DNA from: Candidatus Tidjanibacter faecipullorum
Lineage (GTDB): Bacteria > Bacteroidota > Bacteroidia > Bacteroidales > Rikenellaceae
Length of the DNA: 37,080 nt
NCBI GenBank assembly: GCA_019116245.1
Contig: DXCC01000007.1
Location: 1 to 37,080 of the forward strand
Direction: 5' to 3'
Shown: positions 1-37,080 of the stretch, piece by piece
Numbering within the stretch: the stretch's first letter is position 1
How the letters are laid out: each line of letters begins with the position of its first letter
Position numbers and translations under genes: made by a program
Notes under the pieces: generated by a model
The model's input: the letters and a program-made list of their open reading frames with translations, nothing else
Databases searched by the model: none
What the model was told of the DNA's origin: nothing

Positions 1-1
1 C

Positions 2-625
2 GGCGCCGAGGCAGGCGACCTGATGATGATCCTCGCGGGCGACCGCATGAAGACCCTCGCCGCCCTGAACGTCCTGCGTTTGGAGATGGGCGACCGGCTC
101 GGTCTGCGCGATCCGCACAAGTTCGCCCCGCTGTGGGTTGTGGACTTCCCGCTGCTGGAGTGGGACGAGGAGACGCACCGCTTCTACGCCATGCACCACC
201 CCTTCACCTCGCCCAAACCGGAGGATATTCCGCTCTTCGATACCGATCCGGCAGCCATCCGCGCCAACGCCTACGACTTTGTGGTCAACGGCGTCGAGGT
301 GGGCGGCGGTTCGATCCGAATCTTCGACAGCGCCCTGCAGAGCCGTCTGTTCGAGACGCTGGGTTTCACCCACGAAGAGGCCGAGAAGCAGTTCGGCTTC
401 CTGATGAACGCCTTCAAATACGGCGCACCGCCTCACGGTGGCATTGCCTTCGGTTTCGACCGCATGTGTGCGGTGTTCGGCGGCGCCGATTCGATCCGCG
501 ACTACATCGCCTTCCCGAAGAACAATGCCGGCCGCGACACGATGATCGACGCTCCGGCTCCCCTCGCCGACGCCCAGCTCGATGAGTTGGCCCTGCGCGT
601 GGAGAAACCCGAAGCGACCAAATAG
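2..625 (+). CDS. aspS: Aspartyl-tRNA synthetase, C-terminal part (5' end outside window)
   Basis: This is the C-terminal ~207 residues of a class II aminoacyl-tRNA synthetase that charges tRNA(Asp) with aspartate in the cytoplasm. The frame is open from base 2, so the gene starts upstream of the window. Visible signatures are GGGSIRIF, the class II motif 3 region GIAFGFDRM with the ATP-binding arginine, and the C-terminal block [18 protein letters not shown], which is characteristic of bacterial-type AspRS. The N-terminal anticodon-binding domain and motifs 1 and 2 are not visible. A long hairpin follows the stop codon, so the gene appears to end its transcription unit. The family assignment is firm; whether it is the discriminating or non-discriminating form cannot be judged from this part. 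Confidence 0.96.
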
Positions 626-646
626 TCCATACCCGGACCAACACAA

Positions 647-686
647 AAGCGAGGCGCATTCCCCGACAGAGGAATGCGCCTCGCTT
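647..686. terminator. Bidirectional hairpin between aspS and pabC
   Basis: A perfect 16-bp stem (647-662 with 671-686) encloses an 8-nt loop. It lies between the converging ends of aspS (+) and pabC (-). On the minus strand the stem ends in CTT and continues as TTGTGT, a short T-rich tail. On the plus strand there is no T tract. It most likely terminates the pab operon and may protect the aspS 3' end. Confidence 0.75.
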
Positions 687-704
687 CATGATGTCCCCGT
701 CCGG

Positions 705-1304
705 TCAATGCAGCACGGCCTCGACCGGCACGACCACTTCGCCGGGATCGAGCATGGCGTTGATCAGATGGATGCAACGATAGTCTCCCAACCGGTCGGC
801 ACGGATCACCCGCTCGGTGATCCACCCCTCGCGCAGCAGCCGCTCACGCATCGTACCGCGCAGCAGGGGTTCGGCCGGCGTAAAGCGATCGCCCGCCGCA
901 TCCTCCAGCACGATGTTCGTATAGGAGGTGTCGATCAGCAGACCGCGCCGCACGATCAGCACCTCGTCAGCCGCCACGCGGTCGTGCAGACGGTTCAATG
1001 CCCCGCGATCCAGGTATTTGTAGGCATACTCCAGCGTATCGTCCTGGGCAAGCGACAGGGTGTGCACCGTACGCGGAACATAGGCGGCATAAGTAACTTC
1101 GAAGCGCTCCGCCCCGTAGACGATGCGGCACTTCACCCGCCCCGTACGCAGATCGGCCGGCACCGCCAGTTCGGCCAGCCGGTCTCCGGCCGTCCCGCCC
1201 CAAAAATGCCGGGCCGTACGGTCCATGCGGGCGGCATGCAGTTCCGGGTGGCACAGCACGCCATCCTGCACGCGGATCACTTCGGAGAAGAGCGGCTCGA
1301 TCAT
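705..1304 (-). CDS. pabC: Aminotransferase class IV, probable aminodeoxychorismate lyase
   Basis: This 199-residue PLP enzyme of fold type IV is best read as 4-amino-4-deoxychorismate lyase, which releases pyruvate to give p-aminobenzoate for folate. The likely PLP lysine is K96 in AYKYLDR, comparable to the KHLNRL motif of E. coli PabC. A segment IDTSYTNIVL matches the family's conserved stretch that contacts PLP, but with Asp where E. coli PabC has Glu. At 199 residues it is shorter than the 260-280 usual for PabC and lacks some N-terminal sequence, as do many Bacteroidetes homologues. Its ATG overlaps the pabB stop by 4 bp (ATGA), so the two are translationally coupled. The function rests largely on the pabA-pabB context; a branched-chain or D-amino acid aminotransferase role is less likely. 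Confidence 0.82.
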   Translation of the reverse strand: MIEPLFSEVIRVQDGVLCHPELHAARMDRTARHFWGGTAGDRLAELAVPADLRTGRVKCRIVYGAERFEVTYAAYVPRTVHTLSLAQDDTLEYAYKYLDRGALNRLHDRVAADEVLIVRRGLLIDTSYTNIVLEDAAGDRFTPAEPLLRGTMRERLLREGWITERVIRADRLGDYRCIHLINAMLDPGEVVVPVEAVLH

Positions 1305-2260
1305 CGGAACGGCAGATAAATTTTCTCCAACACTTCGAGGTATTCGGCATGCGGATCGCTATAGGCTGTGATGCCTCCGCCGCTGCGGAACCACAGGGCG
1401 CCGTCGCGCCGTTCGATGAACCGGATCAGCACGCCGCTGTCGAGCGTCCGGCCGTCAAAGTAGCCGAACACCCCCGTATAATAGCCCCGCGGAGCCCCCT
1501 CGGCCTGTCGGATGATGCGCAGCGTCGAGGATTTCGGCGCACCCGACACCGAACCGGCGGGCAGCATGTCGAAAACAATATCGCCGAGCCGCGTCTCGTA
1601 CCCCTCCGGCAAACGGCCCGCAATCTCGGAACTGACCTGCAGAATATCCCCCCGACGGGTGGCAATGCGGTCGATATAGCGGAACCGTTCAACCGTCACA
1701 CTGTCGGCATGCATGCCGAGGTCGTTGCGCAGCAGATCGACAATCGTGTAGTGTTCGGCCGTCTCCTTGGGATCGTTCAGAATAACCCGTCCGGCATCGG
1801 GCACCTTCGCGCTGATCGTTCCCTTCATCGGGTTGGTCGCGATGCGGCCGTCGGAAATCCACACAAACCGCTCGGGCGAAAAACAGACAAAACGATCGGG
1901 TACGCAAAGCAGATAGGGCGCATCGGCCCGCCGGAAGATCTCGGTCAGCGAGCAGGGCGTCTCGATCCGGGTGGCCACGGTCAGGTTGGTCAGAAACGAA
2001 TCGCCGCGCAGCAGCCCCCGCCGTACGACGTCGAAGCGGCGCAGGTACTCCGCCTCCGGCATCGGATCCGGCACGAGGAGGGCTTCATGATCGGCCCCCG
2101 AATCCTCCGCGGCCGCCAGGAAAGCCCCCTTGTTGCCCCGCCCCGCTACGGCAAAGCCGATCTCCGTCTGCGCCAGCGGTTCCTCCACGAACAGCCCCTC
2201 GCGCAATTCAAAATCGACGGCAAAAAGAAAGGGCTGCCGTGCCGCACCGGCGTCGTTCAT
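1301..2260 (-). CDS. pabB: Aminodeoxychorismate synthase component I
   Basis: This chorismate-binding enzyme of about 319 residues aminates chorismate to 4-amino-4-deoxychorismate using ammonia from PabA. The family blocks NPMKGT, DLLRNDLG, LPAGSVSGAPK and RSGGGITAYSDP are all present in order. The lysine in PMKGT is diagnostic: PabB has Lys there, the active-site nucleophile in E. coli, whereas TrpE has Ala (PIAGT). This argues for folate rather than tryptophan synthesis. The N-terminal domain seen in long TrpE and PabB proteins is missing, as is usual in Bacteroidetes. I chose the ATG at 2260 (MNDAG); a GTG at 2272 would add four residues (MRRR). The gene lies 33 bp after the pabA stop and overlaps pabC by 4 bp. 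Confidence 0.92.
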   Translation of the reverse strand: MNDAGAARQPFLFAVDFELREGLFVEEPLAQTEIGFAVAGRGNKGAFLAAAEDSGADHEALLVPDPMPEAEYLRRFDVVRRGLLRGDSFLTNLTVATRIETPCSLTEIFRRADAPYLLCVPDRFVCFSPERFVWISDGRIATNPMKGTISAKVPDAGRVILNDPKETAEHYTIVDLLRNDLGMHADSVTVERFRYIDRIATRRGDILQVSSEIAGRLPEGYETRLGDIVFDMLPAGSVSGAPKSSTLRIIRQAEGAPRGYYTGVFGYFDGRTLDSGVLIRFIERRDGALWFRSGGGITAYSDPHAEYLEVLEKIYLPFR

Positions 2261-2293
2261 CCGACGGCGCACCGCACGGGCGTCACAAACAAA

Positions 2294-2872
2294 CTACTCA
2301 TGTTGTTGCAGAAAGTTGGCCATGATCCGACCGCCGCAGGGGGTCATGACGGATTCGGGATGAAACTGTACGCCGTAGAGCGGCAGCGCACGGTGTTCGA
2401 GCGCCATGATGGTGCCGTCGTCCGCCTCGGCCGTCACGATCAGTTCGTCCGGCAGCTCCTCGCGGGCCACGATCCACGAATGGTAACGGCCCGCATCGAA
2501 CGTTTCCGGCACCCCCGCCAACAGCGGCGTGACCGCCGTACGCCGCACCCGGGAACGGATACCGTGCCACACGCCGGGCACATTGACCAGCCGGCCTCCA
2601 AAAGCCTCGGCCAGCGCATGGTGCCCGAGGCACACGCCCAGCAGCGGACGGACGCCGGCACACCGGTGCACGAACGGCAACAGATCGCCCGCCTCGGAGG
2701 GAATGCCCGGACCGGGCGAAACGACTACCCGGTCAAAGTCCTCCGGGTCCACCGCCTCCAGCCGGTCGTTGGGCACGACGGTTACCCGGCACGCCGCACC
2801 GCCCGCCTCACGAAGCAGGTGCAGCAAATTATACGTAAAGGAATCGTAGTTGTCGATCAGCAGAATCCGCAC
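2294..2872 (-). CDS. pabA: Aminodeoxychorismate synthase component II (glutamine amidotransferase)
   Basis: This 192-residue class I glutamine amidotransferase supplies ammonia to PabB. The N-terminus ILLIDNYDSFTYNL, the oxyanion block SPGPGIP, the nucleophile elbow GVCLGHHALAEAFGG with catalytic Cys, and QFHPES with catalytic His and Glu are all present. The length matches PabA/TrpG. It starts with GTG at 2872, just 28 bp below the stop of the upstream membrane protein gene, so the pab genes appear to be cotranscribed with the sigma factor pair. PabA and TrpG cannot be separated by sequence alone; the adjacent PabB with its catalytic lysine decides the call, although a shared role with anthranilate synthase is possible. 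Confidence 0.93.
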   Translation of the reverse strand: MRILLIDNYDSFTYNLLHLLREAGGAACRVTVVPNDRLEAVDPEDFDRVVVSPGPGIPSEAGDLLPFVHRCAGVRPLLGVCLGHHALAEAFGGRLVNVPGVWHGIRSRVRRTAVTPLLAGVPETFDAGRYHSWIVAREELPDELIVTAEADDGTIMALEHRALPLYGVQFHPESVMTPCGGRIMANFLQQHE

Positions 2873-2900
2873 GGCAACAGCGTCTATCGGGTGGATCGGA

Positions 2901-3854
2901 CTACTCGTAACGCACCACGGTCCGGATGCGTTCGCCGCCGGTCGGCTCCCAGGCGGGCCCCGTCACCAGCAGCATGATCACCTCGCTATTGGCCTCCTGC
3001 GAATAGCCCGACAGGATCCGGACAGCCGACGGCACACCGTGTTCATTCACCCGGAACTCCGCCACGACTTCCACCGGTCGGTCAGCCGCCGCCGGTGACT
3101 CCTTGTGATTGGCGGCAAAATAAGCCTCGAAGGCCGGGTTGTGAACCACCCGCAGACCGTCCGCAACGGCCGCCTCCTCCATGGCGGCCTCCCGCTCCTG
3201 CAACGACACGGCACGGGTGGCCATACGCGCCGGTTCCACGGCCGGTTCCACGGTCACGTCCGTCTGTTCGACCGCCGCTTCCGACTCGGCCGATTCAAGG
3301 GCCGGTTCATCGGTCGCCACTTCCGACGCAGCCACCGCCTCCGGTTCCGCTGCCAGCGTCTCGCCCGAAGCAGTTGCATCGGCCGAAGCGACCGCTTCGA
3401 CCGCGTCCTCCAGTTCGACCGGCAGCGTAGCATCCGCCGCCGTTTCGAGCACCGCTTCGTCCACGACGGCCTCCGGTTCCACGGCGGTTCGTTCAATCGG
3501 CCGGTTCGCCTGCTTGTTGGCCAAAGCCAACGCCTGTCCTTCGGGTTCGGCGATCCGTCGGGATGACGGACGCTCCAGCCACCACTCCACGCCGACGGCG
3601 CCGACCAGCACCAGAGCGGCCGCACTCCCTATCCCCATCCACAGACGGCTTCGCTTGTGCAGATCACGGCGCGACCGCGACGCCCGGCTGTCAATGCGCT
3701 GGCTCAATTCGGCCAGCCGGTCGGAATGGTTGCCGTACACGGCATCGTACCCTTCAATGGCATCCGCCAGAAAAGGATCGCGCATCGCCTCCCGCTCCAG
3801 ACGGTTGGCCTCCCGGCCGCGGCGACTTCCCAAGATGTATTCAATCAGTTTCAT
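2901..3854 (-). CDS. Membrane protein with TonB-like C-terminal domain, putative sigma factor partner
   Basis: This 317-residue protein is predicted to cross the inner membrane once. Residues 1-70 are cytoplasmic and contain DPFLADAIEGYDAV, a motif seen in many Bacteroidetes proteins encoded next to ECF sigma factors. One transmembrane segment lies at about 71-92. A low-complexity Ala/Glu/Val/Thr-rich acidic linker spans about 100-230. The C-terminal 60 residues, with AEFRVNEHGVPSAVRIL and GPAWEPT, resemble the TonB C-terminal fold. I start at the ATG at 3854 (MKLIEYILG), which overlaps the sigma factor gene by 14 bp; an upstream ATG at 3872 is less likely. The arrangement suggests it senses an envelope signal or holds the sigma factor, or acts as an energy transducer. 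No zinc-binding anti-sigma motif is visible, so the anti-sigma role is inference. Confidence 0.72.
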   Translation of the reverse strand: MKLIEYILGSRRGREANRLEREAMRDPFLADAIEGYDAVYGNHSDRLAELSQRIDSRASRSRRDLHKRSRLWMGIGSAAALVLVGAVGVEWWLERPSSRRIAEPEGQALALANKQANRPIERTAVEPEAVVDEAVLETAADATLPVELEDAVEAVASADATASGETLAAEPEAVAASEVATDEPALESAESEAAVEQTDVTVEPAVEPARMATRAVSLQEREAAMEEAAVADGLRVVHNPAFEAYFAANHKESPAAADRPVEVVAEFRVNEHGVPSAVRILSGYSQEANSEVIMLLVTGPAWEPTGGERIRTVVRYE

Positions 3855-4410
3855 GACCGTTTTTCTCCACACAAAGTTTCAGATTGCGCTTGCCGTTCTG
3901 CAGGAAACTCTTGACACTTGCCAGCGGATAACGCGTCTCCGCAGCGATGTCGGCATAGGATTTCCCGTTCCAAAAGAACTCTTCGATACAGACCCGCTGT
4001 TTCTCGGGCAACTTCTCCATGCAGGCCTCAAGCTGTGCCAGCCGGTCGCCGTCGCGCTTCTCGTCGAGCCATTGCGTCACCTCGCCCTCCTCGGCCAGCC
4101 GATCCGCCATATCGAACGGCACTTCCCGTTGCGTGCGGCGCAACTGCTGAAGGCAATAATTTTTTGTCACGGTATAGATCCACGGGCGGAACTCCCGGAC
4201 TTCCGCCCCTCCGATACGGGTCACCATCTCTTCAAAGATGGCCATCACCGCATCCGCAGCATCCTCCTCGTTCCGCAGATAACGCAGACAGACTCCGTAG
4301 ATCATCGGCAGATACCGCCCGTACAACACGCCGAGCGCGCTGTCGGTGCGTTCACCGGCATGCCGGATAAACAATTCGGCATCACTCAGCCGTTCTTCTC
4401 CGTTTTCCAT
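3841..4410 (-). CDS. ECF-type RNA polymerase sigma factor
   Basis: This 189-residue protein has the two domains of an extracytoplasmic function sigma-70 factor. Region 2 (about residues 25-100) includes LYGRYLPMIYGVCLRYLRN, the acidic NEEDAADAVMAIFEEM helix and FRPWIYTVTKNYCLQQLR. Region 4 (about 130-185) includes LPEKQRVCIEEFFWNGKSYADI followed by a helix-turn-helix ending SVKSFLQNGKRNLK. It directs RNA polymerase to a small regulon in response to an envelope signal. It is the first gene of a minus-strand unit and overlaps the next gene, the usual arrangement for a sigma factor and its regulator. No SusC/SusD pair or FecR-type anti-sigma factor is adjacent, so it does not look like a standard glycan-uptake regulator. 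Confidence 0.9.
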   Translation of the reverse strand: MENGEERLSDAELFIRHAGERTDSALGVLYGRYLPMIYGVCLRYLRNEEDAADAVMAIFEEMVTRIGGAEVREFRPWIYTVTKNYCLQQLRRTQREVPFDMADRLAEEGEVTQWLDEKRDGDRLAQLEACMEKLPEKQRVCIEEFFWNGKSYADIAAETRYPLASVKSFLQNGKRNLKLCVEKNGHETD

Positions 4411-4436
4411 TTCTCATTGTCGCTGATTTCGACGGA

Positions 4437-4444
4437 CAAAGATA
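4437..4444 (-). promoter_or_regulatory. Candidate -7 element for the ECF sigma operon
   Basis: Read on the minus strand this is TATCTTTG, a perfect match to the Bacteroidetes -7 consensus TAnnTTTG, placed 27 bp upstream of the sigma factor ATG. No TTTG or TTG is seen at the usual -33 distance. A 10-bp palindrome, GAATCGATTC at 4453-4462, lies just upstream of the -7 element and could be an operator. Confidence 0.5.
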
Positions 4445-4549
4445 CAGCATACGAATCGATTCCGTATCTTTTTTTGCAATTGCGACACAAGTCTCGCCCG
4501 TTTCCCGCTTGGACCTTGATCCGGACATCGGTTTTTTCACCGCATTTTA

Positions 4550-4580
4550 TTGCTTATATCGAATAATTATCTTATATTTG
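4550..4580 (+). promoter_or_regulatory. Bacteroidetes-type promoter for the small protein and lipoprotein unit
   Basis: A TTG at 4550-4552, a 20-nt spacer and TATATTTG at 4573-4580 match the -33 and -7 elements of the Bacteroidetes primary sigma factor. The predicted transcript start is around 4586. The 475-bp region between the sigma gene and the lipoprotein is AT-rich and holds this promoter, a leader of about 100 nt and the 58-codon small gene at 4690. Confidence 0.65.
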
Positions 4581-4585
4581 TTATG

Positions 4586-4617
4586 ACGATTTTTCACACA
4601 ATACAAGCAAAAATCGT
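4586..4617 (+). promoter_or_regulatory. Stem-loop at the predicted 5' end of the leader RNA
   Basis: ACGATTTTT at 4586-4594 pairs perfectly with AAAAATCGT at 4609-4617 around a 14-nt loop. The stem begins almost exactly at the start site predicted from the -7 element. Such 5'-terminal hairpins can stabilise mRNA. It could instead act on the DNA as an operator. Confidence 0.45.
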
Positions 4618-4689
4618 TCTAGGAAAGACCAAAAACGCCATTTTAGGTACATAAAACAACAATTTTACAACCAAATAAACTCTTGGCTT

Positions 4690-4866
4690 ATGAAAACGAA
4701 TGTAAATGATGCGATCAAGGCCCCGTACACGAGACCGGAGATCGAGGAGAGCTGCTTCCAGACAGAAGCAGGCATCGCCATGTCCATTGCAACGGATCCG
4801 AACCAGGGTGCAGTTGACTTCACGGTTGTCGGCACATGGGAGGAGATGAGACGCAACAACATGTAA
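4690..4866 (+). CDS. Small 58-residue protein upstream of the lipoprotein
   Basis: An ATG at 4690 opens a 58-codon frame ending in TAA at 4866, 25 bp before the lipoprotein start. The protein begins MKTNVNDAIKAPYTRPEIEE and contains PEIEESCFQTEAGIAMS. The pattern Pro-x-Ile-Glu followed by a Glu-x-Gly-Ile-Ala-x-Ser segment is, from memory, typical of short uncharacterised Bacteroidales proteins found next to fimbrillin-like or other lipoprotein genes. It has no signal peptide or transmembrane segment, and an acidic C-terminal half with VDFTVVGTWEEM. It is probably cotranscribed with the lipoprotein from the promoter at 4550-4580. Its function is unknown; I do not assign one. It could be an accessory or regulatory peptide of the surface module. 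Confidence 0.68.
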   Translation: MKTNVNDAIKAPYTRPEIEESCFQTEAGIAMSIATDPNQGAVDFTVVGTWEEMRRNNM

Positions 4867-4891
4867 ACAACCGCTAAACAGACGAATGACT

Positions 4892-6991
4892 ATGAAAAAA
4901 ACATTACTTTTTGCTTCGGCTCTGTCGCTTGTCCTGTTGGCAGGCTGTACCAAAGAGCAACCCGCAGGCACGACTCCGGGCGCAGAAAACAAACTGACCA
5001 TTTCGGGTTCGATCGTTACGCCCGACACCAAGATTCAGATCGGTGAGCCCGCTAACGGCAAGGCGCCCATTCTGTGGGAGAACGGCGATGAAATCATGAT
5101 TGCCGCCGCTAACTCGCAAGGCAACGTACCCAAAACCTCGTGGGATGCTTCCATGAATAGAATTCAATACGGTGGCCTAGCTACCGCAACGACCACTTCC
5201 CCGTCTCAATCCACATATTTCTCCTGCGAATCGTTCAATGGTGATTTAACGAACGACACCTACACGCTGTGGGGCGTTTATGCCGCAGACCAAAGATTTG
5301 TCGCCAGCAAAGACACTCCTATCAGCACGCTCTGTTATCTGCCTGACCTGTCATCGCAGACCTACGGACAATCAAATCCTTATCTGATGGTTGCCTCCAC
5401 TCAGTTGAAAGCTGATCAGACCACGGCTAACCTGCAGTTCACCAACACGACGGCTATCCTGATGCTGAATGTGAAAGGTACTGCCAAGATCGACAAGATC
5501 TCGATTAAACAGGTCAACATGCAGGACAACTCGTCGTCGGCCGTATTGGCATATAGCTACGGCATGGGCGGCTATGCAAACTTCGATTTAACGAAAGCTC
5601 CAAAGGCAGGTGGAACTGCTGCAGATTTTGCAAACTTCGTTGTACTGCCTACCGATAAATGGTCGACTCCTGCCACTCCGGTTTCCGAAGTTACGGTTAC
5701 AACGACCAATCTGCAGCTTAGCGAAGAAAGCGTAGCAATCCCGGTCGGTGTATGCCCGTTCGATCTGACGGCGGACGACGCCCTGATCGTAACCGTTTAC
5801 GGTACGGGTGACGACTTCTCGCAGAAGAGTGTCGCTTGTACAGTAGCTCCGGGAGCAATCTCTATTACGAGTAACTCGATTGCCTACATCAATTTGGATC
5901 CGTTTACCGCTGAAGAATTCGGCCAGACGCCTCCTAAAACTGATTGGGCAGCAGGTGACATTGTTCTGAATGATGACTTTTCGTGGATCACGTCCGTCAT
6001 CGACTGGGTTCCGAGCGAAGGAGGCGATGATAGTGGCGAGCCGGATTGGGGCTATCCTGGCATGGGTGGCGCTATGTCTTACACCGATCTGGGTGGATGG
6101 ACCAACAGCTACATCAACCAGTTGTTCCCCTACTACAACTATCTCGATAACAACAATGGTGCCGATGCATATTTAACGCAGCGTGGGTACACGTACTCCG
6201 GCTACACCATACTGTTGTGGTATGAGAATAAAGGCATGATTGGCACGGTTGACGACTACGGAGGAACGGGAACCTTGTCTTACACAATGTCCAAACTCAA
6301 CAACTACAAGGGCAACGTAACCGTTACATTTAAGGCTTGCCGCGCAACGGACGCAAACGGTGGCGATAACTATGGCATGTTGCCTGCAACCTTCGATGTT
6401 TCGCTCAGCGGTAACGGCACGATCGATGGCAATACTTCAGTTACGCTGGGTTCCGCAGATTATGCTCCGTTCTCATTCTATGAATACACGCTGGTAATCG
6501 AAAATGCAGACCTTACGACTACGTTGAACTTTGCAGATGCCATGTATCTGGATGATCTTAAGATCACCATCTCCGAGGCTACTGACGCCAATCAGCTGAC
6601 GGGCATCGAGGTAGTAAAACCGGCTGCTACCCTGGTCTACTCTTCCCCGGTCAACAATACGGACACCGAATTGCCCGCTACGGATGCTGCCGATCAGATG
6701 TTCACGTTCAAAGTAACCGGTCCATGGAAAGCAACCTATTCGGACAATGTTGCCACTAAGAGTGCTGACAATGATGGAGTCAACAAATGGCTGCAACTCA
6801 GCACCGCTTCGTGGTCGTTCATGCAGCCGAGTCGCGAAGATGCATACGGCAACCTTGTTCCTACCGTATTCCAGTTGACGAACATTAAGGACAATACGAC
6901 GGGCGCGCCGCGTACGGCTACCGTCCAGATCGTATCCTTGGACGATACCGAGGTATACGCTACCTACACCTTCACGCAGGACGCTCAATAA
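4892..6991 (+). CDS. Lipoprotein, fimbrillin/Mfa-like with BACON-like C-terminus
   Basis: This 699-residue exported lipoprotein has a short basic start, a hydrophobic signal peptide and the lipobox LAGC with Cys19. The mature N-terminal half has features of Bacteroidetes fimbrillin-like proteins: GDEIMIAAA, a TLWGVYAAD block and FTNTTAILMLNVKG before a beta-rich repeat. The C-terminal ~120 residues (TFKVTGPWKATYSDN through TATVQIVSLDD to YTFTQDAQ) resemble a BACON-type beta-sandwich. The protein is rich in Thr, Asn, Gly and Tyr. I chose the ATG at 4892 (MKKTLLF); an in-frame ATG at 4886 would add Met-Thr. Codon use is visibly less GC-biased than in the neighbouring division genes. It is probably a surface adhesin or pilus-like component, but no assembly partner is adjacent. 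Confidence 0.75.
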   Translation: MKKTLLFASALSLVLLAGCTKEQPAGTTPGAENKLTISGSIVTPDTKIQIGEPANGKAPILWENGDEIMIAAANSQGNVPKTSWDASMNRIQYGGLATATTTSPSQSTYFSCESFNGDLTNDTYTLWGVYAADQRFVASKDTPISTLCYLPDLSSQTYGQSNPYLMVASTQLKADQTTANLQFTNTTAILMLNVKGTAKIDKISIKQVNMQDNSSSAVLAYSYGMGGYANFDLTKAPKAGGTAADFANFVVLPTDKWSTPATPVSEVTVTTTNLQLSEESVAIPVGVCPFDLTADDALIVTVYGTGDDFSQKSVACTVAPGAISITSNSIAYINLDPFTAEEFGQTPPKTDWAAGDIVLNDDFSWITSVIDWVPSEGGDDSGEPDWGYPGMGGAMSYTDLGGWTNSYINQLFPYYNYLDNNNGADAYLTQRGYTYSGYTILLWYENKGMIGTVDDYGGTGTLSYTMSKLNNYKGNVTVTFKACRATDANGGDNYGMLPATFDVSLSGNGTIDGNTSVTLGSADYAPFSFYEYTLVIENADLTTTLNFADAMYLDDLKITISEATDANQLTGIEVVKPAATLVYSSPVNNTDTELPATDAADQMFTFKVTGPWKATYSDNVATKSADNDGVNKWLQLSTASWSFMQPSREDAYGNLVPTVFQLTNIKDNTTGAPRTATVQIVSLDDTEVYATYTFTQDAQ

Positions 6992-7014
6992 TCCCACTTG
7001 AAGAACAATCTTCT

Positions 7015-7050
7015 GAGAGGCTTCCAGGTTTGGAAGCCTCTCCTTTTTTT
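7015..7050 (+). terminator. Intrinsic terminator after the lipoprotein gene
   Basis: GAGAGGCTTCCA (7015-7026) pairs perfectly with TGGAAGCCTCTC (7031-7042) around a GGTT loop and is followed by C and seven T residues. It lies 23 bp after the lipoprotein stop and separates the surface module from the division cluster. Confidence 0.93.
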
Positions 7051-7241
7051 ATCTTTCGGCAGTCATTCCTTCGCTTAACCCGCCCCGACCCGGAAACATA
7101 TTGACACGCCGGGAGTCGTTGTGCTACTGCCTTGTCGTTCCATGGACAGACGATCCCAACGATCGGCAGACACCCACACAAACAACGAATGCCATCCTGC
7201 ACCATCCGGCAAACGACAAACGTTTTCTCAAAAAAATATCG

Positions 7242-7250
7242 TAATTTTAC
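7242..7250 (+). promoter_or_regulatory. Candidate -7 element upstream of rsmH
   Basis: TAATTTTAC resembles TAnnTTTG with A in place of the final G. It lies 84 bp before the rsmH start, in an AT-rich stretch after the lipoprotein terminator, where a promoter for the division cluster is expected. No clear -33 element is present. The surrounding 15 nt (7237-7251) recur exactly before ftsQ at 19555-19569. Apart from this, 7051-7333 shows no gene; in particular no mraZ. Confidence 0.4.
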
Positions 7251-7333
7251 CGGTTGTATTCACCTGCCGGAAAGCCCGGATCAAGCGAATCACAACACGC
7301 TATTTATCAATAATATACCATAACGACGCATCC

Positions 7334-8242
7334 ATGTCCGCTTACCACACTCCCGTACTGGCAGCCGAATCCATCGAAGGGCTCGACATCCGCCCGAACG
7401 GCGTCTATGCCGATCTCACCTTCGGCGGAGGCGGTCATTCGTCGCTCATCCTCTCTCACCTCGGCCCCGTCGGCCACCTGTATGCCTTTGACCAGGATGC
7501 GGACGCCCGAGCCAATGCCGAGGCGATTGACGATCCCCGTTTCACCTTCATCGAAAGCAATTTCCGCTTCCTGCGGGGACAGCTCCGCCTGCGCGGCATC
7601 ACCCAGGTGGACGGTGTGTTTGCCGACCTGGGCGTCTCGTCGCACCACTTCGACACCCCCGAACGCGGCTTCTCTTTCCGCTACGACACCCCGCTGGACA
7701 TGCGCATGAACCGCCGCGGAGGCATGACCGCCGCCGACATACTCAACCGATACGAGCCAGAACGGCTAACCGACATCTTCGGCCGCTGGGGCGAACTGCA
7801 AACTCCCTACAAGATTGCCAACTGCATCGAACGCGCCCGCGCGGAACGGCCGATCGTCACCGTATCGGATCTCACCGCCGCCGTGGCTCCCTGCACGCCG
7901 CGCAAGGACGAGGCCAAGTTCCTGACCAAGCTGTTCCAGGCATTGCGCATCGAGGTGAACGGCGAAATGCGCGCCCTGGAGATGGCACTCGAACAGAGCC
8001 TCAAGGTATTGCGTCCGGGAGGCCGACTGGCCGTCATCTCCTACCACTCGCTGGAGGACCGCACGGTCAAGAATTTCATGCGGAGCGGCAATTTCACCGG
8101 CGAGGTGGAGAAAGACTTCTTCGGCAACGCCGCCTCCCCCTTCGAGGTCGTTACCCGCAAGGCGATCACCCCCTCGGAGCGAGAACTGGCAGAAAACCCC
8201 CGCTCGCGCAGTGCGAAACTCCGCGTAGCCATCAAGAAATAA
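7334..8242 (+). CDS. rsmH: 16S rRNA (cytosine(1402)-N(4))-methyltransferase
   Basis: This 302-residue enzyme (formerly MraW) methylates N4 of C1402 in 16S rRNA using S-adenosylmethionine. It is recognised by the N-terminal YHTPVLAAESIEGL, the SAM-binding block YADLTFGGGGHSS, DLGVSSHHFDTPERGFSF, LDMRMN, TKLFQALRIEVNGE and the C-terminal ISYHSLEDRTVKNFM. The start at ATG 7334 (MSAYHTPVL) fits the family; the frame is open upstream but without family sequence. It is the first gene of the division and cell wall cluster. In Bacteroides the cluster usually begins with mraZ, which is not seen here. The next gene follows after 21 bp. Confidence 0.97.
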   Translation: MSAYHTPVLAAESIEGLDIRPNGVYADLTFGGGGHSSLILSHLGPVGHLYAFDQDADARANAEAIDDPRFTFIESNFRFLRGQLRLRGITQVDGVFADLGVSSHHFDTPERGFSFRYDTPLDMRMNRRGGMTAADILNRYEPERLTDIFGRWGELQTPYKIANCIERARAERPIVTVSDLTAAVAPCTPRKDEAKFLTKLFQALRIEVNGEMRALEMALEQSLKVLRPGGRLAVISYHSLEDRTVKNFMRSGNFTGEVEKDFFGNAASPFEVVTRKAITPSERELAENPRSRSAKLRVAIKK

Positions 8243-8263
8243 CCGGCAACCGCAACAACGATC

Positions 8264-8668
8264 ATGAGAAAGACGGAACCCATAGCCGACACCCCCGAAC
8301 AGGACCGGAAGCCGCTCGGCATCGTCGGTCAGGAAGAGCAGAAGCAGCCGCGCAGCAAGGCGGCCCGCGCCGCACGCGAGGTCATCACGGGTGACTTCAT
8401 GGGCGACAGCCGTTTCCGCCGCTGGTATCCGCTGGCCTGCTACTGCATTCTGCTCGTCTTTCTCTACATCGCCCACACGTTCAACTTCCAACGGCTCCAG
8501 CGTTCGGAGATCCAGCAGCGCATGGAGCTCAACAACGAACGGTCGCGCGCGATGGTCTTCTCCTCGATGCGCATGAACGCATCGCGCCACAGCCGCATCG
8601 TCGAAGAGATCGAACGGCGCGGCCTGAACCTCGAAGAGTCGACCGTACCGCCCAAAACCGTCAAATAA
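8264..8668 (+). CDS. ftsL: FtsL-like division protein
   Basis: This 134-residue bitopic protein has a cytoplasmic N-terminal region of about 55 residues rich in charged residues, one transmembrane segment (YPLACYCILLVFLYIAHTF, about 55-73) and a periplasmic helical region, FQRLQRSEIQQRMELNNE, likely to form a coiled coil. Sequence identity with E. coli FtsL is not recognisable. The call rests on topology, size and the position between rsmH and ftsI, where ftsL normally sits. FtsL would link the late divisome proteins and activate FtsW-FtsI at the septum. It is one member of a tightly spaced operon, 33 bp before ftsI. Confidence 0.8.
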   Translation: MRKTEPIADTPEQDRKPLGIVGQEEQKQPRSKAARAAREVITGDFMGDSRFRRWYPLACYCILLVFLYIAHTFNFQRLQRSEIQQRMELNNERSRAMVFSSMRMNASRHSRIVEEIERRGLNLEESTVPPKTVK

Positions 8669-8701
8669 AACCGTTCCACCAGCACGATAGAACCGACCGC
8701 C

Positions 8702-10888
8702 ATGTCATCCCGCCAGTCCGCACGCACGAATCCCCATCAGCAGAGCATCAAGAAGAGCATCATGTCCCGTGTCCGGGTGCTCTACGCGATCTTTGCCTTC
8801 GTGGCCGTGGCCATCTTCAGCATGATCATCGTCACGCAGTACGGTCCCAACGGCACGCCGCTGCGCAACCGGTCGGATCTGAAATGCTACAAGATGCTCG
8901 ACGTGCCCGCCTCGCGCGGCAACATCTATGCCCACGACGGCCGCATTCTGGTCACCGACTCGCCGTCGTATGACATCTCGCTCGACTTCACCGTGCTGGA
9001 CATGAGCGCCGAGGAGTTCAACCGCGCAGCCAACGCGCTGGCCGACAGTCTCAGCCGGACGATTCCCCAATACTCGAAGAGCTACTTTGTGAACCGGCTC
9101 CACGCCATCCGCAACAAGGCGCTGCGCGGCGGTCCGGGCAGTCAGAACCAGCGGCTGATCCGCGAAAAGGTCAATCAGATCCAGCTCGACCGCATCAAGA
9201 CCTTCCCCATCTTCAACAAGGGACGCCTCGGCGGCGGTCTGATCTATACCCAGGACGCCGAACGCTACAAACCATTCGGCACGCTGGCGGCCCGCACGCT
9301 CGGCAAACCGGGGGAGTTCGGTCTGGAGGCGTCGTTCAATGACGTGTTGTCGGGACACGACGGCCAGAACCTCTGCGTCCGGCTGGTGCGCGACGTCTGG
9401 GTGCCGGTCGTGAGCAAGGAGAATGTCGAATCCGTGAACGGCAAGGATCTGGTCACCACCATCGATGTCAACATGCAGGACATTGTCGAGACCGAACTGC
9501 GTCGCCAGATTCTCGACAAGCAGGCTACCTGCGGTACGGCCGTCATCATGGATGTCAAGACGGGCGAGATCCGCGCCATTTCCAACCTGACCCGATACGG
9601 CAACATCGTGCGCGACGACATCAACCACGCCATCACGATGCGCTGCGAACCTGGCTCCACCTTCAAGCTGGTGTCGCTCATGGCGCTGCTGGAGAAGTCC
9701 GGTTTCGAGCTCACCGACTCGATCGACTGCTCCTCCACGGGGCGCTACTACTATGAGGTGGGCCGCCGCCGCTTCCTGATCGCCGACGACCACAAGGTCG
9801 GCAAGACGACCATCCAGGGCATGTTCGAACAGTCGTCCAACATCGGCTTCGTGAAGATGATCGACAGCGCCTTCCACAACAAGCCGGAACGGTTCACCGA
9901 CTTTGTCAATTCGCTGCACATCGACCAGCCGATCAACATGCAGCTCACCGGCGGTCTGAAGCCGATCATCAAGGATCCGCGCCGGCCCAAGGAGACGGCC
10001 TGGGACGCCATCTCGCTCATCAAGATGGCCTACGGCTACGCCGTGGAGATCACGCCGATGCACACGCTCATGCTCTACAACGCCATCGCCAATGACGGCT
10101 GCATGGTGGCGCCGCGACTGGTGACGGCCGTCACCGAAGACGGCCACGTCGAGGAACAGTTCGACGTAGTGACCATCAACGACAAGCTGTGCAGCAGCCG
10201 CACGCTGCGGCTCGTCCGCCAGGCACTGGAAGGCGTGGTGGAGAACGGTACCGGTTCGCTGATGAAGAATCCGAACTACAAGGTGGCCGGCAAGACGGGT
10301 ACGGCCCAGGTGGCCATGCAGAACCGCGGCTACTCCGACGCGCGCGGCGGACGGGACTATCTGGCCACCTTCGTGGGTTACTTCCCGGCCGACAAGCCCC
10401 GCTACACCTGCATCGTGGCCATCAAGACCTACTACGGTCCCGGTTCGCGCCATACCTTCTACGGCGCCTCGCTGGCCGGTCCGGCCTTCAAGGCGATCGC
10501 CGACCGCGTCTATGCGCTGGAGGCCGACTGGCATGCCCCGCTGACCGAAACCGAAGATCCGGCCATCGCCTCGGTCAAGGGCGGTGACCTGTACGAAATC
10601 CGCACCGCAGCCTCGCGGCTGTCGGTCCGCACCGATGCCAACTGGCTCGCCGAGGGATGGGGCCGCACGCAGAAGGACTCCACGGGAATCGAGGTGCTGC
10701 CGCTCGAACCCCAGGAGGACGTCATGCCCGCCGTGACGGGCATGTCCCTCAAGGATGCCCTCTACCTGCTCGAAAGCCGCGGCCTGCGGGTACAGTTTTC
10801 CGGACGCGGCAAGGTGGTCGGCCAGTCGATCCGTGCCGGATCGCACATCACCGAGGGCGCCACGGTCTCCCTGACCTTGCGCCCCTGA
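8702..10888 (+). CDS. ftsI: Septal peptidoglycan transpeptidase (penicillin-binding protein 3 type) with PASTA domain
   Basis: This 728-residue class B penicillin-binding protein crosslinks septal peptidoglycan. One transmembrane segment lies near residues 26-46, followed by the dimerisation/pedestal domain with PASRGNIYAHDGRIL. The transpeptidase motifs are S319-T-F-K322 (catalytic Ser319), S378-S-N380 and K531-T-G533. The last ~60 residues (PAVTGMSLKDALYLLESRG to TVSLTLRP) form one PASTA domain, giving a SpoVD-like layout longer than E. coli FtsI. ATG 8702 is used; an in-frame ATG at 8762 (MSRVRVLYA) would drop 20 basic cytoplasmic residues. It works with FtsW, encoded downstream, and is activated by FtsL and FtsQ. 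Confidence 0.95.
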   Translation: MSSRQSARTNPHQQSIKKSIMSRVRVLYAIFAFVAVAIFSMIIVTQYGPNGTPLRNRSDLKCYKMLDVPASRGNIYAHDGRILVTDSPSYDISLDFTVLDMSAEEFNRAANALADSLSRTIPQYSKSYFVNRLHAIRNKALRGGPGSQNQRLIREKVNQIQLDRIKTFPIFNKGRLGGGLIYTQDAERYKPFGTLAARTLGKPGEFGLEASFNDVLSGHDGQNLCVRLVRDVWVPVVSKENVESVNGKDLVTTIDVNMQDIVETELRRQILDKQATCGTAVIMDVKTGEIRAISNLTRYGNIVRDDINHAITMRCEPGSTFKLVSLMALLEKSGFELTDSIDCSSTGRYYYEVGRRRFLIADDHKVGKTTIQGMFEQSSNIGFVKMIDSAFHNKPERFTDFVNSLHIDQPINMQLTGGLKPIIKDPRRPKETAWDAISLIKMAYGYAVEITPMHTLMLYNAIANDGCMVAPRLVTAVTEDGHVEEQFDVVTINDKLCSSRTLRLVRQALEGVVENGTGSLMKNPNYKVAGKTGTAQVAMQNRGYSDARGGRDYLATFVGYFPADKPRYTCIVAIKTYYGPGSRHTFYGASLAGPAFKAIADRVYALEADWHAPLTETEDPAIASVKGGDLYEIRTAASRLSVRTDANWLAEGWGRTQKDSTGIEVLPLEPQEDVMPAVTGMSLKDALYLLESRGLRVQFSGRGKVVGQSIRAGSHITEGATVSLTLRP

Positions 10889-10921
10889 CCCCCATAGCGA
10901 AACGATCAATATATTCCAGAT

Positions 10922-12394
<1,473 letters not shown>

Positions 12395-12429
12395 CCCGCA
12401 CCCGATCGACAACCGACCGGATAATTCGG

Positions 12430-12438
12430 TACTTTTAC
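12430..12438 (+). promoter_or_regulatory. Possible internal -7 element before mraY
   Basis: TACTTTTAC resembles TAnnTTTG with A for the last G and stands in an unusually AT-rich 85-bp gap between murE and mraY, inside an otherwise tightly packed GC-rich operon. No -33 element is evident. It is only a candidate internal promoter. Confidence 0.3.
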
Positions 12439-12479
12439 GCTCCGAAAAAACACAATTTGCACTCTTCAGAACGACAGCC

Positions 12480-13772
12480 ATGCTCTACGCACTACTGGAA
12501 TACCTCGAGGCCCACTTCAACCTGCCCGGCACGGGCCTCTTCCAATACCTCTCCTTCCGTTCGGCCTGCGCCATCATCTTCGCGCTGCTGATCGGAGCCA
12601 TCTTCGGCAAGAAGATCATCGAACGCCTGCGCCGCCACCAGATCGGCGAGGAGATCCGCAACCTCGGTCTGGAGGGCCAGATGGAGAAACGGGGTACCCC
12701 CACCATGGGCGGCATGATCATTCTCGGCGCCATGCTCATTCCCGTGGTGCTCTTCTGCGACCTGGGCAACGTCTATGTCCAGCTGATGATCGTCTCCTCG
12801 GTGTGGCTCGGCCTGCTGGGCTTTGCGGATGACTATATCAAGGTGTTCCGCAAGCACAAGGAGGGGCTCAAGGGCAAGTTCAAGATTGTCGGCCAGGTAG
12901 GTCTAGGCATCATTGTCGGCACGACCATGTGTTTCAGCAACGACATCGTCATCGTCGAGAAGGCCCATTCGCAGACGGCCGCCGCACAACAGTACGCCGC
13001 CCCCCTGCCGGGTACCGAAACGCCGACCACCCTGCTGCCGCAGGAAGGCTACGAAAAGGATGCGCCGGCCGACTCGGCCCTCGGCCAGCTGAAAACCACG
13101 AAGACCACCATTCCCTTCGTCAAGAACAACGAATTCGACTACCACTGGCTCGTGCCGTCGCACTCCGCATGGGGCGACGCGCTGACGTGGCTGATCTACG
13201 TGCTGGTGGCCATCTTCATCATCACGGCCGTCTCCAACGGAGCGAACCTCACCGACGGACTCGACGGACTGGCGACGGGCGTATCGGCCGTCATCATCGT
13301 CATTCTGGGCGTCTTTGCCTACCTCTCCGGCAACATCATCTACTCGGACTACCTGAACATCATGTACATTCCGGGGACGGGCGAGCTGATGGTCTTCGCC
13401 GCCGCGCTGGTGGGCGCCCTGATCGGCTTCCTGTGGTACAACTGCTATCCGGCCCAGGTCTTCATGGGCGATACGGGCAGCCTCGCCCTGGGCGGCATCA
13501 TCGCCGTCTTCGCCCTGCTGGTGCGCAAGGAGCTGCTGCTGCCGCTGCTGTGCGGCATCTTTCTGGTGGAGGCTGTCTCCACGATGATTCAGGTCTCCTA
13601 CTTCAAGTACACGAAAATGCGCTACGGCGAGGGACGCCGCTATTTCCTGATGGCGCCGCTGCACCACCACTACCAAAAGAAGGGCATCCCGGAGAACAAG
13701 ATCGTCGTCCGTTTCTGGATCGTCCAGATCCTGCTGGCGGCCCTGACCCTCGTCACACTCAAAATACGTTAG
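12480..13772 (+). CDS. mraY: Phospho-MurNAc-pentapeptide translocase
   Basis: This 430-residue polytopic membrane enzyme transfers phospho-MurNAc-pentapeptide from UDP to undecaprenyl phosphate, making lipid I. Family motifs are [17 protein letters not shown] with the Asp pair, [24 protein letters not shown] and the histidine block [14 protein letters not shown]. It is longer than the usual ~360 residues. The extra sequence lies after the third cytoplasmic motif, at about residues 155-235, as a Pro/Thr/Gln-rich non-hydrophobic stretch before the helix [16 protein letters not shown], so it should be a periplasmic loop. Longer MraY forms occur in Bacteroidetes. murD follows after only 4 bp. Confidence 0.96.
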
Positions 13773-13776
13773 CATC

Positions 13777-15153
13777 ATGAAAAAAGCTGTCATACTGGGT
13801 GGCGGCGAGAGCGGTTGCGGCTCCGCCGTGCTGGCCAAAGCCAAAGGCTGGAAGGTGTTCCTCACCGACCGCGGCACCATCGCCCCGAAATACCTCGAAC
13901 TGCTCGACCGCTACGGCATCGACTACGAGCAGGGAGCCCACACCGAATCGTCCATTCTCGACGCCGACCTGGCCATCAAGAGTCCGGGCATTCCGGACAC
14001 GGCGCCGATCGTCGTGAAGCTGCACGAGCAGGGCATTCCCGTCATCTCCGAGATCGAGTTTGCCGGCCGCTACACGAAGGGCCGGACGATCTGCATCACC
14101 GGTTCGAACGGCAAAACAACCACCACCACCCTGCTGGGCCGCATTCTGCAGGCCGCCGGCTACGACTCGGCCGTGGGAGGCAACATCGGCGAGAGCTTCG
14201 CCTATACGGTAGCCACCACCGACAAGGCGTGGTATGTCCTGGAGCTGAGCAGTTTCCAGCTTGACGGCATCGAGACCTTCCGGCCCGACATCGCCGTGCT
14301 GACCAACATCACGCCCGACCACCTGGACCGCTACGGCTACGTTTTCCAGAACTACATCGACAGCAAGTTCCGCATCATCCGCAACCAGCGGCCGGAGGAT
14401 TACTTCATCTACGACATCGACAATCCCGTGGTCAGCCGCGAAGTGGCCCTCCGCACCCCCGCCCTGCGCATGCTGCCCTTCGCCGCCCAGCACCCCTACG
14501 GCATCGGGACCGACACCTCGGCCTTTGACCGTCCGGGCGCCTTCCTGACCGATGGCGACCACTTCCGCGCCTCGGTCGGCGACCGCACCGTGACGATCGA
14601 CATCCGCCGGATGGGCATCAAGGGCATCCACAATACCTACAACGCCATGGCCGCCGCGCTGGCAGCCCTGGCCGCAGGCGTCGAGCCCGCCGTGATTGCC
14701 GACACGCTCTACACCTTCGAAGGCGTAGAACACCGCATGGAATTTGCCGGTTGCGTGAACGGCGTCACCTACATCAACGACTCGAAGGGCACGAACGTCG
14801 ATTCGACCTGGTATGCCCTGGACAGCATGCGCACCCCCACCGTGTGGATCGCCGGCGGTACGGACAAGGGCAACGACTACGAGACGCTCAAACCGCTGGC
14901 CCGCGAAAAGGTCAAGGCGCTGGTCTGCATGGGTGTGGACAACGCCAAGCTGATTGCCAGCTTCACGGGCGTGGTGCCGGCCGTCTATGACACCCATTCG
15001 CTGGCCGACACGATGCGCATCTGCGCCGAAATCGCCACCGAAGGCGACACGGTGCTGCTCTCGCCGGCCTGTGCCAGCTTTGACCTGTTCAAGAATTACG
15101 AAGATCGCGGACGGCAGTTCAAGGCGGCCGTCCAGGCGCTGCAAAAACGCTGA
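13777..15153 (+). CDS. murD: UDP-MurNAc-L-alanine:D-glutamate ligase
   Basis: This 458-residue cytoplasmic Mur ligase adds D-glutamate to UDP-MurNAc-L-Ala. The N-terminal Rossmann-type domain begins AVILGGGESGCGSAVLA, the P-loop GSNGKTTTTTLL starts at residue 109, and ELSSFQLDGIETFRPDIAV, NITPDHLDRYG, EHRMEF, NDSKGTN and the late block GGTDKGNDYETL are all typical of MurD. The length is normal. It lies 4 bp after mraY and 6 bp before ftsW, so translation is probably coupled. Confidence 0.96.
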   Translation: MKKAVILGGGESGCGSAVLAKAKGWKVFLTDRGTIAPKYLELLDRYGIDYEQGAHTESSILDADLAIKSPGIPDTAPIVVKLHEQGIPVISEIEFAGRYTKGRTICITGSNGKTTTTTLLGRILQAAGYDSAVGGNIGESFAYTVATTDKAWYVLELSSFQLDGIETFRPDIAVLTNITPDHLDRYGYVFQNYIDSKFRIIRNQRPEDYFIYDIDNPVVSREVALRTPALRMLPFAAQHPYGIGTDTSAFDRPGAFLTDGDHFRASVGDRTVTIDIRRMGIKGIHNTYNAMAAALAALAAGVEPAVIADTLYTFEGVEHRMEFAGCVNGVTYINDSKGTNVDSTWYALDSMRTPTVWIAGGTDKGNDYETLKPLAREKVKALVCMGVDNAKLIASFTGVVPAVYDTHSLADTMRICAEIATEGDTVLLSPACASFDLFKNYEDRGRQFKAAVQALQKR

Positions 15154-15159
15154 CACCCC

Positions 15160-16896
15160 ATGAGGTTCCGCAGACGCCATACCGACCGTACCCCCGACAC
15201 CGCCGGGCAGTCCGGTGCTTCCCCGCAGGCCGCACCGGCTGACGGAACCGCACCCGCCCTCGGCGCCGAGGCCCGACGGCTCACCGAAGAGGCGGCCCAT
15301 GCCATCGGCACGGGGGCCCGCAAGCTCTCGGACGCGGCCGTCCACACGATCGCACCGGAGGCCAAACGGCTCACCGAAGAGGCGGCCCACGCCATCGGCA
15401 CGGGGGCCCGCAAGCTCTCGGATACGGCCGTTCACACGATCGCACCGGAGGCCAAACGGCTCACCGGGGAGGCGGCCCACGCCATCGGCGAAGGGGCCAA
15501 ACGGCTCTCGTCGGCAGCCGCCGAAGCCATCGGTCCGGAAGCCAAACGACTCACCGAAGCGGGCATGAAGCTCGGCCGCCAGGCCCAGAAGAAGGGGCGC
15601 CGCTGGATCGACGCCATCTTCGGCGGCGACAAGGTGCTGTGGACGGTGATCGTCATCCTGCTGATCTTCTCCATGCTGCTGACCTTCTCGGCCACGGTCT
15701 ACAAGCCGGGCGGCACCCCGACCGCCAAGCTGTTCAACCAGCTGTTCTTCATCTTCCTGGGTATCGGCTCCCTGCTGGTCGTCCACCTGATCCGCTACCA
15801 GATCTACGGACGGCTAGCCAACTTCGTCTTCTTCACCGGTCTGGTACTCACCGTACTGGCCATGCTGATCGGCCCGGAAGGAGCCGGTGCACGACGCGAC
15901 CTGGTCATCCCCGTCATCAATCAGCCCATCCAGCCGTTCGAGATTCTGAAGATCGGCGTCCTGATGGTGCTGGCCAAACAGCTGGCCCGCCGCCAGAAGA
16001 CCATCGAACATACCCCCATCCTGCCCAGCCTCAACCCGCTCCGATGGATGCAGGATGCACAGGGCAACATGGACATTCTGCGCTATGAAACGATCCCGCT
16101 GCTGGGTCCCATCGCCATTACCTGCGTGCTGACCTTCCTCTCGGTGGGCAACTCGACGACCCTCATCATCGCCACCACCTGCATGGTGATGCTCTTCATC
16201 GGCCGCGTGCGCATGGCCGACCTGGGCAAGATCGTCGCGCTGGTGGCCGTGGCGGGCATCGTCTTCTTTGCCGTGGGACTGGGCCGAAGCGACACGGGCC
16301 GCAGCCGTATGGCCAGCTTCAAGCCCGACATGCTCACCAAACACGTCGCCTACACGCGCGACAGCATCGAGATCTACTCCTACCCGCCCGCCGTCACCCC
16401 CGACGGCAAAGTGGTCCCCGGCGAAACCGACCAGTCGATCAACGCCAAAATGTCGATCGCCTCGGGCGGCTTCTTCGGCAAGGGCCCGGGCATGAGCACC
16501 CACCGCTCAAACCTGGCCGAGGCGGAACGCGACTTCGCCTACGCCTTCATCATCGAGGAGTACGGCGCCGTGGGAGGCCTGATCATCCTGCTGCTCTACC
16601 TGTGGCTCTTCTTCCGGACCATCCAGATCTTCAAGAAGTGCGGCACGGCCTTCCCCAGCCTGCTGGTGCTGGGACTCGGCCTGATGATCGTCCTGCAGGC
16701 GATGATCCACATGCTCGTCTCGGTGTCGCTCTTCCCCATCACCGGCCAGCAGCTGCCGCTGATCAGCAAGGGCGGTTCGTCGCTGGTCTTCACCCTCATG
16801 GCGCTGGGCATGATTCTGGGTGTCAGCCGCCAGACGGCGGAACGCACCCTCGACACCCCCAAAAACGAATCGCTTTTTGAACACAACAACGACTGA
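15160..16896 (+). CDS. ftsW: Septal peptidoglycan glycosyltransferase FtsW with repeat-containing N-terminal extension
   Basis: This is a SEDS-family polymerase that builds septal glycan strands together with FtsI. The membrane core starts near residue 157 (KVLWTVIVILLIFSMLL) and carries family blocks RSRMASF, ASGGFFGKGPGMS, AERDFAYAFIIEEYGAVGG and TGQQLPLISKGGSS. The full frame gives 578 residues, against about 380-440 for most FtsW. The excess is a cytoplasmic N-terminal region: a basic start, a Pro/Ala-rich stretch, then six 15-residue units (38-127) and a partial seventh. Starting at the in-frame ATG at 15565 would give a normal 443-residue FtsW. However, ATG 15160 is only 6 bp after murD, the repeats keep frame and silent changes are frequent among them, so I favour the long form. 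Confidence 0.93.
   Translation: MRFRRRHTDRTPDTAGQSGASPQAAPADGTAPALGAEARRLTEEAAHAIGTGARKLSDAAVHTIAPEAKRLTEEAAHAIGTGARKLSDTAVHTIAPEAKRLTGEAAHAIGEGAKRLSSAAAEAIGPEAKRLTEAGMKLGRQAQKKGRRWIDAIFGGDKVLWTVIVILLIFSMLLTFSATVYKPGGTPTAKLFNQLFFIFLGIGSLLVVHLIRYQIYGRLANFVFFTGLVLTVLAMLIGPEGAGARRDLVIPVINQPIQPFEILKIGVLMVLAKQLARRQKTIEHTPILPSLNPLRWMQDAQGNMDILRYETIPLLGPIAITCVLTFLSVGNSTTLIIATTCMVMLFIGRVRMADLGKIVALVAVAGIVFFAVGLGRSDTGRSRMASFKPDMLTKHVAYTRDSIEIYSYPPAVTPDGKVVPGETDQSINAKMSIASGGFFGKGPGMSTHRSNLAEAERDFAYAFIIEEYGAVGGLIILLLYLWLFFRTIQIFKKCGTAFPSLLVLGLGLMIVLQAMIHMLVSVSLFPITGQQLPLISKGGSSLVFTLMALGMILGVSRQTAERTLDTPKNESLFEHNND
15271..15540 (+). repeat. Three tandem 90-bp repeats in the 5' part of ftsW
   Basis: Copies lie at 15271-15360, 15361-15450 and 15451-15540, with a decayed partial copy after 15541. 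Copies 1 and 2 differ at 6 of 90 bases by my count: three codons change silently and two conservatively (Arg/Lys, Ala/Thr). Copy 3 is more diverged. Each 30-codon unit encodes two related 15-residue segments, with a pattern close to A-[KR]-[KR]-L-[ST]-x-x-A-x-x-x-I-[GA]-x-[GE]. The frame is preserved throughout, which supports translation. Hydrophobic positions 1, 4, 8 and 12 suggest short amphipathic helices broken by Gly or Pro. Confidence 0.95.
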
Positions 16897-16970
16897 TCGC
16901 CCGCAGCGACCGGTCCCAATCCATACGCCGCCCCCCTGCCGGGCCGACGGCAAACGAACGAATAGGAACG

Positions 16971-18089
16971 ATGAAAGACGGTAAACTGAAAATCATCCTC
17001 AGCGGAGGAGGAACCGGCGGCCACATTTATCCGGCCGTGGCAACAGCCGAGGCGCTCCGGCGTCTGCTCGGCGACGAAGGCGTCGAACTGCTCTTCGTGG
17101 GCGCACAGGGCAAAATGGAGATGGAAAAGCTGCCCGCACTGGGCTACCGGGTCGTCGGTCTGCCGGTGGCCGGTCTGCAGCGCAAGTTCGACCTGCACAA
17201 CTTCGCTCTCCCCTTCAAGGTGCTCCGCAGCCTGCGTGAGGCCCGGCGCACCATCCGTTCGTTCGGAGCCGACGTGGTGGCCGGCTTCGGCGGCTACGCC
17301 AGCGCTCCGGTGCTGTGGTCGGCCCAACGGATGGGCATTCCGACCCTCATCCAGGAACAGAACTCCTACGCCGGCGTGACGAACAAGATCCTCGCCCGCC
17401 GCGCCCGCCGCATCTGTGTGGCCTACGACGGCATGGAACGCTTCTTCCCGGCCGACCGGATCGTCTTCACGGGCAATCCGCTGCGCGGCAACTTCCTGCA
17501 GGCCGCACCGCGCGAGGAGGCCGCCGCCCACTTCGGGCTGCGCCCCGACGTGCCGACCCTGCTGATCGTCGGCGGCAGCCTCGGCACCCGCACCCTCAAC
17601 GAAGCCATGAAACGGTACGCCGACTCGCTCGGCGCCAATCCCGACGTGCAGGTCATCTGGCAGACGGGCAAATACTACGAAAAGGAGATGGAGGCCTTCA
17701 TGGCTTCGCGCCACTGTCCAAACATCTGGCGCGGCGCCTTCATCGACCGCATGGATTACGCCTACGCAGCGGCCGACGTGGTCGTATCGCGTTCGGGCGC
17801 CTGCACGGTATCGGAACTGGCGCTGGCCGGCAAGGCAGTCATCTTCGTTCCCTCGCCCAATGTGGCCGAAGACCATCAGACCAAGAATGCGCGTGCGTTG
17901 GCCGACCGCGATGCGGCCCTGCTGATCCCCGATGCCGAAGCTGTCGAACGGGCCCTTCCCGCCGCACTGGAACTGCTCGGCGACCGCGACCGCATCGCCC
18001 GCCTGGAGAGCAACATCCGCCACATGGCTACGCCCGATGCGGCCCGGGACGTAGCCACCGAAATCCTCCGACTCGTCGGCCGCGCCTAA
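16971..18089 (+). CDS. murG: Lipid II synthase (UDP-GlcNAc transferase MurG)
   Basis: This 372-residue peripheral membrane GT-B glycosyltransferase adds GlcNAc to lipid I, giving lipid II on the cytoplasmic face. The N-terminal GGGTGGHIYPAVATAEAL, the acceptor-domain block GFGGYASAPVL with IQEQNSYAGVTNK, the hinge GGSLGTRTLNEA and the UDP-GlcNAc-binding SRSGACTVSELALAGKA and PSPNVAEDHQTKNA are present in order. Length is standard. It follows ftsW after 74 bp, a GC-rich gap in which I see no clear signal, and precedes murC by 13 bp. Confidence 0.97.
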   Translation: MKDGKLKIILSGGGTGGHIYPAVATAEALRRLLGDEGVELLFVGAQGKMEMEKLPALGYRVVGLPVAGLQRKFDLHNFALPFKVLRSLREARRTIRSFGADVVAGFGGYASAPVLWSAQRMGIPTLIQEQNSYAGVTNKILARRARRICVAYDGMERFFPADRIVFTGNPLRGNFLQAAPREEAAAHFGLRPDVPTLLIVGGSLGTRTLNEAMKRYADSLGANPDVQVIWQTGKYYEKEMEAFMASRHCPNIWRGAFIDRMDYAYAAADVVVSRSGACTVSELALAGKAVIFVPSPNVAEDHQTKNARALADRDAALLIPDAEAVERALPAALELLGDRDRIARLESNIRHMATPDAARDVATEILRLVGRA

Positions 18090-18102
18090 ACAGAACTGTC
18101 CC

Positions 18103-19494
18103 ATGGAGAACCATACCCAACCGAAACAGATCTATTTCCTCGGCATCGGCGGCATCGGCATGAGCGCCATTGCCCGCTACTACATGCTCGAGGGAGCCTC
18201 CGTTGCGGGTTATGACCGCACCGAAACCGCCCTGACCCGCCGTCTGGCCGAGGAGGGCGCCCGCATCCACTACACGGACGATCCCGCCCTGATCGAGGAG
18301 CCGTTCCGCCATCCGGACGACACGCTCGTTGTCTATACCCCCGCCCTGCCGCACGACCACGCCGAACTGGGCTGGTTCCGCTCGCACGGCTTCCGGGTGC
18401 TGAAACGCTCCGAAATCCTCGGCATCCTGGCCCGCGACAAATACGTCATGGCAGTGGCCGGCACCCACGGCAAGACCACCACGACCACCCTCACCGCCTG
18501 GCTCAACCATACGGCCGGCGGAGGCGGCAGCGCCTTTCTGGGCGGCATCTCCAAGAACTTCGACAACAACTTCGTCTATGGAGCCGGCAACCGGCTGGCT
18601 GTCGAAGCCGACGAATTCGACCGCTCGTTCCTGCACCTGTGGCCCGACGCCGCCGTCATCACGGCCGCGGACGCCGACCACCTGGACATCTACGGCACCC
18701 TCGAGGAACTGCACCGCGCCTTTGCCCAGTTTGCTGGACAGATCCGGCCGGGCGGCACGCTGATCCTGAAAAGGGGCGTCTCGCTGCCGATCGACAACCC
18801 GGCCATCCGCATCTATTCGTATGCCTGCACCGACGAGGAGGCCGACTTCCACGCGGCCAACCTGCGCCCGCAGCCCGACGGCACCTACCGCTACGACATC
18901 GTATGTCCCGACCGCACGCTGCGCGACTGCCGGCTGGGCATCCCAGGCATCGTGAATGTCGAGAACAGCGTGGCGGCCGTAGCCCTGCTCTGGACGGCCG
19001 GATTCGACGAAGCGAAACTGAAGGAGGGGCTCGAATCCTTCCGGGGCGTCCGCCGCCGGTTCGACTTCCACCTCAACACGCCCGAGGTGATCTACATGGA
19101 CGACTACGCCCACCACCCCGCCGAACTGCGCGCCGCCCTCACGTCGATGCGCCGCATGTTCCCCCACCGCCGCATCACGGCCATCTTCCAGCCCCACCTC
19201 TACTCGCGCACGCAGGACTTCTACCGCGAGTTCGCCGAATCCCTCTCGCTGGCCGACGAGGTGATTCTGGCCCCGATCTACCCGGCCCGCGAGGAGCCGA
19301 TTCCCGGCGTCACCTCACAGCTGATCGCCGACCGGGTGACGGTCCCCTGCCGGATCGTACCGCTCGACCGGATCCCCCAGGCGGCCCAGGATGCCCATCC
19401 CGACATTCTGATCACCTTCGGCGCGGGCAACATCGAGAACTGCGTGGAGGAGATCACGCGAAGGCTGACCGAAGAGCGCCTCGCCAAACGCTGA
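18103..19494 (+). CDS. murC: UDP-MurNAc:L-alanine ligase
   Basis: This 463-residue cytoplasmic Mur ligase begins stem peptide synthesis by adding L-alanine to UDP-MurNAc. Motifs are the N-terminal YFLGIGGIGMSAIARYY, the P-loop GTHGKTT at 120-126, EADEFDRSFLHL, ADHLDIYG, the C-terminal DDYAHHPAELRA and FQPHLYSRT. The His in GTHGKTT and the DDYAHHP block are typical of MurC rather than Mpl-type ligases, which also share parts of this signature but are not usually in this cluster. It is the last gene before an intrinsic terminator, so it ends the first segment of the division cluster. Confidence 0.96.
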   Translation: MENHTQPKQIYFLGIGGIGMSAIARYYMLEGASVAGYDRTETALTRRLAEEGARIHYTDDPALIEEPFRHPDDTLVVYTPALPHDHAELGWFRSHGFRVLKRSEILGILARDKYVMAVAGTHGKTTTTTLTAWLNHTAGGGGSAFLGGISKNFDNNFVYGAGNRLAVEADEFDRSFLHLWPDAAVITAADADHLDIYGTLEELHRAFAQFAGQIRPGGTLILKRGVSLPIDNPAIRIYSYACTDEEADFHAANLRPQPDGTYRYDIVCPDRTLRDCRLGIPGIVNVENSVAAVALLWTAGFDEAKLKEGLESFRGVRRRFDFHLNTPEVIYMDDYAHHPAELRAALTSMRRMFPHRRITAIFQPHLYSRTQDFYREFAESLSLADEVILAPIYPAREEPIPGVTSQLIADRVTVPCRIVPLDRIPQAAQDAHPDILITFGAGNIENCVEEITRRLTEERLAKR

Positions 19495-19516
19495 CGCTCC
19501 CCCCGAAGCAAACCTG

Positions 19517-19555
19517 CCGAACGGCCACCGATCTGTGCGGCCGTTCGGATTTTTT
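19517..19555 (+). terminator. Intrinsic terminator between murC and ftsQ
   Basis: CCGAACGGCC (19517-19526) pairs perfectly with GGCCGTTCGG (19539-19548) around a 12-nt loop, followed by A and six T residues. It lies 23 bp after the murC stop and divides the division cluster into two transcription segments. Confidence 0.88.
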
Positions 19556-19559
19556 ATCG

Positions 19560-19568
19560 TAATTTTAC
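19560..19568 (+). promoter_or_regulatory. Candidate -7 element upstream of ftsQ
   Basis: TAATTTTAC directly follows the T tract of the murC terminator and lies 37 bp before the ftsQ ATG. It sits in a 15-nt sequence (19555-19569) identical to one before rsmH (7237-7251). Its position straight after a terminator fits a promoter that restarts transcription for ftsQ-ftsA-ftsZ, although no -33 element is recognisable. Confidence 0.45.
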
Positions 19569-19605
19569 CCGATGATTCCGGCCGGGAATCGCGCCGCAAA
19601 AAACC

Positions 19606-20436
19606 ATGAACCGGGCAGTCAAACGCATCATCACCCTTCTCGTATGGGCAGGCATCGTCGCCTACCTGCTGTGGGCCAGCCACCTGGACGCTCGCAAGCG
19701 GGCCGACACCTACGTGCGCGACCTGCACATCACGGTGCGCGACAGCTCCGACACCCGCATCATCCGGGCCGAAGACGTGCGCCGGTGGATCGTCTCCGCC
19801 GGACTCTCCCCCGAAGGGCAGCTTTTCGACTCGGTTGACCTGATGGCCATCACCAGGACCGTCGCGGCACACGACTTCGTGCAGCACGTCAAGACCTCGG
19901 TCGGACTGGACAGCGTGGTCAACGTTACCGTGCGGCAGCGCATCCCCGCCCTGCGCGTGATCGGCGGCGGCTACAACTTCTACTACACGACCGACGGTTA
20001 CATCGTTCCGGCCAACCGCCGCTCGGCCTACTACGTGCCCGTGGTCACCGGACAGTTTGACCTGCCGTTCCGTCCCTCGTACAGCGGACCGCTCCGGGAG
20101 CCGACCGACTCCACCTCAAAAAAGGTACAGGAAAGTTACCGGTTTTTCCACAAACTCATTAACTTTGTCAATTACATTGAAGACGACAACTTCTGGAATT
20201 CACAGATCGTTCAGATCAATGTCACGGGGCGTCCGGAGCCGCACACCGAACCCGAAGTGGAGCTGATTCCGCGGGTGGGAGACCAGGTGATCATGCTCGG
20301 CTGGCTGAACGGCTACGAACAGAAACTGGACAAGCTGATGAAGTTCTACCGCAAGGCCCTGCCGCACGAAGGATGGGAGACGTGGAGCTACATCGACCTG
20401 CGCTACGACGGCCAGGTGGTGTGCAGCCGCCGGTAG
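19606..20436 (+). CDS. ftsQ: Cell division protein FtsQ
   Basis: This 276-residue bitopic protein has a short cytoplasmic start, one transmembrane segment (IITLLVWAGIVAYLLWA, about 7-24) and a periplasmic region. The segment after the membrane (RDLHITVRDSSDTRIIRAED to VKTSVGLDSVVNVTVRQRIP) has the layout of a POTRA domain, and RIPALRVIGGGYNFYYTTDGYIVP is typical of Bacteroidetes FtsQ. It ties early and late divisome proteins together, together with FtsL. Overall similarity to E. coli FtsQ is low, so the call rests on topology, the POTRA-like pattern and position before ftsA. An 85-bp gap follows before ftsA. Confidence 0.9.
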   Translation: MNRAVKRIITLLVWAGIVAYLLWASHLDARKRADTYVRDLHITVRDSSDTRIIRAEDVRRWIVSAGLSPEGQLFDSVDLMAITRTVAAHDFVQHVKTSVGLDSVVNVTVRQRIPALRVIGGGYNFYYTTDGYIVPANRRSAYYVPVVTGQFDLPFRPSYSGPLREPTDSTSKKVQESYRFFHKLINFVNYIEDDNFWNSQIVQINVTGRPEPHTEPEVELIPRVGDQVIMLGWLNGYEQKLDKLMKFYRKALPHEGWETWSYIDLRYDGQVVCSRR

Positions 20437-20521
20437 AAAGAAGCATCGCCCCCAATGGACGGAAAAGGCGGTTTCGGACCGCCTGTAAGTGTTTGCAAGC
20501 AACGACAAGAGATAAGCAGCA

Positions 20522-22051
20522 GTGGAAAACAATCACTACATAGCAGCCATAGACCTCGGCTCGGGCAAGGTGACTGCCGCCGCCGGCAGCAAGGATCCCG
20601 ACGGCAGGCTCAATGTCATCGACGTGGTGACGCGTCCGATGCAGGGCATGTCCTGCGGCGAGGTCATCAACATCGAACAAGTTACGGCCGCCGTGCGCGG
20701 CGCCGTCACCCAGCTGGAGGAAGAGCTGGGCATCAAGATCACGGAAGCCTACGCAGGCATTTCCGGTCACGACATCAAATGTGCGGACAGCTCCTACTTC
20801 GTGTATGTGAGCGGTGAGGATCACGAGATCTGCGAGGAGGACGTACAGCGCCTGCACGAAAGCATGACCAGCCTGCAGCCGCCCGAGGGCATCTGCATCC
20901 TCGACCGCATCCCGCAGAAATACGTCATCGACTCGCGCGAGGAGACCAAGCAGCCCGTCGGCCGTTTCGGCCAGCAGCTCGAGGCCACCTTCAACTTCGT
21001 GCTGGGCAACCGGAGCAGTCTGGAGCGTCTGCAAAAGGCCTTCACCCGGCTGGGCATCACCCCCCGCCGGCTCTTCACCAACGCCCAGGCCAGTGCGGCC
21101 GCCGTACTGACGGAGGACGAAAAGGAACTCGGCGCCGCCGTGGTGGACATCGGCACGGGATGTACCGACATTTGCATCTGGCAGGACAACATCATGCGCT
21201 ACGTGGCCATGCTGCCCATCGGTTCGGATGCGATCAACCGCGACATCCGCTCGATCGCCATTCCCGAACGGTTCATCGAGAAACTGAAGACGACGCACGG
21301 CTATGCCGTCGCCAACCATATTCCCGAGGAGAAAAAGACCCAGAGCATCAAGATCAAGGGTCGCACGCCGCGCGAAAACAAGGAGATCTCGTTCTACAAC
21401 CTCGCCCAGATCATCGAGGCGCGGCTGCTGGACATCGTGGAGAATGTTCTGGAAGAGATCCGCGAGTCGGGATATGCCGACAAGCTGGGATCGGGCATCG
21501 TCCTGACCGGCGGCGGCTCCTTGCTGCGCGACATCGACGTGCTCTTCCGCGAACGTACCAAATACGACATCCGCATCGGCGGATGCTGCCCCGAACTGCT
21601 GAACGAGGCGTCCGCTGCCCTGGCCGGCGATCCGTCGCTCTCCTCGGCACTCGGCCTGCTGCTGCTCGGCAGCGAAGAGTGCGGTCTGGAACCGACCGAC
21701 ACGCCGCTCACCAAACGGGAAGCGGCCCCGCAGCCGGAACCGGAACCCGAGCCGACCCCGAAACCGCAACAGCCCCGCCAGCCCGCTGCGCCGAAGCCGC
21801 GTCCGGCCGCTCCGCAACCGGCCCCCAAACCCCAACCGGCGCCGAAACCCCAGCCGGCGCCGAAACCCCAGCCGGAACCGGAGCCCGATCCTGACCATGA
21901 AGAGGACACGGATATCAACGACACGCCCTCCCGGCCGGCCGAGCAACCGCATCCGCATGCCCGGGACAAGAAGAAAAAAGGCGGCCTGTTCGGCGGTCTG
22001 AAAAAGATCTTCACCGACGTCTTCGACGTGGTCGACGACGACGAAATCTAA
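20522..22051 (+). CDS. ftsA: Cell division protein FtsA with proline-rich linker
   Basis: This 509-residue actin-like ATPase tethers FtsZ to the membrane. The N-terminal phosphate loop IAAIDLGSGKV, the AYAGISGHDIKC region, VVDIGTGCTDICIW (phosphate 2) and IVLTGGGSLLRDID (adenosine) are present. The start is GTG at 20522. The core ends near residue 398. An unusual linker of about 85 residues follows, rich in Pro, Gln, Lys and Glu with PAPKPQ repeats, and the protein ends in a basic patch and an amphipathic helix (GGLFGGLKKIFTDVF, about 487-501) that should be the membrane-targeting sequence. Typical FtsA is 400-450 residues with a shorter linker. It lies 13 bp before ftsZ. Confidence 0.95.
   Translation: MENNHYIAAIDLGSGKVTAAAGSKDPDGRLNVIDVVTRPMQGMSCGEVINIEQVTAAVRGAVTQLEEELGIKITEAYAGISGHDIKCADSSYFVYVSGEDHEICEEDVQRLHESMTSLQPPEGICILDRIPQKYVIDSREETKQPVGRFGQQLEATFNFVLGNRSSLERLQKAFTRLGITPRRLFTNAQASAAAVLTEDEKELGAAVVDIGTGCTDICIWQDNIMRYVAMLPIGSDAINRDIRSIAIPERFIEKLKTTHGYAVANHIPEEKKTQSIKIKGRTPRENKEISFYNLAQIIEARLLDIVENVLEEIRESGYADKLGSGIVLTGGGSLLRDIDVLFRERTKYDIRIGGCCPELLNEASAALAGDPSLSSALGLLLLGSEECGLEPTDTPLTKREAAPQPEPEPEPTPKPQQPRQPAAPKPRPAAPQPAPKPQPAPKPQPAPKPQPEPEPDPDHEEDTDINDTPSRPAEQPHPHARDKKKKGGLFGGLKKIFTDVFDVVDDDEI
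21818..21871 (+). repeat. Three tandem 18-bp units in the ftsA linker
   Basis: Units at 21818-21835 (degenerate), 21836-21853 and 21854-21871 share the form CCGGCGCCGAAACCCCAG; the last two are identical. They encode the Pro-Ala-Pro-Lys-Pro-Gln repeats of the FtsA linker. Such a tract is prone to length change by slippage or recombination. Confidence 0.9.
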
Positions 22052-22064
22052 ACCGCTCCTTCCG

Positions 22065-23366
22065 ATGATGACAGACGAAAACGAAGTACTCGTAAGTATC
22101 AAGCTCCCGAAGAAGACCCCCTCCATCATCATGGTGCTGGGTGTGGGCGGTGCCGGCGGCAATGCCGTGAACCACATGTACGACCTGGGGATCGCCGACG
22201 TGACCTTCATGGTCTGCAACACCGACCGGCAGGCCCTCAAGGCCAGCCCCGTGCCGATCCAGATCCTGCTGGGCGAAGGTTTGGGAGCAGGCAACAACCC
22301 CGAAAAGGGACGCCAGGCCGCCATCGAGAGTCTGGACGACATCGTGCTGCGCTTCGAACAGGAGGGAACCAAGATGGTCTTCATCACGGCCGGCATGGGT
22401 GGCGGCACGGGAACGGGCGCTGCGCCCGTCATCGCCAAGGCGGCCCGCGACCGCGGCATCCTGACGGTGGGCATCGTCACGCTGCCGTTCCGCAACGAAG
22501 GCCCCAAACGGGTCAACCAGGCCGCCCGGGGACTGGAGGAGCTGCGCAAGAACGTCGACTCGCTGGTGGTGATCCACAACGACAACATTGCCAAAATCTA
22601 CGGCACCCTGCCGCTAAAGGAGGCCTTCGGCAAGGCGGACGACATCCTGGCCACCGCCGCCAAGGGTATCGCCGAGCTGATCACGCGCGAGAGCTTCGTC
22701 AACGTGGACTTCGCCGATGTGCGCACCGTATTGACCGACAGCGGTCTGGCCATCATGGGTTCGGGCCGCGCATCGGGCCCGGACAAGATCATCGAGGCCA
22801 CCGAAGCCGCCCTGGCATCTCCGCTGCTCAACCATCAGGAGATCAAGGGAGCCCGCAACTTTCTGGTGAACCTCTCCTACGGCAAGAACGAGATCCGCTT
22901 CGACGAGACTCAGGCCATGCTCGACACGATCCAGCGCAAGGCCAGCCGGACCATCTCCGATCCGCATGCGGCCGACATCATCTGGGGCGCCGGACTCAAC
23001 CCTGCGCTCGATGACGATGACGTGGAGGTAACCATCGTGGCCACGGGATTCGACAACCTCAACCCCCTCACGCCGAAACAGACGCCCAAAGCGGCTGCCG
23101 AACCCCGCATTGCCCAGAACAGCATCTTCGCGGCCACGACGGGACGCAAGCCCCAGACCTCGGGGGTCATCCGCATCCAGAAAAAGGAGCGTTTCGGCGA
23201 CATCGCCAAGTTCCTCGAAACACCCGCCTACATCCGGCGCAACATCCGGCTGCAGAACATTGCAGCCACCGGCCGGACCACGAAAGTCTCCATGAAGGAC
23301 GACGAGCCGCAACCGGCCCCGACGCCCTCCGACGAACACGACCTGTTCGGCAAAGAACAGCAATAA
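22065..23366 (+). CDS. ftsZ: Cell division GTPase FtsZ
   Basis: This 433-residue tubulin-like GTPase forms the Z ring. The GTP-binding GVGGAGGNAVNHM, the tubulin signature GGGTGTG at residues 112-118, TLPFRNEG and the catalytic-loop region NVDFADVRTVL are present. The core ends near residue 325. The variable C-terminal part contains KKERFGDIAKFLETPAYIRR, a block I recognise from Bacteroidetes FtsZ, and an acidic tail ending DLFGKEQQ. The canonical C-terminal peptide of proteobacterial FtsZ (DIPAFLR type) is not at the very end; the internal ETPAYIRR segment is the likely equivalent site for FtsA binding. A hairpin follows the stop. Confidence 0.98.
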   Translation: MMTDENEVLVSIKLPKKTPSIIMVLGVGGAGGNAVNHMYDLGIADVTFMVCNTDRQALKASPVPIQILLGEGLGAGNNPEKGRQAAIESLDDIVLRFEQEGTKMVFITAGMGGGTGTGAAPVIAKAARDRGILTVGIVTLPFRNEGPKRVNQAARGLEELRKNVDSLVVIHNDNIAKIYGTLPLKEAFGKADDILATAAKGIAELITRESFVNVDFADVRTVLTDSGLAIMGSGRASGPDKIIEATEAALASPLLNHQEIKGARNFLVNLSYGKNEIRFDETQAMLDTIQRKASRTISDPHAADIIWGAGLNPALDDDDVEVTIVATGFDNLNPLTPKQTPKAAAEPRIAQNSIFAATTGRKPQTSGVIRIQKKERFGDIAKFLETPAYIRRNIRLQNIAATGRTTKVSMKDDEPQPAPTPSDEHDLFGKEQQ

Positions 23367-23371
23367 TGCCC

Positions 23372-23400
23372 GATAACGCCGGAACCTCTCCGGCGTTATC
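23372..23400 (+). other. Strong hairpin without T tract between ftsZ and gldE
   Basis: GATAACGCCGGA (23372-23383) pairs perfectly with TCCGGCGTTATC (23389-23400) around a 5-nt loop, 6 bp after the ftsZ stop. There is no T run, so it is unlikely to be a complete intrinsic terminator on the plus strand. It may protect the ftsZ mRNA 3' end, mark a processing point, or act as a partial terminator. Confidence 0.7.
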
Positions 23401-23435
23401 CGCATCGGGCTCCGCCCAACGACACCAACCAAGAC

Positions 23436-24752
23436 GTGATACTACCGAACGACATACTCGCCTTCCGGGGCTTCGAGCCGACGCTGATCGTCAGCCTCGT
23501 CGCCCTGCTCGTGCTGATCTGCATTTCGGCCTTTGCCTCCGGCTCCGAAACCGCCCTGTTCTCCCTCTCGCCGTCCGACATCAAGACCGTCAAGAAGCGG
23601 GGCAGCAAGAGCGACAACGCCATCCTCAAGCTGCTCTCCTCGGAGGACTACATGCTGGCAACGATCCTGATTCTGAACAATCTGGTGAACATCATCATCG
23701 TCGTCCTGTCGAACAACATCATCGACTCGCTGGTGGAGTTCCATTCCACGGGGTGGGAATTCGTCGTCAAGACCATTCTGGTGACCTTCATCCTGCTGCT
23801 CTTCGGCGAGATCATTCCCAAGGTGGCCGCCTCGCACATGCCGCTGCGCTTCGCCAGCCTCATCGCCGTCCCGCTGCTGAGCGTCAAATCACTCTTCAAA
23901 CCTCTCTCGTGGGTACTGGTCCGGCTCGGTGACCGTTTCAACCGGCGGGCCGCCAAAAAGCACGAAAACATCTCGATCGACGAACTCTCCGACGCGCTGG
24001 AGATTACCCAGAGCCAGAGCCAGGAGGAGAAGAAGATGCTCACCGGCATTGTGGACTTCGTCAATACCAACGTGGAAGACATCATGCGCCCCCGCATGGA
24101 CATCACGGCCGTGAGCGTCGAGAGCGATTTCAACGCCGTGCGGAAAATCATTGTCGAGTCGGGCTTCTCGCGCATACCGGCCTACCGCGACAACATCGAC
24201 AACATCGCCGGCATCCTGTATGTCAAGGACATGCTCCCCTTCATCAACGAGGGGAACGACTTTCCGTGGTGGGAACACCTGCGGGCCCCCTACTATATTC
24301 CCGAGCACAAGAAGATCAACAGCCTCCTGGAGGAGTTCCAGAGCCACAAGGTCCACATGGCCATCGTGGTGGACGAATACGGTTCGACGCTGGGTCTGCT
24401 CTCCCTGGAGGATATTCTCGAAGAGATCGTGGGTGAAATCACCGACGAAAGCGACCACGAGGAGAGCTTCTACCGCAAGCTGGGCGACACCACCTTCCTC
24501 TTCGACGGCAAAACCCACATCGGCGACTTCACGGAGGTGACCGGCCTGGAGGATACGCTGTTCGACGACGTGAAGGGCCAGGCGGAGACCATCGCCGGCC
24601 TGATGCTCGAGATCAAGCGGGATTTCCTCAAGAAGGGCGATTCGATCACCACGCACAACATTCTCTTTACGGTCGAGGCGATGGACGGCCGGCGCATCGA
24701 CAAGGTCAAGGTCGTGCTTCCGAAGGCTCCTGTCTCCGATCCCCACGCCTGA
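23436..24752 (+). CDS. gldE: GldE-like CNNM/CBS/CorC membrane protein
   Basis: This 438-residue protein has an N-terminal DUF21/CNNM membrane domain with several hydrophobic segments (IVSLVALLVLICISAFASGS, then about 65-135), a CBS-pair domain about 200-330 (TNVEDIMRPRMDITAV, FSRIPAYRDNIDNIAGILYV, VDEYGSTLGLLSLEDILEEI) and a C-terminal CorC/HlyC domain. It belongs to the family of hemolysin-like transporters implicated in Mg or Co homeostasis. In gliding Bacteroidetes the homologue is GldE, whose role in motility is unclear. No other gliding gene is present here, so the name indicates family only. The start is GTG at 23436. It begins a unit with the phosphopantetheinyl transferase, ung and an unknown gene. 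Confidence 0.88.
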   Translation: MILPNDILAFRGFEPTLIVSLVALLVLICISAFASGSETALFSLSPSDIKTVKKRGSKSDNAILKLLSSEDYMLATILILNNLVNIIIVVLSNNIIDSLVEFHSTGWEFVVKTILVTFILLLFGEIIPKVAASHMPLRFASLIAVPLLSVKSLFKPLSWVLVRLGDRFNRRAAKKHENISIDELSDALEITQSQSQEEKKMLTGIVDFVNTNVEDIMRPRMDITAVSVESDFNAVRKIIVESGFSRIPAYRDNIDNIAGILYVKDMLPFINEGNDFPWWEHLRAPYYIPEHKKINSLLEEFQSHKVHMAIVVDEYGSTLGLLSLEDILEEIVGEITDESDHEESFYRKLGDTTFLFDGKTHIGDFTEVTGLEDTLFDDVKGQAETIAGLMLEIKRDFLKKGDSITTHNILFTVEAMDGRRIDKVKVVLPKAPVSDPHA

Positions 24753-24766
24753 TTTCCGCCGTCGCC

Positions 24767-25402
24767 ATGTCTGCCGTTCCCTCCGCACCATCCGCCGCCT
24801 TCCTGCCGATCGACCGGGACGGCACGCTCCTGCTGCTTGTACCCGTCACGCCGGCGGAGACGAACCTTCCCTGCCTCACGCCCAAGGAACGGCTCCAGAT
24901 GGCCACCTTCACCAGCCCGCGACGGTGCGACGAATGGTCCACCTGGCGAAGCGCCCTGCGCCGCTACCACAACCCGCAGGCCACGATCGCCTATGACGCC
25001 TGCGGTGCACCGCAGCTGATCGGCGAAGCGCTCCACCTGTCCGTCTCCCACGCCGGAGGCATGGCTGCCATCCTCCTCGCGCCGCGCCGGTGCGCCATCG
25101 ACATCGAACGGACCGGCCGCAACTTCGGCCGTGTGGCGAAACGTTTCCTCGCCCCCGACGAGGCGATGCTGCCGGAGCACGACCATCCGCTCTTCCTGCC
25201 GCTGATGTGGTGTGCCAAGGAGGCGCTCTACAAGCTGGCCGGCCTGCCCGGGGCTTCGCTGCGCGACGATCTGCGGATTACGGCCACCGACCTGACAAAC
25301 GGCCGGATGAGCGGCACGATTCCCTCTCCGGAGGCTCCGGCCGCCGTCTGTCTGCACACCTTCGCGTGGGGCGACACGGTCGGCGTATGGACCACCGAAT
25401 AA
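24767..25402 (+). CDS. 4'-phosphopantetheinyl transferase superfamily protein
   Basis: This 211-residue Sfp-type enzyme moves 4'-phosphopantetheine from CoA to a serine of a carrier protein. The key residues are D112 and E114 in CAIDIERTG, which bind Mg, and the motif WCAKEALYKLAG with K151 and E152. FLAPDEAML provides the intervening acidic helix. The size and the N-terminal half place it with the Sfp/EntD type rather than the short AcpS type. The carrier target is unknown; in Bacteroidetes such a protein next to gldE may serve fatty-acid acyl carrier protein or a secondary pathway. It lies 14 bp after gldE and 26 bp before ung. Confidence 0.88.
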   Translation: MSAVPSAPSAAFLPIDRDGTLLLLVPVTPAETNLPCLTPKERLQMATFTSPRRCDEWSTWRSALRRYHNPQATIAYDACGAPQLIGEALHLSVSHAGGMAAILLAPRRCAIDIERTGRNFGRVAKRFLAPDEAMLPEHDHPLFLPLMWCAKEALYKLAGLPGASLRDDLRITATDLTNGRMSGTIPSPEAPAAVCLHTFAWGDTVGVWTTE

Positions 25403-25428
25403 CAAACTCTTTTTTGCGCATACCGGAC

Positions 25429-26091
25429 ATGAACGTAAAAATCGCATCGGACTGGAAGGCGATTCTGGCTCCCGAATTCGACAAGCCCTACTTCGACGAC
25501 CTCACCGCCTTCGTGCGGCAGGAATATGCCACGCAGCGCATCTTCCCGCGCGGCAGCAACATCTTCCGCGCCTTCGACAAATGCCCGCTCGACTCCCTGA
25601 AGGTGGTCATCATCGGACAGGACCCCTACCACGGCGACGGGCAGGCCAACGGCCTCTGCTTCTCGGTGAACGACGGGATTCCCTTTCCGCCCTCGCTCCG
25701 CAACATCTTCAAGGAGATTCACGACGACACGGGAGCCCCCATTCCCGCCAGCGGCAATCTCGACCGCTGGGCCGAACAGGGGGTGCTGCTGCTCAACTCG
25801 GTGCTGACCGTCCGTGCCCACTGCGCCGCCTCGCATGCCGGCAAGGGATGGGAAACCTTCACGGACGCCGTGGTCCGCGCCATCGCCGCCCACAAGGAGG
25901 AGATCGTGTACATGCTGTGGGGCAACTACGCCCAGAAGAAGGGCATCATGGCCGATCCGACCCGCAACCTGATTCTGAAAAGCGCCCATCCCTCCCCCCT
26001 CTCCGCCTCGAACGGCTTCTTCGGATGCCGCCACTTCTCGAAAGCCAACGAATACCTCATCGCACACGGCAAGACACCGATCGTGTGGTAA
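25429..26091 (+). CDS. ung: Uracil-DNA glycosylase, family 1
   Basis: This 220-residue enzyme removes uracil from DNA in base excision repair. The water-activating loop GQDPYHG is at 63-69 with catalytic D65. PFPPSLRNIFKEI, LLLNSVLTVRAH and the leucine-loop motif HPSPLSA with H187 are standard. I start at ATG 25429 (MNVKIASDWKAIL), which matches the family; the frame stays open upstream but overlaps the preceding gene. Length is typical. Confidence 0.97.
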   Translation: MNVKIASDWKAILAPEFDKPYFDDLTAFVRQEYATQRIFPRGSNIFRAFDKCPLDSLKVVIIGQDPYHGDGQANGLCFSVNDGIPFPPSLRNIFKEIHDDTGAPIPASGNLDRWAEQGVLLLNSVLTVRAHCAASHAGKGWETFTDAVVRAIAAHKEEIVYMLWGNYAQKKGIMADPTRNLILKSAHPSPLSASNGFFGCRHFSKANEYLIAHGKTPIVW

Positions 26092-26104
26092 AAACGTTAC
26101 GACC

Positions 26105-26914
26105 ATGAAACGCCTGCTGACACTCTGCACCGCCCTGCTGCTGGCCTTTCCGCTGCATGCGGCCGAATACGCCAACGCCACCGTCCGCTTCACGCTGCCC
26201 GACGGCTTCACCTTCCGCCCGATCACGGACGAGGGGGTCGAAGGATTCGAGGCAACGGACGGCACGCTGCGCCTCTCGCTCTTCACCCTCCGCTTCCCGA
26301 AAAATATCAACCTGCTCGAGAACATGAAGGTGCAGGACATCCGCTGGTTCCCCTTCCTGGAAGAGGCGACACAGACCTTTACCCATACCCCGATCGGCAC
26401 CCGATACGAACGGGTATCCACCTACCGGCAAGGCGACCGGTATATCCGCATCTACCGTTACGTGGCCGCCCGGAGTCTCTGCTTCCTGGTGGCCGAGAAC
26501 ACCTCCGGCGACTGGACGGAGGCCGACCGGATTGCCCAGAGCCAGCGTTATCAGAAGAACTTCGCCTTCTACCGCCACAACTTCCTCAACGGTCTGATCC
26601 TGTTTCTGGTGTGGTGCAGCATCGTCTCCTGCGCCTGTCTGCTGATCTCCAATCTGATCCGGAAACGCCGCAGACGCAAATTCTGGTACTGGATCATCCC
26701 CACCCTGCTAGTCTGTGCGGCAGGCATCGCCCTCTTCGGCTGGCCCCTCTCCCTCGAAAGTCTGACCCTGGCCCTGTGGGCCTCCGCCATCGTCTCCTCC
26801 GTGGCCGGAGGGTATGACGACTCCTCCGGGTCGTCGTCCGAAGACAATGAGATGGACTTCGAAGATCCGTCCTCCTTCGACGGCACGGGACCGACCATCC
26901 ACTACAATCCCTGA
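26105..26914 (+). CDS. Unknown exported membrane protein
   Basis: I do not recognise this 269-residue protein. It has a signal peptide (MKRLLTLCTALLLAFPLHA, about 1-19), an extracytoplasmic domain of about 140 residues with FTLPDGFTFRPITDEGVEGF and many aromatic residues, a transmembrane segment at about 161-185, a basic RKRRRRK patch (186-192) facing the cytoplasm, then two further hydrophobic segments (about 194-213 and 217-235). It ends in a Ser/Asp/Glu-rich tail. The layout suggests a small membrane-anchored periplasmic domain protein. It starts 13 bp after ung and is the last gene before a convergent terminator, so it is probably cotranscribed with gldE, the transferase and ung. Confidence 0.72.
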   Translation: MKRLLTLCTALLLAFPLHAAEYANATVRFTLPDGFTFRPITDEGVEGFEATDGTLRLSLFTLRFPKNINLLENMKVQDIRWFPFLEEATQTFTHTPIGTRYERVSTYRQGDRYIRIYRYVAARSLCFLVAENTSGDWTEADRIAQSQRYQKNFAFYRHNFLNGLILFLVWCSIVSCACLLISNLIRKRRRRKFWYWIIPTLLVCAAGIALFGWPLSLESLTLALWASAIVSSVAGGYDDSSGSSSEDNEMDFEDPSSFDGTGPTIHYNP

Positions 26915-26941
26915 TCCGGCGCCGACCGGACCTTGCAAAAT

Positions 26942-26988
26942 GCCGGAGCGCGGACCGACCTTGTGTCAGTCCGCGCTCCGGCGCTTTT
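26942..26988. terminator. Convergent terminator hairpin
   Basis: GCCGGAGCGCGGAC (26942-26955) pairs perfectly with GTCCGCGCTCCGGC (26969-26982) around a 13-nt loop, followed by GCTTTT. An AAAA run lies before the stem at 26937-26940, so on the minus strand it also ends in T residues. It lies between two converging genes and can serve both. Confidence 0.85.
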
Positions 26989-27004
26989 CGTTCCCCGATC
27001 GGGG

Positions 27005-27697
27005 TCAGATCACATCATCTTCCTCGAAATCGTAGCCCAACCGCTTGCCGGTCTGGAGTTTCGAGATCTCGTTACGCGAATTGAACTGCTCGACATTCAC
27101 CAGCCGCGACACCTTGTAGGGCGGCACGTAGAGATCGAAGTCAAGCGCAAAGAGCACCGCCGCCTCCAGCATCTCATCCAGCGCCCCGCGGTCGATCTTC
27201 CGGGTGCCGAACTGTGCGCTGCGCTGCATGCACCGTCCCTTGCCCTCGAAGAAATACTGCATCTCGCGGTTGATGAAGATGCGGCCGATCAGATAGCCTT
27301 CATCCTCGTTGCGATTGTATTTGAACGAATCGGCCAGGAAGTTGTAGATATTGATAACACCACAGTAGGCATTGGCCGGATTCTCGGCCAGATAGGGATT
27401 CCGCCACACCTCGTGATCGTGGTGCAGCCGGAATACGTCGGTCTGCATGGCGAAGATCAGAATATCTTCGGCCACCTGAATCTGTGCCTCGAATTTGCCC
27501 TTGTCCCGATACTCGATGCGAATGCGCCGGTCGATCTTCTCGTCCAGCTCCTCGTCGAGTTCGGCCGACAACTCCAGCAGCGCCTCCTTGAGTTCGTGGA
27601 AAACGACCACCGTATTGTCGGATACCTGTTGTTTTACGGACGCCTTGTGCGTCAGTTTATCAATAATCTGCTTGCGTAACTCCCCACCGGAATCCAT
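27005..27697 (-). CDS. Conserved Bacteroidetes protein of unknown function
   Basis: This 230-residue soluble protein has no signal peptide or membrane segment. Its sequence, with KLTHKASVKQQVSDNT near the N-terminus, IRIEYRDKGKFEAQIQVAED, CGVINIYNFLADSFKYNRN and IGRIFINREMQYFFEGKGR, closely resembles a family I recall as widely conserved but uncharacterised in Bacteroidetes. The N-terminal part includes an acidic helical stretch (ALLELSAELDEELDEKIDRR). It follows the glucosaminidase gene on the same strand after 61 bp and may be cotranscribed with it. I assign no function. Confidence 0.78.
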   Translation of the reverse strand: MDSGGELRKQIIDKLTHKASVKQQVSDNTVVVFHELKEALLELSAELDEELDEKIDRRIRIEYRDKGKFEAQIQVAEDILIFAMQTDVFRLHHDHEVWRNPYLAENPANAYCGVINIYNFLADSFKYNRNEDEGYLIGRIFINREMQYFFEGKGRCMQRSAQFGTRKIDRGALDEMLEAAVLFALDFDLYVPPYKVSRLVNVEQFNSRNEISKLQTGKRLGYDFEEDDVI

Positions 27698-27758
27698 GGT
27701 TGTGTTGATAGTTGGTTAAAATCTGTTTGTTGTCAAAATTCAGGATCAAAGGACCGGA

Positions 27759-28631
27759 CTATTTCGCCGACCGGGCCCGGTCGCCCTTTTCGCGCGCCGG
27801 ACGGTCAAGATAGACCGTATCGCCGGCCGAAACCTCCTTGCCTTCGATATGCTTGCGGTTGTAGCGTTTCAGACGGCTGGCCGAAATGCCCAGCGAACGG
27901 GCAATCGTCTTGTAGGTATCCCCCTCACGGGCTACCAGATAGCGCACCCCGTCACGCATGAAGATGCCGCGGCCATCGGCCGTGTGCACCGCAACCGTAT
28001 AGTGATCGATGTCGATCGGCGCCACAGCGCTACTCTCCAAGGGCTCTTCGGCAACCTCCGGAGCGGCCGGAACCACCACATCGGCCAGATAGGAAGGCAT
28101 CTCGCCGTCGTCCAGCAGATAGAGCTCGTAATCCTCGATGCACTTGATCAGCGTCGTGGCATAGTGCGGAGCCGTGGCATAGCCGCACTCCTTGAGTCCG
28201 TAGGCCCACCCCTTGTAGTCCTTCGGGTTGAGCCGGAACAGCCGCTCGTAACGGGGGCTGTTCTTCAGAAACTCCGAGTGATCCCGGTAGGAATCCTCCA
28301 CCGTACTGTACCGGCGGAAGCACTCCTGCAACGCATCGTCGTCGTAACGCACCGTATCACCCACCCAGTCCTTCTTGCACTTGATGCCGAAGTGGTTGTT
28401 CGACCGCCGCGACAGTTCGCTGTTGCCGTACTGCGACTCGATGATTCCCTGCGCCATCTTGATGCTGGCCGGAATGCCGTATTTTTTCTGCTGCTGGATG
28501 GCCAGCGGTGCATAGGTGGCAATGTACTCCTCGCGCGTCATCTTCTGCTGGGCGTGCGCCTCCAGGCCCCATCCCAGCAGGCAGGCGAGCAACGCCGCCG
28601 CCCGACACCATCTCTTCACGACTGCTTTCAT
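27759..28631 (-). CDS. Secreted glucosaminidase with C-terminal LysM-like domain
   Basis: This 290-residue protein is a predicted N-acetylglucosaminidase of the GH73/FlgJ type acting on peptidoglycan. A signal peptide covers about 1-27 (ending EAHA). The catalytic domain spans about 30-170 with the key block MAQGIIESQYGNSELS containing the likely catalytic Glu, then NNHFGIKCK, SYRDHSEFL and GYATAPHYATTLI. The C-terminal end (YLVAREGDTYKTIARSL to VSAGDTVYL) resembles a LysM wall-binding module. I start at ATG 28631 (MKAVVKRW), which gives a clean signal peptide; the frame is open 26 codons further but crosses the promoter element. It may remodel the wall during division or separation. Confidence 0.88.
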   Translation of the reverse strand: MKAVVKRWCRAAALLACLLGWGLEAHAQQKMTREEYIATYAPLAIQQQKKYGIPASIKMAQGIIESQYGNSELSRRSNNHFGIKCKKDWVGDTVRYDDDALQECFRRYSTVEDSYRDHSEFLKNSPRYERLFRLNPKDYKGWAYGLKECGYATAPHYATTLIKCIEDYELYLLDDGEMPSYLADVVVPAAPEVAEEPLESSAVAPIDIDHYTVAVHTADGRGIFMRDGVRYLVAREGDTYKTIARSLGISASRLKRYNRKHIEGKEVSAGDTVYLDRPAREKGDRARSAK

Positions 28632-28674
28632 GTTCCGCTCCTTCTTCTGTTCGTCAACGTAACGAAAAACAGGA

Positions 28675-28682
28675 CAAATATA
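28675..28682 (-). promoter_or_regulatory. Candidate -7 element for the glucosaminidase gene
   Basis: Read on the minus strand this is TATATTTG, matching TAnnTTTG, 44 bp upstream of the chosen ATG at 28631. A TTG at the normal -33 spacing is absent (the nearest is 13 nt upstream). It lies in the 325-bp divergent gap 28632-28956, which holds this element and the gcvH promoter but no gene. Confidence 0.5.
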
Positions 28683-28831
28683 ATACACTTTCGGGCAACT
28701 TTCCGCCACTTCTTTCCAAGAAACGCCATACGAAACGGCCCGCCGGAACGTTATGGGAGACGAAGCCGGAAGCGGACCGGTGCCGCAACCGCCGGAGACA
28801 ATTTTTATGTGTTATATAATTCACAGTTCTC

Positions 28832-28862
28832 TTGCCACAATTGAAAATAAAAACTATCTTTG
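28832..28862 (+). promoter_or_regulatory. Bacteroidetes-type promoter for gcvH
   Basis: TTG at 28832-28834, a 20-nt spacer and TATCTTTG at 28855-28862 fit the -33 and -7 consensus well. The predicted transcript start near 28869 leaves a leader of about 88 nt before the gcvH ATG. Confidence 0.7.
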
Positions 28863-28956
28863 GCAAACGGTTCGGCATGCAGCGGAAGCTGCCCCCGAGA
28901 CCGAAGGAAAAGACTTTGATCCAATAGATTATAGTTAACCATAAAAACATTCAGCA

Positions 28957-29334
28957 ATGAACATTCCTGCTAATCTCAAGTATTCCAACGACCACGAGTG
29001 GGTACGCGTGGAAGGCAACGAGGCTTATATCGGCATCACCGACTTCGCACAGAGCCAGCTCGGCGACATCGTATTCGTAGATGTTCCCACCGTAGGCGAG
29101 ACCCTCGCCCAGAACGAGGTCTTCGGCTCGATCGAGGCTGTCAAGACGGTTTCCGACGCATTCCTGCCGGTAGGCGGCGAGGTGCTCGAACTCAACGCAG
29201 CTCTGGAGAACGATCCCGCCCTGGTGAACAAGGATCCGTACGGCGAAGGCTGGATCATCAAGATCCGCATGACCGACGCAGCCGAACTCGACACGCTGCT
29301 CTCGGCCGAGGATTACGCGAAACTCATCGGTTAG
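28957..29334 (+). CDS. gcvH: Glycine cleavage system H protein
   Basis: This 125-residue lipoyl carrier protein shuttles the aminomethyl group between the P, T and L proteins of glycine cleavage. The lipoylated lysine is K63 in [12 protein letters not shown]. The N-terminal [20 protein letters not shown] and the C-terminal GWIIKIRM are standard, and the length is typical. The other glycine cleavage genes are not adjacent, so it is encoded alone here, with its own good promoter. It could also take part in lipoate relay to other enzymes. Confidence 0.97.
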
Positions 29335-29338
29335 TTCC

Positions 29339-29364
29339 GTAGCCCCGGCCCCGGTCGGGGCTAC
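29339..29364 (+). other. Hairpin between gcvH and mdh
   Basis: GTAGCCCC (29339-29346) pairs with GGGGCTAC (29357-29364) around a 10-nt GC-rich loop, right after the gcvH stop. No T tract follows, so terminator function is doubtful. The rest of the 135-bp gap to mdh becomes AT-rich near the mdh start but shows no clear -7 element. Confidence 0.5.
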
Positions 29365-29469
29365 TGCTATCCGGCAGTTCGCTTCAGCAGACAAGACGGC
29401 GGAAAAGCGGGCGGCTCCGCGCCACTCCCCGATCCGCCTTCACATAACACAATTTTAAGACACAAGACC

Positions 29470-30411
29470 ATGTCAAAAGTAACAGTTGTAGGCGCCGGAA
29501 ACGTAGGCGCAACTTGTGTAAACGCAATGGCCATCCGCGAAGTAGCCGGCGAAATCGTCCTGCTCGACATCAAGGAGGGACTGGCCGAGGGCAAGGTGCT
29601 GGACATGTACCAGACCGCCACGCTGATGGATTTCGATACCACGCTGACGGGCGTGACCAATGACTATGCAGCAACCGCCAATTCGGACGTTGTAGTCATC
29701 ACGTCCGGCATGCCCCGCAAACCGGGCATGACCCGCGAGGAGCTGATCGGCGTGAACGCCGGCATCGTGAAGGATGTGGTAACCAATATCCTGAAATATT
29801 CGCCGAACGCCATCCTGCTGCTGGTCAGCAACCCGATGGATACGATGACCTACCTCGCCCAGAAGGTGAGCGGTCTGCCCGCCAACCGCGTATTCGGCAT
29901 GGGCGGCGCACTGGACAGCGCCCGTTTCCGCTGCTACCTGGCCAAGGCCATGAACGTCTGCTCGAACGACGTGGACGGCATGGTAATCGGCGGCCACGGA
30001 GACACGACCATGATCCCGCTGACCAGCAAGGCTTCCTACAAGGGCGTACCGGTAAGCGAGTTCCTCGACAAGGAGACGCTCGCCAAGGTAGCTGCCGACA
30101 CGATGGTAGGCGGCGCTACGCTGACCAAACTGCTCGGCACGTCGGCCTGGTATGCACCGGGTGCCGCCGTTGCCCGCGTGGTGGAGAGCATCATCAACGA
30201 CGAGAAGAAGGTCTTCGCATCGTGCGTACACCTCGACGGTCAGTACGGCCAGAAGGACATCTACATCGGCGCTCCGGCCGTGATCGGCCGCAACGGTGTC
30301 GAGAAGGTGCTCGAGATCTCGCTGACGGAAGAGGAAAAGGCCGCATTCGCCAAGAGTGCCGAGGCTGTTCGCAAGACGGCTTCCGTACTCACCGAGATCG
30401 GCGCCCTCTGA
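29470..30411 (+). CDS. mdh: Malate dehydrogenase, lactate dehydrogenase-like type
   Basis: This 313-residue NAD-dependent enzyme interconverts malate and oxaloacetate. The N-terminal Rossmann motif VVGAGNVGATCVNAMA, the substrate loop GMPRKPGMTREEL with its arginines, NPMDTMTYLA and the catalytic His H176 in GGHGDTTM are present. The Arg in the MPRKPGMTR loop supports malate rather than lactate as substrate. Length is normal for the LDH-like MDH group. It has a strong shared terminator downstream. Confidence 0.96.
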   Translation: MSKVTVVGAGNVGATCVNAMAIREVAGEIVLLDIKEGLAEGKVLDMYQTATLMDFDTTLTGVTNDYAATANSDVVVITSGMPRKPGMTREELIGVNAGIVKDVVTNILKYSPNAILLLVSNPMDTMTYLAQKVSGLPANRVFGMGGALDSARFRCYLAKAMNVCSNDVDGMVIGGHGDTTMIPLTSKASYKGVPVSEFLDKETLAKVAADTMVGGATLTKLLGTSAWYAPGAAVARVVESIINDEKKVFASCVHLDGQYGQKDIYIGAPAVIGRNGVEKVLEISLTEEEKAAFAKSAEAVRKTASVLTEIGAL

Positions 30412-30456
30412 TCGATCCGCACACACGCCGGTTCCCCTCGGTGAACCGGTCCAAAC

Positions 30457-30492
30457 AAAAGTTCCCTGCCGGCATCGGCAGGGAACTTTTTT
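30457..30492. terminator. Bidirectional intrinsic terminator between mdh and rmlB
   Basis: GTTCCCTGCC (30461-30470) pairs perfectly with GGCAGGGAAC (30477-30486) around a 6-nt loop, and flanking AAAA (30457-30460) and a T run (30487-30492) extend the stem. Both strands therefore end in T residues. It serves mdh on the plus strand and the rml genes on the minus strand. A smaller 7-bp hairpin lies just before it (about 30429-30450). Confidence 0.92.
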
Positions 30493-30508
30493 ATTTACTG
30501 TCTGGACG

Positions 30509-31567
30509 CTACGCCCGATGGCCGTACATGCGTTCATAGTAGCACTCGTAGGCCCCGCTGGTGACGTGATCGAGCCAGGCGCCGTTGGCGAGATACCAGC
30601 GCACGGTCCGCTCCAGCCCCTCCCCGAAGGTCACCTCCGGTTGCCAGCCAAGCTCCCGCCGCAGTTTCGAGGCGTCAATGGCATAACGCAGGTCATGGCC
30701 GGGTCGGTCGGCCACATGGGTAATGAGTCGCTCCGAAGCCCCCTCCGGACGTCCCAACAGGCGGTCGGTCGTGCGAATCAGCTCATGCACGAGCGCCAGG
30801 TTGCTCCGCTCGTTGCCGCCGCCGATGTTGTAGGTCTCGCCGATGCAGCCCCGGTGAAAGATCGTATCGATTGCGCGGGCGTGATCTTCCACATAGAGCC
30901 AGTCGCGCACATTCTCGCCCCGTCCGTACACGGGCAGCGGCCGGTTGTGGCGGATGTTGTTGATAAAGAGCGGGATCAGTTTCTCGGGAAACTGACAGGG
31001 GCCGTAGTTGTTGGAGCAGTTGGTGACGATGGTCGGCAGCCCGTAGGTATCGTGGAAGGCGCGCACGAAATGGTCGCCCGATGCCTTGCTGGCGCTGTAG
31101 GGGCTGTGCGGATCGTAACGGGTCGTCTCCGTGAAGCACCCTCCGTCGAGCGGTAGCGCGCCGTACACCTCGTCCGTCGAGATGTGATAGAACCGCCGTC
31201 CCTCCCAATCGCCGCCCCAGACGGTACGGGCCGTCTGCAGCAGGGTGAGCGTACCCAGCACATTCGTCCGCGCGAAGGCCAGCGGATCCGTGATGCTGCG
31301 ATCAACATGGCTCTCGGCCGCCAGATGGATAATTCCGTCGATGGCATGCTGCCGCATGACCGCTTCCACCTGTTCGCTGTCGCAGATGTCGCCCTTCACG
31401 AAACAGTAATTGGGGCACTGCTCGACATCGCTCAGATTCTCGAGGTTGCCGGCGTAGGTCAGCTTGTCGAAGTTGACAATCCGGTAATCGGGATATTTCC
31501 TGACGAACAGCCTCACCACATGGCTGCCGATGAATCCGGCGCCGCCGGTAATCAGAATATGCTTCAT
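30509..31567 (-). CDS. rfbB: dTDP-glucose 4,6-dehydratase
   Basis: This 352-residue extended short-chain dehydrogenase/reductase (RmlB) converts dTDP-glucose to dTDP-4-keto-6-deoxyglucose, the second step to dTDP-L-rhamnose. The NAD-binding GGAGFIGSHVV, HLAAESHVDRSI, the active-site STDEVYG and YSASKASGDH (Tyr and Lys) and NCSNNYGPCQFPEKLIPLF are all diagnostic. The start ATG at 31567 overlaps the rmlD stop by 4 bp (ATGA), so the two are translationally coupled. It is the last gene of the polysaccharide unit. Confidence 0.97.
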   Translation of the reverse strand: MKHILITGGAGFIGSHVVRLFVRKYPDYRIVNFDKLTYAGNLENLSDVEQCPNYCFVKGDICDSEQVEAVMRQHAIDGIIHLAAESHVDRSITDPLAFARTNVLGTLTLLQTARTVWGGDWEGRRFYHISTDEVYGALPLDGGCFTETTRYDPHSPYSASKASGDHFVRAFHDTYGLPTIVTNCSNNYGPCQFPEKLIPLFINNIRHNRPLPVYGRGENVRDWLYVEDHARAIDTIFHRGCIGETYNIGGGNERSNLALVHELIRTTDRLLGRPEGASERLITHVADRPGHDLRYAIDASKLRRELGWQPEVTFGEGLERTVRWYLANGAWLDHVTSGAYECYYERMYGHRA

Positions 31568-32457
31568 AACACGTCTTTTTCTTCTCGCACGGGATACCCC
31601 ATCCGTCGCAGGCAGGCCCGCAGCGCCGCATGCCAGTCGGGTACCGGCACCCCCGCCCGTTCGATCCGGGCCGTATCGAGCACCGACCAGGCCGGCCGAC
31701 GCGCCGGGGTCGGATAATCCGCCGTCGCAACGGGAGTCAGATCGGCCGCGATGTCCGCCTGCCGGAAGATCTCGGCGGCAAAGCCATACCAGGTAGTCGG
31801 CCTTCCGCCGCCGGTATAATGCCAGGTCTCCACGCCCCGGATACCGCGTGCCACGAGCGTCAGCAGCGCCCGCGCCAGATCGGTCGCACAGGTGGGACGC
31901 CCCCACTGGTCGTCCACGACCCGCAACGGCACGCCCGCCGCCCCGCGCTGCAACATGGTTTTCAAAAAATTGTGGCCGTATTCGGAATAGAGCCACGACG
32001 TACGCACCAGAGCCGCATCGCCGCCCCGGCGCCGGATCGCCTCCTCACCGGCCAGTTTCGTGGCTCCGTACACGCCGAGCGGAGCGGTCGGCTCCTCCTC
32101 ACGCCAGGGATGACACTCCCCTTCGCCGAACACATAATCGGTGGACACATGCACCAGCCAGAGGTGTTCGTCGGCCGCCACATCGGCCAATGTAGCAGCA
32201 CCCTGCCGGTTCACGCGATCGGCCTCGGCCGGTTCCGCCTCGGCCCGGTCAACCGCCGTATAGGCCGCGCAGTTGATGATGCCGGTAGCGTCATGGTTCC
32301 GCGCCATCTCGCGCCACGCCGGTCCGCAGCAGATATCGGCCTGCGCACGGTTCACAAATACGAATCGCCATGCGGGCCATGCTCCCGACACGGTCCGCAG
32401 CGCCTGTCCGAGCTGTCCGTCGGCTCCCGCCACCAGAATCGTCTCCCGCCGCTCCAT
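31564..32457 (-). CDS. rfbD: dTDP-4-dehydrorhamnose reductase
   Basis: This 297-residue NAD(P)H-dependent reductase (RmlD) makes dTDP-L-rhamnose in the last step of the pathway. The N-terminal VAGADGQLGQAL, NCAAYTAVDRAE, HVSTDYVFGEG and YGATKLAGEEAI (Tyr and Lys of the SDR triad) and RTSWLYSEYGHNFLKTM are standard. I chose ATG 32457 (MERRETILVAG), just after the rmlC stop (7 bp). An adjacent in-frame GTG at 32460 is also possible. Confidence 0.96.
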   Translation of the reverse strand: MERRETILVAGADGQLGQALRTVSGAWPAWRFVFVNRAQADICCGPAWREMARNHDATGIINCAAYTAVDRAEAEPAEADRVNRQGAATLADVAADEHLWLVHVSTDYVFGEGECHPWREEEPTAPLGVYGATKLAGEEAIRRRGGDAALVRTSWLYSEYGHNFLKTMLQRGAAGVPLRVVDDQWGRPTCATDLARALLTLVARGIRGVETWHYTGGGRPTTWYGFAAEIFRQADIAADLTPVATADYPTPARRPAWSVLDTARIERAGVPVPDWHAALRACLRRMGYPVREEKDVL

Positions 32458-32464
32458 CACCGCA

Positions 32465-33031
32465 TCAATACAAAGATTCGTCGTACCGGAACAGGATGGC
32501 CTCGCCGAGCACCGGATGGTGCCGATCCTTCTCCGAGAGAACCACATCGGCCGCCGGTACCCCCCAATCGATGGCCAGCGTCGGATCGTTCCAGGACACG
32601 GCCGCCTCACAGGCAGGCGCATAGGGATTGTCGCACTTGTACTGGAAGAGCGCCGTCTCGCTTAGCACGGCAAAGCCGTGGGCAAAACCGCGCGGCACGA
32701 ACAGCTGGCGATGATTGTCGCCCGTCAGTTCCACCGCCACATACCGTCCGAACGTAGGCGACCCCTGCCGCAGGTCAACCGCCACATCGCGGACGCGCCC
32801 CTCGACCACCCGCACCAGTTTGCTCTGGCAGCAGGGCGGCAGCTGATAATGCAGGCCGCGCACCACACCGTAGCGCGAACGCGACTCGTTGTCCTGCACG
32901 AACACCGTGCGGCACACTTCGCGCTCGAAGGCCGCCTGCGAATAGCTCTCCATAAAGTAACCCCGCTCGTCGCCGAACAGCTGCGGTTCGACGATCTTCA
33001 CGTCGGGAATATCGGTCGGGATAATTTTCAT
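32465..33031 (-). CDS. rfbC: dTDP-4-dehydrorhamnose 3,5-epimerase
   Basis: This 188-residue cupin-type epimerase (RmlC) acts on C3 and C5 of the keto sugar. FGDERGYFMESYSQ, VQDNESRSRYGVVRGLHYQ with the catalytic histidine, FVPRGFAHGFAVLSE and the late block INDPTLAIDWG-like NDPTLAIDWGVP are present. The start at ATG 33031 (MKIIPTDIP) fits the family; an earlier in-frame ATG at 33082 lies in the leader. It has its own -7 element upstream, after a terminator-like hairpin that follows rmlA. Confidence 0.96.
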   Translation of the reverse strand: MKIIPTDIPDVKIVEPQLFGDERGYFMESYSQAAFEREVCRTVFVQDNESRSRYGVVRGLHYQLPPCCQSKLVRVVEGRVRDVAVDLRQGSPTFGRYVAVELTGDNHRQLFVPRGFAHGFAVLSETALFQYKCDNPYAPACEAAVSWNDPTLAIDWGVPAADVVLSEKDRHHPVLGEAILFRYDESLY

Positions 33032-33099
33032 GATTCCGGTCTTGACACAGCCGCCACGCTGCGTGCTGTTTTTCGCAGGCACGCCTGCGCCTGCACGAA

Positions 33100-33107
33100 C
33101 AAAGATA
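33100..33107 (-). promoter_or_regulatory. Candidate -7 element for rmlC-rmlD-rmlB
   Basis: Read on the minus strand this is TATCTTTG, a perfect -7 match, 69 bp before the rmlC ATG and directly after the T-rich tail of the rmlA hairpin. No -33 TTTG is seen. The leader contains a 7-bp inverted repeat (CGCAGGC at 33074-33080 with GCCTGCG at 33083-33089). Confidence 0.5.
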
Positions 33108-33109
33108 CG

Positions 33110-33154
33110 AAAAGAGCGGAAAGCGCCGTCATGCGACCGGCCGCTTTTCCGCTC
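33110..33154 (-). terminator. Terminator-like hairpin after rmlA
   Basis: On the minus strand GAGCGGAAAAGCG (33154-33142) pairs with CGCTTTCCGCTC (33125-33114) with one bulged A, and four T residues follow (33113-33110). It would separate rmlA transcription from rmlC, at least in part. Confidence 0.6.
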
Positions 33155-33182
33155 CCGTATGGTTTCCTGACGCCTGACACCG

Positions 33183-34049
33183 TCACAGTCCCAGCAGATA
33201 CCGGCCGTAGGGCGTATGGCCGACCGGCGCTGCCAGTTCGTGCAGCCGCCGGCGGTCGATCCAACCGTTCCGGTAGGCGATCTCCTCCAGACAGGCCACC
33301 TTCAGCCCCTGCCGCTTCTCGATCACCTCGATGAAGGTCGAAGCCTCGGAGAGCGAATCGTGCGTCCCTGTGTCGAGCCACGCAAAGCCGCGTCCCAGCA
33401 GTTCGACCCGCAGCGTCCCCTCCTCCATGAAGCGACGGTTCACGTCGGTGATCTCCAGTTCGCCGCGCGCCGAAGGACGGATGCCGCGCGCCACCTCAAC
33501 GACCCTGTTGGGATAGAAATAAAGCCCCACGACCGCATAGTTGCTGGCCGGCTGCTGCGGCTTCTCCTCGATACTCACCACCCGGCCCTGCTCGTCAAAG
33601 CCCGCCACGCCGTAGCGCTGGGGATCGTTCACCCAATAGCCGAAGATCGTTGCCATATTCCCGCTGTCTACCGCCTGCACCGACTCGGCCAGCATGCCGG
33701 TGAAGCCCTGGCCGTAGAAGATGTTGTCGCCCAGCACCAGGCAGACGCTGTCGTCCCCGATGAACTCCTCGCCGATCAGAAAGGCCTGTGCCAGTCCGTC
33801 CGGCGACGGCTGCTCGGCATAGGAGAAGCGGACGCCGTAGTCGCTGCCGTCCCCCAGCAGCCGCCGGAACAGAGGCAGGTCGTACGGGGTCGAGATAATC
33901 AGGATGTCCCGAATGCCCGCCAGCATCAGCACCGAGATCGGATAGTAGATCATCGGTTTGTCATAGATCGGCAGCAACTGCTTGCTCACCCCTTTCGTGA
34001 GCGGGTAGAGGCGCGTGCCGCTGCCTCCCGCCAATACGATTCCTTTCAT
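33183..34049 (-). CDS. rfbA: Glucose-1-phosphate thymidylyltransferase
   Basis: This 288-residue nucleotidyltransferase (RmlA) makes dTDP-glucose from dTTP and glucose 1-phosphate, the first step to dTDP-L-rhamnose. The N-terminal [69 protein letters not shown] and [12 protein letters not shown] are characteristic. I start at ATG 34049 (MKGIVLAGG); the longer frame to 34082 would overlap the upstream gene. It is 10 bp from the nucleotidyltransferase-fold gene. Confidence 0.97.
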
Positions 34050-34059
34050 GACCGCATCG

Positions 34060-35145
34060 TTACAGTTTCGGACTTCGGTCAAACAGGAAGCCGCCTACCA
34101 ACTTCGCCATCTGACCGACATAGCTTTTCTGATAAATATCGCGATACTTCCACTGGTAGCGGAAGATGTTGGACAACACCTTCGTGCGTCCCCACCATCG
34201 GCCCTTGCCCCGATTATAGACCGCCGAGTCATCATAAAAGATCGACTCGAGAATCCGATCGGCATAGGGACTTTCTGTCACGACCGACGGATTGGTAATC
34301 TGCACACCGCAATAGCGCACCGCCATGGCAGTCATGGCATCGACAAACCGGCGCAGATGATACTGCTCGCACACGGCATAAAAACGATCCCAGTCGAGCC
34401 GATGCTGCTCGGCCGCCACCAGACAGGCCCAGTCATAGATATGCCGGAAACGGATGCCCTCCAGCAGGAAATGGGTAAGCGCATGCCAATTTAGGAACAG
34501 CGCATTGAACATCACAGGCGGAATCCCGATGCAAGTTCCCTCGACACACTCCGGCTGCTTCACCTCGGCCAACAGCGACTCCAGCAACCGTTCGAACGCC
34601 TTGGTCTGTCGACTGCCGCGAATGCCGACACAGAAACGATGATTCTCGATCATAACGCCCCTGTGACGCATGTGGGTATGCTTATACCCCACCGGCCGCT
34701 CGATCTCGGCACCTGCCGCCTCGGCCACCTCGTCGGCCTTATCCCGTCCTGCACCCAAGAAACAATCGAAGTCACCGCACTCGCGATGCTCCGCAATCGG
34801 ATAATAACGACTGAACGCAAAGCCCTTCAAGGCAAACGGCTGCAATCCGGCAGCATGCCACACGGCAGTCAATTCGGTTGCCACAGCCAGTTGCTTGCGG
34901 TAACGCAGACCGATGCCCTCGGCATTCAAAGCCCAACGAAGTTTCAGCTCGCGCGGCGGCATCACCTCTTTCGGCAAACGCGCCACCACATCCCACAGCA
35001 CCGCCTGCAACCCTTGTCGGGCAGCCATCGCATAGATCGCCGCCCAATCGGCCAGCTGCCATTCCGCCACCTCCGCAGCGGTCGGCGCCGTACCGGGCAG
35101 CACATGACGCAACAAACAGAAAAACCGTGTCTGAACAGTTGTCAT
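34060..35145 (-). CDS. Nucleotidyltransferase-fold protein (NTP_transf_5 type)
   Basis: This 361-residue protein resembles the uncharacterised nucleotidyltransferase family PF14907. The supporting block is [28 protein letters not shown], given here as its parts: LKG, a YYP segment, then an Arg and the GDFDCFL Asp pair. Other parts are HRFCVGIRG and a helical C-terminal half with [20 protein letters not shown]. These proteins often occur in polysaccharide gene clusters of Bacteroidetes, but substrate and role are not known. It lies between the aminotransferase (6 bp) and rmlA (10 bp), so it belongs to the same operon. It could modify a carrier or a glycan precursor; this is inference. Confidence 0.75.
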
Positions 35146-35151
35146 CGCCGT

Positions 35152-36291
35152 TTATTTGTTCACCCGACGTACAATCGCCTCAACGACAGCTCCTATTTGC
35201 GCATCGGTCAACGACGAGCCCGACGGCAGACACAAACCTCGGCCAAAGATCCGTTCCGAAGTGCCATCGCCATAAAAAGCATGGTTGGCAAACACCGGCT
35301 GCATGTGCATCGGACGCCACAACAGACGCGATTCGATATTTTCCTCTGCCAATGCCAATCGGATATCATCCGCCGTACAGTCCACACGCGGTGCATCCAC
35401 CTCGATACAAGTCAACCAGAAGTTCGAGGCATAATCGGACGAAGGATTCTGCTTTACCGTAATGCCATCTACACCCGACAACAGCTTCGTGTACAGATCA
35501 TGAATTGCCCTGCGCCGCGCAACATGCTCTTCCAGCACCATCATCTGACCACGGCCAATACCGGCACAGACATTCGAAAGCCGATAATTATATCCGATAT
35601 GTTCGTGATAATAGTACGGACGATTCTCGCGAGCCTGCGTAGCATAGAACATTACACGCTGCGCCGAAGCAGCATCGGGACATACCAATGCGCCGCCACC
35701 GGACGTCGTGATAATCTTGTTGCCATTGAAACTCAATCCGCCGAACGCTCCGATCGTACCACATTTGCGACCTTTATATTCGGAGCCAAGCGCCTCGGCC
35801 GCATCTTCAAGTATCGGAATATCGTACTTCGCTGCTATTTGTTCAATTTCGTCCATCCGGGCCGGCATGCCATACAAATGAACCGGGATGATGGCCTTCG
35901 GATAACGTCCCGTCTTTGCTTTCCGATCCAGAATCGCCTTCTCCAACAACTCCGGCGACATGTTCCAAGTCGTCTCTTCCGAATCGACAAATACCGGCGT
36001 CGCCCCCAAATAGGTCACCGGATTAGCCGATGCAGCAAACGTAAACGATTGACAAATCACCTCGTCACCGGGGCCGACACCCAACATAATCAGGCCTAAG
36101 TGCAAAGCAGCCGTTCCGGCACTCAGCGCAACAACATGCTTATCTTCTCCAAGATAGGCAGCCAAATCCCGTTCAAATGCATCTACGTTCGGCCCCAGCG
36201 GCACGACCCAGTTCGTATCAAAAGCCTCTTTCACGAAGTCTTGCTCATGGGCACCCATGTGAGCAAGCGAAAGCCAAATTCTCTCCTGCAT
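35152..36291 (-). CDS. DegT/DnrJ/EryC1 family sugar aminotransferase (PglE-like)
   Basis: This 379-residue PLP enzyme transfers an amino group to a nucleotide keto sugar. ALSAGTAALHLGL, DEVICQSFTFAASANPV, the Asp of LEDAAEALG (D163) and the PLP lysine K192 in SFNGNKIITTSGGG define the family. With the PglC-like transferase directly upstream and an acyltransferase beyond, it best fits synthesis of an acetamido sugar of the bacillosamine type, where PglE makes the 4-amino sugar. The matching 4,6-dehydratase is not in the window. Codon use is less GC-rich than in the rml genes. Confidence 0.88.
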   Translation of the reverse strand: MQERIWLSLAHMGAHEQDFVKEAFDTNWVVPLGPNVDAFERDLAAYLGEDKHVVALSAGTAALHLGLIMLGVGPGDEVICQSFTFAASANPVTYLGATPVFVDSEETTWNMSPELLEKAILDRKAKTGRYPKAIIPVHLYGMPARMDEIEQIAAKYDIPILEDAAEALGSEYKGRKCGTIGAFGGLSFNGNKIITTSGGGALVCPDAASAQRVMFYATQARENRPYYYHEHIGYNYRLSNVCAGIGRGQMMVLEEHVARRRAIHDLYTKLLSGVDGITVKQNPSSDYASNFWLTCIEVDAPRVDCTADDIRLALAEENIESRLLWRPMHMQPVFANHAFYGDGTSERIFGRGLCLPSGSSLTDAQIGAVVEAIVRRVNK

Positions 36292-36295
36292 AACG

Positions 36296-36877
36296 TTATG
36301 CTTTGAAAATCGTTTGAAAAATCAATTTGATATCCCCAATAAAAGTGTGGTGATAATAATAATCGAGGTTAATCCGCACCTTATCCGGAAAGATCACCTC
36401 ATCATTGTAGCGTTGGGGATCCTCCACCGTTGCCAGCAGATCTTCCTCGTGCGCATATTTCAACGAAGCCGGTCCCGTAATACCCGGACGCAATTTCAGA
36501 ATCAGTCGATCTTCTCCTACCAGCCGATCCGCATACCCGGGGACATCGGGCCGCGGCCCGACAAAACTCATATCGCCAATTAGCACATTCCACAGTTCCG
36601 GCAACTCATCGAGTTTGTAACGGCGCAACACCGCCCCCAACGGCGTAATACGGCTCTCGCCAGCCACCGACACGGACGAACCGCCATGTCCGACTGTCAT
36701 GGAACGGAACTTATACATGGTAAACAAGCGTCCGTTCCGTCCGACGCGCTGCTGACGAAAGACAACAGGACCGCCCGGCATCCTGCATCGGATCAACACG
36801 GCAACGACCAGCAATACCGGCCACAACACCAACAATCCGACAAACGCCGTGACGCGATCAAAGATATTTTTCAACAT
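36296..36877 (-). CDS. PglC-like polyprenyl-phosphate phosphoglycosyl transferase
   Basis: This 193-residue monotopic membrane enzyme transfers a phosphosugar from a UDP-sugar to undecaprenyl phosphate, the first membrane step of a glycan. One hydrophobic re-entrant helix lies at about 8-29, followed by VVFRQQRVGRNG, FTMYKFRSM, the catalytic Asp-Glu pair D90-E91 in DELPELWNVLIGDMSFVGPRP and KLRPGITGPASLKY. Size and motifs match Campylobacter PglC rather than the larger WbaP type. The gene lies 4 bp before the aminotransferase and 9 bp after the acyltransferase, so it is in the same operon. Confidence 0.92.
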   Translation of the reverse strand: MLKNIFDRVTAFVGLLVLWPVLLVVAVLIRCRMPGGPVVFRQQRVGRNGRLFTMYKFRSMTVGHGGSSVSVAGESRITPLGAVLRRYKLDELPELWNVLIGDMSFVGPRPDVPGYADRLVGEDRLILKLRPGITGPASLKYAHEEDLLATVEDPQRYNDEVIFPDKVRINLDYYYHHTFIGDIKLIFQTIFKA

Positions 36878-36886
36878 ATAAGTAAA

Positions 36887-37080
36887 TCAAACTTGAATCT
36901 CTTTTGCTGGAATTCCTACGACAGTTGCTCCATCTGGCACAGAATGATTAACAAGCGCACACGCTCCCACTACTGCATTCTCACCAATTACTAATCCCTC
37001 CTGTTGACGTGCAATTAACGTTGCCTTCATGCCAATATACGCCCCCTTCTTAATTAACATTTTATTATGCCGTTGCTTTC
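36887..37080 (-). CDS. Hexapeptide-repeat acyltransferase, C-terminal part (5' end outside window)
   Basis: The minus strand is open from the window edge to a TGA at 36889-36887 and encodes about 63 residues. IKKGAYIGMKATLIA, LVIGENAVVGACALVNHSV and PDGATVVGIPAKEI follow the left-handed beta-helix pattern of hexapeptide acyltransferases, and the end PDG-x5-GIPAKEI is typical of their last coil. It lies 9 bp before the PglC-like gene, which fits a PglD-like N-acetyltransferase for an acetamido sugar, but a general O-acetyltransferase is equally possible. This stretch is clearly AT-richer than the rest of the window. Confidence 0.85.
   Translation of the reverse strand, partial: KQRHNKMLIKKGAYIGMKATLIARQQEGLVIGENAVVGACALVNHSVPDGATVVGIPAKEIQV

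Follow-up and report, generated by a model that had tools for sequence, protein, structure and literature searches.

A tandem array of 15-residue units in the cytoplasmic tail of an FtsW from Candidatus Tidjanibacter faecipullorum

FtsW is described mostly by its membrane core and its periplasmic contacts. A predicted FtsW of Candidatus Tidjanibacter faecipullorum (Rikenellaceae) raises a question about the other side of the membrane, namely what a long cytoplasmic N-terminal tail built of tandem 15-residue units is, where it came from and what it might do. The gene lies in a 37,080-nucleotide stretch of contig DXCC01000007.1, which is referred to here as the window, and it is an open reading frame of 578 amino acids on the forward strand (15160-16896). 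About 155 residues precede the GGDK motif at the first transmembrane segment (TM1), in agreement with the roughly 150 that an earlier reading of the DNA, made without database searches and called the sequence-only reading below, had counted ahead of the membrane.

Judged from its sequence, the gene encodes an FtsW-type septal polymerase, the tail of which grew longer as a membrane-proximal helix segment was duplicated in tandem. The SEDS polymerase core (15628-16893, forward strand) is recognized by Pfam, by its AlphaFold2 model and by Foldseek. The FTSW_RODA_SPOVE model (PF01098) covers residues 159-559 (E 1.6e-52; 179.1 bits, cut-off 26.4), and the best NCBIfam model is TIGR02614 ftsW with 196.5 bits (rodA scores 156.3), a score that is below the TIGR02614 cut-off of 337.5. 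Residue D458 is invariant in 36 of 36 aligned rows and is presumably the catalytic Asp of the SEDS family. The AlphaFold2 core has the SEDS fold, with ten helices of at least 17 residues counted in the model, and Foldseek matches the model to 8p1u_A (E 6.8e-14, TMt 0.82) and also to 8bh1_A, both of which are chains of FtsWIQBL divisome structures. The gene has its place in the dcw cluster as well, where NCBIfam gives the order mraY-murD-ftsW-murG-murC; murD (13777-15153, forward strand; TIGR01087, E 3.8e-115) adjoins it on the upstream side and murG (16971-18089, forward strand; TIGR01133, E 7.3e-83) on the downstream side. In its core, its position between murD and murG and its resemblance to the two FtsWIQBL chains, the protein is like the other Rikenellaceae FtsW orthologues, and the difference is in the tail, which has about 155 residues and a seven-unit array compared with a median of 20 residues in the loci surveyed.

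The array itself occupies residues 37-141 and consists of seven 15-residue units in the order ABABABA', in which A is EAKRLTEEAAHAIGT, B is GARKLSDAAVHTIAP and the last is a variant A. The unit period is 15 residues, and with the alternation of A and B the true period is 30 residues. All of the following features are on the forward strand. A head of 36 residues with a net charge of +2 (15160-15267), of which residues 1-32 are without predicted structure (pLDDT <50), is followed by unit 1 (15268-15312; type A, EARRLTEEAAHAIGT), unit 2 (15313-15357; type B), unit 3 (15358-15402; type A), unit 4 (15403-15447; type B), unit 5 (15448-15492; type A), unit 6 (15493-15537; type B) and the membrane-proximal unit 7 (15538-15582; EAKRLTEAGMKLGRQ). 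A basic juxtamembrane helix then leads into TM1 (15583-15630; AQKKGRRWIDAIFGGD). The sequence-only reading had described six units and a partial seventh at residues 38-127. Its 15-residue unit stands, but there are seven full-length units, and what it took for a partial unit is the full-length membrane-proximal one, which is conserved in the clade described below. Its hydrophobic positions 1, 4, 8 and 12 and basic positions 2-3 are right in its own register. The Gly or Pro that it placed at the end of each unit is indeed there, although at positions 13-15 and not strictly at the end.

At the DNA level, TRF detects the array within 15255-15559 as tandem repeats with periods of 45 bp and 90 bp, and the best row (15268-15489) has a period of 90, 93% matches and a score of 388. 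Units 1 and 3 are identical at 42 of 45 nucleotides, as are units 2 and 4, and therefore the duplication or conversion that made them is recent; turnover in 90-bp steps has continued until recently in the window's lineage. The copy number of the array could be affected by the assembly of the repeats, but the array itself is supported by the separate assembly of a relative, G007. A search for copies elsewhere in the window's genome gave nothing beyond a match of 26% identity (E 0.08).

The relative G007, whose FtsW is 83% identical overall and 88.4% identical in the core, has seven units at matching places and one degenerate unit ahead of them, and so the two arrays can be compared codon by codon. 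Over 105 array codons the differences between the two species number 19, 16 and 46 at the first, second and third codon positions. The synonymous difference is 0.506 and the nonsynonymous difference 0.165 (Fisher p 4.6e-9, counts rounded), which gives a dN/dS of about 0.22, compared with 0.17 in the core; this value pairs the units by position (two shifted pairings gave 0.36 and 0.38) and is a guide only, since units have been exchanged, unit 1 of the window being closer to unit 5 of G007 (41/45) than to unit 1 of G007 (33/45). When the 14 units of the two species are numbered from residue 37, position 2 is Ala in all 14, positions 3 and 4 are each Lys or Arg in all 14 with varied codons, position 5 is Leu in 13 and Phe in the remaining one, and position 13 is Ile in 11. 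The window and G007 share an identity of 0.78 in the FtsW frame of the array versus 0.50-0.69 in the other reading frames, and four of the five other frames carry a stop in at least one of the two species. Taken together, these comparisons show that the array is coding and that its amino acids are constrained, and the coding cytoplasmic extension of amphipathic 15-mers proposed earlier is conserved as protein in this one relative.

The ATG at 15160 lies 6 nt past the murD stop and, as that stop is itself in the ftsW frame, it is the earliest ATG available. The functional protein could instead start at an internal in-frame ATG (M136; 15565-15567, forward strand), in which case the array would be untranslated or would belong to a minor isoform, and the sequence-only reading had named such a start as the result that would overturn it. 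This ATG stands right before the juxtamembrane helix and is Met in five of the six clade species. However, the protein-level constraint sits upstream of it, locus L004 is without an ATG at the aligned position, and the long open reading frame begins 6 nt past murD in both the window and G007. On the sequence evidence, this conservation upstream makes a start at 15565 very improbable.

The six species with a readable N-terminus, the window and G007 among them, form a clade with a support of 100/99; a seventh relative, G002, is cut at a contig end, shows no N-terminus and is outside the six-species comparison. In the alignment of the six, each tail appears to close with a pair of units, after which a basic helix that contains tryptophan enters TM1. 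Unit 7 and the juxtamembrane run R-W-I-D-A-(I/V)-F-G-G-D-K are common to all of them, and E127, A128, L131, E133, G135 and G139 in unit 7, together with R148-A152 and F154-D157 in the juxtamembrane segment, are invariant (6/6). In the four species other than the window and G007, between 70 and 140 residues precede the GGDK motif and there is no array; the stretch ahead of their last unit, which aligns with unit 6 of the window, resembles a B unit by eye. Since this last pair of units is common to the six species, the pair is ancestral and the array is that pair multiplied.

The branching among the six species is left unresolved by the core tree. Holding the window and G007 together gives a p-AU of 0.173 and a log-likelihood that is 1.84 lower, and so this grouping is neither required nor rejected. 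These results fit either of two histories: the array may have been amplified in a common ancestor of the window and G007, or an older array may have been trimmed in the other four species. The comparison of repeat number among orthologues that had been suggested earlier thus finds the same array in G007 and none in four other clade species. With four of the five other clade members that have a readable N-terminus lacking the array, a general FtsW domain is not supported, and the putative new domain is better understood as a conserved membrane-proximal helix that was multiplied in this lineage.

The pattern in the wider family was examined in 135 FtsW loci, 129 from the family and six from other Bacteroidales families (L025-L030), after 19 of 154 loci (duplicates and non-FtsW matches) had been left out; the 129 family loci come from part of the 254 family genomes with an FtsW match. 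The tail was taken to start at the first in-frame ATG after the end of murD. Twelve of the 135 loci gave no length: L010 and L024 are at a contig end, L052 had no match and nine have no ATG under this rule (L012, L013, L014, L016, L028, L065, L083, L085 and L086), four of which (L012, L013, L014 and L016) have, under another reading, tails of 32-40 residues when counted up to the position that aligns with residue 141. In the 123 usable loci the length before the GD motif has a median of 20 and a maximum of 205 residues; 24 tails have at least 60 residues and 11 have at least 100. A long FtsW tail is therefore not new in the family. Judged by eye, the remaining long tails seem to be disordered, with a high content of Ala, Gly, Asp and Arg.

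Internal repeats are less common. Only four of the 31 tails that are at least 40 residues long have them at p <=0.01, namely those of the window, G007, L054 and L151. The window tail has the strongest (97% identity at a lag of 30 residues, 0 of 300 shuffles as strong) and, with G007 (77% at the same lag), one of the two clearest; the repeat of L151 is weak. The L054 tail has a 9-residue tandem repeat of its own (KPGAA-type, 75%, 0/300 shuffles as strong), which is unrelated to the array. Repeats as a family-wide feature of FtsW were rejected, as they occur in four of 31 tails and two of these four are unrelated to the array. By sequence comparison, then, the array is present in two species only among the loci surveyed. 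The observation is real, and the family is one in which this tail is free to change.

AlphaFold2 predicts helices at residues 33-88 (pLDDT about 60) and 95-153 (81-89 from residue 101). These pass through most of the Gly/Pro boundaries with one break, at residues 89-94, and so the model does not support many short helices. A model of G007 residues 1-246 had low confidence (mean pLDDT 52.6) and was not used. The single units of the window have a modest hydrophobic moment of 0.38-0.42, which exceeds that of residue shuffles only slightly (p 0.026-0.12 for the seven units). The residue order within the unit favours an amphipathic period: when the columns were permuted, 3.2% of the arrays had as much power at 90-110 degrees. 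The spectrum of the array peaks at 95 degrees per residue, and the moment of the whole array is 0.066 at 100 degrees per residue and 0.344 at 96. On a continuous helix the hydrophobic stripe would turn by 42-73 degrees per unit, which makes a single straight membrane helix unlikely, and one long straight amphipathic membrane helix was rejected on phase. This leaves two choices, a right-handed supercoil or a series of short helices that break at Gly-Thr or Ala-Pro.

The net charge of units 1-6 in the window alternates between -1 and +1, residues 37-126 sum to 0, and the alternation over units 2-6 is present in both the window and G007. The two differ in unit 1 (-1 in the window versus +1 in G007) and in unit 7 (+2 versus 0). 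A calculated lipid-binding score is low for the A units (0.02-0.06) and borderline for the B units (about 0.7). As for the string of membrane-touching helices proposed by the sequence-only reading, the amphipathic 15-mers hold, but the modest moments, the alternating charge and a stripe that runs off line weaken a simple string lying on the membrane. The juxtamembrane segment, residues 136-153, has a moment of 0.55 and a charge of +5 in the window; across the six clade species it is basic and amphipathic throughout, with moments of 0.49-0.60 and charges of +3 to +7. It is the strong candidate for membrane contact, and it is the part that the six species have in common.

What would such an array do? 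The reading that we tentatively favour, with less than even confidence, is that weak amphipathic helices form a chain, which would lengthen the juxtamembrane anchor, dock on a putative partner, or do both. The array would be flexible, its short, weak, Ala-rich amphipathic helices being interrupted at Gly-Thr or Ala-Pro, and this chain would let the strong juxtamembrane anchor reach further and bind with more avidity at the inner leaflet and/or present repeated docking faces to a putative cytoplasmic partner in the divisome. As a result, FtsW would be held near the Z-ring. The constraint on the array, its conserved unit positions, the shared units 6-7 and juxtamembrane helix, the amphipathic period and the helicity in AlphaFold2 all speak for such a chain, whereas four of the five other clade species do without the array, the A units have a -1 charge and a low lipid score, the moments are weak and the AlphaFold2 helices are mostly unbroken. 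A selected spacer and pure docking rank close behind the weak-helix chain. In the case of the spacer, which we regard as somewhat unlikely, the array would merely lengthen a permissive cytoplasmic tail, and solubility and helix propensity would be kept with no specific contact. The highly variable length of the tails (11/123 with at least 100 residues), their mostly unrelated sequences, which are low-complexity by eye, the four clade species without the array and the unrelated repeat that another lineage, L054, has in its own tail would all suit a spacer; however, a position-specific constraint over 14 units (the Ala, the two basic positions and the Leu described above) and a dN/dS of about 0.22 go beyond what a spacer should need.

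Multivalent docking, in which alternating acidic and basic helices would bind FtsZ, FtsA or FtsK, or pair with each other, and the membrane would not be directly involved, we consider unlikely. The charge alternation of units 2-6 in both species is in keeping with it, and a precedent is the Mycobacterium tuberculosis FtsQ helix that binds FtsZ (PMC10036325). Against this, two units suffice in four clade species, and the tail matches no known helical repeat by fold or sequence. The other choice on phase is a right-handed coiled coil with 15 residues in four turns, or 3.75 per turn, by which two or more FtsW tails would wind together and oligomerise the enzyme. Fifteen-residue right-handed coils occur in the stalks of trimeric adhesins, the 95-degree peak and the larger moment at 96 than at 100 degrees give the hydrophobic spacing that such a coil needs, and the AlphaFold2 monomer has two long helices with the break at 89-94. 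The FtsW array is like the adhesin coils in its 15/4 spacing but differs from them in its boundary helix breakers and its many stripe Ala: Gly-Thr-Gly and Ala-Pro at the unit boundaries tend to break helices, and half of the stripe positions are Ala. In addition, there is one FtsW per complex in the solved FtsWIQBL structures. A coiled coil is, in our view, improbable. Returning to the weak-helix chain, a bolder version of it, which is speculative and quite unlikely, would make the array a tunable, unit-counted tether: a multivalent arm derived from the amplified juxtamembrane helix would set the hold of the septal polymerase at the membrane or the Z-ring, and the repeat number would be an evolutionary dial.

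Two known systems are useful for comparison. The cytoplasmic helix of M. tuberculosis FtsQ, which is rich in Arg and Ala, binds acidic membranes and FtsZ, both of which were measured (PMC10036325). Like the window FtsW, FtsQ is a membrane protein of the divisome whose long cytoplasmic N-terminal region contains an Ala-rich basic helix; it differs in being another protein and in having a single 29-residue helix with 11 Arg, and the accessible part of that paper describes no tandem repeat. The second comparison is with perilipin 4 and the alpha-synuclein 11-mers, where weak amphipathic units with a charged polar face also stand in tandem. The Plin4 repeats are individually weak and act by their length (PMC5889406). 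The units are 11 residues long (33-mers in Plin4) and nearly in phase on a helix. In the FtsW array the units have 15 residues and are bounded by Gly or Pro, and no homology is implied; as an array of the perilipin/synuclein 11-mer type it was rejected by its period (15, with a super-period of 30). In the loci surveyed the tail has a median length of 20 residues and a maximum of 205, and in two species it carries a constrained array, which suggests that the cytoplasmic side of FtsW is an evolving contact surface. Through its unit number, charge and helix breaks, the array offers a handle on the coupling of FtsW to the inner divisome in the Bacteroidota.

Searches for related sequences gave few leads. 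A known Pfam domain for the tail was rejected, as there were sub-threshold matches only (DUF3847 over a 21-residue stretch, with an E of 8e-4 and 19.8 bits where the cut-off is 40), and the G007 tail likewise gave weak Pfam matches only. The best match of the tail among PDB sequences had an E of 0.15, and among known helical repeats nothing matched it in fold or sequence. The tail was also searched in a sample of 393 genomes of the order, and G007 is not among the matches listed. There were 10 matches at E <=0.01, one of them to the window itself and another to the membrane-proximal unit of G001. Six others, with 29-30% identity in frames of 515-544 aa, were taken as composition matches. The remaining two, which are stronger than these six, are short frames from other Bacteroidales families, L068 (G477; 161 aa, E 2.2e-6) and L069 (G347; 148 aa, E 1.2e-5), which perhaps resemble the array only in composition and periodicity. 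In the open-licence PMC literature, a repeat-built N-terminal tail of FtsW was not found in the titles or the starts of the abstracts among the matches listed, and the accessible parts of PMC7614612, PMC8998562 and PMC10449877 hold nothing on long FtsW tails.

Several other features of these loci stand out. A motif near YDER-x-AAE-x-ARDA, which starts at residues 7-9, is present in 15 of the 31 tails that have at least 40 residues (15/123 usable loci), namely L049, L053, L054, L057, L058, L134, L135, L136, L139, L141, L142, L144, L145, L146 and L148, and the stretch after it varies in length and seems to be disordered. One possibility is that the motif is a short docking site carried at the tip of a leash, in which case it may point to an FtsW partner more readily than the array does. 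In the window, mraY (12480-13772) is matched by the NCBIfam mraY model in two stretches, the best from residue 238 on, and residues 150-235 or so look like an insertion. A putative ftsA (20522-22051), named by its sequence and place, contains an 18-bp tandem repeat of 3.4 copies (21815-21875) that encodes a Pro-rich QPAPKP linker, and this is followed by a basic C-terminal stretch that may be a membrane-targeting helix.
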